Below, piece after piece: positions 1 to 64,000 of a stretch of DNA of 64,000 nucleotides; positions within the stretch are counted from its first letter, which is position 1, and each line of letters starts with the position of its first letter. Below the pieces are notes generated by a model that made no database searches, was not told where the DNA came from, and saw nothing but the letters and a program-made list of their open reading frames with translations. The translations under genes and the position numbers were made by a program. This DNA is from Thiomicrorhabdus sp. Milos-T2 (GTDB taxonomy: Bacteria; Pseudomonadota; Gammaproteobacteria; Thiomicrospirales; Thiomicrospiraceae). Location of the stretch: the NCBI RefSeq assembly GCF_000702325.1, contig NZ_KL370891.1, positions 1,138,917-1,202,916 of the forward strand. Reading direction: 5' to 3'.

Positions 1-1245
1 GCAATGTTTTCAACGTTAGTACTTTGCGTTATGTACTTAGTTCCACAGATTGTAGGTGCGGGTCATTTATTTGGTCTACTTCTTGGTTGGGATTATCTAC
101 CAACTGTATTGGTTACAGGGTCATTGATGGCATTATTCGTAATCATCGGTGGTATGAAAGGAACTTCATATAACCAAGCGATTCAAGGTTCAATCCTATT
201 TGCTGCAATGCTTTTCTTACTGATTTTTGGTGTAATTCACTTATTTGGTGGTAACCCAGCGGGCGTAATCGAAGCCTCTGAAACTATGGTTCCGGCAAAA
301 CTAGCAGCAGGTAATGCGGCAGCGGTAGCAGCAGCAACGGCAGCAGCCGGTCCTGGTGAAGCGGTTGAAGCAGTTCGTGCAATTATGGCTGATGCTCCAT
401 CTGCGGTAACTCCAGGTGTAGGTCTTCGTGACTTTGCTAACCAAGCGTCTTTAGTTATTGCTCTGTTTTTTGGTGTTTTAGGTCTTCCTCATATTTTGAT
501 TAAGTTCTACACTGTATCAAGCGCATCTGACGCTCGTAAATCAGTTGAAATCACTATTTGGGGTTTAGCAATATTCTATGCAGCTATTTTCTTTGTTGGT
601 TTGATTGCAATGTACGCTTTATACCCTCAGTTATTACAAATGATTACTGATGGTGAAATTGGTAGAGCTAAGAACATGACCATGCCTATGCTTGGTGATA
701 TGCTTGGTGGTCAGCTTCTAATGGGTGTGATTGCAGCTGGAGCAATGGCGGCAATGTTAAGTACCTCTGCGGGTCTATTAATTTCTGCAACTTCTTCATT
801 AGCGCATGATTTATATAAAGGGGTTATTAATCCAGACTCAACGGATGAAGAAGAGCTTAAATTTGCAAAAATGGGTGCTTTCTTCCTAGCAATTATTGCG
901 ATTGGTATGTCTGTATGGCTAAAAGAAGAAAACGTAGCGATGCTTGTTGGTATGTGTTTTGGTATTGCAGCCTCTACTTTTGCACCTGTTCTAGTACTTG
1001 CGGTTTGGTGGAAAGGTTTATCTAGCCAAGCGGTTATCTATGGTATGGCAACTGGTCTAGTACTATCTTTACTATTCACATTCTCTAAGTTCTTTGGACT
1101 TAAAACAATGTTAGGTTTAGATGTATTAGTTAACCCTGCACTTTACTCTGTTCCTGTTGCAATCATAGTAACAGTTGTTGTTAGTATGATGACTAGCGAT
1201 AAAGGAAATATTGAAGAGTTTATGGCAAAAGCTCACGCAAAATAA
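1..1245 (+). CDS. Cation/acetate symporter-like sodium:solute symporter, 5' truncated by window
   Basis: The reading frame is open from base 1, so this is the C-terminal part (about 414 residues visible) of an integral membrane permease. It shows successive hydrophobic helices and the sodium:solute symporter pattern GGMKGTSYNQAIQG near the visible start, and AAMLSTSAGLLISATSSLAHDLYK in the middle (the conserved serine/threonine-rich segment of the SSS family). The ActP-like subfamily is suggested by length, by the Ala-rich loop at visible residues ~95-130 and by the neighbouring DUF294 and exonuclease genes, an arrangement common beside actP in gammaproteobacteria. It would import acetate or another small carboxylate with Na+ at the inner membrane. 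The substrate is inferred. A terminator follows directly. Confidence 0.8.
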   Translation, partial: AMFSTLVLCVMYLVPQIVGAGHLFGLLLGWDYLPTVLVTGSLMALFVIIGGMKGTSYNQAIQGSILFAAMLFLLIFGVIHLFGGNPAGVIEASETMVPAKLAAGNAAAVAAATAAAGPGEAVEAVRAIMADAPSAVTPGVGLRDFANQASLVIALFFGVLGLPHILIKFYTVSSASDARKSVEITIWGLAIFYAAIFFVGLIAMYALYPQLLQMITDGEIGRAKNMTMPMLGDMLGGQLLMGVIAAGAMAAMLSTSAGLLISATSSLAHDLYKGVINPDSTDEEELKFAKMGAFFLAIIAIGMSVWLKEENVAMLVGMCFGIAASTFAPVLVLAVWWKGLSSQAVIYGMATGLVLSLLFTFSKFFGLKTMLGLDVLVNPALYSVPVAIIVTVVVSMMTSDKGNIEEFMAKAHAK

Positions 1246-1265
1246 GTTATCTTATTTTTCGTAAT

Positions 1266-1293
1266 AAAAAAGGGGCTTTTAGCCCCTTTTTTT
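1266..1293 (+). terminator. Rho-independent terminator after the symporter
   Basis: The stem AAAAAGGGGCT/AGCCCCTTTTT has a short loop and a run of T, 20 bases after the symporter stop codon. Confidence 0.9.
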
Positions 1294-1349
1294 ATTGTCT
1301 TAAATATTTGTTCTAAGTGAACTCTTAGATGTATGATTGTATTAATGTA

Positions 1350-1508
1350 GAGACCTATGTACGAGAGTATGCACGAGTAAAAATGGTTAAAATTTATCTG
1401 ATTTTTGTTGGAAAACTTGCGAATAGCTAGCTATTCCCTGCGTTTTCCGCCGCAATCAGGCAAATTTTCCCTCATTTTTCTTTCGCACCTATCTCGTGCA
1501 AAGGTCTC
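1350..1508. repeat. 159-bp imperfect-palindromic MITE/REP-like element, copy 1
   Basis: The ends are inverted repeats (GAGACCTATGTACGAG at left, CTCGTGCAAAGGTCTC at right) and the apex is AATAGCTAGCTATT, so the whole unit can fold into one long imperfect hairpin. Nearly identical 159-bp copies lie at 17643-17801 and 62445-62603, and an enlarged copy at 52659-52918. It contains no ORF and lies between the symporter terminator and the next gene. The left end here has two changes relative to the other copies. Confidence 0.9.
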
Positions 1509-1539
1509 ATAGCAATATAATCATAAGGGTTAGAATAAA

Positions 1540-3426
1540 ATGGCAATGACGCAACAACGAAACTTTCTGATTCAAATCCCACCGTTTAATCAATTACCCC
1601 AGCCTCTTTTAAATGAACTTGCCGATAGTATGGATGTAGTTTATTTTCCTCAAAAAACGCTCATTGAAGTTTCTACCTCAATATCTGAAAATTACCTTTA
1701 TTTGCTTATAAAGGGCAAGGTAGCAGAAATTCAAAATGAAGAAATTACTTCTCGATATAGTGTGCGTGGTTTTTTTGGTGATACGGCTATTTTGGGCAAA
1801 AATGAAATTCAAGCACATTATGAAGTTCAAGAAGAGGCAATAGCCTATAAGCTTCCAGCAAAACTTTTTTTGAAAGCGTTTGAAGATAATCACGAATTTT
1901 CTCATTATTTCAATTCGTCTATTGTTGAAAAGTTAAACCGTATTCATGAAGCGATACAATCGGCTACCTCAACAGAGGTCATGATGGATACAGTTTGTTC
2001 GGCACCTTTACAAAACTATGTTTCGTTGCCTCCAGATGCAACTTTGCATCATGCCGCACAACAAATGGTTAAACATCGAACAGATGCTTGCATTGTTGAA
2101 TTTGACGATTGTGACGATTGTGACGATTGTGACGATTCTAACAATTCAGAAATAGGTATTGTTACTTCTACCGATATTTTAAAACTTATGGCTAATAATG
2201 AGCCAGATATCGCTTCTTTAAGGCTAGGCGGTCTAGCGAATAAACCGGTACAAACTGTACATGAATTTGATTATTTGTTTAATGCATTATTAAAAATGAC
2301 GCGGTTTCAAATTGATCGATTAGTGGTAAGAGGTGATGAAGGCTACTTAGGATTTTTACATCAAAAAGATTTAATGAGTTTATTTGCCAATCAATCAGGC
2401 CTGGTGTTATTAAAAGTTGATCAGGCTAAAACCGTAAGTGATTTAGTAGTACTAGGAGAGCAAATTGATGGGCTAATTGGAAATTTACATCATAAAGGGA
2501 TTAAAACTCACTATATTGCCAAACTGGTTAATGAACTTCACAGAAAGATGATTAATAAACTCGCCACACTTTTACTCCCCAAACATCTATTAGAAAAGGT
2601 TTGTGTGTTTGTAATGGGAAGTGAGGGGCGTTCTGAACAGGTGATAAGAACAGACCAAGATAATGCTCTTATTTATTCTGATGGATTAACCGAGATTGAG
2701 CTTGAAGAGGTGGCGCAGTTTTCACAAACGTTTATAGCCACTTTGCAACAAATGGGTTTTCCAGCCTGTCCTGGAAATATTATGTTGTCTAATGCTTATT
2801 GGCGAATGAGTCAAACAGACTTTGCGCAAAAAGTTAAAGATTGGTTTGCTAACCCCTCTGAAGAGAATTTTATGTATGCGGCTATCTTTTTTGATGCAGA
2901 GGTGGTTTTTGGACGTGAAGAATGGCTAAAACGACTTAAACAAATTTTGTTGGATGAAAAAGAAAAATACTCTAATTTTTTACGCCATTTTGCAGTATCT
3001 GTTTTACGGTTTAAAACCCCTGTAGGTTTTTTTGGTGGATTGGTTGCAGAATCTGAAGCGGGGCATGAGGTTATTGATATTAAAAAGGGGGGGATTTTTA
3101 GTATTGTGCATGGTGTTCGTTGTTATGCCTTAGAAGCTGGAATTGAAAAAACCAACACTCACTGGCGAATAAAGGCGTTAATGGATGCGGGTGTCTTTGA
3201 TAAAGAGTTTGGTATTGAGTTAGGAGAAACCCTTAACTTCTTAAATACATTGCGTTTAGAATCTATGTTGAAGCAGCTAGTAGAGGGTGTTGAACTTCCT
3301 GATAATAAAATTAGGTTGTCAGAATTAAGTCATATGCAACAGGACTTGCTTAAACAGAGTTTTGTGGTTGTTGAGGGATTTAAAAAACGAATTAATCATC
3401 ATTTTGCATTGGATGGGTTAATGTGA
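1540..3426 (+). CDS. Cyclic nucleotide-binding/CBS/DUF294 nucleotidyltransferase-like protein
   Basis: This is a 628-residue cytoplasmic protein. A CNB-like beta-barrel spans about residues 10-130, a CBS pair about 150-290, and a DUF294 GlnD-like nucleotidyltransferase core about 340-430 with the motif GSEGRSEQVIRTDQDNA, followed by a DUF294 C-terminal helical domain. The family is thought to be regulatory, and its nucleotidyl-transfer substrate is unknown. The stop codon overlaps the start of the exonuclease gene, so the two are probably translationally coupled; this pairing beside an acetate symporter recurs in gammaproteobacteria. A perfect 9-bp tandem repeat (2104-2137) adds a D-D-C run in the first CBS domain. 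A second in-frame ATG lies six bases downstream and could be the true start. Confidence 0.85.
   Translation: MAMTQQRNFLIQIPPFNQLPQPLLNELADSMDVVYFPQKTLIEVSTSISENYLYLLIKGKVAEIQNEEITSRYSVRGFFGDTAILGKNEIQAHYEVQEEAIAYKLPAKLFLKAFEDNHEFSHYFNSSIVEKLNRIHEAIQSATSTEVMMDTVCSAPLQNYVSLPPDATLHHAAQQMVKHRTDACIVEFDDCDDCDDCDDSNNSEIGIVTSTDILKLMANNEPDIASLRLGGLANKPVQTVHEFDYLFNALLKMTRFQIDRLVVRGDEGYLGFLHQKDLMSLFANQSGLVLLKVDQAKTVSDLVVLGEQIDGLIGNLHHKGIKTHYIAKLVNELHRKMINKLATLLLPKHLLEKVCVFVMGSEGRSEQVIRTDQDNALIYSDGLTEIELEEVAQFSQTFIATLQQMGFPACPGNIMLSNAYWRMSQTDFAQKVKDWFANPSEENFMYAAIFFDAEVVFGREEWLKRLKQILLDEKEKYSNFLRHFAVSVLRFKTPVGFFGGLVAESEAGHEVIDIKKGGIFSIVHGVRCYALEAGIEKTNTHWRIKALMDAGVFDKEFGIELGETLNFLNTLRLESMLKQLVEGVELPDNKIRLSELSHMQQDLLKQSFVVVEGFKKRINHHFALDGLM
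2104..2137 (+). repeat. In-frame 9-bp tandem repeat (GACGATTGT)
   Basis: There are three perfect copies of GACGATTGT plus a partial fourth (GACGATT), encoding repeated Asp-Asp-Cys in a CBS-domain loop. The unit is a multiple of three, so copy-number change would alter length without shifting frame. Confidence 0.95.
2395..2406. repeat. ACCAGGCCTGGT palindrome, one mismatch
   Basis: The sequence is ATCAGGCCTGGT, one base from the consensus, inside the DUF294 gene where it encodes part of S-G-L-V. Confidence 0.75.
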
Positions 3427-4085
3427 TGGTAAATGGTACGTTAAATAGTATAACGGCGTGGTTAAAAAGTTCAAAATTAAATCGGCTTAAGCGTCAACTT
3501 AAAGACCCTAATTACCAATTTTTGTTTGATGTTGAACCAGGGGTGTTTGTTTGTTTTGATTGTGAAACAACGGGTTTAGATAAAAAAAATGATCGCATAA
3601 TTACGCTTAGTGCCATCAAAATTATGGGTAATGAAATCCAAACAAGTCAAAGTTTAAATTTAGTTATTAAACAGCAAGAAGCTATTTCAGCAGATAGTAT
3701 TGCGATTCATCAAATTAGAAATTTGGATGTTGAAAATAGTGAAACTCTTTATGAGGACGAATTTGAAGCGATTAAGAATTTTTTGCATTTTATAAAGGGT
3801 GCAACCTTAGTAGGGTATTATCTTGAGTTTGATGTTGCTATGGTCAATAAAGTGATTAAGCCCCAATTAGGAATTCGATTGCCTAACCCACAGATTGAAG
3901 TTTCAGGTATGTATTATGAGCATGCTATGCAAAAGTATCGGCGATCTTGTATTGAGCCAAATATTGATTTGGGGTTTGATCATATTCTAAAAAAACTAAA
4001 TATACCCAATATTGGTCAACATGATGCTTTTAGTGATGCATTAATGACAGCACTTATTTTTGTTAAATTACAACAGGATAGTTAA
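3423..4085 (+). CDS. DnaQ-like 3'-5' exonuclease (DEDDh)
   Basis: This is a 220-residue cytoplasmic protein with the RNase T/DnaQ exonuclease fold. Motif I is FDCETTGL (Asp and Glu metal ligands), motif II is YYLEFDVAMVN, and motif III is HDAFSDALMTA with the DEDDh histidine. It is expected to remove nucleotides from 3' ends with two metal ions. It is not the replicative epsilon subunit by context, because it sits directly behind the DUF294 gene with overlapping stop and start (GTG at 3423, or ATG at 3426 sharing the TGATG). The pair probably acts together, but the biological substrate is not known. No hairpin follows immediately; the next signal is the rimP promoter. Confidence 0.85.
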   Translation: MMVNGTLNSITAWLKSSKLNRLKRQLKDPNYQFLFDVEPGVFVCFDCETTGLDKKNDRIITLSAIKIMGNEIQTSQSLNLVIKQQEAISADSIAIHQIRNLDVENSETLYEDEFEAIKNFLHFIKGATLVGYYLEFDVAMVNKVIKPQLGIRLPNPQIEVSGMYYEHAMQKYRRSCIEPNIDLGFDHILKKLNIPNIGQHDAFSDALMTALIFVKLQQDS

Positions 4086-4161
4086 ATTAATTTGCCTTTT
4101 TGTATGCCTTTTTCTTGGTATATGGTCAATAAAGATTCTACAAAAATTCATGCTTAAGTTC

Positions 4162-4189
4162 TTGACAAATAAACAAAAAACGATATAAT
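4162..4189 (+). promoter_or_regulatory. Sigma-70 promoter of the rimP-nusA-infB operon
   Basis: The -35 is TTGACA (4162-4167), the spacer is 16 bases and the -10 is TATAAT (4184-4189). Both hexamers match consensus, so this should be a strong promoter. Transcription would begin near 4196 and run through a 135-base leader containing a terminator. Confidence 0.85.
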
Positions 4190-4195
4190 TCGCGC

Positions 4196-4332
4196 AGATT
4201 TTTTAAAAGTTTTATCGAGGGTCGCTTTAAAAGAGTTTAAAGCGGTGGCTTGAATTTTAAAAAACCCCGTCTTTACGGGGTTTTTTGTTATTTGAACTTT
4301 ATAAATTAAAACCTTACTGGAAAGAGTTTTAC
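4196..4332 (+). ncRNA. rimP leader with intrinsic attenuator
   Basis: This is the untranslated leader between the strong promoter and the rimP start. It ends in a full terminator hairpin. Gammaproteobacterial rimP operons are known to carry a structured leader with a premature terminator (the Rfam rimP leader class). Membership is inferred from position and architecture, not from a covariance match. Confidence 0.6.
4261..4286 (+). terminator. Attenuator-type terminator in the rimP leader
   Basis: AAAACCCCGT and ACGGGGTTTT form a perfect stem around CTTT, followed by a T run. It lies about 70 bases after the -10 box and 47 bases before the rimP start, so it must be read through for the operon to be expressed. 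Confidence 0.85.
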
Positions 4333-4788
4333 GTGACGATTGAAGAAAAAATTAAAAACGCCTTAAAACCTACTGTTGAATCCATGGGATTTGATTGGTG
4401 GGGTATGGAATATATGCCTGCTGGTAGACACACTTTATTACGTGTGTTTATTGAAAAAGCAGATGGAACTGTAAATTCTGATGAAACATATGCTGTTTGC
4501 AAACAGATAAGCGCTATTTTAGATGTTGAAGATGTCATTAGTAGCGAGTTTCGTTTAGAAGTCTCATCTCCTGGTATGGATAGATTGCTATTCACTCCAG
4601 AGCAGTACACACGTTATAAAGGTGAAGAAGTTCAAGTTCGTACTAGTATGGCTATTTTAGGTCGTAAACGTTTTAAGGGACCTATGTCGACAGTGACTGA
4701 ATCCGGTATTGAATTAGAAGTGGATGGTGAAGTATTTGAGATTCCATTCGATTTAATTGATAAAGCGAACGTAGTACCTAAGTTTTAA
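4333..4788 (+). CDS. rimP: Ribosome maturation factor RimP
   Basis: RimP assists late assembly of the 30S subunit. The 151-residue product from the GTG at 4333 matches the usual length of about 150. It shows the family segments around residues 20-55 (GFDWWGMEYMPAG, LLRVFIEK) and EVSSPGMDRLLF near residue 80. The open frame continues upstream to a TTG inside the terminator T-run, but the GTG at 4333 has a purine-rich GGAAAGAG a few bases upstream and starts with the expected T-I-E-E-K. It is first in the rimP-nusA-infB-rbfA-truB cluster. Confidence 0.93.
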   Translation: MTIEEKIKNALKPTVESMGFDWWGMEYMPAGRHTLLRVFIEKADGTVNSDETYAVCKQISAILDVEDVISSEFRLEVSSPGMDRLLFTPEQYTRYKGEEVQVRTSMAILGRKRFKGPMSTVTESGIELEVDGEVFEIPFDLIDKANVVPKF

Positions 4789-4865
4789 CCCCATTCTTTA
4801 TTGAAATTAACAGATTTTTTAAGATAAATAGATTTTAGTAGTAACAGAATTAGAGCGAGACAGAA

Positions 4866-6353
4866 ATGAGTAAAGAAATCTTAGCCGTTGTTGAAATTAT
4901 GGCCAATGAAAAAGGCGTTGATGAAGAAATTATCTTTGACGCGATTGAAACGGCATTAGCGACAGCAACCCGCAGAAATAATGATGATGAAATTGATGTT
5001 CGTGTAAGTATTGATCGCCACACAGGTGATTATGAGACTTTTCGTCGTTGGGAAGTGATTGAAGATGATGTTGCGATTGAAGACAACGTAGGTTGGTACA
5101 TTCGTGAAATGGATGCGGTTGATGAAGATCCTAATATTGAAGTCGGTCAGTACATTGAAGAACCAATGGAATCGATTGAGTTTGGGCGTATTGGTGCACA
5201 AACGGCTAAGCAAGTAATTATTCAAAAAGTTCGTGAAGCTGAACGTAAGAAAGTGGTAGAAGTTTACGAAAAACGCGTTGGTGAAGTATTAACGGGTCAG
5301 GTTAAACGCATTGATCGTGGTGATGTTATTCTTGATATGGGTGAAAATGTTGATGCTGTTATCATGCGTAACCAACTTGTTGGTCGTGAAAACTTCCGTA
5401 TTGGTGATCGCGTTCGTGGTTATTTACAAGAAGTGTCTTTTCGTCCTCGTGGGCCTCAATTATTTATGTCGCGTTCTTGTAATGAGATGCTGATTGAGCT
5501 GTTCAAAATTGAAGTTCCTGAAATTGCAGATGATTTAATCGATATTATGAGTGCAGCTCGTGATGTTGGTTTCCGTGCAAAAATTGCTGTTCGTGCCAAT
5601 GACTCACGTCTTGATCCTATTGGAGCTTGTGTAGGAATGCGTGGTGGTCGAGTTCAAGCGGTTACTAATGAACTTGCCGGTGAGCGTATTGATATCATTT
5701 TATGGGATCCTAATGATGCTCAGTTTGTTATTAATGCAATGGCTCCTGCTGAAGTGACTTCAATTATGGTAGACGAAGATCGCCATACGATGGATTTAGC
5801 GGTTGATGATGAACAGCTTTCTCAAGCAATTGGTAAGAATGGTCAAAACATTCGTTTAGCAAGTGAATTAACTAGCTGGGAACTTAATGTCATGACTCAG
5901 TCAGATATGGCTGAGAAACATAAAAGTGAGTCAAAAGGTCAAATTGATATTTTTGTTGATGCGTTAGATATTGATGAAGATTTTGCAGAAGTTCTTGTCG
6001 CGGAAGGGTTTACTAGCGTTGAAGAAGTTGCCTATGTACCCGCTGCAGAAATGCTAGAAATTGATGGTTTTGACGAAGACTTAGTTGCTGAATTAAAGCA
6101 ACGTGCAAAAGATGCATTGTTAACGCAAGCGATTGCCGCAGAAGAAAAAACGGCAATGGCAGAGCCTGCTGAAGACCTATTAGCTTTAGAAGGTATGACT
6201 GACGATATGGCTAAACAATTAGCAGGAAACGGTATTGTTACTCAAGAAGACCTAGCCGAGTTGGGTACAGATGAGTTATTAGAGTTTGTAGAGATGGATG
6301 AAGCAGCTGCAGGTGAATTAATCCTGAAAGCTCGCGCTCCATGGTTTGAATAA
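4866..6353 (+). CDS. nusA: Transcription termination/antitermination factor NusA
   Basis: This is a 495-residue RNA polymerase-associated factor controlling pausing, termination and antitermination. The N-terminal RNAP-binding domain covers about residues 1-130, an S1 domain about 135-200 ([21 protein letters not shown]), and two KH domains about 200-345 ([28 protein letters not shown]). Two acidic helical repeats at the C-terminus (about 360-495) are typical of proteobacterial NusA. It lies between rimP and infB with only 15 bases to infB, so it is co-transcribed. Confidence 0.97.
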
Positions 6354-6368
6354 TAAAAAGGAAGAGTA

Positions 6369-8876
6369 ATGGCCAAAGTATCAATAAAACAATTTTCAGA
6401 GACGCTTAACCTTTCTGTTGACAAACTAATCTCTCAACTTAATGAATCTGGTGTTAAGGGTAAAACTGAATCAGACTCTCTTTCAGAAGAAGAGAAGCGC
6501 ACATTATTAACCTATTTAAAAGGTTTACACGGGGATGTATCGGGTGATGCCCCTAAAAAAGTGACTTTGCGTCGTAAGCAAACGCTAAACCTTTCAGCGG
6601 GTTCTGGTAGCGGAAAGCGTACCGTAAATGTTGAAGTTCGAAAAAAACGTACTTACGTTAAAAAACCAGAAGCGGTTGAAGAAGTGGTAGAAGAAGTGGC
6701 TGAGCCAGTTCAAGAAACTCCAGTAGTGGAAACTCCAGTGGTTGAGACGGTGCCTGAAAAAGTCGCTGAAAAAGTAGCAGAAAAAACTCCTGAACCAGAA
6801 GTTAAAGAAGCGCCTAAAGCAGAACCTGAACCTGAACCTGAACCTATAAAAGTAGAGATTGTTCCAGAAGTTGTTGCGCCTGCTCCTGTTAAAGAAGACC
6901 ACTCTAAGTCAACTAAAAAAGCTAAAGACAAAAAACATCAAGACAATCGTAAGAAAAATGACGGTACAGATGGACCTAAAGGAAAAGCGGCTCCAAAAGG
7001 ACGTAATTTTAACGATAAAGGTCGTCGTGGTGGTAATAAAGGTCGTCGTGGCCAAGTTGATAAACGTCAGGCTGCTCAAGCTGATAAGGAACATGGTTTC
7101 CAAAAACCGACTGAACCAGTGATTAAAGAGGTTAAGGTTCCAGAGAGTATCTCTTTAGCAGCACTTGCAGAACAAATGTCTGTTAAAACCGGTGAAGTTA
7201 TCAAGTTTATGATGATGGAACTAGGGACTATGGCTACCATTAACCAAGTTCTTGATCAAGAAACGGCTATGTTGATTGTTGAAGAGATGGGGCATAAAGC
7301 GATTGCTTTCACTGAAACAACGGTTGAAGATGAAGTGGTAAACCAAGACTATGATGGTGCAACTGTGACACGTTCTCCAGTGGTAACTATTATGGGTCAC
7401 GTTGATCATGGTAAAACATCATTGTTAGATTACATTCGTAAAGCTAAAGTCGTTAGTGGCGAAGCGGGTGGTATCACTCAGCATATCGGTGCCTATCATG
7501 TAGATACCGATAAGGGTGGGGTTACCTTTATTGATACTCCAGGTCACGCCGCGTTTACTGCAATGCGTGCTCGTGGTGCAGATATTACAGATGTTATTGT
7601 TATTGTTGTGGCGGCTGATGATGGTGTTATGCCTCAAACTAAGGAAGCGATTCAACACGCAAAAGCTTCTGGTGTTGGTATGGTGGTTGCCGTTAACAAA
7701 ATGGATAAAGAAACCGCTAACATGGATCGTGTCATGCAAGAGTTAGCTGCTGAAGAAGTTATTCCTGAAGAGTGGGGTGGAGATGTTCAATTTGTTCCTG
7801 TTTCTGCTAAAACCGGTCTTGGTATTGATGACCTGCTTGATGCCATTTCGTTGCAGTCTGAAATGTTAGAATTAGAAGCGCCTACCGAAGGACCAGCTAA
7901 AGGTGTGGTTGTAGAATCACGTCTAGATAAAGGTCGCGGTACGGTTGCAACAGTTCTTGTACAGTCAGGAACTTTGAAAAAAGGTGATATCGTTCTTTGT
8001 GGTATGGAATATGGTCGTGTACGTTTATTGGTTAATGATGCAGGGCAATCGGTAACTGAAGCCGGACCTTCTATTCCAGTTGAGCTGTTAGGTCTTTCTG
8101 GTGTGCCTGTTGCTGGTGATGAAATGATTACCGTTGAAAATGAGCGTAAAGCACGTGAAGCCGCTTCATTCCGTCAAGGTAAGTTTAAAGAGCTTAAGAT
8201 TGCACGTCAGCAAAAGTCTAAGTTAGAAAACATGTTTAATAAGATGGCTGAAGGTGATGTTCAGCACATCAATATTATTCTTAAAGCAGATGTTCAAGGG
8301 TCAATCGAAGCGATTACAGATGCCTTAACTAAACTTTCGAATGAAGAAATTAAAGTCCATGTTATCTCTTCAGGTGTCGGTGGTATTAATGAATCCGATG
8401 CTAACCTTGCGATTGCCTCTGACGCGTTAATCTTTGGTTTCAACGTTCGTGCTGACGCCTCTGCAAAACGTATTATTGATAGCGAAGGTATTGGTCTTAA
8501 GTACTACAGCATTATCTATGAAATTGTGGATGAAGTTAAACGTGCTGTTGAAGGTAAGTTGGCTCCAGATATTCAAGAAAACATCGTTGGTGTGGCGGAT
8601 GTACGTGAAGTCTTTAAGGCGCCAAAAATTGGTCTTATCGCCGGTTGTATGGTTACAGAGGGTGTCGTTAAACGTAACAACCCTATCCGTGTATTACGTG
8701 ATAACGTGGTTATTTACGAAGGTAATCTAGAGTCATTACGTCGTTTTAAAGATGACGCTAATGAAGTTAACAAAGGTATGGAATGTGGTATCGGTGTTAA
8801 GGATTACAATGACGTTAAAGTGGGTGACCAGATTGAGTGCTACGAGCGCGTAGAAGTCAAACGTACCTTAGATTAA
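6369..8876 (+). CDS. infB: Translation initiation factor IF-2
   Basis: This is an 835-residue GTPase that delivers initiator tRNA to the 30S subunit. An IF2_N domain lies at the start, followed by a charged, repeat-rich linker (about 90-250) with P-V-V-E-T and E-P-E-P runs and a basic Gly/Arg stretch. A second IF2_N domain follows (about 255-330), then the G domain (about 340-500) with G1 GHVDHGKT, G3 DTPGH and G4 NKMD, and domains II-IV. The low-complexity linker produces several spurious antisense open frames. The gene ends before a 34-bp palindrome and a terminator. Confidence 0.97.
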
Positions 8877-8904
8877 ACTAAATTTAATCAAATAGATAAG
8901 GTTT

Positions 8905-8938
8905 TTATAAAGTTACCAGGCCTGGTAACTTTATAAAT
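8905..8938. repeat. 34-bp perfect palindrome built on ACCAGGCCTGGT (core 8916-8927)
   Basis: The core ACCAGGCCTGGT is extended symmetrically to 17-bp arms with no mismatch, giving a perfect hairpin 28 bases after the infB stop. It is the longest-armed copy in the window and could terminate or stabilise the upstream mRNA end. Confidence 0.95.
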
Positions 8939-8957
8939 CAAGTCCTTGATTCAAATT

Positions 8958-8980
8958 GCCCCAGCTATTTGGGGCTTTTT
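8958..8980 (+). terminator. Terminator between infB and rbfA
   Basis: GCCCCA/TGGGGC forms a six-pair stem around a 6-base loop, followed by TTTTT. It lies 22 bases before the rbfA start codon, so rbfA-truB expression would depend on read-through or a nearby promoter. Confidence 0.75.
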
Positions 8981-9001
8981 GATTTTAAACGAGAAAGAAA
9001 T

Positions 9002-9364
9002 ATGAGTAATCAAGCAGTGAGTCGACCAACACGTGTGGCTCAAGAGGTTCGTAGAACCATTGCACAATTAATTGTGCAAGAGGTTAAAGATCCTCGTTTT
9101 CAAAATATTAGTATTACCGATTGTAAAATCAGTAAAGACTTAAGTGTTGCAAAAATTCACTTTGCCTTAATGGGGTTTAATGAAAATGACCCTGAAGTAG
9201 CAGATGCATTAGCCGCACTAGAAAAGGCACAAGGGTTTTTCCGTTCAGAGATTGGTAAACGTTTACGTTTACGTATTGTGCCGCATATTCGTTTTTACTA
9301 TGACAATATTCCAGAGCATGCTCAACATATGGAAGATTTGATTAATAAGGCACTAAATACATAA
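9002..9364 (+). CDS. rbfA: 30S ribosome-binding factor RbfA
   Basis: This is a 120-residue KH-fold protein that binds pre-30S particles during 16S rRNA maturation. The family core is visible: RVAQEVRRTIAQLI, EVKDPRF, ITDCKISKDLSVAKIHF, and the C-terminal RIVPHIRFYYD. The frame is open from 8969, but that start lies inside the terminator stem; the ATG at 9002 has GAGAAAG upstream and gives the usual N-terminus and length. The stop TAA directly abuts the truB start. Confidence 0.95.
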   Translation: MSNQAVSRPTRVAQEVRRTIAQLIVQEVKDPRFQNISITDCKISKDLSVAKIHFALMGFNENDPEVADALAALEKAQGFFRSEIGKRLRLRIVPHIRFYYDNIPEHAQHMEDLINKALNT

Positions 9365-10279
9365 ATGGCTCAGCAGTTTAAACGACCACCTAAACGTGTG
9401 GTAAACGGTATTGTGTTACTGAATAAGTCGGCAGGCGTATCTTCTAACGGTATTTTGCAACAAGTGATTAGAGCATTTAATGCAAAAAAAGGCGGACATA
9501 CCGGAGCACTAGATCCATTTGCCACCGGATTGTTACCCATTTGTTTAGGCGAAGCGACCAAGGTCTCGGGTTTATTATTAGATTCAGACAAACGTTATAC
9601 CGCTACGCTTAACCTAGGTGAACAATCTGATACCGGAGATATAGAAGGCGAAATCATTCAAACTTTACCGGTACCTGAGCTTTCAGAAGAACTTATTAAT
9701 CAAGTTTTTTCTCAGTTTTTGGGTGATATTGAACAAGTGCCACCCATGTATTCTGCACTTAAGCATAAAGGTAAACCGCTCTATTTTTATGCGCGTCAAG
9801 GTATAGAAATTGCACGTCCTGCTCGCCCCATTCGTATTATTCGATTGTCTTTAGTCTCTTTTACCGCTAATCAAATTATCTTTGATGTTCATAGTTCTAA
9901 AGGAACTTATGTTAGAACCTTGGGTGAAGATATTGCCAAGGCTCTTGGAACAGTCGGTCATTTAACCGCTTTACACCGTACCCAAACGGGTAGTTTAAAG
10001 GGGGATGATATGTTGACTTTAGAAGAGATAGAAATTCAACTAGATGATTGTCTGCACCCGATAGATGAAGCCATCCAGCACTTGCAAAGATTTGATTTAA
10101 CTTCTGAACAGGCTGATTTGATTCGTCATGGAGGCAAGTTAGAATTTGCTAAACCTGAGACCAATTTAGTACGATTTTATGAAAATGATATTTGTATCGC
10201 CGTGGGCGAATGGCAAGCTGAAAAACAGTTATTAAAACCTAAGCGAGTTTTTAATTTACCTGAGAGTGAAGCCGGTTAA
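9365..10279 (+). CDS. truB: tRNA pseudouridine(55) synthase TruB
   Basis: This is a 304-residue enzyme that converts U55 to pseudouridine in the T-loop of tRNAs. The catalytic aspartate is D50 in GGHTGALDPFATGLLP, followed by GEATK. The segment HSSKGTYVRTLGEDIA near residue 185 is also typical. It starts on the base after the rbfA stop, and its own TAA overlaps the next gene's ATG (TAATG), which implies coupled translation. Confidence 0.96.
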   Translation: MAQQFKRPPKRVVNGIVLLNKSAGVSSNGILQQVIRAFNAKKGGHTGALDPFATGLLPICLGEATKVSGLLLDSDKRYTATLNLGEQSDTGDIEGEIIQTLPVPELSEELINQVFSQFLGDIEQVPPMYSALKHKGKPLYFYARQGIEIARPARPIRIIRLSLVSFTANQIIFDVHSSKGTYVRTLGEDIAKALGTVGHLTALHRTQTGSLKGDDMLTLEEIEIQLDDCLHPIDEAIQHLQRFDLTSEQADLIRHGGKLEFAKPETNLVRFYENDICIAVGEWQAEKQLLKPKRVFNLPESEAG

Positions 10280-11151
10280 TGTTATTTACCAAAGCTGATG
10301 GCATCTTAGATTTAAGAAGTTTAGAAGACTATAAAGCAGGGCATCTAAATAACTCTACTTGGTTAAGTATAAATGATTTGCCAGAGAGTCTTAACGCTTT
10401 ACCTGCCGCACCTGCTTCTCTTTATCTTGTAGGAGATAAAGATCAAATTGAAGCGGCGAGTTTGCTGTTAGATAGTAAGTCTTATCAAGTGACAGGTTCT
10501 TTAGTTATAGAGTCTCAAAAGGCTATGCAACAATGGGCAAACAAACTACCAGGCCTGGTAGAAAACGGCTCTCAATCAAAAACGCTTTGGTCTCCAAGCT
10601 TACTGGTAAAAGAATTTGTCGATTTAATTCATAATCAATCTTTAACCTTTGGTGAGGTTGATAAGGTTGGTAAGGTCGTATACCGCCCAAGTGTTTTAGA
10701 TATTGGATGTGGCGGCGGTAGAGATGCTATTTTTCTAGCCAAAAATCGGATGAATGTTATTGCTATTGATCATGAAGCAAAAGTGCTCAAGCGGGCTAAA
10801 GCATTAAGTTCTCTATCAGGAACTTCCGTTAAGTTTAAATGCTGCGATATTAAAAAACAGGGATGTTTACCTGAGCAACAGTTCGATTTAATTACGGTTG
10901 TGCGTTTTTTAAATCGTGATATGTATGACTATATTAAAAAAGCTACCAGGCCTGGTGGATTTGTTCTGTTTCAAACTTTTGTAGAAGGTGTGGAGCAATT
11001 TAGCTCGCCTAAAAACCCTAACTTTATTTTAGGTAAAACTGAACTTGCTGAAGTTTTTGCGGGCTTTAATATAATTATTGATAGAATAGATAAATTAAAC
11101 GATGGACGGCCAGTGCTCTCATTTATAGCCCAAAAAGCCTGTTCGCAATAA
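10279..11151 (+). CDS. Rhodanese-like domain fused to SAM-dependent methyltransferase
   Basis: This 290-residue protein is not assigned to a named enzyme. The first ~95 residues resemble a rhodanese domain (ILDLRSLEDYKAGHLNNSTWLS), but the expected active-site Cys loop reads LVGDKDQIEAA, so sulfurtransferase activity is unlikely. From about residue 135 a class I methyltransferase follows, with the SAM-binding motif LDIGCGGGRDAIFLA and an acidic strand end (AIDHE). Two copies of the 12-bp palindrome lie inside the gene: at 10548 in the inter-domain linker (L-P-G-L-V) and at 10945 in the R-P-G-G-F loop. It is translationally coupled to truB, which hints at an RNA or ribosome-related substrate, but this is only contextual. 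Confidence 0.75.
   Translation: MLFTKADGILDLRSLEDYKAGHLNNSTWLSINDLPESLNALPAAPASLYLVGDKDQIEAASLLLDSKSYQVTGSLVIESQKAMQQWANKLPGLVENGSQSKTLWSPSLLVKEFVDLIHNQSLTFGEVDKVGKVVYRPSVLDIGCGGGRDAIFLAKNRMNVIAIDHEAKVLKRAKALSSLSGTSVKFKCCDIKKQGCLPEQQFDLITVVRFLNRDMYDYIKKATRPGGFVLFQTFVEGVEQFSSPKNPNFILGKTELAEVFAGFNIIIDRIDKLNDGRPVLSFIAQKACSQ
10548..10559. repeat. ACCAGGCCTGGT palindrome, exact
   Basis: Exact copy (CTACCAGGCCTGGTAG in full) encoding L-P-G-L-V in the linker of the rhodanese/methyltransferase gene. Confidence 0.95.
10945..10956. repeat. ACCAGGCCTGGT palindrome, exact
   Basis: Exact copy encoding T-R-P-G-G within the methyltransferase domain, 385 bp from the previous copy and in a different reading frame. 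Confidence 0.95.
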
Positions 11152-11224
11152 TATAAGAAAATATACAAAACAATAGATAAGACGTAATGACTAAAGTTAA
11201 AAGCGTTATTTAGGAGAATATTTC

Positions 11225-11716
11225 ATGATATCAATGTCAGAAAAAGAACTGTTTAAATTTTTTCAAGAACATACTATTTGTGAGTCACTGACTAAAGATG
11301 AAGTGGGGCGCTTAATTCCTTACCTTCAAGAGAAGGAATACGAAGGAAATCAAGTGATTTCAGACGCTGGCGAAGTGGGTGAAGCTTTAGGGTTTGTGAT
11401 AGAAGGAAAGGTTCAATTCACAAGTTCTGATGGCCAAGATAAAGCACCTGTTGGTAAACAAGGGGTTGGAACTTTAATTGGTGAAATGTCTTTCTTTGAC
11501 AGAAAACCTCGTAACTTACGTATGGAATCATGCAAAAAAGGGGTTACATTCTTAATGTTAAGTCGTCCTATGTATGACCGCCTAAAAGTAGAAGAAGCCT
11601 ATATTGCAGTAAATATACTTGAAAATGCAATTGTGAGTTTAGATAACTTAGTCAGACATATGGGAGATGATATCTCTGCACTAAGTCATTATATGCATGG
11701 AGTTGGAAAGCGTTAA
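11225..11716 (+). CDS. Stand-alone cyclic nucleotide-binding domain protein
   Basis: This 163-residue protein is essentially one Crp-type CNB beta-barrel (about residues 15-125), with EGKVQF and GTLIGEMSFFDRKPRNLRME in place of the phosphate-binding cassette. There is no helix-turn-helix, so it is not a transcription factor of the Crp class. Ligand binding cannot be judged: the canonical GE...RAA cassette is only partly kept (GEMSFFDRKPRN). An AGGAG ribosome-binding site eight bases upstream supports the ATG at 11225; ATG 11234 is an alternative. It stands alone between the methyltransferase gene and rpsO. Confidence 0.8.
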   Translation: MISMSEKELFKFFQEHTICESLTKDEVGRLIPYLQEKEYEGNQVISDAGEVGEALGFVIEGKVQFTSSDGQDKAPVGKQGVGTLIGEMSFFDRKPRNLRMESCKKGVTFLMLSRPMYDRLKVEEAYIAVNILENAIVSLDNLVRHMGDDISALSHYMHGVGKR

Positions 11717-11728
11717 ATTTCCTACATA

Positions 11729-11761
11729 AGACCTTTGTTCGAGTAGTTTGCGCAAAGGTCT
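11729..11761. repeat. Mini hairpin resembling fused ends of the 159-bp repeat; possible terminator
   Basis: AGACCTTTG and CAAAGGTCT are perfect 9-bp inverted arms around a 15-base loop, 12 bases after the CNB gene stop. The left 25 bases closely follow the left end of the 159-bp repeat, with small differences, and the right arm equals that repeat's right end. It may be an internal-deletion derivative that now serves as a transcript end. Confidence 0.6.
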
Positions 11762-11805
11762 TTATATAAAGTCTTGTATTTTAATTAAAAATCAGTAAAA
11801 TGCTC

Positions 11806-11872
11806 GGATTCGTCCCTATCATCGGTTGTGGAGGCGATTTTTTATTAAGACCGATCCAATGGAGTAAACATT
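11806..11872 (+). promoter_or_regulatory. Structured rpsO leader
   Basis: The short untranslated region before rpsO contains ATCGGT (11821 on) and ACCGAT (ending about 11855), which can pair to enclose a GGCGATTTTTT loop just upstream of the GGAG ribosome-binding site. S15 leaders often bind S15 for autoregulation. That this one does so is inferred from position. Confidence 0.4.
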
Positions 11873-12139
11873 ATGTTTGACGCAGAAGCTAAAGCTAAAA
11901 TCGTTGCTGAATATGCAACAAAAGAAGGTGATACTGGTTCACCAGAAGTTCAAGTTGCACTTTTAACTGCACGTATTAAATACCTTACTGAGCACTTTAA
12001 AGAACATAAACAAGATAACCATTCTCGTACTGGTTTATTACGTTTAGTTAGCCGTCGTCGTAAGCTTTTAGATTACGTTCACAAGAAAGATGGTGAAAGA
12101 TATTTAGCGCTTATCAAGCGTTTAGGTTTACGTAAGTAA
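11873..12139 (+). CDS. rpsO: 30S ribosomal protein S15
   Basis: This 88-residue protein binds the 16S rRNA central domain early in 30S assembly. The conserved core is present: [35 protein letters not shown] and the C-terminal [19 protein letters not shown] ribosome-binding site precedes the ATG. It is followed by a strong terminator and then pnp, the usual rpsO-pnp order. Confidence 0.98.
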
Positions 12140-12183
12140 TTCATTGTTAAGATAATTACTCAACATAACCTTAAGCTCAAAGA

Positions 12184-12210
12184 AAACCCTGCAATGCAGG
12201 GTTTTTTTTT
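12184..12210 (+). terminator. rpsO terminator
   Basis: AACCCTGC and GCAGGGTT form a strong stem around AAT, followed by nine T. In the classical rpsO-pnp arrangement partial read-through reaches pnp. Confidence 0.92.
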
Positions 12211-12326
12211 GCCTAATTTTTTTGCTGATTTTTTCTCTAAATTTCATGCATTAGTTTTAATTGATGAGTAATAAATAGTAGAATGATTCAGCTTTGGGTT
12301 GACACGCATTGCCTGTAACCCGATAG

Positions 12327-12396
12327 CCTGAATCCCTAAATAGTCCTAAATTAAAATAGCTTAGAACATTTCATCGGGTTTATTTAGGGATTCAGG
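12327..12396 (+). promoter_or_regulatory. Long hairpin in the pnp 5' untranslated region
   Basis: The 16-base arms 12327-12342 (CCTGAATCCCTAAATA) and 12381-12396 are perfectly complementary around a 38-base loop, 72 bases before the pnp start codon. In Escherichia coli the pnp leader forms a long duplex cut by RNase III, which lets PNPase repress its own mRNA. The placement suggests the same role here. CCCGAT (12319-12324) and ATCGGG (12373-12378) offer an alternative pairing. The rest of the 329-bp rpsO-pnp gap shows no gene. Confidence 0.65.
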
Positions 12397-12468
12397 TTTC
12401 AGACAATCAAATACAGAACCTTTCCAAAGCATTGAAGATGAAACCACTGATATATAAAAGGACACAAT

Positions 12469-14562
12469 ATGGCCAAGTTTACTAAAACATTCCAGTACGG
12501 AAATCACCAAGTTACATTAGAAACCGGAGAAATCGCACGTCAGGCAGACGGTGCCGTGATGGTTGGTATGGGTGAGACTCGTATTTTAGTTACTGCAGTA
12601 GCGGCTAAAAGTGCAAAAGCAGGACAAGACTTTTTTCCACTAACGGTAAATTATCAAGAAAAAGCTTATGCAGCTGGTCGTATACCTGGTGGCTTTTTAA
12701 AACGTGAAGGCCGTCCTTCAGAAAAAGAAACCTTAACGTCACGTTTAATCGATAGACCGATTCGTCCATTGTTTCCTAAAGGTTTCTTAAACGAAGTTCA
12801 AATTATTGCAACGGTGGTTGCTCTTGATCCAGAAGTGGGTACCGAAGTGCCAGCCATGTTAGGAACGTCTGCCGCCTTAGCTATCTCAGGTATTCCATTT
12901 GATGGTCCTCTTGGTGCTGCTGTTGTGGGTTACCGTGATGATGAGTATTTATTAAATCCCAGCCCAGAAAGTTTGCAAACTTCTGATTTAGAACTTAGCG
13001 TTGCGGGAACTAGCGATGCTGTATTAATGGTTGAATCAGAAGCTGCAGAGCTTCCAGAAGATATTATGTTAGGTGCGGTTATGTTTGGCCACCAGCAAAT
13101 GCAAGTCGCTATTGATGCGATTTCTGAATTTTCTGCAGAAATAGGTAAACCTCGTTGGGACTGGCAACCTCCTGTAATAAACTTTGAGCTTAGAGATGCT
13201 GTATTTGAATTGATTCGTTCTGATGTTGAAGCCGCTTACTCTATTGCGGATAAGATGGAACGTTATGCGGCATTAGATGCAGCTAAAGCTAAAGCCATTG
13301 CTAAATTTGGGGTATCTGAAACTAACGAAGCTGGTTTTGATGAAAAAACAATCGAAGGCAAGTTTGCTAGATTACAAAAAAATATCGTTCGCGGCCGAGT
13401 CATTGCTGGTGAACCTCGTATTGATGGTCGTGATACTCAAACCGTTCGTGCGATTAATTGCCAAGTAGGTGTATTACCTCAAGTACATGGTTCAGCTCTG
13501 TTTACTCGTGGTGAAACACAGGCATTAGTGGTAACAACATTGGGAACAGAACGAGATGCTAAGATTGTTGATGACTTAACCGGTTCTTATCAAGATCGTT
13601 TTATGTTGCATTACAACTTCCCTCCATTCTCAGTTGGTGAGTGTGGTCGTACGGGTAGTCCAGGTCGTCGTGAAATTGGTCATGGTATGTTAGCTCGTCG
13701 TGGTGTAGCGGCTTTATTGCCAACAGCTGAAGAGTTTCCATATACCATTCGTGTGGTTTCAGAAATTACGGAATCAAATGGTTCAAGTTCAATGGCATCG
13801 GTTTGTGGTACTTCTATGTCGTTAATGCATGCAGGTGTCCCTATTGCCGCACCAATTGCAGGTATTGCGATGGGCTTAATCAAAGAAGAGAGCGGTTTTG
13901 CAGTACTTTCAGATATTTTGGGTGACGAAGATCATCTAGGTGATATGGATTTTAAGGTAGCGGGTACTGAAGAAGGTATCACTGCATTACAGATGGATAT
14001 TAAAATTAAGGGTATCACAGAAGAGATTATGCAGATTGCGTTAGAGCAAGCTAAAGCCGGGCGTTTGCATATTCTTGGTGAAATGTCTAAAGCAATCAGT
14101 GGTTCAAATGAGTCTGTTGGTGCAACGGCACCACGTTTCTTTATGGTAAAAGTAAAACCAGAAAAAGTACGTGAAATTATTGGTAAAGGTGGGGCAACCA
14201 TTCGTGCTCTTACTGAAGAAACAGGCTGTACTATTGAAATTGATGATGACGGTAACGTTAAAATTGCGGCAACGGATGATGAATCAGCCAATGCGGCAAA
14301 AGCACGTATTGCTGAAATTACGGCTGAGCCAGAGATTGGTACAACCTATGATGCCGTTGTTAAGAAAATCGTTGATTTTGGTGCTTTTGTTGCCTATATG
14401 CCTGGTCGTGAAGGCTTAGTTCATGTGTCTCAAATTGCTGAAGAGCGTGTAGAAAATGTGAATGACTACTTAAAAGAAGGTCAAGAAATTCGTGTTAAAT
14501 TAACCGACATTGATAAACAAGGTCGCGTTAAACTTTCATTAAAAGATGCTGATAAAGAATAA
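12469..14562 (+). CDS. pnp: Polyribonucleotide nucleotidyltransferase
   Basis: This is a 697-residue PNPase, a 3'-5' phosphorolytic exoribonuclease and degradosome component. Two RNase PH-like domains (about 1-220 and 310-545) flank the all-helical domain; the second includes [23 protein letters not shown] and [19 protein letters not shown], which carries the metal-binding acidic residues. A KH domain (about 553-615, [12 protein letters not shown]) and an S1 domain (about 620-690, [28 protein letters not shown]) complete the protein. It lies downstream of rpsO and its leader hairpin suggests autoregulation. Confidence 0.97.
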
Positions 14563-14613
14563 ATGCTAATGAGGTAGTCGCAATAGTGATTTTATCTCAA
14601 TAGTATTCTTGTT

Positions 14614-14640
14614 AAAGGTCGCCTTATGGCGGCCTTTTTT
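14614..14640 (+). terminator. pnp terminator
   Basis: AAAGGTCGCC and GGCGGCCTTT pair around TTAT with one G-T contact, followed by a T run. Confidence 0.88.
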
Positions 14641-14695
14641 GTTTATAATCACTGAAAATTATGTAAAAGGTCTCTTTTAAATAAACGGAAACAGT

Positions 14696-17635
14696 ATGAG
14701 CGAAAACAAAATCCAATCGGCACAGACTTCTCACCCAGCATTTGAGTTTAAAGGTGAACACTTTATTGACTCTCTAAATCTTACTATTCAGCATTTTGAA
14801 CACAAATTGACTGGTGCGGCGCACTATCATTTAGCTGCAGATGATCCTCAAAATGTCTTTTTAGTTGCCTTACGCACTGTTCCAATGGACTCAACCGGTG
14901 TTGCCCACATTTTAGAACACACCACTTTATGTGGTAGTAAGAAATATCCAGTACGTGATCCATTTTTTATGATGATTCGTCGTTCTTTAAACACTTTTAT
15001 GAATGCGTTTACTTCAAGTGATTGGACAGCGTATCCATTTGCGACCGAAAACCGTAAAGATTTCCAAAATTTATTAGACGTTTATATGGATGCCGTGTTT
15101 TTCCCTAATCTTGACGCGTTAGATTTTGCCCAAGAGGGTCACCGTTTTGAATTTGAAGAGATGACTAATCCAGAGTCAGATTTAACATACAAAGGAGTGG
15201 TCTTTAATGAGATGAAAGGGGCGATGAGTTCGCCGGTTTCAACTTTGTGGCAGACATTTACTACAGAACTTTATCCAACCTCAACTTATCACTATAACAG
15301 TGGTGGTGAGCCGGAGGATATTCCAGATTTAACCCATCAGCAGTTGTTGGATTTTCACAAAAATCACTACCATCCTTCTAATGCGGTATTTATGACTTAC
15401 GGCGATATTCCCGCTGTTGAACACCAAACCCAGTTTGAAGAGCTTGCATTAGCGCGTTTTAAAGATACCGTACCGCAAGTGCATGTTGGGCTTGAAAAAC
15501 GTTATGCAGAACCAAAAATGGTTGAGGCGACGTATTCATTGGATGAAGAAGATGTTTCAGCCAAAACTCACATTGTTTTAGGTTGGCTATTAGGTTTAAA
15601 CCAAGACCCGCTTAATGTACTTCGTGGTCATTTGTTGTCTTCTGTTTTGTTAGATAATAGTGCTTCACCACTGCGTAAGTTATTAGAAGAAACTGAGCTG
15701 GCAAATGCACCTTCACCATTATGTGGTTTAGAAGAATCTAACAAAGAGATGGCGTTTGTTGTGGGTGTGCAAGGTTCAGAAGCAGAACACGCCCCCGCAA
15801 TAGAATCTATGATTTTGCAAGAACTAGAGCGAATTGCTGAAGAGGGCGTTGATCAATCTCAAGTAGAAGCCATGTTGCATCAATTAGAGTTATCGCAACG
15901 AGAAGTGGGTGGTGATGGTTATCCTTATGGTTTGCAGCTTATTCTTCATTCTTTAGCAGGGGCACTGCATGATGGTGATCCCATTGCATTGTTAGATACG
16001 AATGCCGCCTTAAAACAACTAGAAAATGAAGTTAAATCTCCTGACTTTATACCAGGCCTGGTTAAATCATTGTTGCTCAATAACTCGCATAGAGTGCGTT
16101 TAACCATGTCGCCTGATAAAACATTATCCACCCAAAAAGAAGAGGCCGAAAAAGCCAAGTTAGCGGAGATTAAAGCGAAACTGAGCGATGCTGAAAAGCA
16201 AGCTATTATTGAACAAGCGGTAGCTTTAGAGGAACGTCAATCACAAGAAGATGATCCAACTATTTTACCGGAAGTGACCAAAGCTGATATTCCCGCAGAG
16301 ATTAAAGCGTATCAAGCAAATAACGTTAATATTGGTGAAATGGCTGTTAAAAGTTACCAATGCGGTACAAATGGATTAACTTACGAACGCTTGATTATTG
16401 ATTTACCCGACCTAAATGAACAAGAGCAGCGTTTAATGCCTTTGTTTAATAGCTGTTTAACCGAAGTAGGTACGCAACAACGTGATTATATTGAAATGCA
16501 ATCCTACCAGGCTGAGGTGTCAGGTGGAATTTCTGCACGTTCTAGCGTGCATTCAAAAATTGGTGACCCGCAAGGTTGTCATAGTCACTTTATGCTGTCA
16601 TCAAAAGCCTTAAATCGCAATCAAAAGCCAATGGCTGAACTTTTGCATGAAACTTTGAATGAAGCACGTTTTGATGAAAATAATCGTTTAAAAGACTTAG
16701 TTTCACAAATTCGAGCTTCAGTTGACCATGGCATTACCGGTAATGGTCATGGCTTAGCGATGATGGCGGCGGTGCAAAACTATACACCAGCGGCACGTTG
16801 GAAATTTGAACGTTCAGGTTTTTCAGGCATTCAATACATTAAAAATTTACATGAAGATTTAAAGTCTGATGAGGCAATGGCGGATTTCTCTGCAGGTTTA
16901 TCCTCTATTCAAAATAAAGTCATTCAGTCTAATAAACAGGCATTAGTGATTAGTGATGAATCGGGTAGTGAATCAGCACTTACCTCTATGGAGCAAGTTT
17001 GGAATCAGTCAAATACGGTTAAACAAACCGCAAAATTTGAATTTAATGCGAGTCAAACCCCTGTTAACCAGGCCTGGGTAACGAGTACTCAAGTTAATTT
17101 CTGTTCTTTGGCTTACCCAGCGGTACCTTCAGATCATGAGGATGCACCTAAGCTTTCAGTATTAGGAGCTTGTTTACGAAATGGTTTTTTACATTCTGCT
17201 ATCCGCGAAAAGGGCGGTGCTTATGGTGGTGGAGCTACCTACAATGCAGAAGCCAATGCATTTGTCTTTTATTCTTACCGTGATCCACGTCTATTAGAAA
17301 CTTATAGCGATTTTAAACGTGCTCACGAATGGTTAATGAGTAGTGAAGCTACTCAAGCTAAAGTGGATGAAGCCATTTTAAATGTAATTAGTGCTATGGA
17401 TAAACCGGGCTCTCCTGCCGGTGAAATGAAGAAAGCGTTCTTCCAAGATTTGTATGGTCGTACTCATGATGTGCGTATGGCGTATCGTCATGGTGTCATC
17501 TCAACTACCGTTGCAGAGTTAAGAGAATTGGCCGAAAAATATATAACCGCTGACAATACTTCATCGGTAGTTTTAACCAATACGGGAGGAGCTGAATTAT
17601 TAGCCGATTCTGAATTTGAGATTATTACCCTTTAG
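14696..17635 (+). CDS. M16C metallopeptidase, presequence-protease (PreP)-like
   Basis: This 979-residue zinc peptidase belongs to the pitrilysin family. The inverted zinc motif HxxEH is H71-I-L-E74-H75, and the distal glutamate is probably in YKGVVFNEMKGAMSSP. Four M16 repeats are expected; the C-terminal half shows GGAYGGGATYNAEANAFVFYSYRDPR, the typical non-catalytic R/Y motif region. PreP enzymes degrade unfolded peptides of up to a few dozen residues inside a closed chamber. No signal peptide is visible, so it is probably cytoplasmic. Two copies of the 12-bp palindrome lie inside (16051 exact, 17067 one mismatch). It is probably transcribed alone. Confidence 0.9.
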   Translation: MSENKIQSAQTSHPAFEFKGEHFIDSLNLTIQHFEHKLTGAAHYHLAADDPQNVFLVALRTVPMDSTGVAHILEHTTLCGSKKYPVRDPFFMMIRRSLNTFMNAFTSSDWTAYPFATENRKDFQNLLDVYMDAVFFPNLDALDFAQEGHRFEFEEMTNPESDLTYKGVVFNEMKGAMSSPVSTLWQTFTTELYPTSTYHYNSGGEPEDIPDLTHQQLLDFHKNHYHPSNAVFMTYGDIPAVEHQTQFEELALARFKDTVPQVHVGLEKRYAEPKMVEATYSLDEEDVSAKTHIVLGWLLGLNQDPLNVLRGHLLSSVLLDNSASPLRKLLEETELANAPSPLCGLEESNKEMAFVVGVQGSEAEHAPAIESMILQELERIAEEGVDQSQVEAMLHQLELSQREVGGDGYPYGLQLILHSLAGALHDGDPIALLDTNAALKQLENEVKSPDFIPGLVKSLLLNNSHRVRLTMSPDKTLSTQKEEAEKAKLAEIKAKLSDAEKQAIIEQAVALEERQSQEDDPTILPEVTKADIPAEIKAYQANNVNIGEMAVKSYQCGTNGLTYERLIIDLPDLNEQEQRLMPLFNSCLTEVGTQQRDYIEMQSYQAEVSGGISARSSVHSKIGDPQGCHSHFMLSSKALNRNQKPMAELLHETLNEARFDENNRLKDLVSQIRASVDHGITGNGHGLAMMAAVQNYTPAARWKFERSGFSGIQYIKNLHEDLKSDEAMADFSAGLSSIQNKVIQSNKQALVISDESGSESALTSMEQVWNQSNTVKQTAKFEFNASQTPVNQAWVTSTQVNFCSLAYPAVPSDHEDAPKLSVLGACLRNGFLHSAIREKGGAYGGGATYNAEANAFVFYSYRDPRLLETYSDFKRAHEWLMSSEATQAKVDEAILNVISAMDKPGSPAGEMKKAFFQDLYGRTHDVRMAYRHGVISTTVAELRELAEKYITADNTSSVVLTNTGGAELLADSEFEIITL
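16051..16062. repeat. ACCAGGCCTGGT palindrome, exact
   Basis: Exact copy encoding I-P-G-L-V within the M16C protease gene. Confidence 0.95.
17067..17078. repeat. ACCAGGCCTGGT palindrome, one mismatch
   Basis: ACCAGGCCTGGG in the M16C protease gene, encoding N-Q-A-W-V, a different reading frame from the copy at 16051. Confidence 0.85.
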
Positions 17636-17642
17636 CTGAGTT

Positions 17643-17801
17643 GAGACCTTTGCACGAGAGTATGCGCGAGTAAAAATGGTTAAAATCCACCTGATTTTTG
17701 TTGAAAACCTTGCGAATAGCAAGCTATTCCCTGCGTTTTCCGCCGCAATCAGGTGAATTTTTCCTCATTTTTCTTTCGCACCTATCTCGTGCAAAGGTCT
17801 C
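17643..17801. repeat. 159-bp imperfect-palindromic MITE/REP-like element, copy 2
   Basis: The ends are GAGACCTTTGCACGAG and its exact complement, and the apex is AATAGCAAGCTATT. It is close to copies 1 and 4 over its full length and in the same orientation. It fills almost all of the gap between the protease and tautomerase-like genes. Confidence 0.93.
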
Positions 17802-17838
17802 AAGTTCATTTAACTCGTTAAACTTGAGATAACTATTG

Positions 17839-18285
17839 ATGCCCCATATTGTTATTGAGTACAGTAAAGATTCTTTTGAATTTAAAGATTTACCCTCTAC
17901 TCACAACAAAATGGGTCAATCACAGCGTTTACCTTTGAATACACCTTTGAGTATGCCTTTGAGTATGCCTTTGAGTATACCAGGCCTGGTAGATTCTGTT
18001 TTTGAAGCCGTGGCAAATACCAATATTGTTAAGTCAGAGAACATAAAAGTCAGAACCTATGCAGCCGAGTTTTATAAGCTTGGATTAAATAATACCGGTT
18101 TTATTCATGTTGTTTGTAAAACCCATTCAGGTAAAACTGAAAATGAAAAAAAAGGGTTATCTCAAACCATAGTAAACGCGCTTGAACGGATGGTTAAATC
18201 AACCGCTAAACATTCAATGGTGATAACGGTTGAAGTTGTTGAGATGGATACGCCAAGTTATTCAAAAACCTTGGTAGAGAAGTAG
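17839..18285 (+). CDS. 5-carboxymethyl-2-hydroxymuconate isomerase-like tautomerase
   Basis: This 148-residue protein starts M-P-H-I-V-I-E-Y-S, so proline 1 (after methionine removal) would be the catalytic base of the tautomerase superfamily. The rest matches the CHMI family: IKVRTYAAEFYKLG, FIHVVCKTHSGKTENEKKGLSQTIVNAL and a C-terminal VEVVEMDTPSYSK. Family members are usually about 115-130 residues; the extra length here is an insertion at residues ~18-48 made of four P-L-x-x repeats (DNA repeat 17932-17979) running into an exact 12-bp palindrome. The frame is open from a TTG at 17836, but the ATG at 17839 gives Pro1. No catabolic neighbours are present, so the substrate is unknown. Confidence 0.8.
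   Translation: MPHIVIEYSKDSFEFKDLPSTHNKMGQSQRLPLNTPLSMPLSMPLSIPGLVDSVFEAVANTNIVKSENIKVRTYAAEFYKLGLNNTGFIHVVCKTHSGKTENEKKGLSQTIVNALERMVKSTAKHSMVITVEVVEMDTPSYSKTLVEK
17932..17979 (+). repeat. In-frame 12-bp tandem repeat (CCTTTGAGTATG)
   Basis: There are four head-to-tail units, the first degenerate (CCTTTGAATACA) and the last ending in A, encoding P-L-N-T then P-L-S-M, P-L-S-M, P-L-S-I. The array overlaps by one base the exact palindrome that begins at 17979. Confidence 0.93.
17979..17990. repeat. ACCAGGCCTGGT palindrome, exact
   Basis: Exact copy encoding I-P-G-L-V in the tautomerase-like gene, immediately after the 12-bp tandem repeat. Confidence 0.95.
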
Positions 18286-18334
18286 AGATGTATAGAAGTA
18301 AAGAATAAGATTTTGTAAGATAATGTTTTTAAAT

Positions 18335-18362
18335 AAAAAAGGGAATTTTATTCCCTTTTTTT
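18335..18362. terminator. Bidirectional terminator between convergent genes
   Basis: AAAAAAGGGAAT and ATTCCCTTTTTT form a symmetrical A/T-flanked stem that can end transcription of both the tautomerase-like gene and roxA. Confidence 0.88.
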
Positions 18363-18394
18363 ATGTCTTTTATTTAGGCTTTTTTATCAAATGG

Positions 18395-19564
18395 TTATTC
18401 AATAAAAACCAAGTATTGAAGCTTCCATAAATCAAACAGCAGTTTGATGTTGCCTTCAATATCGCCAGCTAACATAATCTCTTGTTGTGTTAAAAACGAT
18501 TGATTGGCTAGCTTGGCAATAAATTTATCGTTGGCACCAAAGGTATTCCAGATTGCTCCGTTAATATAAAGTTGAGTCGTACCTTCAATTTCGGCATAGG
18601 CAAAACGACAAACCGCATCTTTTAACAGGCCTGGTTCAACTTGTAACGCCCCCATAAAGTCTTCAAAGGTTGGTGTTTCTTCTTCAGTTAATGGTTCTGG
18701 AAGTTGCTGTGCAGCAACTTGGTCTAACTGAGTGGCAAAACGTCCAAACCAAGTTTTCATTAGTGTTTTATCATCTAAAACGCTTTTTAGCAGGGCTTGA
18801 GCTTGCTCACTAGCATCATCGGTAATTTCACCAGGGTTTAAGTTTTCTTGCCAAGTAGGATCAATATATAAATCTTTAAAACTTCCCATCTCTGATAGAT
18901 GGTCACCAAAGCTATCCCAAAGTTCTTGCCCGCGATAGGTGCGGTAACCAATAGAGTAGGTCATGCATTCATCATCTAAAGCCACACCGTGGTGTCCCCA
19001 TTTAGGGGGAATATATAGAATGTCACCTTTTTCAAAAATGTAATCTTCTTCAACCCTAAAGGTTTGCATTAAACGTAAATCAACACCTTGAATGTAGTTG
19101 TCTTCAGAGCAATCTTGTGAGGTGAGTTTCCAATTACGTTTACCAGCCGCTTGCAGTAAAAATACATCATAGTGATCAAAGTGTGGGCCAACGTTGCCAC
19201 CTTTGGTAGCGTAACTAATCATAATGTCATCAATTCGCCAGCGAGGTAAAAAGTCAAAATCATTTAATAGATCCGTGACTTCTGGTACTAAACGATCCAT
19301 GCCTTGAATCAATAACGTCCAATTGTCTTCAGGTAAATTTTTATAAGTTAATTCATCAAAAGGGCCTTTTTTAAGCTCATAATCGGTTTCTGATTTTTGA
19401 ATGACAATACGGCTTTCCACCTCGTCTTCTAAAGACAGGCCTGCTAATTCTTCAGCAGAAACCGGTGTTTCAAAATCAGGCAAAGCACCACGAATCACTA
19501 AAGGTTTCTTTTGCCAATATTGGTTTAAAAAAGTAGAAAGACTTGTTTTATTAAAATGAATCAT
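18395..19564 (-). CDS. roxA: 50S protein uL16 3-hydroxylase RoxA (YcfD-like JmjC oxygenase)
   Basis: This is a 389-residue 2-oxoglutarate/Fe(II) oxygenase that hydroxylates an arginine of ribosomal protein uL16. The JmjC core shows the iron ligands H128 and D130 in GPHFDHYDVFLLQ, with the distal histidine at H191 or H192 in PPKWGHHGVAL. GKRNWKL follows the first ligand pair as in YcfD. The C-terminal winged-helix part (about 290-389) mediates dimerisation and substrate contact in the family. It is convergent with the tautomerase-like gene and transcribed alone. A one-mismatch palindrome lies at 18624. Confidence 0.9.
   Translation of the reverse strand: MIHFNKTSLSTFLNQYWQKKPLVIRGALPDFETPVSAEELAGLSLEDEVESRIVIQKSETDYELKKGPFDELTYKNLPEDNWTLLIQGMDRLVPEVTDLLNDFDFLPRWRIDDIMISYATKGGNVGPHFDHYDVFLLQAAGKRNWKLTSQDCSEDNYIQGVDLRLMQTFRVEEDYIFEKGDILYIPPKWGHHGVALDDECMTYSIGYRTYRGQELWDSFGDHLSEMGSFKDLYIDPTWQENLNPGEITDDASEQAQALLKSVLDDKTLMKTWFGRFATQLDQVAAQQLPEPLTEEETPTFEDFMGALQVEPGLLKDAVCRFAYAEIEGTTQLYINGAIWNTFGANDKFIAKLANQSFLTQQEIMLAGDIEGNIKLLFDLWKLQYLVFIE
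18624..18635. repeat. ACCAGGCCTGGT palindrome, one mismatch
   Basis: AACAGGCCTGGT inside roxA, encoding E-P-G-L-L on the minus strand. Confidence 0.8.
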
Positions 19565-19702
19565 TATTTTTTATTTTTTATTTTTAATTATTAAATTGTC
19601 TGGTAAATTATAACTGTTTCCTAATATCTTTGATGACTCAATCTTCCATTCTTTTATTGAGTAATTTCTTTTTTTAATTTGTGCAATTATTTGGATTATG
19701 CA

Positions 19703-20779
19703 ATGACTCCTAAATTAAAAGTTCGTTTGGTTTTTTTGGTTTTACTCTCTATTTTTATCGGGGCTAGTTATTTTTATTTTCAAAAACAAGCTAATGGATT
19801 ATCTGACGATGTGGTCAAGCTCAACGGAAGAACTGAAGCCGACAATTATTTAGCCTCTACTAAAGTAGCCGGTAAGGTTATAGATTTAAAAGTAAGAGAG
19901 GGCGATGAGGTAAAGGAAGGTCAAGTTTTGGTTGTTTTAGACGATGCTCAAGTTCGTGCGCAAGTTGCTCAAGCAAAGGCGGCTTACAATGCTACTCAAG
20001 CTCAATTAAAAGCGGTCGAGATGAATTTTCAGGTCTTAAAAAAACAAGTTCCATTACAAATTGAAACTGCAGAATCTGCTGTTGTATATGCTCAAGCCGT
20101 TTTAAAAAGTGCTATTGAAAATGCTTCTCAAGCAAAGCTTGATTCTCAACGTTATAAACGTTTATATGAAAAAGGGACTATTCAAAAACATCAATATGAG
20201 GCAGCATTATTAGCTAAAAAAGTCGCACAAAATGATGTCACTATTGCTCGTGCTGCATTAGATCAAGCGCAAAAAGCCTTAAATGAAACCCAATTGGGTT
20301 GGGATCAGGTTGAAGCTAAGCAGCAAGATGTTAACACGGTACAATCTCAAGTAATACAAGCCAAAGCGGCCTTAACTGAAGCCAATAGCGTTTTAGATGA
20401 TATGACGATTAAATCCCCAACGGCTGGAGTAATTACAACTCGATTGGTCAATAAAGGTGAGGTGGTTGCATCAGGTAGTGGATTATTTAATATTGTGAAT
20501 TTAAATGAAGTTTATTTAAAAGGCTATATCGCTGAAGGCAAGCTAGGATTGGTACATTTAAATCAAAAAGCAGAGATTGTTATTGACTCTTTACCGGATG
20601 TTAAGTTTCCTGCCACTATTCGCTATATTGCATCGCAAACCGAATTTACCCCTAAAGAAGTTCAAACCAAAGATGAACGCGTTAAATTAGTATACGCAAT
20701 TAAGTTTTATTTAGATAAAAACCCAAAACATAGAGTCACCCCTGGTTTACCTGCTGATGCATATATCCAGGTTAAATAA
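19703..20779 (+). CDS. HlyD-family membrane fusion protein (YbhG-like)
   Basis: This 358-residue periplasmic adaptor is anchored by one N-terminal hydrophobic helix (about residues 8-25). A lipoyl half (about 45-85, STKVAGKVIDLKVREGDEVKEGQVLVVLDD) and its partner (about 240-265, MTIKSPTAGVITTRLVNKGEVV) flank a long alpha-helical hairpin rich in Ala/Gln (about 85-235). A beta-barrel domain follows. It connects the inner-membrane ABC pump encoded next to an outer-membrane channel, probably TolC-like and not in this window. The frame is open from TTG 19679, but ATG 19703 starts the signal-anchor directly. Two bases separate it from the ATPase gene. Confidence 0.88.
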   Translation: MTPKLKVRLVFLVLLSIFIGASYFYFQKQANGLSDDVVKLNGRTEADNYLASTKVAGKVIDLKVREGDEVKEGQVLVVLDDAQVRAQVAQAKAAYNATQAQLKAVEMNFQVLKKQVPLQIETAESAVVYAQAVLKSAIENASQAKLDSQRYKRLYEKGTIQKHQYEAALLAKKVAQNDVTIARAALDQAQKALNETQLGWDQVEAKQQDVNTVQSQVIQAKAALTEANSVLDDMTIKSPTAGVITTRLVNKGEVVASGSGLFNIVNLNEVYLKGYIAEGKLGLVHLNQKAEIVIDSLPDVKFPATIRYIASQTEFTPKEVQTKDERVKLVYAIKFYLDKNPKHRVTPGLPADAYIQVK

Positions 20780-20781
20780 AA

Positions 20782-22716
20782 ATGTCCATAGCGGTTGAGA
20801 TAAAAGATTTTTCAAAATCTTATAAAAAAATACAGGCTGTAGACGATATCTCTTTGTCCATTCAAACTGGAGAAATATACGGTTTAATCGGCCCTGATGG
20901 AGCAGGTAAAAGTACTTTAATGCAAGCTGTAGCAGGCGTATTACGTTTTAATTCTGGTCAAATTAGGGTGTTTGACCAGCTAATTGATTCCGATAAATCG
21001 GCTGAAAAAATAAAACATAGTCTTGGCTTTATGCCACAAGGTCTTGGATTAAATTTATACCCTGATTTAAGCATTGAAGAAAATATTGATTTTTTTGCTA
21101 ATCTAAGGGGGGTGTCTTCAGAGACATTGCAGCAACGTAAAAAAATGTTGCTTGAGGTTTCTAACTTAAATAAGTTTAAAGACCGAGCAATGAAAAACCT
21201 ATCTGGTGGCATGAAGCAAAAGTTAGGTTTGGTTTGTACATTAATTCATCAACCTCGTTTTGTGATTTTAGATGAACCTACAACTGGAGTCGATCCGGTT
21301 TCTCGCCGAGATTTTTGGGAAATGTTAAATCAGTTGGTGCGAGAAGAAAATATGACCGCATTAATTTCTACCGCCTATATGGATGAAGCTACCCGTTTTA
21401 ATCGCTTAACGGTTATGCATAAAGGGAAGGTGCTGGACAGTGGAACCGCTGATGAAATTATAGAACGTACACCAGGTTGGCTAATTGAAATTGAAAGTAA
21501 AAATCCTAAAGAATTACTGCCTAAAATATTAAGTCACTTTCCCCAAGCAGAAGAATTTGGGCAAATGATTCGTATTACTGGGTTTGATATAGCTGTTGAA
21601 AAAGCTCAGAAAATTATTGAGAGCTTAATAGATGGCAAAAAGGACAGATGGTATTTTGTGCCAATAGGTTTGGAGGATGTTTTTATTCATCGCTTAAACC
21701 ACGTTTTAGATCAACCAGAAACCGTCACACAAATGGACTTAAATCAGGGTTTAACCCCATTAATGTCCACTTCAGAACTTTCCGAAGAACTTATTAAAGC
21801 TGAACAATTGGTAAGACGTTTTGATAAGTTTACCGCAGTTGATAAAGTTTCTTTTAATGTTTCTTCAGGCGAAATATTTGGTTTATTAGGAGCAAATGGG
21901 GCGGGTAAGAGTACAGTAATTAAAATGCTTACCGGTATTTTACCGCCTTCAGAAGGCAGTGGCTTTGTTGCAGGGCACGATATGGCGACTTCTTCTATGG
22001 CCATTAAAGAGAGTATTGGCTATATGTCGCAGGCATTTTCACTCTATTTAGATTTAACGGTTAATGAAAATATTGATTTATTTGGTCGTATCTATGGTTT
22101 ATCTGGACGTCGATTAAAAGAACGCAGTCATTGGGTCTTGGCAATGGGACACCTGGAAAATGTACAAAATACAACTGTTGGTAGTTTGCCTATGGGTAAA
22201 CGTCAACGTTTGGCATTAGGTTGTGCCTTAGTTCATGAACCAAGAGTTTTATTTTTAGATGAACCTACTTCTGGTGTTGACCCAATTGGCCGTCGGGAGT
22301 TTTGGCAAATTCTTGTTGAACTTGCTAAAAATACAGGGGTTGCAATTTTAGTTACCACTCACTATATGCAAGAAGCAGAACATTGTCACAAATTAGCGTT
22401 AATGCAAGCAGGTAAAGTGGTGGCATATGATTCACCTAAACAGCTTAAACGTGATTTAAAAGAAAGGAGAGGAAGTGTGCTGAGTTTTAAAGTTTCAAAT
22501 CCTTATACTTCTTTATCCTTATTACAAAAGTCCGGGTATAGCAAAGTGGCACTATTTGGCAGTCGTGTTCAACTGTTTAGCCAAACAGTAACAAACACTC
22601 GTAAAACCGTATCAGAGATGTTTGTAAACAATAATATAGAAATAGAAAATATCATGGTTTTAGAACCCACCTTAGAAGATGTTTTTGTCGATAAGATTGA
22701 ATCAGCTATAAAGTAA
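20782..22716 (+). CDS. Tandem ABC ATPase of multidrug exporter (YbhF-like)
   Basis: This is a 644-residue fusion of two ABC nucleotide-binding domains. NBD1 (about 1-300) has Walker A GPDGAGKST, signature LSGGMKQKLGL and Walker B FVILDEP. NBD2 (about 335-640) has GANGAGKST and VLFLDEP, but its signature reads LPMGKRQRLAL instead of LSGGQ, a degeneracy also found in YbhF. The two domains probably energise the heterodimeric permeases encoded next. The gene is second in the four-gene cluster after the HlyD adaptor. Confidence 0.9.
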   Translation: MSIAVEIKDFSKSYKKIQAVDDISLSIQTGEIYGLIGPDGAGKSTLMQAVAGVLRFNSGQIRVFDQLIDSDKSAEKIKHSLGFMPQGLGLNLYPDLSIEENIDFFANLRGVSSETLQQRKKMLLEVSNLNKFKDRAMKNLSGGMKQKLGLVCTLIHQPRFVILDEPTTGVDPVSRRDFWEMLNQLVREENMTALISTAYMDEATRFNRLTVMHKGKVLDSGTADEIIERTPGWLIEIESKNPKELLPKILSHFPQAEEFGQMIRITGFDIAVEKAQKIIESLIDGKKDRWYFVPIGLEDVFIHRLNHVLDQPETVTQMDLNQGLTPLMSTSELSEELIKAEQLVRRFDKFTAVDKVSFNVSSGEIFGLLGANGAGKSTVIKMLTGILPPSEGSGFVAGHDMATSSMAIKESIGYMSQAFSLYLDLTVNENIDLFGRIYGLSGRRLKERSHWVLAMGHLENVQNTTVGSLPMGKRQRLALGCALVHEPRVLFLDEPTSGVDPIGRREFWQILVELAKNTGVAILVTTHYMQEAEHCHKLALMQAGKVVAYDSPKQLKRDLKERRGSVLSFKVSNPYTSLSLLQKSGYSKVALFGSRVQLFSQTVTNTRKTVSEMFVNNNIEIENIMVLEPTLEDVFVDKIESAIK

Positions 22717-22733
22717 TAAAGGCATACCTGTTC

Positions 22734-23891
22734 ATGATGAATTTACAGACAGTTTTAACCATCACAAAAAAAGAGATGCTTGAAATTTGGCGGGACCGTG
22801 TCTATTTTATAATGGCTTTTGTGTTTCCGTTCATTATGATTTTAATTTTGGGTTTTGGGTTAAGTTTTGATGTAGAAAAAATGCCCTTTGCAGTGCTAGA
22901 TTACGATAATTCTGATCAAAGTAGAGATTATTCATATAAATTTATTAGCTCTCGTTATTTTGACTATAAAGGTAGTATTGATTCGGTTAAAAAAGCTGAC
23001 GAGTTAATTAATACTTCTAAAGTCAGGTTTGTATTGGTGATTCCTCCTGAATTTTCTAAAAATATTATTAATGGTTATAGTGCAGAAGTTCAAGCGCAAA
23101 TAGACGGTATGTTTAATTACCGTGCTTCTGTAGTGTCAGGGTATATATCGGCCATTAATGCAAACTATAACTCAGAACTTATACAACAGTGGGCTATGAA
23201 AAGCCAAGGAATGACTAGTCAAGCCATTAGTGATCTAATTTCTCCCGTCTCATTAGAAACCCGTTATTTATATAACAATGAATTAAAAAGCATTTGGTCA
23301 ACAGGAACAGGGCTAATCGTTTTGGTTATGCTCGTTTCTCCGGCTATGCTTGCCGCTTTAGGTGTAGTAAGGGAAAAAGAAACGGGTTCAATTTTTAATA
23401 TTTATGCTTCAACAGCATCCCGGAGTGAATTTATTACCGGTAAATTATTACCTTATATTGCTATCTCTTATATCAATATATCTATTCTCTGTTTGTTGGC
23501 TCTTTGGGTTTTTCAGGCTCCTTTTAAGGGGGATTTATCGGTATTATTAGTTGCCAATTTCTTTTTTGTAGCTAGTGCTGCTGCGATAGGTGTCCTTATC
23601 TCGTCCTTTGTAAAGTCACAGGCTGCTGCGGCCTTAATTTCTATGTTGGGTACAATGATTCCTGGCATTATGTATTCTGGTTTAATGATGCCTGTTGCTT
23701 CAATGTCATCAGAAGCGGTTATAGAAGCGCATGCTTTTCCAGCAATGTATCAGTTAGAAGTGATTTGGGGGGTATTTTTAAAAGGTCAGGGATGGCCGGA
23801 ATTATGGCTAAATATCTTAATATTAAGTGGTTTTTTGATCTTATTATGGTTATTGGCTGTTTTACGGTTTCGTAAGAGGGTTAATGGATGA
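22734..23891 (+). CDS. ABC-2 type permease subunit (YbhS-like)
   Basis: This 385-residue inner-membrane protein has one N-terminal helix (about 25-45), an extended periplasmic domain (about 46-180) and five further helices from about 190, the ABC-2 layout. The start ITKKEMLEIWRDRVYFIMAFVFPFIM and the motif GVVREKETGSIFNIYASTASRSEFITGKLLPY are characteristic. It would pair with the following subunit and the tandem ATPase to export drugs, lipids or cations; the substrate cannot be read from the sequence. The stop overlaps the next start (ATGA). An ATG doublet makes 22734 or 22737 possible. Confidence 0.88.
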   Translation: MMNLQTVLTITKKEMLEIWRDRVYFIMAFVFPFIMILILGFGLSFDVEKMPFAVLDYDNSDQSRDYSYKFISSRYFDYKGSIDSVKKADELINTSKVRFVLVIPPEFSKNIINGYSAEVQAQIDGMFNYRASVVSGYISAINANYNSELIQQWAMKSQGMTSQAISDLISPVSLETRYLYNNELKSIWSTGTGLIVLVMLVSPAMLAALGVVREKETGSIFNIYASTASRSEFITGKLLPYIAISYINISILCLLALWVFQAPFKGDLSVLLVANFFFVASAAAIGVLISSFVKSQAAAALISMLGTMIPGIMYSGLMMPVASMSSEAVIEAHAFPAMYQLEVIWGVFLKGQGWPELWLNILILSGFLILLWLLAVLRFRKRVNG

Positions 23892-25033
23892 ACTTATTAT
23901 GGTGGCGACGCGTTCTTTCGCTAACAAAAAAAGAGTTATTGCAATACAGTCGAGATATTATTTTGGTTATTGCAACCTTATATTTTTTTACAGGTGAGGT
24001 TTTCATTGGTGGAAAAGGGGTCTCTTTCGATTTAATCAATGCTCCAATTGGTTATGTAGATTACGATCAGAGTGAAGCAAGTCGAGAATGGCTCAATAAA
24101 TTACGTCAACCATATTTTGATGTGAAAGGAAGCATTGATAACGATAAGGATGCACAGCATTACCTAGATAACAGCTCACTGTTAGGCGTTATGGAAATAC
24201 CACATAATTTTCAAAATGATTTATTGAAAGGACAGTCTACAGATATTAGTTTTCAGCTCGATGCCAGTAATGTAATTTTAGGCAATCTAGCAAACAGTTA
24301 TGTAAGTTTATCTAATGCAAGCTTTAACCAAGAATGGATGCTAAAAAAACTTAAAATAAATGATATAGATGAAATGGAGTCACCTAGTGTTGATGCTAAA
24401 AAAATGATTCTATTTAACCCCGAAGGTAAAAGCTCATGGTTTATGGCTATTTCAGAAATGATGACCGTTATGACTTTGTTATCTCTGTTTTTAACCGCGG
24501 CTATATTGGTTAAAGAAAAAGAGCGAGGAACCATTGAACAGCTTTCTATTGCACCTTTGACACCGTTTCAAATTCTTTTACCGAAGATTTTGGCGGTTGA
24601 GATTATTCTATTAATTGGTGTAGCGTTATCACTGTTTTTAATTGTTATTCCTGTTTTTGAAGTACCGTTTCAAGGAGAGTTTTGGCTGTTTTTCTTAGTA
24701 TCAGCAGTTTATATTTACGCTATGTCCGGTTTGGGAATTTTTATTGCCACAGTTAGTAAAAACCTAGCGCAGGTTATGATTGTTTCAATTATATTGATTA
24801 TGCCCATTGTTTTACTCTCTGGTGCATTTACTCCGCCCGAAGCTATGCCTGAATGGGAGCAACCGATTGTTCATTTCTCGCCGCTCTATTATTACATTAA
24901 TATGGGCTTTGGTATTATTCTTAAGGGGGCTGGATTAAACTTGATATGGACTGATTTACTTTCACTATTTGCTTTAGGTACCGTTCTATTCATATTTGGT
25001 ATTAGCCAGTTTCGCAAACAATTTGAAAATTAA
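23888..25033 (+). CDS. ABC-2 type permease subunit (YbhR-like)
   Basis: This 381-residue paralogue of the preceding permease has the same architecture: an N-terminal helix, a periplasmic domain and five C-terminal helices, with LVKEKERGTIEQLSIAPLTPFQILLPKILAVE as the conserved cytoplasmic coupling segment. It overlaps the upstream gene by four bases, implying 1:1 synthesis of the two subunits. It is the last gene of the YbhGFSR-like operon and is convergent with purB. Confidence 0.88.
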   Translation: MNLLWWRRVLSLTKKELLQYSRDIILVIATLYFFTGEVFIGGKGVSFDLINAPIGYVDYDQSEASREWLNKLRQPYFDVKGSIDNDKDAQHYLDNSSLLGVMEIPHNFQNDLLKGQSTDISFQLDASNVILGNLANSYVSLSNASFNQEWMLKKLKINDIDEMESPSVDAKKMILFNPEGKSSWFMAISEMMTVMTLLSLFLTAAILVKEKERGTIEQLSIAPLTPFQILLPKILAVEIILLIGVALSLFLIVIPVFEVPFQGEFWLFFLVSAVYIYAMSGLGIFIATVSKNLAQVMIVSIILIMPIVLLSGAFTPPEAMPEWEQPIVHFSPLYYYINMGFGIILKGAGLNLIWTDLLSLFALGTVLFIFGISQFRKQFEN

Positions 25034-25067
25034 AATATAAGCAAATACGTAAAATAAAGGCATAAAA

Positions 25068-25102
25068 AAACCCACCAGGCCTGGTAAGCCAAAAGTGGGT
25101 TT
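25068..25102 (-). terminator. Terminator hairpin carrying the exact palindrome (core 25074-25085)
   Basis: AAACCCAC/GTGGGTTT forms the stem, and ACCAGGCCTGGT straddles the left arm and loop. On the minus strand the stem is followed by TTTTTTT, so it would terminate transcripts leaving purB. On the plus strand it could protect the end of the exporter mRNA. Confidence 0.75.
25074..25085. repeat. ACCAGGCCTGGT palindrome, exact
   Basis: Exact copy between the convergent exporter operon and purB, embedded in the terminator hairpin. Confidence 0.95.
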
Positions 25103-25129
25103 AAAATACTAAAAAGTATTAATAGCAAA

Positions 25130-26986
<1,857 letters not shown>

Positions 26987-27337
26987 ATGGCCAAAGGCAT
27001 TATTAAACGTTTTGACTTCCGAAAAGGTTTCGGATTTATTGTTGACGATAAGAGCGGCGAAGATTTCTTTTTTCACAAAACTGCATGGCAGGGCAATGGC
27101 CAAATTCGTCAGGGTGTTGCTGTTGAGTTTGTTACAAAAGATTCAGAAAAAGGCCCACAGGCAGATAATGTAATGCCTTTAGATGGTGGTAAAGGCGCTA
27201 ACCAAAAAGGCAAGCCGAATAAAGCTTCTATGGAAGATCGAGTAGCGTCTTTAGAGAGTTCTTTAACTACCTGGAAGATTATAAGTTCATTAGCTCTTGC
27301 TGGCGTTATTATTCTTGGGCTGAACATTATTCTATAA
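26987..27337 (+). CDS. Cold-shock-domain protein with C-terminal membrane anchor
   Basis: This 116-residue protein has an N-terminal cold-shock domain (about 1-68) with RNP1-like KGFGFI and RNP2-like DFFFH, which bind single-stranded RNA or DNA. A Lys/Gly-rich linker, a short heptad-like stretch (MEDRVASLESSL) and a hydrophobic helix at the very C-terminus (about 97-115, IISSLALAGVIILGLNIIL) follow. The topology implies a tail-anchored nucleic-acid-binding domain facing the cytoplasm. CspA-type proteins are about 70 residues and soluble, so this is a distinct architecture. A palindrome lies upstream. Confidence 0.8.
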   Translation: MAKGIIKRFDFRKGFGFIVDDKSGEDFFFHKTAWQGNGQIRQGVAVEFVTKDSEKGPQADNVMPLDGGKGANQKGKPNKASMEDRVASLESSLTTWKIISSLALAGVIILGLNIIL

Positions 27338-27502
27338 GCTGTTCGCGCTGAAATAGTAAAAAATAGAAAATTTCATTTATTTGGATACGTTTTGAATAAA
27401 TGAATTAGATTTAAAAAGCGATGAAATATTGCGCTAACTAAAGAGTTAGTTTTTGAATTGTTATTTTTAAAAATATCTGTTAAAACTAAACTCTATTATT
27501 TT

Positions 27503-27528
27503 TAAAACTACCAGGCCTGGTAGTTTTA
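27503..27528. repeat. 26-bp perfect palindrome built on ACCAGGCCTGGT (core 27510-27521)
   Basis: The core extends to 13-bp arms without mismatch, bordered by T-rich and A-rich bases, between the convergent cold-shock-domain and LysR genes. It is a likely shared transcript end. Confidence 0.93.
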
Positions 27529-27535
27529 GAATACA

Positions 27536-28438
27536 TCAATTCTTAATGTTTTCTTTAACAAAATCTTTAATTTTATTTCTTAGCCAGAGGTTTGCTGGGT
27601 CAGAATGATTGCGCCTATGCCAAACTAAATACATTGGAATGGAAGGGCTTTTAAATGGGAGTTCAGACTGTTGAAGTCCGTGGTAACCTAATTTTGACAT
27701 CAAGCTAACCCCTACGCAAAGCATTTCACTATTTTTAAGAAAAAGGTAAACGGCGTTAAAGTTTGAAACGGTTACTTTTGCTTTTTTAAGTTGATCTTTT
27801 ATAGAAAAATTTAAGGCGGTTGATGTAGATTTATTATCTTCAAATTTAATGTCTATTAAATCACTTGTTAGAAACTCTTCTAAATTTTTAGGAGCATTTC
27901 TCATAGCATCATCATAGAAGCAAACCAGATGGTCTTCAAATAACCGAATTTGATATATGTCTGGGCCATCAGGAGGATAGGGTGTGATCAGAAGTTGACA
28001 GCGATCCTGACGAAGTAATTTTGCAGCAGGGAGACCAGACGCAATAAATTGCGTATGAATAGTGATATCTTTATCTAGGTTTTGTAGAAGGTTAGGAAAA
28101 ATTAAATCTCTTTGAAAGTCATTGGCGGCAATAACATATTCTAATTCACGTGTCGTTGGATCAAATGAGCGCTGATCTGTTAACCCTTTCAGTTCATCTA
28201 ATACATTTTGTATGGGCTCTCTTAGGGCCGTAGCTCGTTCTGTTGCAGAGATGTGTCTTCCTGAACGAACAAATAATGGGTCACCCATTGCAATTCTAAG
28301 TTTAGAAAGCGTATGACTTACTGCTGACTGGGTTACATTTAACCTTTCTGCCGCTTTGGAAATAGAAAGTTCCTCAAGAACAATTAAAAACGTTCTAAGA
28401 CTGCGTACATCTAAGTTTAAGAAATCGATTTTATTCAT
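27536..28438 (-). CDS. LysR-family transcriptional regulator
   Basis: This 300-residue regulator has an N-terminal winged helix-turn-helix (about 5-65, LRTFLIVLEELSISKAAERLNVTQSAVSHTLSKLR) and a periplasmic-binding-protein-like effector domain (about 95-295). The frame is open from 28486, but the ATG at 28438 gives the normal spacing to the HTH; the longer form would add 16 hydrophobic residues. It is divergent from the exported OsmC-like gene, with 81 bp between them, and probably controls that gene and itself. The co-inducer is unknown. Confidence 0.87.
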   Translation of the reverse strand: MNKIDFLNLDVRSLRTFLIVLEELSISKAAERLNVTQSAVSHTLSKLRIAMGDPLFVRSGRHISATERATALREPIQNVLDELKGLTDQRSFDPTTRELEYVIAANDFQRDLIFPNLLQNLDKDITIHTQFIASGLPAAKLLRQDRCQLLITPYPPDGPDIYQIRLFEDHLVCFYDDAMRNAPKNLEEFLTSDLIDIKFEDNKSTSTALNFSIKDQLKKAKVTVSNFNAVYLFLKNSEMLCVGVSLMSKLGYHGLQQSELPFKSPSIPMYLVWHRRNHSDPANLWLRNKIKDFVKENIKN

Positions 28439-28479
28439 AATATATATGAGTAGAACACTGTTTTTTAATGTTGTCAAAA

Positions 28480-28493
28480 TATTCATAATGAAT
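28480..28493. promoter_or_regulatory. Candidate LysR box (T-N11-A)
   Basis: ATTCATAATGAAT is a 13-bp inverted repeat, symmetrical except for its central base, in the 81-bp gap between the LysR gene and its divergent neighbour. It satisfies the T-N11-A pattern from 28480 to 28492. It is the only dyad of note in the gap. Confidence 0.45.
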
Positions 28494-28519
28494 TCAACAC
28501 CATAACCAATGAGGAAAAT

Positions 28520-29812
28520 ATGATGAATATCAAGGTAATAACATTATCGACACTAATAACTCTTATTTCAGCAACTCCTGTCTATGCCCAAAATGACATT
28601 AAACCAGGTGAAAAGGTTTACCCCATTGAGTCTAGATTGAATGACTATACTCGTCCAACAACGTTTACCCCTCAACAAGCAAACCCTGTAAATGGTGCTA
28701 TTTCAGAAAATATAGTGACCACAACACAAAGAATTTTAAATAAGGAAGCTCCGTTTCTAAAAAAAGGAGTCGTCAAGGCCCTCGGTGTCGCTCAATCAAG
28801 TCCATGGGAAATGGTGAGTGATGAGGGAGGTGAATCTCATCATCAAACCGCACCAAATCCTTTAACTTATTATGCGGCAGGAATTTCATCTAGTTTATTA
28901 ACTCAAATTGAAAGAGGTATTAAGGTATTAGATTTAAACGTTGAGAACGTAAAAATAGAATCAAAAATCTATTTTAGATGGGCTGATACTATGACTAATA
29001 AATGGTCAGGTTATACGGATAAAGTTGTTTCAAATATTCTGATTAAGAGCAATGAATCACCTGAAAAAATAAAAGCATTGAAAGATATGGCGATAAAAGC
29101 ATGGGCGGTTGGTGAAGGTTTAGCTAATAAAACAACGATTGATGCCGGCATTGTAGTTAATGCTGACTCCTGGTCTGGTCAAAAGCCTAGTCAAGGTAGA
29201 GTAGATTCTCCCGTCTCGATAGAGAAAGGTTTTAAATTGACAAATATCACACCTGATTTAAAACTAAAAACGCTTAAGGTTGAAGACGATCTTGCAGTTG
29301 ATATGCATCATTTGCCTAATCCATTGCTATTTAGTGAAATTAGCATTGTTGAGTCTGCAAATGATGCCGATAGACCTTATATGCATAGAGTTAGAGCGAA
29401 ATCATTAACTCAAAACTATAAAACATGGGAGCTTTATTCTGATGATAGTCGTGGCTATGCAGGTGTCGCAAAGGCTCCTACTTCATGGGAGTATTTCACG
29501 ATTGGTACTTCTTTCTGCCTAATGAGCCAACTTACACCTAATCAGATGTATTTTCAAAAACAGGGTGTGAAAATTGACGATTACCGAGTGGAGCATCAAT
29601 TTAATTACCAGCAAGATAATTTCATGACCCCGACAATGACAGGGTATTTAAATGATGTTATTACCAGAGTGATTGTTAAAAGTGATGCAAGTAAAGCTGA
29701 TGCAGAGCGATACGCTAAACAGTCACTACGTACTTGTTTTGCAGGAGAAGGTATTATGAATAAAACAGAAATGCAGACAAACGTTTATTTAAATGGTCAT
29801 TTAGTTGAATAA
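28520..29812 (+). CDS. Exported protein with two tandem OsmC-like domains
   Basis: This 430-residue protein starts with a signal peptide (about 1-24, ending T-P-V-Y-A-Q). Two OsmC-like halves follow. The first (about 105-215) has PNPLTYYAAGISSSLLTQIERGI and KALKDMAIKAWAVGEGLANKT. The second (about 305-425) has WEYFTIGTSFCLMSQLT and YAKQSLRTCFAGEGIMNKT. OsmC/Ohr peroxidases use two cysteines at these positions: the second half keeps both (C333, C406), while the first has Ser and Val instead. It may therefore be a periplasmic thiol peroxidase or sensor with one active and one degenerate half. This reading is from motif spacing, not a search. A LysR gene lies divergently, and a palindrome-based terminator follows. 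Confidence 0.65.
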   Translation: MMNIKVITLSTLITLISATPVYAQNDIKPGEKVYPIESRLNDYTRPTTFTPQQANPVNGAISENIVTTTQRILNKEAPFLKKGVVKALGVAQSSPWEMVSDEGGESHHQTAPNPLTYYAAGISSSLLTQIERGIKVLDLNVENVKIESKIYFRWADTMTNKWSGYTDKVVSNILIKSNESPEKIKALKDMAIKAWAVGEGLANKTTIDAGIVVNADSWSGQKPSQGRVDSPVSIEKGFKLTNITPDLKLKTLKVEDDLAVDMHHLPNPLLFSEISIVESANDADRPYMHRVRAKSLTQNYKTWELYSDDSRGYAGVAKAPTSWEYFTIGTSFCLMSQLTPNQMYFQKQGVKIDDYRVEHQFNYQQDNFMTPTMTGYLNDVITRVIVKSDASKADAERYAKQSLRTCFAGEGIMNKTEMQTNVYLNGHLVE

Positions 29813-29844
29813 CTTTTTAACATTCGCTAGAAATTAATTAACTT

Positions 29845-29875
29845 AAAAAAGTCACCAAGCCTGGTGGCTTTTTTT
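29845..29875 (+). terminator. Terminator formed by a near-palindrome copy (core 29854-29865)
   Basis: The core ACCAAGCCTGGT, one mismatch from the 12-bp palindrome, is flanked by AAAAAAG and CTTTTTTT, making a complete rho-independent terminator after the OsmC-like gene. Confidence 0.85.
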
Positions 29876-29950
29876 GCATTAAGCAACTTAATAATCCATT
29901 ATATTTACAAGTATTTTCCATTTTACTCGTGTTTAAATTTGAAACTAAGG

Positions 29951-29992
29951 GCACAAGATATTTTTGTGCAAAAAGGTGTATTCCTTTATAAT
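29951..29992 (+). promoter_or_regulatory. acnB promoter with overlapping dyad
   Basis: TTGTGC (29964-29969), a 17-base spacer and TATAAT (29987-29992) form a plausible sigma-70 promoter ending 27 bases before the acnB ATG. The -35 is the right arm of the dyad GCACAA-N7-TTGTGC (29951-29969), a possible operator. Confidence 0.5.
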
Positions 29993-30019
29993 TCATTAAA
30001 AATTATTTAAGGAATTTAA

Positions 30020-32818
30020 ATGAGCTTATATACAAAATACATGCAGGAAATCGAGACTCGCAAAAACGAGCTTGGACTTCACCCAAAACCTATCGATAGC
30101 GCTGAATTACTCTCCGAAATTATTGACCAAATTAAAGATACTACCAATGAGAATCGTGATGATTCTCTAAAGTTTTTTATCTATAACACACTTCCAGGTA
30201 CAACTCCGGCAGCGGTTGTAAAAGCACAGTTTTTAAAAGAGATTATTTTAGGTCAAGAAGTCGTCGCTGAAATTACGCCGGCTTTTGCTTTTGAGCTGTT
30301 GTCACATATGAAAGGAGGTCCATCGATTAAAGTGCTTCTTGATTTGGCGTTGTCTGATGATTTAGAAGTGGCTAAACCTGCTGCTGAGGTTTTAAAAACC
30401 CAAGTATTCTTATATGAAGCTGATACAGAACGTCTTGAAACTGCTTATAAAGCAGGAAATGAGATTGCTAAAGATATTCTTGAGAGTTATTCCCGCGCAG
30501 ATTTCTTTACCAAACTTCCTGAATTAGCGGAAGAGATTAAGGTAGTGACTTATGTAGCTGCGGAAGGCGATATTTCTACTGATTTACTTTCTCCAGGTAA
30601 CCAAGCGCACTCTCGTTCAGACCGTGAATTACATGGTCAATGCATGATTACCCCTGAAGCTCAGGCCAAAATTAAAGAATTACAAAAATCTAACCCTGAT
30701 GCAAAAGTCATGTTAGTCGCTGAAAAAGGCACTATGGGGGTAGGTTCTTCTCGTATGTCAGGTGTTAACAACGTGGCGCTTTGGACGGGTGAGCCTATTA
30801 GTCCATATGTACCCTTTGTAAACAATGCGCCTATCGTTGCAGGAACAAACGGTATTTCACCTATTTTCTTAACAACAGTTGATGTAACCGGTGGTATTGG
30901 GATTGATTTGCAAAACTGGGTTAAAAAGATTGATGCTAATGGTAAGGCTGTATTAGATGAAAATGGCGATGCAGTTTTAGAGCAAGCTTATTCTGTTGAT
31001 ACAGGAACGGTGTTAACCATTAACACTAAAGAGAAAAAATTGTACAACGGTGGTACCGAATTAGCGGATATTTCAGCATCATTTACACCTCAAAAAGTCG
31101 AGTTTATGCGTGCAGGTGGTTCTTACGCGGTGGTGTTTGGTAAAAAGTTACAAACATTTGCTGCTGAAACCTTAGGTGTAGAGGCTCCATTAGTTTTTGC
31201 ACCGGCTAAAGAAATTTCAAATGCTGGTCAAGGTCTAACCGCGGTAGAAAAAATCTTTAACAAAAATGCGGTGGGTGTTGTTTCAAAAACGCCATTACAT
31301 ACGGGTTCAGATGTTCGTGTAAAAGTGAATATTGTTGGTTCACAAGACACTACTGGTTTAATGACGGCACAAGAGCTTGAAGCGATGGCCGCAACAGTCA
31401 TTTCACCAACGGTAGATGGTGCTTATCAGTCTGGTTGTCATACGGCTTCTGTTTGGGATTCCAAAGCTCAAGCAAACATTCCAAAATTAATGAGCTTTAT
31501 GCATAATTTCGGCATGATTACCGCTCGTGACCCTAAAGGCGTTTATCATCCAATGACGGATGTTATTCATAAGGTATTAAATGATATTACGGTAGATGAA
31601 TGGGCCATTATTATTGGTGGTGACTCTCATACCCGTATGTCAAAAGGGGTTGCGTTTGGAGCTGATTCTGGAACCGTGGCACTTGCATTAGCCACCGGTG
31701 AAGCAACGATGCCTATTCCAGATTCTGTAAAGGTCACCTTTAAAGGTAAAATGAAAAGCCATATGGATTTCCGTGATGTGGTTCATGCTACTCAAGCTCA
31801 AATGTTAAAAGAGTTTGGTGAGAACGTGTTCCAAGGTCGAATTATTGAGGTTCACATTGGTACATTATTAGCTGACCAGGCCTTTACTTTTACAGACTGG
31901 ACAGCGGAAATGAAAGCCAAGGCTTCTATTAATATTTCTGAAGACGATACTTTAATTGAGTCTTTAGCTATTGCTAAGAGCCGTATTCAGATTATGATTG
32001 ATAAGGGTATGGATAATGATATTCATATGCTTCAGGGATTAATAGAAATAGCAGACAAACGTATTGCTGAAATTAAATCTGGTGATAAGCCGGCTTTAAG
32101 ACCTGATGATAATGCAAAGTATTATGCTGAAGTTGTTGTGGATTTGGATGAAATTGATGAGCCAATGATTGCTGATCCTGATGTAAATAACCCTGATGTT
32201 TCAAAACGTTATACGCATGATTCAATTAGAGGACTTTCATCTTACGGTGGAATGAAGAAAGTAGATCTTGGTTTTGTTGGCTCTTGTATGGTTCACAAAG
32301 GTGATATGCAGGTTATTGCACAGATGCTGAGAAATCTTGAAGCACAAAATGGCTCAGTGGAGTTTAAGGCTCCGCTAGTTATTGCACCACCAACCTATAA
32401 TATTGTTGATGAACTTAAAGCGGAAGGTGATTGGGAAATTCTACAAAAATACGCAGGTTTTGAGTTTGATGACAGTGCACCTAAAGATGCAGCACGTACT
32501 TCATATGAAAATATGATGTACCTTGAGCGCCCAGGTTGTAACCTCTGTATGGGTAACCAAGAAAAAGCAGAAAAAGGTGATACGGTATTAGCGACGTCTA
32601 CTCGTTTATTCCAAGGTCGTGTGGTTGAAGATTCTGACGAGAAAAAAGGGGAATCTTTGTTAGCCTCAACTCCTGTTGTTGTGCTTTCAACCATTCTAGG
32701 CCGAACACCAAGTTTAGATGAATACAAAACTGCAGTAACCGGTATTTATTTAACGGATTTTGCACCACCTGTAAAAGAGTTGAGTTCAGCCACAGCTACT
32801 ATTGAATTTAATATTTAA
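30020..32818 (+). CDS. acnB: Aconitate hydratase B
   Basis: This is a 932-residue [4Fe-4S] enzyme of the TCA cycle interconverting citrate and isocitrate; AcnB-type enzymes often also act on 2-methylisocitrate. The cluster cysteines are C756 (GSCMVHKG), C840 and C843 (RPGCNLCMGN). An N-terminal HEAT-like helical domain (about 1-165) precedes the swivelling domain, the AcnB order. It is some 65 residues longer than the Escherichia coli enzyme as I recall it, partly through extra sequence near residues 300-350 (DANGKAVLDENGDAVLEQ). It is transcribed alone from a consensus-like promoter and followed by a terminator. Confidence 0.95.
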   Translation: MSLYTKYMQEIETRKNELGLHPKPIDSAELLSEIIDQIKDTTNENRDDSLKFFIYNTLPGTTPAAVVKAQFLKEIILGQEVVAEITPAFAFELLSHMKGGPSIKVLLDLALSDDLEVAKPAAEVLKTQVFLYEADTERLETAYKAGNEIAKDILESYSRADFFTKLPELAEEIKVVTYVAAEGDISTDLLSPGNQAHSRSDRELHGQCMITPEAQAKIKELQKSNPDAKVMLVAEKGTMGVGSSRMSGVNNVALWTGEPISPYVPFVNNAPIVAGTNGISPIFLTTVDVTGGIGIDLQNWVKKIDANGKAVLDENGDAVLEQAYSVDTGTVLTINTKEKKLYNGGTELADISASFTPQKVEFMRAGGSYAVVFGKKLQTFAAETLGVEAPLVFAPAKEISNAGQGLTAVEKIFNKNAVGVVSKTPLHTGSDVRVKVNIVGSQDTTGLMTAQELEAMAATVISPTVDGAYQSGCHTASVWDSKAQANIPKLMSFMHNFGMITARDPKGVYHPMTDVIHKVLNDITVDEWAIIIGGDSHTRMSKGVAFGADSGTVALALATGEATMPIPDSVKVTFKGKMKSHMDFRDVVHATQAQMLKEFGENVFQGRIIEVHIGTLLADQAFTFTDWTAEMKAKASINISEDDTLIESLAIAKSRIQIMIDKGMDNDIHMLQGLIEIADKRIAEIKSGDKPALRPDDNAKYYAEVVVDLDEIDEPMIADPDVNNPDVSKRYTHDSIRGLSSYGGMKKVDLGFVGSCMVHKGDMQVIAQMLRNLEAQNGSVEFKAPLVIAPPTYNIVDELKAEGDWEILQKYAGFEFDDSAPKDAARTSYENMMYLERPGCNLCMGNQEKAEKGDTVLATSTRLFQGRVVEDSDEKKGESLLASTPVVVLSTILGRTPSLDEYKTAVTGIYLTDFAPPVKELSSATATIEFNI

Positions 32819-32868
32819 ATTTACAGAATAAGCGTAAGGGGTTAGGTTAAAACCGTTAATCCCAATAA

Positions 32869-32907
32869 AAAACCGACTATGACATCTTAGGTTATAGTCG
32901 GTTTTTT
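32869..32907 (+). terminator. acnB terminator
   Basis: AACCGACTAT and ATAGTCGGTT form the stem around a ~13-base loop, followed by a T run. Confidence 0.88.
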
Positions 32908-33014
32908 GTTTATTAAGAGTATTAATAATCGGTTCGTTAAATTACTGTTTATAATATCTAAAATTTATCTAAACTCGATTGGTTTATATCTTTGGTAAAC
33001 GTTAAGGAAACATA

Positions 33015-34994
33015 ATGCATTTAAAAAAAATCACGACTGTTATTGTTTTAGGAACGGTTCTTAATGGATGTTCTTCATCTCAAATATCAAGTGATAGTGA
33101 TTCAAATTCAAAACAGTTTTCTCAGGCCGAAGTTGATTTAATGATTGAGCAGGCTAGGGTAGATGAACAACAGAGAATCAATTCAGAATTAAATCGTCAA
33201 GCGCAACAAAAACGAATTTTTAAAAGGCTATTGGCCGAAAAAAATGGAACAAAGGTAAGTAGCAAATCCACTGAAGTTGATAAGCCTACAATGCATTCTG
33301 AAATACATAAAATAATTCCCACTTCACGTAAACCTGTGCTGTATAAAAAAATGGATGGTGTTTCTTATTATCGTTGTGCTGCAAATTCTTTAGTACCAAT
33401 CAAAGATATTGATGGAAAGTTTATTTATCACCCAAATAAAAGGGAGTTAACGGCTACTTTATGTAAAGCCAATCGTGATAAAAAAACCATGCTTGCACTG
33501 CAAACTGCGTTATACAACCAAGGGTATTTAGTTTCGGATAGCTTAACCAAAGATCAGCTTATCGACGGTATTTGGGGTGAAACTACATTGGTTGCAGTTA
33601 AGAAATATCAACAAGATCATGGTTTGTTATTTGGTCAATTAAGTATACAAACGCTTGAGCATATAGGGTTGTTTAGAGAAGATAAAATTGTTGATGATAT
33701 GCTCGGCGTTAAACAGATTAAGGTTGTAAAACAAGAGCCTATTGATGAGAGTGAAATCGCTTCTGCACAATTTTCTGATGAAGAGAATGTAAAAGTTAGT
33801 CATAAAGAGGTGGCAACAAGCGAGACTCCCGATGAGGTGAAAGAGGTTGCTGAAAATGTAAATGCGTTAGTTAAAGATAAAAAACAAAGACAAGATAAGA
33901 ATCCGTCACAAATCTTAGAAGCCGCTAATTCAGTAGAGAAAACAAACAATAAAAATGAGATAGAAATTGCAAGGATTGTGCCTAAATCTCGTAAACCAGT
34001 TTTGTATAAAAACTTGGAGGGAGTTAACTATTATCGTTGTGCAGCAAATGCGTTAGTGCCAATTAATAATGGTTCTGAAGGCTGGCGTTATTCAAAAGGT
34101 AAGAAAGAGTTAAGTGCAACGCTTTGCAAAAAAAGTCGTGATGTCGCCACAATGACGGCTTTACAGTATGAACTTTATGATAAAGGCTATCTTAAGTCAG
34201 ATTCATTAACTCAAGATCAGTTGATTGATGGCGTTTGGGGTGAAACGACTTTGGTTGCATTAAAAGATTATCAGCAAAAAAATGGCTTACTGTATGGTCA
34301 ATTAACCATTGAGTCTCTTGAAAATATAGGTGTTTTTGAAGCGGATTCCAAACGAATTAAACAGGTCTCTCAAAACTTGGTAAACTCAAAGCCTCAAGAG
34401 AAAAAACAAACACAAGAAGCAGATGAAATTAAAGAAACCGAAGCTACAAAGCCGCTTAGTGTTAAGAAAGCATCTCCGTTGTTAGAGACTGAGAATGAGG
34501 TTGGTAATGAGGTTGTTAGTGAGGCTGTGGCTGAGAGTACGACCAAGAGTAAGACTGAAAGTAATGACGTTTTTAACCCAATCATTCTCAAGGGTATAAA
34601 TGAAAACTCATTTAATGTGACGGATATTCCTAAAACAAGTCATTACGTTGTTTATGGATATGTAAAAGGCGAGAAAGTCTGGCGTTGTCGCGCTCGAGCA
34701 GACATCCCTAAAAAATTAGACAATGGAAAATTAGTTTATAACGGACTTAAAGAGTTTAGGGCGACTTTATGTAAAGCAAGTCGTAGCGCAGACATTATCA
34801 AAAGCCTTCAGTTGTCCTTAAGAGATAAGGGGTATTTAAAACCAAATCCTCCATTAGATTTAGTGGTGATTGATGGTATTTGGGGAATCAACACTTTAAG
34901 CGCTGTTAAGGCTTATCAAAAAGAAAATGGATTAGCTTACGGGCAGTTAACGCTTGAAGTTCTTCAACACTTAGGTGTATTTAAAAAAGAGTAA
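33015..34994 (+). CDS. Lipoprotein with three cysteine-paired peptidoglycan-binding modules
   Basis: This 659-residue protein begins with a lipoprotein signal (L-N-G-C, lipidated at C19). Three homologous modules lie at about residues 102-220, 322-442 and 540-659. Each has a short N-part with two cysteines (YYRCAANSLVP ... TATLCK) and a C-part resembling PG_binding_1 (QTALYNQGYL ... IDGIWGETTLVAVKKYQQDHGL). Modules 1 and 2 are most alike; module 3 is more divergent (VWRCRARADIP). Charged Lys/Glu-rich linkers separate them. It should sit in the outer or inner membrane and bind cell wall, with each Cys pair likely disulfide-bonded. No enzymatic domain is seen. The function is otherwise unknown. 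Confidence 0.75.
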   Translation: MHLKKITTVIVLGTVLNGCSSSQISSDSDSNSKQFSQAEVDLMIEQARVDEQQRINSELNRQAQQKRIFKRLLAEKNGTKVSSKSTEVDKPTMHSEIHKIIPTSRKPVLYKKMDGVSYYRCAANSLVPIKDIDGKFIYHPNKRELTATLCKANRDKKTMLALQTALYNQGYLVSDSLTKDQLIDGIWGETTLVAVKKYQQDHGLLFGQLSIQTLEHIGLFREDKIVDDMLGVKQIKVVKQEPIDESEIASAQFSDEENVKVSHKEVATSETPDEVKEVAENVNALVKDKKQRQDKNPSQILEAANSVEKTNNKNEIEIARIVPKSRKPVLYKNLEGVNYYRCAANALVPINNGSEGWRYSKGKKELSATLCKKSRDVATMTALQYELYDKGYLKSDSLTQDQLIDGVWGETTLVALKDYQQKNGLLYGQLTIESLENIGVFEADSKRIKQVSQNLVNSKPQEKKQTQEADEIKETEATKPLSVKKASPLLETENEVGNEVVSEAVAESTTKSKTESNDVFNPIILKGINENSFNVTDIPKTSHYVVYGYVKGEKVWRCRARADIPKKLDNGKLVYNGLKEFRATLCKASRSADIIKSLQLSLRDKGYLKPNPPLDLVVIDGIWGINTLSAVKAYQKENGLAYGQLTLEVLQHLGVFKKE

Positions 34995-35066
34995 GTCTTA
35001 AAGGGCTATAAAGATTGCTACCACGCTCGTCAAAGATATAGCTATTTAAGACATAGATTAGGCATT

Positions 35067-35091
35067 AAAAAGCCGACAAATGCCGGCTTTA
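35067..35091 (+). terminator. Terminator-like hairpin after the lipoprotein gene
   Basis: AAAGCCG and CGGCTTT pair around a small internal loop. The T run is short, so efficiency is uncertain. Confidence 0.6.
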
Positions 35092-35117
35092 TGGTTAAGT
35101 TAAGATGGGTGTTGTTA

Positions 35118-35139
35118 AAGCTACCATGCCTGGTAGCTT
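35118..35139. repeat. Hairpin built on the 12-bp palindrome, one mismatch (core 35123-35134)
   Basis: ACCATGCCTGGT, one mismatch from consensus, sits within the arms AAGCTACCA/TGGTAGCTT between the convergent lipoprotein and S49 peptidase genes. Confidence 0.85.
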
Positions 35140-35158
35140 AATAAAAACATGATCTTTT

Positions 35159-36112
35159 TTAATGCATTGTTGATAGGTATAAAGAAAGTTTACTGGCTGT
35201 TTGAGTGCTAATGTCACCCATAAGCTCTTCAATGACACTCTTTTTACCTTCATAGTAGCGAATATTATCATTTCCAATAATATCTCTAGTAACAGAACCT
35301 AAGTCACCAAGTCCATCAATTAAGCCGTTTTCAGTCGCTTCATCACCAAGCCATACTAAACCTGTGTAAGTTTCAGGAGTCTCTTTAATTCTGTCGCCAC
35401 GACCATCACGAACTGCTTTAATAAACTGTTGGTGAGTACGTTCTAAGATATGTTCTTGAAAAAATTTACGACCGGCTTCATCTTTTTCACTGAAAGGGTC
35501 AATAAAGGTTTTATGTTCTCCAGCATGCATAGAGCGGTTTTCAACCCCTATTTTATCCATTAAACCAGTAAAACCAAATGTATCCATGCGTACGCCAACC
35601 GAGCCTACCATAGAACCTTTATTGGCATAAATTTTATCAGCAGCAACCGCAATGTAATAACAACCTGAAGCACACATATCTTCTACAACCACATAAACGG
35701 TTTTTTTATATTTAGTTTTAAGACGTACGATTTCATCGTTTATTAAGGCGGATTGAACAGGACTTCCACCAGGCGAGTTGGCTTGAATAATTACAGCCTC
35801 GCTAGATTCATTTTTAAAGGCCTCTCTTAATAAAGGTTTAATGGTTTCAGCACTCGTTTTTGTGCCAGGCATAATAGCGCCATCTAATTTAACAACAGCA
35901 ACATGAGGTTTGTTTGAACTTAGATTTTCAAATTCTTCGCCAGAAGTTAGATTTTGGCTAGCAATATAGATAAAAAATACAATGTAACCAGCTATCGCCA
36001 GCTTAAGAAAGTTAGCAAAGCGTCGGCTCCAACGCTCTTGTTTAACTAGAGACTCTACCGCTAAAGCTAAGCGGCTAAATCCTTGTTGTGAGTTTTCAGA
36101 CTCTTGAGACAT
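35159..36112 (-). CDS. S49 signal peptide peptidase, SppA type
   Basis: This 317-residue protease is anchored by one N-terminal helix (about 36-52) with the catalytic part in the periplasm. The nucleophile is S149 in EDMCASGCYYIA and the general base is K201 in GEHKTFIDPFS, a Ser-Lys dyad 52 residues apart as in the short Bacillus SppA. NSPGGSPVQSA (about 112-122) forms the oxyanion-hole strand. It degrades signal-peptide remnants in the membrane. The short form lacks the duplicated N-terminal half of Escherichia coli SppA. It is divergent from uvrC with 66 bp between. Confidence 0.9.
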   Translation of the reverse strand: MSQESENSQQGFSRLALAVESLVKQERWSRRFANFLKLAIAGYIVFFIYIASQNLTSGEEFENLSSNKPHVAVVKLDGAIMPGTKTSAETIKPLLREAFKNESSEAVIIQANSPGGSPVQSALINDEIVRLKTKYKKTVYVVVEDMCASGCYYIAVAADKIYANKGSMVGSVGVRMDTFGFTGLMDKIGVENRSMHAGEHKTFIDPFSEKDEAGRKFFQEHILERTHQQFIKAVRDGRGDRIKETPETYTGLVWLGDEATENGLIDGLGDLGSVTRDIIGNDNIRYYEGKKSVIEELMGDISTQTASKLSLYLSTMH

Positions 36113-36178
36113 TATTTATCCTTTATAATGATAGTTCACAATTTATTTAAGCAATCAATTCTAACCGTTTTCTAGTAT

Positions 36179-38077
36179 ATGACCCAAGATAATATCTCTC
36201 TAAATCACAAAAAAAATGACTCAGTTGATAATTCAGTACCTGCAATATCTGCAGTAGATGAATTTGATATTGAAGCTTTTTTAAAGCAGTTAACCCAAAG
36301 GCCTGGTGTTTATCGAATGATAAATAGCAAAGGTACGATTATTTATGTGGGTAAGGCTAAAAATTTAAAACGCCGTGTGTCGAGCTATTTTAAAAAGCAA
36401 CATGATGAGATTAAGACGGCAAAAATGGTGCAGCAAATAGCACGGGTTGAAGTCACCGTTACGGATACCGATAGTGAAGCTTTTATATTAGAAAACACAT
36501 TAATAAAACGTTATAAACCTAAGTACAATATACTTTTTAGGGATGATAAGTCTTATCCTTATATTTTTGTTTCAACCACCAAAGATTTTCCGGCTTTAAG
36601 TTATCACCGTGGTGCAAAAAGACGTAAAGGAGAATATTTTGGCCCATTTCCCAATGCCTCAGCAGTCCATCAAACATTACAGTCTTTGCAAAAGATTTTT
36701 CCGGTTAGACAGTGTGCTGAAAGTGTTTTTAATCATCGATCTCGACCTTGTTTGCAATACCAAATTAAGCGTTGTTCAGGGCCATGTGTTGAAGGGTTGA
36801 TTAGTAAAGCGCATTATCAAGAAGATGTACGCCATACACTTGGATTTTTAAAAGGTAAAAGTTTTGAGGTGATTGAAGAGCTTGGGCACAAAATGGAACA
36901 GGCTTCAGAAGAGTTAGAATTTGAGCAAGCTGCTCGTTATCGAGATCAGGTTTCGGCTTTAAGAGCAATACAAAGTCAGCACTTAATTAACCAACCGGGC
37001 TCAAAGGATATGGATGTTATTGCCATCGCTGAACAGGCTTCTCAGGTCTGTGTGTGTTTAATGATGTACCGTGGTGGAAATTTATGGGGTAGTGAACACT
37101 ATTACCCCAAATTAACCGATGGTTTTGAAAAGCAGGAGGTTATGACGGCATTTATTACTCAGCATTACCTAGTGCATCCTATTCCCGCTGAGTTGATAGT
37201 GGACTGCGAGTTACAAGACAAAGAAAGTATCCAGGCCTGGTTAAAAGAACAACGTCAAAAACCAGTGTTTTTGAAGAGCGCTCATAATCAAGTTAATAAA
37301 GGCTTGGTTCAGCTTGCTATGACTAATGCTTTGTCTGGTTTAAAACAACATATGACTCAACGGGCAACGCAAACGCAACGAGTGGAAGCATTACAAGAAT
37401 CTCTAGCGTTAGTTAATCCGCCAAATTATATGGAATGTTTTGATATTAGTCACACGCAAGGACAAATGACAATTGCCAGTTGTGTGGTGTTTCATGATGG
37501 TATTCCCAACACCCAAGCGTATCGAAAATTTAATATAGAAGGCATTCAACCGGGTGATGATTACGCTGCTATGCATCAGGCAATGCAACGCCGTTATGCT
37601 CGTTTAAAGAAAGAAAATGCCGTTTTGCCCGATTTAATTGTAGTTGATGGTGGTAAAGGGCAGCTTACTCAAGCGATAGATGTTTTAAAAACGCTAGAAC
37701 TAGAACATGTACCTTTGGTTTCTGTTGCTAAAGGAGAAGGGCGTAAAGCTGGTTTAGAGATTCTTTACACTCCTTATAATTTAGAGGGCATTGATTTAGA
37801 GTCAGATGATATAGCCCTGCATCTGATTAATCACATAAGAGATGAAGCGCATCGTTTTGCAATCACATCACATAGAGCAAAACGAACTAAAGCACAAACA
37901 CAGTCAAGTCTAGAATCAATAGAAGGCATTGGGCCTAAAACACGCAAACAATTACTGGTACATTTTGGTGGCTTAGGCGAGGTTAAAGAAGCTTCGGTCT
38001 CAGAGCTGCAAAAAGTCAAAGGTATCAGTTTAGATAAAGCACAAAAAATTTATGACTTTTTTCATGGAAGTCTTTAG
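36179..38077 (+). CDS. uvrC: UvrABC system protein C
   Basis: This is a 632-residue nuclease that makes both incisions in nucleotide excision repair. The GIY-YIG domain (about 36-120) has GVYRMINSKGTIIYVGKAKNLKRR for the 3' cut. A UVR motif (about 225-260) contacts UvrB. The RNase H-like 5'-nuclease domain contains FDISHTQGQMTIAS and VVDGGKGQL, and a helix-hairpin-helix pair closes the protein. The first ~35 residues are a polar extension not usual in UvrC. The following pgsA order uvrC-pgsA is typical of gammaproteobacteria. A one-mismatch palindrome lies at 37230. Confidence 0.96.
   Translation: MTQDNISLNHKKNDSVDNSVPAISAVDEFDIEAFLKQLTQRPGVYRMINSKGTIIYVGKAKNLKRRVSSYFKKQHDEIKTAKMVQQIARVEVTVTDTDSEAFILENTLIKRYKPKYNILFRDDKSYPYIFVSTTKDFPALSYHRGAKRRKGEYFGPFPNASAVHQTLQSLQKIFPVRQCAESVFNHRSRPCLQYQIKRCSGPCVEGLISKAHYQEDVRHTLGFLKGKSFEVIEELGHKMEQASEELEFEQAARYRDQVSALRAIQSQHLINQPGSKDMDVIAIAEQASQVCVCLMMYRGGNLWGSEHYYPKLTDGFEKQEVMTAFITQHYLVHPIPAELIVDCELQDKESIQAWLKEQRQKPVFLKSAHNQVNKGLVQLAMTNALSGLKQHMTQRATQTQRVEALQESLALVNPPNYMECFDISHTQGQMTIASCVVFHDGIPNTQAYRKFNIEGIQPGDDYAAMHQAMQRRYARLKKENAVLPDLIVVDGGKGQLTQAIDVLKTLELEHVPLVSVAKGEGRKAGLEILYTPYNLEGIDLESDDIALHLINHIRDEAHRFAITSHRAKRTKAQTQSSLESIEGIGPKTRKQLLVHFGGLGEVKEASVSELQKVKGISLDKAQKIYDFFHGSL
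37230..37241. repeat. ACCAGGCCTGGT palindrome, one mismatch
   Basis: TCCAGGCCTGGT inside uvrC, encoding I-Q-A-W-L. Confidence 0.85.
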
Positions 38078-38164
38078 CAAAGTTTATTAATTTCAATTAA
38101 CCTGGCTTTTTAAAGGTGTGGTAGTATTTACGCCATTAATTTAATTCTTAAAAAAGAGTAAAAA

Positions 38165-38737
38165 ATGTCAATTAAATCACTGCCAATGATGATGACTTGG
38201 AGTCGAGTAGTACTGATTCCCGTTTTTTTGGTTTGTTACTATGCACCAATAGAAGACGCCCGTTTTTGGGCTGGTTTGGCCTTTATGATTGCGGCAATAA
38301 CGGATTGGTTTGATGGCTATTTAGCAAGAAAACTTGGCTCCGATAGTAAATTAGGCGCTTTCTTAGATCCTGTTGCCGATAAGTTGATTGTTGCCGCTGC
38401 TTTAATTGTTGTTGCAGCGGAGTATCACGATAATATTTACGTTATTATTTCAGCCGTTTTGATTATGATGCGTGAGATTGGTATTTCAGCACTACGTGAA
38501 TGGATGGCTGAAAATAATGCAAGAGATGTCGTTGCGGTATCTAAATTAGGCAAAATCAAAACAGCCTCTCAATTAGCCGCTTTAACGTGGCTACTTTATG
38601 GTGGGGAGCTTTGGGGTATAAACTGGGGTGAACTTGGTTTCCCAATGCTTTACTTCGCAGCAGTTTTAACGGTGATTACTTGGGTACAATATACCTTAGC
38701 CGCTCTGCCTGAAATTATTCGTTCAACAGAATCATAG
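38165..38737 (+). CDS. pgsA: CDP-diacylglycerol-glycerol-3-phosphate 3-phosphatidyltransferase
   Basis: This 190-residue inner-membrane enzyme makes phosphatidylglycerol phosphate, the committed step to PG and cardiolipin. The CDP-alcohol phosphotransferase motif is complete: D-W-F-D-G-Y-L-A-R, then G near +8 and D-P-V-A-D (about residues 47-72). It has about five hydrophobic helices. It follows uvrC by 87 bases and precedes the tRNA cluster, as often seen in gammaproteobacteria. Confidence 0.95.
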   Translation: MSIKSLPMMMTWSRVVLIPVFLVCYYAPIEDARFWAGLAFMIAAITDWFDGYLARKLGSDSKLGAFLDPVADKLIVAAALIVVAAEYHDNIYVIISAVLIMMREIGISALREWMAENNARDVVAVSKLGKIKTASQLAALTWLLYGGELWGINWGELGFPMLYFAAVLTVITWVQYTLAALPEIIRSTES

Positions 38738-38806
38738 GCTTAGCTGAGTACAATAATTTTTGATAAATTAATTCAAAAACTTTTTAATTTTTTTCAAAAA
38801 AATAGC

Positions 38807-38834
38807 TTGACCTTTATGGGCTACTCCCTATAAT
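38807..38834 (+). promoter_or_regulatory. Promoter of the tRNA Gly-Cys-Leu cluster
   Basis: TTGACC (38807-38812), a 16-base spacer and TATAAT (38829-38834) lie 13 bases before the first tRNA. Confidence 0.85.
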
Positions 38835-38847
38835 ACGCACCCATCAA

Positions 38848-38922
38848 GCGGGAATAGCTCAGCGGTAGAGCACAACCTTGCCAAGGTTGGGGTCGCGAGT
38901 TCGATCCTCGTTTCCCGCTCCA
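38848..38922 (+). tRNA. tRNA-Gly (GCC)
   Basis: The acceptor arms GCGGGAA/TTCCCGC, the T-arm GAGTTCGATCCTC and the anticodon GCC in CCTTGCCAAGG are clear, with CCA encoded. It is the first of three clustered tRNAs. Confidence 0.97.
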
Positions 38923-38927
38923 AAGAT

Positions 38928-39001
38928 GGCGGAATAGCAAAGTGGCTATGCAGTGGATTGCAAATCCATCTACCGCGGTTCGACTCCGCGTTCCGCCTCC
39001 A
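38928..39001 (+). tRNA. tRNA-Cys (GCA)
   Basis: The acceptor arms GGCGGAA/TTCCGCC, anticodon GCA in GGATTGCAAATCC and encoded CCA are present. It starts five bases after tRNA-Gly. Confidence 0.97.
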
Positions 39002-39055
39002 TATTCTTCATCTTTAATAAAAGATGAAATACTCAGTGTTTTTCACTGGACACCT

Positions 39056-39142
39056 GCCCAGGTGGCGAAATTGGTAGACGCAGGGGACTTAAAATCCCCC
39101 GGTAGAAATACTGTGCCGGTTCGACTCCGGCCCTGGGCACCA
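39056..39142 (+). tRNA. tRNA-Leu (TAA)
   Basis: This 87-base class II tRNA has the acceptor arms GCCCAGG/CCTGGGC, a long variable arm and anticodon TAA in GGGACTTAAAATCCC, with CCA encoded. Confidence 0.97.
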
Positions 39143-39149
39143 TATTCTG

Positions 39150-39185
39150 AAAGCTAGATTAGATAATTCTAATCTGGCTTTTTTT
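39150..39185 (+). terminator. Terminator of the tRNA cluster
   Basis: AAAGCTAGATTAGA and TCTAATCTGGCTTT form a long stem with one mismatched pair around ATAAT, followed by a T run. Confidence 0.88.
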
Positions 39186-39186
39186 A

Positions 39187-39534
39187 TGTCTAAAATTCAA
39201 CATTTTATTTATTTAGCTGTAGTTGCTATGAGTAATTTTAAAAGATAAATAGTTAATATACAGTCATTTTTATCTAACAACTCATCTTATATTTTGCCCC
39301 TTGATGCAAAACTCTTTCAAACACTTTTAACAACATTCTTATCTTTTACTGTGATTTATATAGCTGGTTTATTAAACTTATTTTTGCACCAAATTGGTTA
39401 GATTGTTATATTTTTAGGGGGTTATCTATTCTTATTTATTGCTTTTTATATATAAGTTTATGTTTATGAATACTAATAAAATCTTGGCATACTATTCGTT
39501 TTGAATGCAATAAAAGTAATTTAAAAGGTTAAAA
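39187..39534. other. AT-rich gene-free region before the ANTAR gene
   Basis: No credible ORF, tRNA or strong dyad was seen in this stretch. It presumably holds the promoter of the following regulator. A TTGGCAT box near 39484 resembles half of a sigma-54 site but the second element is missing. Confidence 0.5.
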
Positions 39535-40131
39535 ATGATGCAGCTAGCATTTTCAGTATTATTAATTAGTGATGACTTAAATGGTACCGGTTCTATTCAA
39601 GAGGGCTTGGTTGCTGCCGGAGCTTCGCAGATTTATAAATGTTCTTCAGATGATCATTTTTTGCAGAAATTAGATTCTGTTCATGTTGATTTAATTGTGT
39701 TGGACGTTGATAAACCAACGGTTGAATTGTTTGAGAAGTTTTCGTTAGTTCGAGATTTTTGTCCTAAACCAGTAGTTTGTTTTAGTAATGATTCGGATTC
39801 TAAAGTGATAGAAAAATCGGTTAAGGCGGGAGTAGCAGCTTATATCGTTGATGGAAAGTCTCCAGAGAGGGTTAAGCCAATTATTGATGTCGCGATTATG
39901 CGCTTTAACGAATGTCAGGCGGTAAAAAAGGAGTTAGCCTCTGTAAAGGACAAGTTGGCCGAGCGAGCTGTTATAGAAAAGGCTAAGGGTCTATTAATGG
40001 AGCATAAAGGTATGAATGAAGATGAAGCCTATAAAACACTAAGAAAAATGGCGATGGACCAGGGCAAGAAGATATCCGTTATCTCACACGAGGTGTGTGG
40101 TGTGCTTATTGGCTTAGAGGGGGGAGAATAA
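39535..40131 (+). CDS. ANTAR-domain response regulator (NasT/AmiR-like)
   Basis: This 198-residue protein has a receiver-like domain (about 5-120, LIVLDVDKP at the phosphoacceptor strand) and a C-terminal ANTAR domain (about 140-190, ERAVIEKAKGLLMEHKGMNEDEAYKTLRKMAMDQGKKI). ANTAR proteins bind paired hexaloop hairpins in nascent RNA and prevent termination. The receiver lacks a clear acidic pair near the N-terminus, although I-S-D-D is present at residues ~11-14. Usual partners such as a NasS sensor or nitrate-assimilation genes are absent nearby, so its targets lie elsewhere. ATG 39535 and 39538 are equally possible starts. Confidence 0.83.
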   Translation: MMQLAFSVLLISDDLNGTGSIQEGLVAAGASQIYKCSSDDHFLQKLDSVHVDLIVLDVDKPTVELFEKFSLVRDFCPKPVVCFSNDSDSKVIEKSVKAGVAAYIVDGKSPERVKPIIDVAIMRFNECQAVKKELASVKDKLAERAVIEKAKGLLMEHKGMNEDEAYKTLRKMAMDQGKKISVISHEVCGVLIGLEGGE

Positions 40132-40179
40132 TCTTTACTTGATGTTTATTGATGTTTATTTGGATATTTTTAGCAAAAA

Positions 40180-40701
40180 TTATTCAGATTTGTAGTCTTC
40201 AGTCCAAGTGAAATCAAATTCAATTTGATTGAGTTCTAAATCCTGTTTTTGCATTTTCTCTTCAAGCTCGCGTTTTTCTGCAACAATATCGATTAACGCT
40301 TGGTTATTGTCTTCTAACTTATGCATTTGTTCTAAACCTAAGTGATAAAAACGCAAAATTTTCATCGCTTGTGGGTCGTTGTCTTCAACCGCTTGTTTAA
40401 TATTGTTCAAGGCATTTGATACGTACATCAAGTTACGTTTAAGGCGCCAAGCGTAAATAGCCTCTTTCATCCACGGTTTGTTGGCAAAAAACACTTTTAC
40501 AATTCCCGCCGTAATCAATAAACCTACAAAAGCACCAATAAAGTTTAAGACTAAATGATTGCTGGAATACTCTCCAAACCAATCTACAGCCATTGTTGCA
40601 GTGATAAACCCAATGATTATGAAAATAGCCATTACCATTAGCGTTGCTTTACGGGTTTGTTTTCGGTAATAAACTGGATCAATCTCTTCTATTTTAAACA
40701 T
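40180..40701 (-). CDS. DUF3087-like inner-membrane protein
   Basis: This 173-residue protein has two hydrophobic helices (about 22-40 and 50-70) and a long hydrophilic, mostly helical C-terminal part (about 75-173) with coiled-coil character (IVAEKRELEEKMQKQDLELNQI). It resembles the uncharacterised DUF3087 family of marine gammaproteobacteria, by recollection only. No function can be proposed. It is co-oriented with the Sel1-repeat gene 42 bases upstream of it and may be co-transcribed with it. Confidence 0.65.
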   Translation of the reverse strand: MFKIEEIDPVYYRKQTRKATLMVMAIFIIIGFITATMAVDWFGEYSSNHLVLNFIGAFVGLLITAGIVKVFFANKPWMKEAIYAWRLKRNLMYVSNALNNIKQAVEDNDPQAMKILRFYHLGLEQMHKLEDNNQALIDIVAEKRELEEKMQKQDLELNQIEFDFTWTEDYKSE

Positions 40702-40743
40702 CTTATACCACAGTTTTTTTCAATAAATTTATGGACAGCGATT

Positions 40744-41565
40744 CTACTGATTTACGGTAGGCTTGTCATCCGTTAATTGAGATTGATTTAGAAACTTGAA
40801 GAGCTTTGGGTTTTGACTATCAATATCATAGTAGCGCTTACAGGCGCTTAATAAATTTTGCTGACAGCTTTGAGCGTACCATTCTTTGGCTAAAGAAAGG
40901 TCTCGTTTTACTAGAGTTCCGGTTAAGTAGGCGTTACCTAAAATAAAACTAGCTTCAGGGTCTTTTTGTTGAGCAGCTTGTTTTAAATGATTAAGTGCTT
41001 TGGGAAGACTTTGTTCAACGCCTTTGCCTTCAATAAGGCGTTTAGCCATTGCGATTAAGGCTTTGGAATTTTCGTGTTCAATTGCTTTATGTAGCCAAAA
41101 TAAACTTTTATTGTCATCAATATTTGTCCCCACTCCAGATTCATAAGCCATCGCTAAACGAAACATTGCATTAGGTTCACCCAGTTCTGCTGCTTTAGTA
41201 AACCAGTAAAATCCTTTTTTTAAATTTTGTTTTACGCCTTGACCTTCGTTATATAAAACTGCGGTGTTATATAAGATTTGCATAAAAAGCGGTTGATGCA
41301 ATGCTTCTTTAAGTACTTGGCGTGAAAGCTTAAGGTGCCAGTAAAAAGCGTATTTAAGATTCTGTTTGTCGTTATTTGGGTTAGCAAATAGGCGAGCCAT
41401 GTCATAGCGTGAATTAGCATCACCGTTTACCGCTTTAAGACAGGTTTCTTTAGTGTCATCTTTAAAAATTCTATTACAGGTATTAGTGTTAAATGCCGTT
41501 TGGGCATGACTCACAATGGGGGCTAAAAAAAGAGTGATGTAGAGAACGAGAGTGAGTTTTTTCAT
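40744..41565 (-). CDS. Exported Sel1-like repeat protein
   Basis: This 273-residue protein has an N-terminal signal peptide (about 1-21, ending S-H-A-Q) and a chain of Sel1-type helical repeats, for example GQGVKQNLKKGFYWFTKAAELGEPNAMFRLAMAYESGVG and VEQSLPKALNHLKQAAQQKDPEASFILGNAYLTG. Such periplasmic solenoids scaffold protein-protein contacts. Two cysteine-containing segments at the C-terminus (SCQQNLLSACKRYYD) may form a disulfide. The partner is unknown. It is divergent from the thiamine operon. Confidence 0.8.
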   Translation of the reverse strand: MKKLTLVLYITLFLAPIVSHAQTAFNTNTCNRIFKDDTKETCLKAVNGDANSRYDMARLFANPNNDKQNLKYAFYWHLKLSRQVLKEALHQPLFMQILYNTAVLYNEGQGVKQNLKKGFYWFTKAAELGEPNAMFRLAMAYESGVGTNIDDNKSLFWLHKAIEHENSKALIAMAKRLIEGKGVEQSLPKALNHLKQAAQQKDPEASFILGNAYLTGTLVKRDLSLAKEWYAQSCQQNLLSACKRYYDIDSQNPKLFKFLNQSQLTDDKPTVNQ

Positions 41566-41706
41566 AAAAGGAATTCTATTCTTAATTTTTGATTCTATTC
41601 TTAACTTGTATTTTGAATTTGTTATTGAATATTGGATACGTATAAATGATTAACATGAATAACGAATATACGTATCATAATCTATTTTTAGATATTTTTT
41701 TTAAAA

Positions 41707-41736
41707 TTGATATTTTGAAAATACTTATTGTATAAT
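41707..41736 (+). promoter_or_regulatory. Promoter of the thiC operon
   Basis: TTGATA (41707-41712), an 18-base spacer and TATAAT (41731-41736) lie about 25 bases upstream of the TPP riboswitch. Confidence 0.65.
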
Positions 41737-41760
41737 CAAATCCGATTTACAAAATTGATT

Positions 41761-41842
41761 TATGTCGGAGTGCCTTTAGGCTGAGATCGCGAAAGCGGGA
41801 TCCGTAGAACCTGATCTGGATAATGCCAGCGAAGGGAACAAT
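41761..41842 (+). ncRNA. TPP riboswitch (THI element)
   Basis: The conserved THI-box signals are present in order: GGAGTGCC, CTGAGATC, a GC-rich variable hairpin (CGCGAAAGCG), then ACCTGATCTGGATAATGCCAGCG and AAGGGAA. It binds thiamine pyrophosphate and turns off thiC. Downstream, GCTGTT (41902 on) can pair with AACAGC (41946 on) or CATGTA with TACATG, a set of mutually exclusive stems that may be the expression platform; the mode (transcription or translation) is not clear. Confidence 0.96.
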
Positions 41843-41986
41843 CAGATTATTGCAATCCTTGTGAAAATAAAATAATGTTCAAGCGTCTTTACCCATGTAA
41901 GGCTGTTCATTTTTTATGACTTCATAATCTGAATCTACATGTCTAAACAGCTTCGCCTTTTATTTAAAACATAAAAATAAGGCTAA

Positions 41987-43933
<1,947 letters not shown>

Positions 43934-43936
43934 TTT

Positions 43937-45124
43937 ATGCAAGCTATTAAACCTAAAATTGCCATTTTAGGGGCTGGTTTGCTAGGCAGAATGTTAACGG
44001 TCTCGCTTATGAATGATTTTGACATTACTTTGTACGACAAAGATGATGGTGATGCTCAACAAAGCGCAGGATTTTTAGCGGCTGCTATGTTGGCGCCGTT
44101 GGCGGAGTCTGCTGATTGTTCTATTGAAATTATGCAGATGGGTGAGCAAGCACTATCTTTATGGCCTGAGTTTTTAGACAATTTAGAGATGAATGTTTAC
44201 TTTCAGCAAACGGGGAGTTTAATGGTGGCATTTGAACAAGATTTAGCTGCTTTAAAGCAGTTTAAATCTCGTTTAAAAGGAAGGGCTTTTCAAGAGATGG
44301 ATAGTCAACAAATTCATGCTCTTGAACCCGAATTAAACACAAGTTTTTCAAAAGGGCTTTTTTTACCCAATGAGGCTCAATTGGATAATCGTCAATTACT
44401 TGAGGCCTTGGGTTCTGAAATTAAAAAACATGACATTAATAAAAATAATGTCGTATGGCAATACAACGCAAATGTTGAGGTAAATGAAGAAGTGGTTTTG
44501 GTTAACCAAAAACCGTTATCTGATTTTGATTGGGTTATTGATTGCAGAGGAGTTGGATTACAAAAAGATTTAGCTAATAGTGATTCTTCTAAAGAGTTAT
44601 TAGATGGAGTGAGTCCCTTTAGGGCGGTGAGGGGCGAAGTGATTCGTGTGCATGCTCCTGAGGTCAATCTAACCAGGCCTGTTAGATTGATGCACCCTCG
44701 GTATCCTATTTATATTGCTCCTAAAGAAAATCATAATTTTGTGATTGGTGCCACTCAAATTGAATCAGAGGATAAGCGAAATCCTACAGTGCGTTCCGTA
44801 TTGGAATTATTGTCTGCTTGTTTTAGTGTTCATAGAGGCTTTGCAGAAGCTGAAGTTATGAGTATTGATTCGGGTTTACGTCCGGCATTTTTAGACAACC
44901 ACCCCAAAATTATTCAGCATAAAAACCGACTAACTGTTAATGGATTATTCAGACATGGATACCTTTTGGCACCGGTAGTTGTTAAGGCTTGTTTAGAAGT
45001 TATTAACTGTAATAACAATAAGTTAAAACCCAACACTGAATCTATTTCAAATCTACCAGGCCTGGTAGTTAACGGCAATATCTATAAAAAAGCGACTGCA
45101 GTAAACGTAGAAATGGTCTCTTGA
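43937..45124 (+). CDS. thiO: Glycine oxidase ThiO
   Basis: This 395-residue FAD enzyme of the DAO family oxidises glycine to the iminoglycine used by ThiG for the thiazole ring. The dinucleotide-binding motif is ILGAGLLGRML at residues ~10-20 with an acidic end (YDKDD). The C-terminal RHGYLLAPVV segment is typical. Its presence, with no ThiH in the operon, implies oxygen-dependent thiazole synthesis. Two palindromes lie in it (44672, one mismatch; 45055, exact). Confidence 0.9.
   Translation: MQAIKPKIAILGAGLLGRMLTVSLMNDFDITLYDKDDGDAQQSAGFLAAAMLAPLAESADCSIEIMQMGEQALSLWPEFLDNLEMNVYFQQTGSLMVAFEQDLAALKQFKSRLKGRAFQEMDSQQIHALEPELNTSFSKGLFLPNEAQLDNRQLLEALGSEIKKHDINKNNVVWQYNANVEVNEEVVLVNQKPLSDFDWVIDCRGVGLQKDLANSDSSKELLDGVSPFRAVRGEVIRVHAPEVNLTRPVRLMHPRYPIYIAPKENHNFVIGATQIESEDKRNPTVRSVLELLSACFSVHRGFAEAEVMSIDSGLRPAFLDNHPKIIQHKNRLTVNGLFRHGYLLAPVVVKACLEVINCNNNKLKPNTESISNLPGLVVNGNIYKKATAVNVEMVS
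44664..44690. repeat. Near-palindrome with one-base deletion (core 44672-44683)
   Basis: ACCAGGCCTGTT is one base from the consensus. The flanks extend the dyad (TCAATCTAAC at left, TTAGATTGA at right), and one missing G in the right arm breaks perfect symmetry. It encodes T-R-P-V-R in thiO. Confidence 0.8.
45055..45066. repeat. ACCAGGCCTGGT palindrome, exact
   Basis: Exact copy (CTACCAGGCCTGGTAG in full) near the 3' end of thiO, encoding L-P-G-L-V. Confidence 0.95.
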
Positions 45125-45133
45125 GAAATAATA

Positions 45134-45331
45134 ATGAATATTAATATTAATAAACAGCAATATACTTTTGAAAAAGAAGTGAAGTTAATGGATGCCTTGA
45201 AACTTTTTGAAGTCTATCAACCTTATGCCATTTTGTTAAATGATGAATTTATACCACAATCTGAGCATGAATTTACCTGGTTAAAAGATAATGACAAGGT
45301 GGATGTCGTTGGTGCAATTCAAGGAGGTTGA
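45134..45331 (+). CDS. thiS: Sulfur carrier protein ThiS
   Basis: This 65-residue ubiquitin-like protein ends in the required G-G (A-I-Q-G-G), whose C-terminus is thiocarboxylated and donates sulfur to ThiG. The sequence [19 protein letters not shown] and [15 protein letters not shown] fits the family. Its 3' end supplies the AAGGAGG ribosome-binding site of thiG. Confidence 0.96.
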
Positions 45332-45332
45332 G

Positions 45333-46172
45333 ATGCAAAAAAGTGAACAAAATACACCGTCAGTTTTTAATACAGAAACAAACCAAGATAAGTTGTCAAT
45401 CTATGGAACTAAGCTAGATAGTCGTTTGTTTGTGGGTAGTGCTATGTATCCATCGCCTCAAATAATGAAAGAGGCTATCAAAATATCAGGTTCACAAGTG
45501 GTTACTTTATCCATTAGTAGGCAAAATCCACATGAACAGGGTGGGCATGGTTTTTGGAGTATTATTCAATCTTTAGGCGTACATCTTTTACCCAATACTG
45601 CGGGTTGTCACTCAGTAAAAGACGCGGTAAATATGGCTAAGATGAGTCGTGAGCTATTTCAAACTGACTGGATTAAGTTAGAGCTTGTTGGTGATGATTA
45701 CAATCTACAACCTGACCCAATAGACTTAGTTAAAGCCACTGAAATATTGTTAAAAGATGGTTTTAAAGTATTGCCGTACTGTACAGATGATTTAGTCATT
45801 GCTCGGCATTTAGTAGAGTTGGGGTGTGAAGTGTTAATGCCTTGGGGCTCGCCAATTGGCACGGGTAAGGGGCTAATGAACCCTTATGCTTTACAAGCTA
45901 TTCGTGATCGTTTTCCGGAAACAACGTTAATTGTTGATTCTGGAATAGGGCTTCCTTCTCATGCTATCCAAGCAATGGAAATAGGCTATGATGCAATTTT
46001 ACTCAATACAGCAATTGCTAAAGCTAATCAACCGGTATTGATGGCCAATGCTTTTAGAAAGTCGATTGAAGCGGGTAGAGAAGCCTATTTATCGGGACCT
46101 ATGGCAGAACAACAGTCAGCTCAGCCGAGTACTCCAACCATTGACTCTCCTTTTTGGCATTATTCAGAGTAA
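45333..46172 (+). CDS. thiG: Thiazole synthase
   Basis: This 279-residue TIM-barrel enzyme condenses deoxyxylulose phosphate, iminoglycine and ThiS-thiocarboxylate into the thiamine thiazole. The Schiff-base lysine is K115 in [22 protein letters not shown]-type phosphate binding is seen as [12 protein letters not shown], and [31 protein letters not shown] is conserved. The frame extends upstream into thiS, but the ATG at 45333 lies just behind AAGGAGG. About 20 residues longer than typical ThiG at the N-terminus. No thiE follows. Confidence 0.96.
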
Positions 46173-46265
46173 GCGATGTAAAACGTTTATTTCCAAATTG
46201 ACAGCTATAGGCCTCTCTTGTAGACTCAAGCTTCATTTATTTTGGATTAGTAATAGTGGTTAGTT

Positions 46266-47003
46266 ATGTCTTCTAGTATTCATATTGATATAAACGATTT
46301 CTCCTTGCCCGTGGTTTATTTATCCAATTGCAATATTGAAATGATAAATCAAGAACTTAAAGAACTTGCATTATGTGATTTGGATGAAGAAACCGCCATT
46401 CCTTGTGTTATCTCAATAGATCAAGAAGTGATGAATCCTACTTTTTTAGCTCAAACGTTAGAATGCTTTAGACAAAATGGACTTTTGCCTATCGGCTTAA
46501 AGACAGAGTTAGATAGTCTTAAAGAACAATCAAGTTACGCAGGTTTAGCGCTCTTTAATCAAAAATATAAACAACTGAACGCTTTTGCTAATCTTTTTAG
46601 TAGAGTCGATAAATCAAATTTGTTTGATGAAGCTAAATTATTGACTGAAGCTAATAATAATTCCCAAGATACGCCCCAAATCGTTAATGGTAATGTCCTG
46701 GCTGGTGAGCAGGTGTATGCCAAAGATAAGGATTTAATTGTATTAGGTGATGTGCTTAAAGGGGCTGAAGTGATTGCCGATGGAAATGTTTATATTGGCG
46801 GAAGCTTGCAGGGCAAGGCATATGCCGGTAATTCAGGCATGATGAATATTGATGAAATTAGTATTCGAGCCTATAATTTTGAGCCCCAGTTAATAAGTAT
46901 TGCAGGCTTTTATCAGCTTTATGAAGATATACCAACTCAATATATTGGCCTGGCCGTAAAAACCCTATTTGAACGTCAAAGATTTAGTTATCAGTTAGAG
47001 TGA
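46266..47003 (+). CDS. minC: Septum site-determining protein MinC
   Basis: This 245-residue FtsZ-assembly inhibitor has the MinC N-terminal domain (about 1-110) and the beta-helical C-terminal domain (about 130-240) with NVLAGEQVYAKDKDLIVLGDVLKGAEVIADGNVYIGGSLQGKAYAG, which binds MinD and dimerises. It lacks the usual minD and minE downstream: the next gene is convergent. The spacer to thiG is 93 bases, so it may have its own promoter. Confidence 0.92.
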   Translation: MSSSIHIDINDFSLPVVYLSNCNIEMINQELKELALCDLDEETAIPCVISIDQEVMNPTFLAQTLECFRQNGLLPIGLKTELDSLKEQSSYAGLALFNQKYKQLNAFANLFSRVDKSNLFDEAKLLTEANNNSQDTPQIVNGNVLAGEQVYAKDKDLIVLGDVLKGAEVIADGNVYIGGSLQGKAYAGNSGMMNIDEISIRAYNFEPQLISIAGFYQLYEDIPTQYIGLAVKTLFERQRFSYQLE

Positions 47004-47032
47004 GACTCTTTGTAAGAGTTAATACAAAGTTA

Positions 47033-47042
47033 CCAGGCCTGG
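47033..47042. repeat. Left target-site duplication of the IS (CCAGGCCTGG)
   Basis: CCAGGCCTGG directly precedes the IS terminal repeat and is repeated after it. Joined without the IS, the flanks restore GTTACCAGGCCTGGTAAC, a perfect copy of the iterated palindrome between convergent minC and csiV. Confidence 0.95.
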
Positions 47043-48340
47043 CACTAGTGTCCGGAATAATATTTCAGTACCACAATTCATATACCAGCCTCCCATAGCG
47101 GAAGTTGGTATTTCTTAAACTCTTCCCGTTGTTGTTTTCGCCTAAAGTATTCACTCTGCTGAATAGGTCTTTCAAACAACCCATGAGCAAGCCGCCAAAA
47201 CGTTACTCTCAACGGTTCTGCTGACTTATTTTTCATCTGTTCAAGCTTAATCAATAGATACACAATAAGGGCTGATAGCACTTGGATACGAACAGCATTA
47301 CTGTTTTGGCCAATGAAGCTTTTGATTTTGAGGTGTTGTTTAATCCATTTAAAAAATAATTCAATTTGCCAGCGTTGCTTGTATAGATGGGCAATCTCTT
47401 GAGCTGAACGCTCGAAGTCATTGGTAATCAATACCAATTCACCTTTATTATCGTCACGTTTGACAACAACACGGCGCATCTGGAATTGACCAAGACGTTT
47501 TTTCTGGCTTGAACCACTAAACTCAATGCATTGGTCTTCAAGAATATGAGGGGCTTTTTCATCGAGTTCGTAGGATTGTATGACGGTAATTGCCGCTCTT
47601 TTTTTCAAACGACAGACCAGCTTGATTTTTTGATCATTGAGCTTTTTCCACCAGAGGTAGTCTAAGTACCCTTTATCCATCACATAGGTTGAACCTGGTT
47701 CTAAATTCCACTCTCGTGCTTGAGTAATATCAGGAATATTGGCCTGTGTGATTTCAAAACAAACAGGGACTTGGTTGGATAGTTCTAGTTGCATATGCAG
47801 CTTAAAGCCTGTGACTCGAGAACCTTGTACTGCCCAGTCAAAACCTTTACCGAGCAGTTGAATTGGAGAAGAGTCTATTAGATAGGTAAAAGCGTGGAGT
47901 TCTTTTCGTAATTGTCGATTCACACCAGCCATGAGTTGTTGGCAAAGTGCTTGGTAGACATCAGCAGAGCGTTTACGGTTTGCTTCAGATAATGTGCTAC
48001 GTTTCAGCTCTTTTACGCCTAAGTGGTAGTGGTGAGAGGATTGGGCGTTAAACCCTTCAACCAACTGGCGTAATGATTTAGTGCCACTAAGTTGTGCGTA
48101 CATCATCGCGACTAATTGATTCCAGCTACTAAACCCTTTGGCGTGTTTGTCGGTTTGATATTGATGAACAAGTGATTGAAAAGTGGTACGAATGGGTTTT
48201 AAAAATTGGGCAAATCGGGTAGAGTTAAACACAGCCGTAATCTCATTGTTTTTGAAGTCTATTTCGTGGTGGAAATACTTCTATCCTAGGAGTTACGGCT
48301 TTTTTGTCAAGGCTTTTAATATTTATTCCGGACACTAGTG
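47043..48340. mobile_element. IS4-family insertion sequence, complete (1298 bp)
   Basis: Perfect 18-bp terminal inverted repeats (CACTAGTGTCCGGAATAA) bound one intact transposase gene, and 10-bp direct repeats CCAGGCCTGG flank it. The intact ORF, matching ends and exact duplication suggest a recent, functional insertion. Confidence 0.95.
47078..48232 (-). CDS. IS4-family transposase
   Basis: This 384-residue DDE transposase has acidic residues in YLIDSSPIQL and YVMDKGYLDYLWW, and the IS4 signature Y-x2-R-x3-E-x6-K complete in YKQRWQIELFFKWIK. The N-terminal part (FSSWNQLVAMMYAQLSGTKSLRQLVEGF) is a typical IS4-subgroup DNA-binding region. The reading frame is undamaged and lies fully within the 18-bp inverted repeats. 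It carries out cut-and-paste transposition of the element. Confidence 0.95.
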   Translation of the reverse strand: MFNSTRFAQFLKPIRTTFQSLVHQYQTDKHAKGFSSWNQLVAMMYAQLSGTKSLRQLVEGFNAQSSHHYHLGVKELKRSTLSEANRKRSADVYQALCQQLMAGVNRQLRKELHAFTYLIDSSPIQLLGKGFDWAVQGSRVTGFKLHMQLELSNQVPVCFEITQANIPDITQAREWNLEPGSTYVMDKGYLDYLWWKKLNDQKIKLVCRLKKRAAITVIQSYELDEKAPHILEDQCIEFSGSSQKKRLGQFQMRRVVVKRDDNKGELVLITNDFERSAQEIAHLYKQRWQIELFFKWIKQHLKIKSFIGQNSNAVRIQVLSALIVYLLIKLEQMKNKSAEPLRVTFWRLAHGLFERPIQQSEYFRRKQQREEFKKYQLPLWEAGI

Positions 48341-48350
48341 CCAGGCCTGG
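48341..48350. repeat. Right target-site duplication of the IS (CCAGGCCTGG)
   Basis: Identical to the left duplication and followed by TAAC, the right arm of the original palindrome. Confidence 0.95.
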
Positions 48351-48353
48351 TAA

Positions 48354-49013
48354 CTATTTATTTGGCGTGATTTTTACTAAAACACCAAATAATGGGTGGT
48401 CAATATAATGTAATTCACCCGGTTTTATTTTTCTTGATTCTTTAATGTTAAAGCGCCAATGAGTTGGAGCCTCTCCAGCAGAAATACCTTGATTTTGTGC
48501 AAATTTTTCTAAAATTTTAGAGGGGATACGACGTTCTAATTCTAAGTCAAAATCAACATGCGCAAAACGAGTTTTGTATAAACGCACCGTTCCTATTAAG
48601 TTAGCCCCTCTTTTTTGATCATTTTCAATTAGAACCGTTGGCGCTTTTTTATTGGCGTAAGCCAGTTGTGACCAGGCCTGGTGAAAGATAACGCGGTAAC
48701 CTCTTTTATTTAATTTCGCTTCTGTACCAACAAGACTTTGATTTCTGCGGTTTATCCATAATGGCTTTTGGTTACGAGTGAAGATAGAAGTGCTGTTTTC
48801 AGTAGAGGGTAGCTCTATTTGATCGGGCCAATGTTCTTCAGTCCAGCCTTTTAAGTTTAGATTTTCAAACACGATGACTTCAATTTTATAAGAGGGGACT
48901 TGCGCTTGCGCTTGCGATGTAAATAAGGCAAGGTTTGCAAACAAGATTGCAACTGCAAGTTGGTTTTTTAGAATTGATAAACGTTTGAAGGTTGACACTA
49001 TTTTATTAGACAT
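48354..49013 (-). CDS. CsiV-family exported protein
   Basis: This 219-residue protein has a signal peptide (about 1-38, ending F-T-S-Q-A-Q-A-Q). It then starts the conserved CsiV-like segment YKIEVIVFENLNLKGWTEEHWP and ends with HYIDHPLFGVLVKITP. CsiV-family proteins lie directly downstream of mfd in gammaproteobacteria, as here, and are reported as periplasmic peptidoglycan-related factors. The frame opens earlier at a TTG (49049), but the ATG at 49013 gives a normal signal peptide. The minus-strand transcript meets minC and the IS at its end. Confidence 0.78.
   Translation of the reverse strand: MSNKIVSTFKRLSILKNQLAVAILFANLALFTSQAQAQVPSYKIEVIVFENLNLKGWTEEHWPDQIELPSTENSTSIFTRNQKPLWINRRNQSLVGTEAKLNKRGYRVIFHQAWSQLAYANKKAPTVLIENDQKRGANLIGTVRLYKTRFAHVDFDLELERRIPSKILEKFAQNQGISAGEAPTHWRFNIKESRKIKPGELHYIDHPLFGVLVKITPNK
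48671..48682. repeat. ACCAGGCCTGGT palindrome, exact
   Basis: Exact copy in the csiV-like gene, encoding H-Q-A-W-S on the minus strand. Confidence 0.95.
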
Positions 49014-49085
49014 GTTTGACTCATAAAGCTTGTAGTAATAAATTTCCAATCAATCAATAGACTGAAAGGCTTTGTATTTAGACGG

Positions 49086-52000
49086 TTAGGTTAGTGCTAT
49101 GCTTTTGATCACTAACTCAATGGCAGATATTCTCTGCTCAATATCTGGCATTGTATCGAAAAAGCTTAACTCCGTTTGTCCTTTTAGTTTAAATTGCTTA
49201 GGCTGTGATTGAATCAACTTAATTAATTTCATAGGATCAATATCGGGTTCGGCATTAAATTGAATACGAAGCATGGCTTCGCCAGCGTCCAGTTTGGTGA
49301 TCCCAATAGGCTCTATTAACAGTTTTATACGGGTGACTGCAAATAGGTTTTTGACCGAGTCGGGCAATAAACCAAAGCGGTCAATCATTTCTACTTCCAG
49401 TTCACGTAGGTCTGCTTTATCGTGGGCACTAGCAATACGTTTATAAAATACAAGTCTAGTATGCACGTCGGGTAGATAATCTTCTGGGATAAGAGCGGTA
49501 ACCCCTAAATCTACTTCGCTTCCACTATGCAATGCGGTATTAAGTGCTGGATTTTTACCCGATTTTAGGGCTTTAACAGCTCGTTCAAGCAGTTCACTGT
49601 ATAACCCAAAACCAATTTCTTGTATTTGTCCTGATTGACCATCACCAAGCAGTTCACCGGCGCCACGAATTTCTAAATCATGACTGGCTAGCATAAAGCC
49701 TGCGCCTAAGGTGTCGTGTTTGGCAATTGCGGTTAGACGTTTATCGGCATCTTTGCTAAGCATGGATTTACCGGCGGTAAATAGGTAGGCATAAGCTTTA
49801 TGGTGAGAACGACCGACACGACCTCTTAGTTGGTGAAGCTGAGCGAGTCCAAATTTATCGGCACGGTTTATTAATATGGTATTGGCAGTAGGGATATCGA
49901 TACCCGTTTCTATAATCGTGGTACAGACTAAAATATTGTAACGACGGTGATAGAAGTTTTCCATGACTGCTTCAAGTTCACGTTCGTGCATTTGACCATT
50001 AGCGAAAGTGACTTTAGCCTCAGGAATTAATGCCTCAATGTGCTCGACCATTTTTTCTATTTTATCGACCTGGTTGTAGAGGATATAAACTTGCCCACCA
50101 CGACGAATTTCACGTAAAGAAGCTTCTCTAACAACATCATCATTCCACTCTTGAACAAAGGTTTGCACGGCTAAACGTTTTGCAGGAGGTGTGGCAATGA
50201 TAGATAAGTCTCGTAAATCGTTCATGGCCATGTTTAAGGTTCTTGGTATGGGGGTTGCGGTCATGGTGAGCACATCAACTTCGGTTCGCATTTTTTTAAG
50301 CTGTTCTTTTTGTCTTACTCCAAAACGATGCTCTTCATCAATAATAATTAAACCAAGATGTTTATAGTCCACATTTTTTTGGATGAGTTTGTGAGTTCCA
50401 ATAATAATATCGACATTACCCTCTTTTAAATCTTCCAGGGTTTGTTTCTGCTGTTTTGGCGTTTGAAAACGAGAGAGCACATCTATACGCATTGGCCAGT
50501 CGGAAAAACGGTTTTTAAAGTTTTCTAAATGTTGCTGCGCAAGTAGGGTGGTTGGAACTAACATGGCTACTTGTTTACCATCGTAAGCAGCAATAAATGC
50601 TGCTCGCATTGCCACTTCAGTTTTACCAAAGCCTACGTCACCACACACCAATCTATCCATAGGGAGTTTTGAATGCATGTCTGCAATAACGGATTCAATG
50701 GCTTGTTGTTGATCTGGGGTTTCTTCAAATGGAAAACTAGAAGCAAAACGTTGGTAAGCCTCTTCGGGAGTGTTAAAGGCATAACCAGGCCTGGCAGCTC
50801 TTTGCGCATAAACATCTAATAATTCTGCGGCAACATCATGAACTTTTTCAGCGGCTTTACGTTTGGCTTTTTCCCATTTATCACTTCCTAAACGATGTAG
50901 TGGGGCGGTTTCTGGTGTTGCGCCGGTGTAGCGGCTAATTAAATGTAAAGAGGAAACGGGTACATAGAGTTTGGCATCACCGGCGTATTCAATCATTAAA
51001 AATTCTTTTTTATCGCCTTGAATTTCTAAAGTTTCTAATCCAAGATAACGGCCAACACCATGGTCTATATGAACAATTGGGCTGCCTAAATCGAGCTCAA
51101 TTAAGTTACTAACGGCGGTATTGAAGTCATCATGCTTACGTTTACGACGACGCTTTTGCACCACCGTTTTCCCAAAGATTTGCGTCTCTGAAATTACGCT
51201 AAATTGTTCAGTATGTATAGAGGTTTCTAACGGACTAACAATGATGCTGTAAGGTTCAGTAGAATCAATAGCTTCTTGCCATGTGTTAACAATTTTAGGG
51301 TGTTGTTGATGTTTACCCAGTAGGGTAAGGAGAGTCTCGCGTCGTCCGGTAGACTCTGCACTATAAATCACTTTTTGATTATAGCGATCTAAAAACGCAT
51401 TGAGTTTAGCTAATGGGTATTCGCTATTTGATTGAACAGTTAGATCGGGAAGCGGTTGAGTATCAAAAATAGAGGTTGTTTTCTCTGAGCAAACGGATTC
51501 TAGGGTAATTCTATGGTGTTGTTTTAGTTCAGCTAAAAACTGATCAGGTGGTAATAATATCTCTACCGGTTTTAGTAGTGGAAAGTCAGGGTTATGTTGG
51601 CCAATTTCATAACGTTCTCTATAGTCCCTTAGGGTTTGATCAAGAGTGTTTTCAGTGTTGCCAAAATCAAAAAAGAGGCTGTTTTTAGGTAAATACTGAA
51701 ATAGGCTGGTCAAATTTTCATGAAACAGCGGCAAATAATATTCTAAACCACCAATGTTTTGAACCTCAGTAACACTTTTATAGACCTGCGCATTTCTAGC
51801 ATCATTACCAAAATATTCTTTAAACTTATGTCTAAATAAATCAACACCTTGTTTAGTAAAGTTAAATTCTTTTGCAGGTAAAAGCTCAATTTTTTCTATC
51901 TGTTCTATAGAGCGCTGTGTTTCTGGATCAAAGCTACGGATTGTTTCGACTTCGTCATCAAAAAGGTCAATTCTAAAAGGGGTTTTGCTGCCCATTGGGA

Positions 52001-52529
52001 ATAGGTCAATAATGGCACCACGAACCGCAAATTCACCATGTTCATATACCTGACCTACTCTTTGGTAACTACCCGATTCTAATTGTTGGCTAAAACTTTC
52101 AACATCGAGTGTGTCACCAGTTTTAAGTAAAAAGGTAAATTGTTGAATGTAATCGTGAGGTACTACTTTTTGCATAAAGGTGGCAATTGGAACAATTAAT
52201 ACACCTTGGCTGATGGTAGGTAGACGATATAAGGTTTTTAGGCGTTCAGAAACAATGTCTTGATGGGGGGAAAATTGATCATAAGGCAACGTTTCCCATT
52301 CCGGAAAGGTTAATATCTCCGTAGAATCAGCAAGAAAAAAATGTAAACTTTCTTGTAACTGGTTAGCTATTTGCGAATTTTCAGTAAGAATGACAACCAG
52401 GCCTGGTGATTTCTGGATGCGGTTAGCAATGGCTAAAGTGCTTTCAGAATGGGTTAATGGAGCCCAATATGAACGATGGCCTTTAATGGATATTTGATCG
52501 GTCTTTAGTAATGACGCAAGTTTTTTCAT
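49086..52529 (-). CDS. mfd: Transcription-repair coupling factor Mfd
   Basis: This 1147-residue DNA translocase removes stalled RNA polymerase and recruits UvrA. The N-terminal UvrB-like module lies at about 1-330, the RNAP-interacting domain near 480-560 (SPIVHIDHGVGRYLGLETLEIQGDKKEFLMIEYAGDAKLYVPVSSLHLI), and the SF2 helicase core follows with Walker A GDVGFGKTEVA, DEEH box IIDEEHRFG and TATPIPRTLNMA. The C-terminal TRCF domain is intact. Start is uncertain: ATG 52529 (M-K-K-L-A-S-L-L) is preferred, because the longer frame begins at a TTG 36 bases upstream. It sits beside csiV, the usual order. Confidence 0.95.
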   Translation of the reverse strand: MKKLASLLKTDQISIKGHRSYWAPLTHSESTLAIANRIQKSPGLVVILTENSQIANQLQESLHFFLADSTEILTFPEWETLPYDQFSPHQDIVSERLKTLYRLPTISQGVLIVPIATFMQKVVPHDYIQQFTFLLKTGDTLDVESFSQQLESGSYQRVGQVYEHGEFAVRGAIIDLFPMGSKTPFRIDLFDDEVETIRSFDPETQRSIEQIEKIELLPAKEFNFTKQGVDLFRHKFKEYFGNDARNAQVYKSVTEVQNIGGLEYYLPLFHENLTSLFQYLPKNSLFFDFGNTENTLDQTLRDYRERYEIGQHNPDFPLLKPVEILLPPDQFLAELKQHHRITLESVCSEKTTSIFDTQPLPDLTVQSNSEYPLAKLNAFLDRYNQKVIYSAESTGRRETLLTLLGKHQQHPKIVNTWQEAIDSTEPYSIIVSPLETSIHTEQFSVISETQIFGKTVVQKRRRKRKHDDFNTAVSNLIELDLGSPIVHIDHGVGRYLGLETLEIQGDKKEFLMIEYAGDAKLYVPVSSLHLISRYTGATPETAPLHRLGSDKWEKAKRKAAEKVHDVAAELLDVYAQRAARPGYAFNTPEEAYQRFASSFPFEETPDQQQAIESVIADMHSKLPMDRLVCGDVGFGKTEVAMRAAFIAAYDGKQVAMLVPTTLLAQQHLENFKNRFSDWPMRIDVLSRFQTPKQQKQTLEDLKEGNVDIIIGTHKLIQKNVDYKHLGLIIIDEEHRFGVRQKEQLKKMRTEVDVLTMTATPIPRTLNMAMNDLRDLSIIATPPAKRLAVQTFVQEWNDDVVREASLREIRRGGQVYILYNQVDKIEKMVEHIEALIPEAKVTFANGQMHERELEAVMENFYHRRYNILVCTTIIETGIDIPTANTILINRADKFGLAQLHQLRGRVGRSHHKAYAYLFTAGKSMLSKDADKRLTAIAKHDTLGAGFMLASHDLEIRGAGELLGDGQSGQIQEIGFGLYSELLERAVKALKSGKNPALNTALHSGSEVDLGVTALIPEDYLPDVHTRLVFYKRIASAHDKADLRELEVEMIDRFGLLPDSVKNLFAVTRIKLLIEPIGITKLDAGEAMLRIQFNAEPDIDPMKLIKLIQSQPKQFKLKGQTELSFFDTMPDIEQRISAIELVIKSIALT
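50784..50795. repeat. ACCAGGCCTGGT palindrome, one mismatch
   Basis: ACCAGGCCTGGC inside mfd, encoding A-R-P-G-Y on the minus strand. Confidence 0.85.
52396..52407. repeat. ACCAGGCCTGGT palindrome, exact
   Basis: Exact copy inside mfd near its 5' end, encoding S-P-G-L-V on the minus strand. Confidence 0.95.
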
Positions 52530-52658
52530 GCTTTTAGTGGATTCTTTGTCAAAAATTGAGCCCAATATTTTAAACTACTCGTACTTTTAAAACTGACTAA
52601 ATTATTAACAGAGCCTTGTAAGAGTTATAAATCATTAAATTTAGGCGTTACTTTCGGA

Positions 52659-52918
52659 GAGACCTTTGCACGAGATAGGTGCGAAAGAAAAATAGGCGTG
52701 AGTACCCCTTGAGGGTAAAAAATTTGCCTGATTCTCGACTTACCCCTTCGGGCGTCGAGTTCTTCGTTTGCGGCGGAAAACGCAGGGAATAGCTAGCTAT
52801 TCGCAAGTTGTCGCCCATCGGAAGTGCCCTTGGGGTACAACAAGAATCGGGTGAGTTTTTACCCTCAAGGGGCACCTAGAACCATTTTTACTCGTGCATA
52901 CTCTCGTGCAAAGGTCTC
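52659..52918. repeat. Enlarged 260-bp copy of the MITE/REP-like element (inverted orientation)
   Basis: It has the same ends (GAGACCTTTGCACGAG and its complement) and apex AATAGCTAGCTATT as the 159-bp copies, but in opposite orientation. About 50 extra bases are present in each arm: TACCCCTTGAGGGTAAAAA on the left and TTTTTACCCTCAAGGGGCA on the right are complementary, as are GATTCT and AGAATC. The hairpin is therefore longer, not broken. It fills most of the 413-bp region between divergent mfd and the RND-like gene, where promoters are expected. Confidence 0.92.
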
Positions 52919-52978
52919 TCTGAATTTAAGAATAGATAAATTTTTTAATAACAACTTGATTCAAAGGTTCTATGTGAG

Positions 52979-54199
52979 GTGAATGTGGGGAATTGGGCGT
53001 TTTCTTGGGTGCAGATTATGGCTCATAACAAAGCTAAGTTATTAACTACTTGGATAAGTGTTACCGTGTTAAGTTTACTGGGAATGGTAAATTTAGATGT
53101 TTCTAATGTATTAAATGATTTGGTTATCTTTGCGTTAAGTTTGCTTGTGATGAGTGCCGTTGTAGGTTATTTACTAGATTCTCCTAAGGTGGTTTTATTG
53201 CAACTGGGCTTGAGTGTTTATATTGCCTTTATGACATTTGGTGTGCTTGGGTGGTTGGGATATGCATTAAACCAGGAGTCTCTGCTTGGTTTGGTTGTGT
53301 TGATGACGATGTTAAGTAGCAACCTTGTTCATATTCTTAGTACGTTATTGCGCGAAATGGCCAGGGGATTGTTTCAATATGATGCTGTTGCAGAAGCCCT
53401 TAAATTAAACACGGCACCTATCTTTTTGTCTAACTTAACCACGGCACTAGGATTTGTTTTTGCTGCCTGGTTGGATTCTCAATACCTTGATTTAGCTTGG
53501 TTGGTTGTGGTTGGTGTTACTTTGAGTTTTTTAATTAGTATTAGCTGGCTTCCAATGGTTTTATTAAACTGGCTATTAGAGCTTAGAGTGGGTAATTCAT
53601 CTGATCGTCATGGTTTGACCTTTGTTGCAAAATGGTTAGAGAAAAAAACACTGTACCGAAAAATATTGACTATAACTGGCTGGTTGTTGGGTTTATTGTT
53701 AATAGGGCTTAACTTTTCTGCTTTAAAAGAGTTAGAGCAACTCTTTTGGTTAACGTTTTTATTTGCACTCTTATTTTGGTTTTTTTGGAAAAGTGTTAAG
53801 TTGGCTTTGTTAAATGTTTGGGTCAATTTACTGGCACTACTTTTAGCCATAACATTATTTTCCTGGTTTTCAGGGGAGGCTAATTGGAGCCTGTTAATAT
53901 GGATGGTTCCACTTGGATTGATTGTAGATGACGGTATCCACTTTTTTTCACGTTTTGCTCGCGCCAAATATACGTTATTTTCCGATCCAAAATCAGCCGT
54001 TATTTTTGCTATGGCAAGTGTTGGTCGTCCAATTTGGATTACCTCTTGGGTGCTTTTTTCTGGCTTAGCAGTTTTATTACTGAGTAATAATCAGTTGGTA
54101 AACCAGGCTAGCCAGTTAACCATGCTAGCGGTTGTAATAGCCACTTTTCTTATATTAACCGTGCTCCCAGCAATGTTAATGACAAAAAATAAACGTTAA
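52979..54199 (+). CDS. RND/MMPL-superfamily 12-helix membrane protein without porter domains
   Basis: This 406-residue protein appears to hold two six-helix repeats. Each first helix (about 20-37 and 229-246) is followed by only about 8-10 polar residues before the next helix, where RND pumps carry a large periplasmic porter domain. The second repeat keeps the proton-relay motif in GLIVDDGIHFFSRFARA (D317, D318), while the matching place in the first repeat reads SSNLVHILSTLLREMARG without acids. It could be a proton-driven transporter core or a structural remnant. The start is uncertain (GTG 52979, or ATG 53018). It stands alone, divergent from mfd. Confidence 0.7.
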   Translation: MNVGNWAFSWVQIMAHNKAKLLTTWISVTVLSLLGMVNLDVSNVLNDLVIFALSLLVMSAVVGYLLDSPKVVLLQLGLSVYIAFMTFGVLGWLGYALNQESLLGLVVLMTMLSSNLVHILSTLLREMARGLFQYDAVAEALKLNTAPIFLSNLTTALGFVFAAWLDSQYLDLAWLVVVGVTLSFLISISWLPMVLLNWLLELRVGNSSDRHGLTFVAKWLEKKTLYRKILTITGWLLGLLLIGLNFSALKELEQLFWLTFLFALLFWFFWKSVKLALLNVWVNLLALLLAITLFSWFSGEANWSLLIWMVPLGLIVDDGIHFFSRFARAKYTLFSDPKSAVIFAMASVGRPIWITSWVLFSGLAVLLLSNNQLVNQASQLTMLAVVIATFLILTVLPAMLMTKNKR

Positions 54200-54444
54200 A
54201 TTTAAATGGCTTGTAGAGTTTAAGTCATTGAACCCACAAGATATTGTTATCGAGTTATTAGTTAAGTTGATTTGTCATTGATAAATTTTATTTTCTTTTA
54301 TAAGTTAAATATCGCAATATAAGCACAATTATCTCTATACTGTGTTTTCAAGAAAGCTTGATTATTACAATATCTCATGAGATTTTCATTCATATAATAA
54401 TTAATAATATAATTAATAATAAAAAATAATTACGAGGCATAAAC

Positions 54445-55761
54445 ATGGCAACAGTAGTTGTAGTTGGTTCTAGTACCGGTGGTTTACCAATGTCTTACGA
54501 TATTCGTAAGCATTTAGACAAGGGTCATACTGTAAAAGTAGTAAACGCAATTGATGAATTTAACTTTGTTCCGTCTAACCCATGGGTGGCAGTGGGCTGG
54601 AGAAAACCAGAAGACATCTCATTTAAGCTTGAACCTTATTTAACACGCAAAGGTATTGAGTTTTACAACCAAACTTGTGTTGGTTTAGATGCTGATAATA
54701 ACAATATTACTTTAGATGATGGCACAGTAATGGATTACGATTACCTAATCCTTTCTACAGGTCCTTCTCTAGCATTTGACGAAGTTGAAGGTTTTGGTCC
54801 TAAGAGTCACGGTGGTAACACGGTTTCTGTTTGCACTACCGCACACGCTGTTGAAGCTTATGATCAATGGGAAGAGTTCTGCGCAAATCCAGGCCCAATA
54901 ATTATTGGAGCGGTACAAGGGGCTTCATGTTTCGGTCCTGCTTATGAGTTTGCCATGATTATGGAAACAGATTTACGTAAGCGTAAAATCCGTAGCCAAG
55001 TTCCTATGACTTTTGTTACTGCTGAACCTTATATTGGTCACTTAGGTTTAGGTGGTGTTGGTGATTCTAAAGGTTTAATGGAATCAGAAATGCGTAACCG
55101 TCATATTGAATGGATTTGCAATGCAAAGACAACCAAAATTGATGATGGAATCATGTATATTGATGAGCATAACAACCAAGGTGAAGTGATTAATAAGCAC
55201 GAGTTGCCATTTAAATATGCAATGATGCTACCTGCATTTAAAGGTTCTAAGTTCCTACAAGAATTAGTGGATGCAGATCCAGAAAAAATGGGTGGTCCAT
55301 TAGTTAATCCTCGTGGTTTTGTTAAGGTTGATAAATATAGCCGTAACCCGACTTATCATAATATTTACTCATTAGGTGTAGGTATTGCGATTCCTCCAGT
55401 TGATGCTAAGTGTCCTGTTCCTTGCGGTACACCTAAAACTGGTTTAATGATTGAGTCAATGGTGACTGCTATTTGCCATAACATTGAAGCGAACGTAGAA
55501 GGTAAAGAACCATACGAAGAACCTACTTGGAATACAGTATGTCTTGCTGATATGGGTGATTCTGGTGCAGCATTTGTTGCTCTTCCTCAAATTCCACCAC
55601 GTAACTTAACGTGGGCTAAGAAAGGTAAGTGGGTTCACTTAGCTAAAATTGCATTTGAGAAATACTTTATCCGTAATATGAAGTCTGGTAACTCTGAACC
55701 GATTTATCAGAAATACATTATGAAAATGTTAGGTATTACGCGTCTGAAATCAGATAAATAA
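54445..55761 (+). CDS. sqr: Sulfide:quinone oxidoreductase
   Basis: This 438-residue FAD enzyme oxidises sulfide to polysulfide or sulfur and reduces the quinone pool. The N-terminal dinucleotide motif is VVVGSSTGGLPMSYDI, a variant of GxGxxG. Redox cysteines are C162 (QGASCFGPAYEF) and C323/C327 (CPVPCGTPKTG). FVPSNPWVAVGWR follows the SQR pattern. The C-terminal amphipathic helices (about 390-430) would attach it to the membrane. The subtype cannot be fixed here, but it is not the two-cysteine-only core of type I by eye. A strong terminator follows; no sox genes are nearby. Confidence 0.9.
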   Translation: MATVVVVGSSTGGLPMSYDIRKHLDKGHTVKVVNAIDEFNFVPSNPWVAVGWRKPEDISFKLEPYLTRKGIEFYNQTCVGLDADNNNITLDDGTVMDYDYLILSTGPSLAFDEVEGFGPKSHGGNTVSVCTTAHAVEAYDQWEEFCANPGPIIIGAVQGASCFGPAYEFAMIMETDLRKRKIRSQVPMTFVTAEPYIGHLGLGGVGDSKGLMESEMRNRHIEWICNAKTTKIDDGIMYIDEHNNQGEVINKHELPFKYAMMLPAFKGSKFLQELVDADPEKMGGPLVNPRGFVKVDKYSRNPTYHNIYSLGVGIAIPPVDAKCPVPCGTPKTGLMIESMVTAICHNIEANVEGKEPYEEPTWNTVCLADMGDSGAAFVALPQIPPRNLTWAKKGKWVHLAKIAFEKYFIRNMKSGNSEPIYQKYIMKMLGITRLKSDK

Positions 55762-55789
55762 TATTTAGCTAGTCATAGTAAAAAACGCC

Positions 55790-55814
55790 CTCAATTAGCA
55801 GGGCGTTTTTTTTT
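55790..55814 (+). terminator. sqr terminator
   Basis: AACGCCCT and AGGGCGTT form a stem around CAATTAGC, followed by nine T. Confidence 0.92.
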
Positions 55815-55838
55815 GCCCTCGTTTATAATACGCAAGCT

Positions 55839-56540
55839 ATGACGCTTGCATTCACTCTTCACTATCTTGATCTCCTTGGTACAGTAGTTTTCGCTATTAC
55901 TGGGCTATTGGCTGCCCGCAGAAAACAATTAGACTTATTTGGTGCAATCGTTATTGCAATGGTTACAGCGATTGGTGGCGGAACTTTGCGCGACTTAATT
56001 ATTGATGTTCCTGTCTTTTGGACACAACAAGTCATTTATATTTATATTGTTGTAATATCGGCACTCTTTCTATTCTTTTTTGCACGTTTTAAACGCCTTC
56101 CTATTCGGATGCTCTTGTTTTTTGATGCTTTAGGTTTAGCGGTTTTTACCGTAATAGGGACTCAAAAAGCCATGGCCTTAGGTTTTGCTGACCCTATTGC
56201 AATCATGACGGGTATTATGACTGGCGTGGTAGGTGGTATTATTCGTGATGTTTTAGTTGGTGAAGTTCCGTTAGTGTTCCGTAAAGAAATATACGCTACA
56301 GCCTCGTTTACGGGTGCGAGTATATTTTTATTGATGGAGCATACCGGGTTTACGATAGAAGTTGCGGTGATTGTTTCAATAACTATTACATTGTTTATGA
56401 GAGTATGGGCAATACTCTTTAATATAGAATTACCAGTTTTCATCTCTTACAAAGCACCTGAACAGAGTTATGCCAAGAAAACGCAACAACAAAAATTAGA
56501 AAAAGCAAATAACACCAACAATAAAAATAAGGCTAAATAA
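55839..56540 (+). CDS. TRIC/YicG-family (UPF0126) cation channel-like protein
   Basis: This 233-residue protein has seven hydrophobic helices and the duplicated glycine-rich motif of the family: GGGTLRDLIIDVP (about 47-59) and GGIIRDVLVGEVP (about 131-143). Prokaryotic TRIC proteins form trimeric K+-permeable channels; YicG itself is uncharacterised. The C-terminal ~35 residues are a Lys/Asn/Gln-rich tail outside the family core. It is 11 bases upstream of lolF and may share its transcript. Confidence 0.88.
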   Translation: MTLAFTLHYLDLLGTVVFAITGLLAARRKQLDLFGAIVIAMVTAIGGGTLRDLIIDVPVFWTQQVIYIYIVVISALFLFFFARFKRLPIRMLLFFDALGLAVFTVIGTQKAMALGFADPIAIMTGIMTGVVGGIIRDVLVGEVPLVFRKEIYATASFTGASIFLLMEHTGFTIEVAVIVSITITLFMRVWAILFNIELPVFISYKAPEQSYAKKTQQQKLEKANNTNNKNKAK

Positions 56541-56551
56541 TAGGCTAATCT

Positions 56552-57802
56552 ATGGTCAAAATCCCGTATGAACTTTTATTAGGTTTTCGATATACACGTG
56601 CAAAACGTCGCAATGGATTCATCTCATTTATTTCACTATCATCAATGCTAGGTATTGCTTTGGGTGTAACAGCGTTAATTACGGTTTTATCTATAATGAA
56701 TGGTTTCCAAGAAGAACTCCGCGACCGTATTTTAGGTATGACTGCTCATATGACGATTAATGAACGTACCGACCGCCTGGAAGACTGGCAGACGCTTTAC
56801 AACCAAGTCATTAACCAACCTCATGTAGAAGGTGCGGCTCCTAACATTATGGAGCAGGGGATGTTAACCATTGGAAATAAGGTTAATGGCGTGGCCATTC
56901 GTGGAGTTTTGCCTGAATTTGAAGGTCAAGTTGCAGATATCGGAAGCGAGATGAAGTTTGGAAGCTTAGATGATTTGCAACCCAAAAAATACCATATTAT
57001 TTTAGGGCATGAGTTGGCTTTAAGTTTGGGAGTTTCTATTGGTGATAAGGTCACATTAATTGCTCCGCAGGGAAGTGTTTCTCCAGTTGGTGTGGTTCCT
57101 AGAATTAAACGTTTTACTGTAAGCGGTATTTTTGAAGCGGGTATGCATGAGTATGATAGTGGCTTGGCAATTATTCATATTGATGATGCTAAAAAAGTCT
57201 TTAAATATGGTAAATCAGTAAGTGGATTACAACTTAAACTGGATGACTTATTTAATGTCGGTCAAGTTAAATCTGAACTAGCCGGCGTTGTTGATCGTAC
57301 TTTGTATATGCGTGATTGGCGTCAACAGCACAGTAATTTTTTTAAAGCAATTGAGATGGAAAAACGCATGATGTTTATTGTGTTGACTTTAATTATTATG
57401 GTGGCTGCGTTTAATATTGTTTCAACCATGGTTATGGTCGTAACAGATAAACAAAGTGATATTGCGGTTCTTAGAACGATTGGCGCAACTCCCATGAGTA
57501 TTCAGTTGATTTTTATTATACAAGGACTAATTATCGGTATGCTTGGTGTCATATTGGGGTTAATAGGGGGCTTAAGTTTGGCTTTAAATATTGATGTGAT
57601 TGTGCCTTTTATTGAGCAATTGTTGGGCTTTAAGTTTTTCCCCCCTGATATTTATTACATTAGCTCAGTACCTTCAAAGTTAGTTTGGTCTGATGTTTGG
57701 TATATAACCAGTTTGGCTTTCTTATTAACCTTGCTTGCAACATTGTACCCGGCAAGAAAAGCATCAAAAGTGAATCCTGCGGAGGCGCTTCGTTATGAGT
57801 AA
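56552..57802 (+). CDS. Lipoprotein-releasing permease, LolC/E (LolF-like)
   Basis: This 416-residue permease has an N-terminal helix (about 25-48), a large periplasmic domain (about 50-270) and three C-terminal helices. FRYTRAKRRNGFISFISLSSMLGIALGVTALITVLSIMNGF and VLRTIGATPMSIQLIFIIQG are typical of LolC/LolE. Only one permease gene precedes lolD and none follows, so it probably forms a homodimer as in LolF-LolD systems, extracting outer-membrane lipoproteins from the inner membrane for LolA. Its 3' end overlaps lolD by eight bases. Confidence 0.92.
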   Translation: MVKIPYELLLGFRYTRAKRRNGFISFISLSSMLGIALGVTALITVLSIMNGFQEELRDRILGMTAHMTINERTDRLEDWQTLYNQVINQPHVEGAAPNIMEQGMLTIGNKVNGVAIRGVLPEFEGQVADIGSEMKFGSLDDLQPKKYHIILGHELALSLGVSIGDKVTLIAPQGSVSPVGVVPRIKRFTVSGIFEAGMHEYDSGLAIIHIDDAKKVFKYGKSVSGLQLKLDDLFNVGQVKSELAGVVDRTLYMRDWRQQHSNFFKAIEMEKRMMFIVLTLIIMVAAFNIVSTMVMVVTDKQSDIAVLRTIGATPMSIQLIFIIQGLIIGMLGVILGLIGGLSLALNIDVIVPFIEQLLGFKFFPPDIYYISSVPSKLVWSDVWYITSLAFLLTLLATLYPARKASKVNPAEALRYE

Positions 57803-58487
57803 TCATATTCACAATGTTGTATTAGAAGCAACAGGGTTAGAAAAGACCTATCAAGACGCAGAAATTGAAACTGAAGTTTTTACAGAAATTGATTTTCAGT
57901 TAAAAAAGGGTGAAAAGGTAGCTATTGTAGGGGCATCTGGTTCAGGCAAAAGTACACTGCTTCATCTTCTAGCGGGTTTAGATTCTCCTAATAAGGGCAA
58001 GGTCACACTTAACGGTGAACCCTTTTCTGAAAAAAATGATGTGGTAAGAGGTAAGTTAAGAAATCGCTATATGGGTTTTGTCTATCAATTTCACCATTTA
58101 TTTTCAGAACTGACCGCGTTAGAAAATGTCATGATGCCTCTACAAATTAGGCGAGTTTCTACCAAAGAAGCGACTGCAAAAGCTAGAACATTACTTGAAA
58201 GAGTGGGGTTATCAGAAAGAGCGTTACATAAACCAAGCGAGTTATCTGGTGGTGAGCGTCAACGTGTAGCGATTGCTAGAGCTCTAATAACGAATCCAAC
58301 CTGTATTTTAGCGGATGAACCAACCGGTAATTTGGACTATATGTCTGCGGGTCAAGTGTTTGACTTACTTCTTGAACTTAATGAAGATTTAGGTACCGCG
58401 TTGTTAATTGTTACCCATGATCGTAACCTGGCTGCCCAGATGGATAGACAAGTCACCTTATTAGATGGTCGCTTAACGACATCTTAA
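57795..58487 (+). CDS. lolD: Lipoprotein-releasing ATPase LolD
   Basis: This 230-residue ABC ATPase powers lipoprotein release. Walker A is GASGSGKST, the signature LSGGERQRVAIARAL, Walker B CILADEPTGNLD, and the H-loop THDRN. The LolD-type MPLQIRR segment between Walker A and the signature is present. It overlaps the permease gene, showing translational coupling. An ABC-F gene follows 25 bases later. Confidence 0.95.
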   Translation: MSNHIHNVVLEATGLEKTYQDAEIETEVFTEIDFQLKKGEKVAIVGASGSGKSTLLHLLAGLDSPNKGKVTLNGEPFSEKNDVVRGKLRNRYMGFVYQFHHLFSELTALENVMMPLQIRRVSTKEATAKARTLLERVGLSERALHKPSELSGGERQRVAIARALITNPTCILADEPTGNLDYMSAGQVFDLLLELNEDLGTALLIVTHDRNLAAQMDRQVTLLDGRLTTS

Positions 58488-58512
58488 ATTTTTAACTTAA
58501 AATTGGATATCT

Positions 58513-60423
58513 GTGTTAACTCTTCAAAACCTTTCTATTAGAGCGGGTGTTAAACCGCTTTTAGACTCTGCTTCTCTTACGGTTCATCCTGGACAAAAAA
58601 TTGGCTTAATTGGTCAAAATGGCGTTGGAAAAACGACATTGTTTAAAACTATTTTAAATGAGGTTCCAATCGAATCTGGCAGCGTAGGTATTCCACATAA
58701 TTGGTTGATAGGTTGTGTAGAACAAGAGGTTGCTGCTAAAGAGCTTAACTCCTTAGAGTATGTTACATATGGTGACTCTTTATATGCTGAAAGTACCGAT
58801 AACGTTAAGCAAGCTGAATCTTTAGGTGACAATGAAGCCTTGGTTTCAGCTTACGATGCTTTAGATAAAATATCGGGTTATCTAGTTCCTAATAAAGCCA
58901 AGCAACTGCTTTATGGTTTAGGTTTTACGGATAGTGATTTTGATAAAAATCTATCGGCTTTTTCAGGAGGTTGGCAAGTTAGACTCAAGCTTGCAAGAGC
59001 TTTGATGCAGCGTGCAGATTTACTTCTACTCGATGAGCCTACAAACCATTTAGATATTGAGGCCGTTGCGTGGTTGGAGCAATGGTTAAAATCTTATGAA
59101 GGTGCGGTTCTTATCATCTCTCATGATCGTGATTTTTTAGATCAAGTAGTGCAAGGTATTGCTCACATACATAACCAAAAGATTACCTTCTATTCAGGGA
59201 ATTTTGCTGCATTTGAACGCCAGCGTAATGAACAGTTAATGCAGCAACAAGCTTTGCATGATAAGCAAAAGCAGCAAATGCAGCACTTAAAAAGTTTTAT
59301 TGAACGTTTTAAGGCAAAAGCAAGTAAAGCCAAGCAAGCCCAAAGCCGTGTAAAAGCCTTAGAGCGAATGGAAGAAGTGGCTGCGGTTCAGGCAATGAAC
59401 CCATTTACTTTTAAGTTTCTTTCACCAGATCATCAACCTGATCCCATGATGAATATTAATGATTTATCATTTTCTTATGGCGACAAGGCAATTTTGAAAT
59501 CAGTAGATCTTGTTTTGCGTGCAGGTGATCGCATTGGTTTGGTTGGGGTAAATGGTTCAGGAAAAACTACTCTTTTAAAGCAATTGGTGGGAGAATTAAA
59601 ACCACAATCAGGCAAGGTGATTGTAAGTAAAGGCGTTAAAATCGGTTACTTTGCTCAACATCAGATTGATTCTTTGCATTTTGATCAAAGTCCACTTCAA
59701 CATTTGTTAACTCAAGAAAATTCTCCATCTGATCAAGAATCACGCGATTTTTTGGGACAGTTTGGTTTTTCCAATACCCAGTGTTTAGAGTCTATAAAAA
59801 CCTTTTCTGGAGGTGAGAAAGCTCGATTAGCTTTAGCCCTTATTGTCTACCAAAAACCAAATTTAATTATTTTAGATGAACCGACTAACCATTTAGATAT
59901 GGAAACTCGCGATGCTTTAGATATGGCTATTCAAGAGTTTGCTGGCGCAGTTATTTTGGTAACCCATGATAAACATTTACTAGCTAGTATTTCTGACCAG
60001 TTTTGGTGGGTTCATAAAGGTAAAGTCAGTCTTTATCATGGCGATTTAGACGGGTATTTACAAGAACAATTAAAAGCGATTAAGCAAGCACAGTCAGAAA
60101 ATAAAACAACCAGGCCTGGTCAATCTAAAAAAGAGTTGCGCCAACAAAATGCTCAACAAAGAAAAATATTAGAAAATCAAATAAAGCCCTACCAAAAAGA
60201 GATTAAGCAGCTTGATAAAAAAATGGAAACCTTGCAAAAGGATTTATCAAATTACCATACGATGATGGAAGATGAATCGTTGTACGATACGGCAAGTAAA
60301 GAAAAGTTATCTGAATGCTTAAAGTTGCAGGCAATATGTAGTCAACAATTAGAAGCGGCTGAAATGCGTTGGCTAGAATTAGAAGAGTTAATTGAAGAGG
60401 TTAAAAAAGAGTTAGAGGAGTGA
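58513..60423 (+). CDS. ABC-F family ATPase (YheS-like)
   Basis: This 636-residue soluble protein has two ABC domains joined by a charged linker (about 235-310), with no membrane segments. Walker A motifs are GQNGVGKTT and GVNGSGKTT; signatures are FSGGWQVRLKLA and FSGGEKARLALA; both Walker B ends are LLLDEPTNHLD/IILDEPTNHLD. The C-terminal ~90 residues form a coiled coil. ABC-F proteins bind the ribosomal E site; the subfamily YheS is suggested by length and order. The start is a GTG 25 bases after lolD. An exact palindrome at 60109 encodes T-R-P-G in the tail linker. Confidence 0.88.
   Translation: MLTLQNLSIRAGVKPLLDSASLTVHPGQKIGLIGQNGVGKTTLFKTILNEVPIESGSVGIPHNWLIGCVEQEVAAKELNSLEYVTYGDSLYAESTDNVKQAESLGDNEALVSAYDALDKISGYLVPNKAKQLLYGLGFTDSDFDKNLSAFSGGWQVRLKLARALMQRADLLLLDEPTNHLDIEAVAWLEQWLKSYEGAVLIISHDRDFLDQVVQGIAHIHNQKITFYSGNFAAFERQRNEQLMQQQALHDKQKQQMQHLKSFIERFKAKASKAKQAQSRVKALERMEEVAAVQAMNPFTFKFLSPDHQPDPMMNINDLSFSYGDKAILKSVDLVLRAGDRIGLVGVNGSGKTTLLKQLVGELKPQSGKVIVSKGVKIGYFAQHQIDSLHFDQSPLQHLLTQENSPSDQESRDFLGQFGFSNTQCLESIKTFSGGEKARLALALIVYQKPNLIILDEPTNHLDMETRDALDMAIQEFAGAVILVTHDKHLLASISDQFWWVHKGKVSLYHGDLDGYLQEQLKAIKQAQSENKTTRPGQSKKELRQQNAQQRKILENQIKPYQKEIKQLDKKMETLQKDLSNYHTMMEDESLYDTASKEKLSECLKLQAICSQQLEAAEMRWLELEELIEEVKKELEE
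60109..60120. repeat. ACCAGGCCTGGT palindrome, exact
   Basis: Exact copy in the ABC-F gene, in the linker before the C-terminal coiled coil. Confidence 0.95.
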
Positions 60424-60467
60424 TGAATTGCATTTAGGGTTTAACCTAAGATGCAATTCAATTGTTT

Positions 60468-60671
60468 TTAACGGAAAGATGGTCCGTGTTTAAAACCTAG
60501 TTTACGTAAGATTAATACCATTGGGCAAAAACCCGTAATAGAAGAAAAAACAAGGTTAGCACCCACAAAACCGGTTAGGTACAACCATACAGGCGTGTGA
60601 TAAACACTAAGTATGGTACTCAAAAGAACCATGGTTCCTGCTACAAGTAATACAATTCTCTCAATTGTCAT
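60468..60671 (-). CDS. DUF2892-like small membrane protein
   Basis: This 67-residue protein has two hydrophobic helices (about 4-25 and 30-57) separated by a short polar turn, ending FGFKHGPSFR-like in a basic tail. MTIERIVLLVAGTMVLLSTIL and SSITGFCPMVLILRKLGF match the DUF2892 pattern, also found as the membrane part of YgaP-type rhodaneses. A cysteine (FCPM) is conserved in that family. No partner domain is fused here. Function unknown. It is convergent with the ABC-F gene. Confidence 0.75.
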   Translation of the reverse strand: MTIERIVLLVAGTMVLLSTILSVYHTPVWLYLTGFVGANLVFSSITGFCPMVLILRKLGFKHGPSFR

Positions 60672-60988
60672 TTTAGATTCCTTAAATTTAAGTTTAATTT
60701 CTGTTATTTGTTTTAGTCGTTATCTAAGTCATTCAATAACTAAGACTTAAGTATCAATAATTCTTGGCTGCGAATTCTATCAGTTTTTAATATATACTCA
60801 AGAAAACCCATTAAAATTACACTTTTCTTATTGTTTTTACTCCATTTTATGAGTTTTACTTTAAATATGTACGCGAAATCCGTATAATTCTGTCTCTAAA
60901 TTTTAACGATTAAGATTTGTCCTTTAAAAGAAATTTTAAGACGTTTTTTAATTAATCTATTAAAACTATCGAACTTTGAGATTTAAAA
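60672..60988. promoter_or_regulatory. Divergent region with candidate tig promoter
   Basis: This AT-rich region has no ORF. A TATAAT at 60883-60888 with TTTAAA 17 bases upstream (60860-60865) could drive tig, giving a leader of about 95 bases. The -35 is weak. The rest shows no dyad of note. Confidence 0.5.
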
Positions 60989-62302
60989 ATGCAAGTAACT
61001 GTAGAAAAGCCAGAACAAGGTCTTGAGCACAAAATGACGGTAACGTTCCCATCTGATAATTTAAGTGCAGATGTTGAAAAACGTTTAAATGAAATTCGTC
61101 GCACGGTAAAAATGGATGGTTTCCGTCCAGGTAAAGTACCACTAAGCGTAGTTAAAAAACGTCATGGTGCACAGGTTCACCAAGAAGTAATGGGTGAAGC
61201 ACTACAAAAAGCATTTTACGATGCAACTGAACAAGAAAATATTCAAGTAGCTGGTTACCCAATGTTTGATAGTCTTGATGACAAAGATGGTCAAGTCACT
61301 TTTACCGCTCGTTTTGAAGTTTATCCTGAAATTACACTTCCTGAATTTTCAGGCGTAAAAGTGGAAACAATCAAATCTGAAGTAACGGATAAAGATGTTG
61401 ACGGTATGATTACTCGTCTTCGTGAACAGCGTATGGCTTGGAAACCTTCTAAGAGTGGCGCCAAAAAAGCTAAAATGGGTGAGCAAGTTATCATCGATTT
61501 CACTGGAAAAATCGATGGAGAAGCCTTTGAAGGTGGATCAGCTGAAGATGTTCCATTAGAGCTTGGTTCTGGACGTATGATTCCTGGTTTTGAAGATGGA
61601 ATCGTTGGTATGAAAAAAGGTGAAGAAAAGGCTATAGAAGTGGCTTTCCCTGAAGATTATCACGCAGATTCTTTAAAAGGTAAAACAGCTGTATTTGATA
61701 TTACTGTTCACTCTATCTCAACGAAAGTTCTTCCTGAAATTGACGAAGAATTTGTGAAGTCATTTGGTATTGAAGATGGTTCTGAAGACTCTTTAGTTAA
61801 AGAAATTAAAGATAGCATGGAAAAAGAACTTGCTAGAGCTGTAGAAAGTAAAAATCGCGCCGCGGCTTTAAAATCACTTCAAGAAGTTGTTGATGTAGAA
61901 TTACCTAAGTCTTTGATTGAACAAGAAGTTAAAAACTTGATGGACCGTGCCGTACAAAGCATGCAGGAACAAGGCGTTAAACCTGAAGATGTTAAAATCG
62001 AAGCCGTTCAATTCGAAGATGAAGCGAAAGAGCGTGTTAAGTTAGGTTTGATCTTAGGCGATATTATCAAAGCTAATAATATTGAAGCATCAAATGAAGA
62101 AGTTGAAGCATATATTGCTGAACAAGCTTCTTCTTATGAAGATCCTTCTGAAGTGATTGGTTGGTATGCACAGAACCCTGGCGCACGATCTGAGATTCGA
62201 GGTGTTTTAGTTGAAGGTAAGGTTGCTGCTAAAATTATTGAAGAAGCAAAAGTAAAAGAAGTGACTAAAGCTTTTGAAGAAGTTATCAATACGCCTGCGT
62301 AA
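60989..62302 (+). CDS. tig: Trigger factor
   Basis: This 437-residue ribosome-bound chaperone and prolyl isomerase meets nascent chains at the exit tunnel. The ribosome-binding signature G-F-R-P-G-K is near residue 45. The FKBP-type domain (about 150-245) includes IDFTGKIDGEAFEGG and GFEDGIVGMKKGEEK. The helical C-terminal arms follow. It precedes clpP-clpX, the conserved order, though a terminator and a repeat element separate it from clpP. Confidence 0.97.
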   Translation: MQVTVEKPEQGLEHKMTVTFPSDNLSADVEKRLNEIRRTVKMDGFRPGKVPLSVVKKRHGAQVHQEVMGEALQKAFYDATEQENIQVAGYPMFDSLDDKDGQVTFTARFEVYPEITLPEFSGVKVETIKSEVTDKDVDGMITRLREQRMAWKPSKSGAKKAKMGEQVIIDFTGKIDGEAFEGGSAEDVPLELGSGRMIPGFEDGIVGMKKGEEKAIEVAFPEDYHADSLKGKTAVFDITVHSISTKVLPEIDEEFVKSFGIEDGSEDSLVKEIKDSMEKELARAVESKNRAAALKSLQEVVDVELPKSLIEQEVKNLMDRAVQSMQEQGVKPEDVKIEAVQFEDEAKERVKLGLILGDIIKANNIEASNEEVEAYIAEQASSYEDPSEVIGWYAQNPGARSEIRGVLVEGKVAAKIIEEAKVKEVTKAFEEVINTPA

Positions 62303-62342
62303 TTCAATTTATAACTCAATTTATAACGCTGTATAGACTTCA

Positions 62343-62398
62343 AAACTTAACCCTGAGCATATATTTCTTATTTGTGCTTGGGGTTAAGTTTTTTTTTG
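62343..62398 (+). terminator. tig terminator
   Basis: AACTTAACCC and GGGTTAAGTT form a perfect ten-pair stem around a 27-base loop with inner pairing, followed by a T run. Confidence 0.85.
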
Positions 62399-62444
62399 CC
62401 TCAGAAAAGGCTAAGATACTCCTAAATACAAATTTAATATAAAT

Positions 62445-62603
62445 GAGACCTTTGCACGAGAGTATGCGCGAGTAAAAATGGTTAAAATTCACCTGATTTT
62501 TGTTTAAAAACTTGCGAATAGCTAGCTATTCGCTGTGTTTCCCGCCGCAATCAGGCAAATTTTACCTCATTTTTCTTTCGCACCTATCTCATGCAAAGGT
62601 CTC
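62445..62603. repeat. 159-bp imperfect-palindromic MITE/REP-like element, copy 4
   Basis: Same size, orientation and ends as copies 1 and 2 (one substitution in the right end, CTCATGCAAAGGTCTC). It lies between the tig terminator and clpP, 31 bases before the clpP start, so it would be part of any read-through mRNA or sit on the clpP promoter. Confidence 0.93.
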
Positions 62604-62633
62604 AAATAAAACCTACAGGACATAAAGCAGTAT

Positions 62634-63233
62634 ATGGATAACATGATTCAAAATGCACTCGTACCAATGGTAATTGAACAGACTAGCCGTGGCGAGCGTT
62701 CGTACGATATTTATTCTAGACTTTTAAAAGAACGCGTTATCTTTTTAGTTGGACAGGTAGAAGACCATATGGCCAATTTGATTGTGGCTCAAATGTTGTT
62801 TCTAGAATCAGAGAATCCTGATAAAGATATTCATTTATATATTAACTCTCCAGGCGGTAGCGTGACAGCGGGTATGGCTATATACGATACCATGCGTTTT
62901 ATTAAACCTGATGTAAGTACTATGTGTATTGGCCAAGCGGCAAGTATGGGGTCTTTCTTATTGTCGGCAGGTGCGAAGGGTAAACGATTTGCATTGCCTA
63001 ATTCTCGTGTAATGATTCATCAACCTTTAGGTGGTTTTCAAGGGCAGGCAAGTGATATTCAAATTCATGCTCAAGAAATCTTACAAATTAAAGAAAAGTT
63101 AAATAGAGCGTTAGCTGATCATACCGGTCAGGATATTAAAACGATTGAGCAAGATACAGATAGAGATAATTTCATGAGTTCTGAACAAGCTTGTGACTAT
63201 GGTTTAATCGACAAAGTATTAACAAATCGTTAA
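62634..63233 (+). CDS. clpP: ATP-dependent Clp protease proteolytic subunit
   Basis: This 199-residue serine protease forms the tetradecameric barrel fed by ClpX or ClpA. The catalytic triad is S104 ([10 protein letters not shown]), H129 ([10 protein letters not shown]) and D178 (TDRDNFM). ATG 62634 or 62643 may be used; an AGGA lies 13 bases upstream of the first and somewhat farther from the second. It is 11 bases upstream of clpX and co-transcribed. Confidence 0.97.
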
Positions 63234-63244
63234 GGCAGTAAAGT

Positions 63245-64000
63245 ATGAGTGAAGATAAGACATTGTATTGTTCTTTTTGCGGAAAAGGGCAAGATGAAGT
63301 TAGAAAGTTAATCGCAGGTCCGTCGGTTTATATCTGTGACGAGTGCGTTGAGTTATGTAATGACATTTTGCGTGATGAATTTGGTGAAGAAGATATTAGC
63401 CAATTTGAACTAGAAAATTTACCTACACCGCATGAAATCAGTCACATTCTTGATGATTATGTTATTGGCCAATTTAATGCTAAAAAGGTACTTTCTGTAG
63501 CGGTTTACAATCATTATAAGCGTCTACAACAAGCACACGTTAAAGATGATGTAGAATTAACTAAAAGTAACATTCTTTTAATTGGTCCAACAGGTTCTGG
63601 TAAAACACTTTTAGCACAAACCTTAGCGCGTTTGTTAGATGTTCCTTTTGCGATTGCAGATGCAACCACGTTAACAGAAGCAGGTTATGTTGGTGAAGAT
63701 GTTGAAAGTATCGTATTAAAATTACTACAACGTTGTGATAATGATCCTGAAAAAGCAGAGCGCGGAATCATCTATATTGATGAAATTGATAAAATCACCC
63801 GTAAATCTGAAAACCCATCAATTACCCGAGATGTATCTGGTGAAGGTGTTCAGCAAGCTTTACTTAAATTGGTTGAAGGTACAATGGCTTCAGTTCCTCC
63901 ACAAGGCGGACGCAAGCACCCAAACCAAGATATGATTCAAGTGGACACCTCTAAAATATTGTTTATTGTTGGTGGCGCTTTTGAAGGTTTAGACAAGATT
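63245..64000 (+). CDS. clpX: ATP-dependent protease ATPase ClpX, 3' truncated by window
   Basis: The frame is open from the ATG at 63245 to the last base (252 codons). The N-terminal zinc-binding domain has the four cysteines C-x2-C (YCSFCGK) and C-x2-C (ICDECVELC). The AAA+ core starts near residue 65, with Walker A GPTGSGKT, the [11 protein letters not shown] segment and Walker [11 protein letters not shown]. The C-terminal part lies outside. ClpX unfolds substrates and feeds ClpP, encoded 11 bases upstream. Confidence 0.97.

Follow-up and report, generated by a model that had tools for sequence, protein, structure and literature searches.

The window, by which the whole 64,000-nucleotide stretch of Thiomicrorhabdus sp. 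Milos-T2 DNA analysed here is meant, contains at positions 52979-54199 (+ strand) a gene for a porter-less RND (HAE3/MMPL-like) membrane protein, for which the name X is used. The reading frame, of 406 aa, has a GTG start, and translation probably begins at the GTG at 52985, because orthologues share an N terminus at M-G-N-W. Near this terminus, the structural model places a helix (residues 5-16; 52991-53026, +) in which W6, W10, V11, Q12 and H16 are invariant in all 24 orthologues from the genus. On the cytoplasmic side are a conserved segment between TM4 and TM5 (residues 126-144, EMARGxxQxDAxAEAxKxN; 53354-53410, +) and the linker between TM6 and TM7 (residues 198-223, in which LExRVGxxxDRxG is conserved; 53570-53647, +). 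Within the membrane, N115 in TM4 (53321-53323, +) is the aligned equivalent of a D/N site in full-length relatives, and TM10 carries the acidic pair D317-D318 (53927-53932, +), a putative proton relay. Orthologues of X in the genus measure 402-442 aa and are shorter than full-length HAE3/MMPL proteins with porters. A truncation or sequencing artefact is ruled out, since 24 of the 32 genus genomes have open frames of 404-468 aa with this architecture. A promoter and terminator scan gave no signal above that of shuffled sequences. Directly upstream (52648-52929) lies a palindromic, MITE-like repeat of ~260-280 bp that occurs in at least 40 places in this genome, that copy included, at 80-100% identity (the best 40 of 280 candidates).

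X resides between a divergent mfd and a gene for sulfide:quinone oxidoreductase (SQR; 54445-55761, +), its constant neighbour in the family, with a putative functional link. The SQR matches the solved SQR structure 3sz0 (E 1.4e-147), which comes from Acidithiobacillus ferrooxidans. Beyond SQR are a YadS-like gene, with an NCBIfam PRK10578.1 match under the cut-off, and then genes read as LolC/E, LolD and ABC-F. The mfd-lolCD gene order is old in Gammaproteobacteria, and a link of X to Lol transport, considered on the basis of the nearby lolC/E and lolD genes (our own reading), was set aside for that reason. In Thiomicrospira crunogena the neighbouring locus tags presumably include Tcr_1170, which two papers name as an SQR; the other three presumed neighbour tags are not mentioned in the open-licence literature searched. 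On the far side of mfd, in most loci, is a csiV-like gene (our own reading; window 48354-49049) with a signal-peptide-like start, which here adjoins an IS4-family transposase gene (47078-48232). In one genome, X and SQR are followed within a few kb by a 1255-aa RND gene with its flanking genes (L043 13706-19335).

Predicted fold and absence of the porter domains

The AlphaFold2 model of X (17 sequences; pLDDT 88.5, pTM 0.88) begins with the short N-terminal helix 5-16, which is followed by twelve long membrane helices (residues 18-38, 42-65, 69-93, 101-128, 133-165, 167-197, 224-244, 246-270, 273-298, 305-333, 337-366 and 372-401) and includes two short linker helices (207-211 and 214-222). 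A Sulfurivirga orthologue (L046) that is 40% identical to X has, in its own model, helices as in X (pLDDT 91.8). In comparisons with VIA-align, the top structural match of the X model is SecDF (3aqp_A; Z 40.0, 377 residues, 2.6 A), and AcrB (7b5p_C; Z 38.9, 391 residues, 3.1 A) and MmpL5 (9mw0_D; Z 38.8, 393 residues, 3.0 A) are also matched; for the Sulfurivirga model, the Z values are 39.5 (SecDF), 38.4 (Patched), 38.2 (MmpL5) and 37.5 (AcrB). By these predicted models and structure comparisons, X possesses the RND-type 12-helix core, made of two 6-helix repeats in RND topology. A sequence-only reading of the gene had proposed just such an RND-like protein, with twelve helices and without both porter domains, and had named a non-RND fold or a smaller number of helices as evidence against itself; structure prediction and fold search returned neither, and the proposal stands.

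At the level of sequence, Pfam MMPL matches residues 277-402 of X (E 6e-6; 25.9 bits versus a cut-off of 20.5) and reaches E <= 0.01 in 17 of the 24 orthologues. The NCBIfam HAE3 model 2A067 matches with E 4.7e-13 and 48.1 bits, far under its cut-off of 351.9, and the SecDF NCBIfam model gives 13.3 bits versus a cut-off of 1037, that is, X is not part of the SecDF sequence family. No solved structure matches X by sequence better than E 0.07, and the viral structure library contains no match at E <= 0.001.

The large periplasmic porter domains that would follow TM1 and TM7 are both absent from X. In its model, helix 1 ends at 38 and helix 2 begins at 42, with 3 residues in between, and a single residue separates helix 7 (to 244) from helix 8 (from 246); there is no periplasmic domain. 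X proteins have 44-56 residues before TM2 (47 in this X) versus 219-241 (~224) in full-length relatives, and 33-35 residues from the start of TM7 to TM8 (34 in this X) versus 211-215 (~212), in counts that leave out other RND classes (L002, L031, L043), rows truncated at a locus end (L026, L027, L029) and those lacking an aligned column. In each half ~178 residues are gone, at two identical places, in all 24 genus orthologues, among which the earlier reading had suggested looking for the same loss. Its description of short loops and missing porter domains is thereby upheld, and its sizes are corrected: the loops, put at 8-10 residues, have 3 and 1 in the model, and the domains, put at ~300 residues, correspond to a loss of ~178 per half.

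The nearest full-length kin of X by these searches are transporters of ~760-800 aa (hereafter ~780-aa), each half of which matches X separately at ~28-37% identity. Motifs common to X and these kin are A-N/D-x-x-H in TM4 and VDDxxH in TM10. Assignment of the kin to HAE3/COG1033 rests on their length, on gene context and on the match of X to the HAE3 model; the sequence of AmeD itself is outside the comparison. The ~780-aa RND gene adjoins a LolA-like gene in nine of nine loci (with a small ORF between them in two), and a gene read as an outer-membrane protein is also nearby in eight, the ninth locus (L110) ending at a contig edge. PF17131 (LolA_like) was confirmed by scan in two cassettes (E 4.5e-65 and 2.4e-65), whose outer-membrane proteins have no Pfam match, and was found by genome search for the six cassettes from the window's genus. 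These AmeD-like cassettes, composed of RND, LolA_like and predicted outer-membrane protein genes, occur in several genomes of the genus (for example, L106 5320-9764 and L107 5376-9753), where most adjoin genes read as HslR-like and HemF-like. The described system of this kind is AmeABCD of Castellaniella defragrans, which exports monoterpenes (PMC6394551). No cassette of the AmeABCD type, with LolA-like periplasmic and outer-membrane partners, surrounds X, which is instead flanked by mfd, SQR and the YadS-like, LolC/E and LolD genes. The window's genome, which is 99.99% complete, has no match to PF17131 and no AmeD-type RND among its matches to the X profile, and X is therefore not a subunit of such a system there. 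Within the genus, an AmeD-like pump is encoded in 3 of 24 genomes with X versus 5 of 8 without it (Fisher p 0.012, kinship ignored). The idea that X is a stand-in for the full-length pump was rejected, the corresponding value over the family being p 0.12 (kinship ignored).

Residues of the relay type found in TM4 and TM10 across the RND superfamily are present in X, where their role in proton movement is putative, as judged from the alignment. D317 is invariant in the 24 genus orthologues and D318 is kept in 23 (Glu in L024); N115, H118 and H321 are invariant in all 24. The earlier observation that relay aspartates occur in the second half only is thus accurate for X. The accompanying notion, that surviving and missing aspartates record the reduction, is not supported by the full-length kin. 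Among 17 distinct relatives (the subset with loci examined, not every relative found), all 17 have VDD in TM10; at the TM4 site, 8 of them have N although their porters are intact, and the other 9 have D, all but one of these 9 belonging to the window's genus. The half-site pattern is also seen in full-length kin and is therefore no sign of reduction. With the fold and the relay residues in place and the porter domains missing, X is therefore classed as a porter-less variant built on an RND core, rather than as an RND exporter.

Distribution, origin and selection

Within the window's genus (g1), 24 of 32 genomes carry X, and the family as a whole has it in 40 of 62, with 11 copies in g3, 1 in g4, 3 in g5 and 1 in g7; the 40 include a copy cut by a contig end (G050) and one split over two contigs (G028). 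The 22 family genomes from which it is absent comprise 8 from g1, 4 from g2, 1 from g5 and all 9 from g6, and in one of the 22 (G002) a remnant containing stops persists between SQR and mfd (L096 8314-9013). These absences, together with the remnant, indicate that X is dispensable. In g6 (G052-G060), 8 of the 9 genomes have no SQR of the type that neighbours X at E <= 1e-60.

A search of 369 genomes of the class gave 124 with a match at E <= 1e-18; among the matches listed (at most the best five candidates per genome), the full-length ones belong to three family genomes, and none outside the family covers more than ~220 of the 405 model positions. In a search of 398 genomes of the phylum (at most the best four candidates per genome), the window's own genome alone passes E <= 1e-30. 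A scan of 84,980 species genomes with two short peptide patterns, which distant porter-less forms would escape, found 20 loci, 17 of them in the family (one truncated at a contig end), the others being 3 partial matches from Myxococcales. The taxa among these loci are Thiomicrorhabdus, Hydrogenovibrio, Thiomicrospira, Sulfurivirga and unplaced Thiotrichales, Piscirickettsiaceae and Gammaproteobacteria bins. In the genomes searched, X is restricted to one bacterial family.

In a tree that omits rows with more than 35% gaps (L002, L031), the 24 X rows stand apart from the other 18 with modest support (0.88); the 17 AmeD-like relatives form a cluster with support 0.997. This topology is consistent with a single origin of X, short of proof. 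Three of six orthologue pairs tried were usable for a selection test and gave dN/dS values of 0.103 (dS 0.23), 0.097 (dS 1.19) and 0.064 (dS 1.35); a fourth gave 0.051 with dS near saturation, and the two remaining pairs were saturated and left unused. X is under purifying selection. Among the papers listed by searches of the open-licence literature, none concerns a porter-less RND. X represents a real, conserved, reduced branch of RND proteins and, so far as these searches reach, a new variant within a known superfamily, with a putative function.

Distribution of constraint and possible roles

Sidedness of the positions in X was assigned from the RND fold (predicted topology), and the positive-inside rule is kept, with 23 K+R on the cytoplasmic side versus 1 on the periplasmic side. 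In counts from which duplicates, other RND classes and columns with less than 60% occupancy were dropped, mean conservation of X is 0.726 for cytoplasmic, 0.652 for middle and 0.560 for periplasmic positions (one-sided p 4e-10); the values for the 17 relatives are 0.702, 0.742 and 0.732, respectively (p 0.89). The bias in X survives when membrane helices alone are considered, when TM1 and TM7 are dropped, or when nine hand-picked diverse sequences are used (two-sided p 2.5e-4 to 4e-6), and the relatives display no overall bias under those restrictions (p 0.36 or higher). Helix by helix, the cytoplasmic third of X is the more conserved in 9 of 12, the exceptions being TM1, TM3 and TM7. Nine relatives lean likewise in TM4, TM8, TM10 and TM12, and the change is therefore clearest in TM2, TM6, TM9 and TM11, and in how deep the loss goes in TM8. 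In RND pumps, TM2 and TM8 connect to the porters through their periplasmic thirds; conservation there is 0.365 (TM2) and 0.322 (TM8) in X versus 0.673 and 0.689 in the nine relatives (with three comparable columns in TM8). Conservation is retained in TM4, TM5, TM10 and the cytoplasmic part of TM11. Among 73 positions kept in at least 23 of the 24 orthologues, 53 are cytoplasmic (of 185), 11 are in the middle (of 94) and 9 are periplasmic (of 124). This polarity could arise partly from a lost porter interface rather than from a gained cytoplasmic role.

Computed for X, then, are the predicted complete 12-helix RND fold, a loss of ~178 residues in each half, purifying selection and, in the genomes searched, restriction to one family; the aspartate pair of TM10 is kept, and constraint has moved to the cytoplasmic side. 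The reading that we prefer, at a probability of roughly 0.45, is that X is an RND variant without porters, in which the proton-relay core has come to work at the cytoplasmic face or in the inner leaflet. Most likely, X descends from an HAE3/COG1033 (AmeD-like) exporter of lipids or other hydrophobes through loss of both porters, probably once. Its core would still move protons by way of D317/D318 (TM10) and N115 (TM4), changing shape meanwhile. Such movement would no longer be coupled to periplasmic export, because a porter duct is missing and the periplasmic helix ends have lost constraint; a coupling to something on the cytoplasmic face or in the inner leaflet may have taken its place. Conceivably, a hydrophobic small molecule is passed on within the membrane, or a protein partner in the cytoplasm is bound via the N-terminal helix, the TM4-TM5 segment and the TM6-TM7 linker. 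More tentatively, X might be an RND-derived engine turned inward, a porter-free device, powered by PMF or sensing it, that drives or reports to a cytoplasmic partner and is not an exporter. The pattern suggests that the engine of an export pump has been reused, in a sulfur-oxidising lineage, for a job facing the inside of the cell.

The usual account of RND function is one of porter domains powered at a distance by a core that conducts protons. Such a core, occurring naturally and under selection but lacking porters, would make it possible to ask directly whether proton movement and shape change need nothing beyond the core, and what else it can drive. X also provides a natural contrast between the positions that lose constraint in the absence of a porter, most markedly those at the periplasmic ends of TM2 and TM8, and those that keep it, namely TM4, TM5, TM10 and the cytoplasmic segments.

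Comparison with known systems sets X apart in several ways. HAE3/COG1033 (AmeD-like) kin keep both porter domains, each half being ~178 aa longer than in X, whereas X has neither. SecDF is a proton-driven RND core with periplasmic domains of its own that works with Sec; X lacks any periplasmic domain, and the two are 15% identical over the structural alignment (3aqp). Structures of MmpL3, MmpL4 and MmpL5 match the X model with Z 37-39, and MmpL proteins, unlike X, have both porter domains. According to PDB titles, structures of MmpL5 with the acyl carrier protein AcpM exist. AcpM sits on the cytoplasmic side, and the pair may offer, by analogy, a precedent for a partner protein on an RND core. 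Sterol-sensing-domain proteins such as SCAP and HMG-CoA reductase use RND-type helices for sensing and have no porter domains. Unlike these proteins, X retains both 6-helix halves and, in the Pfam scan, gives no match to PF12349 at E <= 1; both full-length relatives of X that were scanned are matched by PF12349.

It is possible, if unlikely, that X still transports, as a minimal proton-coupled flippase or carrier that would move a small hydrophobic molecule across the inner membrane or between its leaflets without a cytoplasmic protein partner. The predicted RND core is complete with its acidic pair, and hydrophobic molecules are the substrates of HAE3 kin that have been described, with monoterpenes moved by AmeD and hopanoids by HpnN (PMC6394551). 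However, the periplasmic helix ends are the least conserved part of X, and the highly kept positions are mostly (53 of 73) on the other side. Less probable still is an action of X together with the neighbouring SQR, for instance to handle sulfur or polysulfide or to position SQR at the membrane. SQR follows X in 40 of 40 genomes: in 39 it is the next gene downstream, on the strand of X and 138-532 bp away (median 224), and in G028 contig ends fall between the two. X never occurs without SQR; mfd is on the other side of X in all 24 loci read that reach far enough (at least one genome being represented twice). Moreover, in three of the seven loci read that have SQR and no X (G017, G025, G056), SQR is away from its usual place at the mfd start. 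Against this, the Fisher p of 2e-5 for the association ignores kinship, 13 genomes have SQR and no X, and mfd and SQR stay adjacent without X in the other four of these loci, with nothing of it between them in G010, G018 and G033 and the remnant in G002. The adjacency is weak evidence and says little about function, because the mfd-SQR block is old and able to outlive X.

The earlier suggestion that X is a partner subunit, with its porter domains supplied in trans by another protein, is not favoured and appears very unlikely. AmeD-like kin do work with separate periplasmic and outer-membrane proteins (PMC6394551), and the csiV-like gene beyond mfd could from its signal-peptide-like start be thought a source of such a protein. 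That gene stays beside mfd in the X-less genomes G002, G010, G025 and G033, however, and is therefore not tied to X; the gene neighbours of X recur in genomes without it, the window's genome offers neither an AmeD-type RND nor a LolA_like match, and the periplasmic faces of X are unconserved. Hardly tenable, finally, is the view of X as a decaying RND gene heading to loss. Its absence from 22 of 62 family genomes and the remnant beside SQR in G002 fit such a course, but this is contradicted by dN/dS values of 0.06-0.10, by 47 invariant columns among the 24 orthologues, and by equal length and coverage across five genera.
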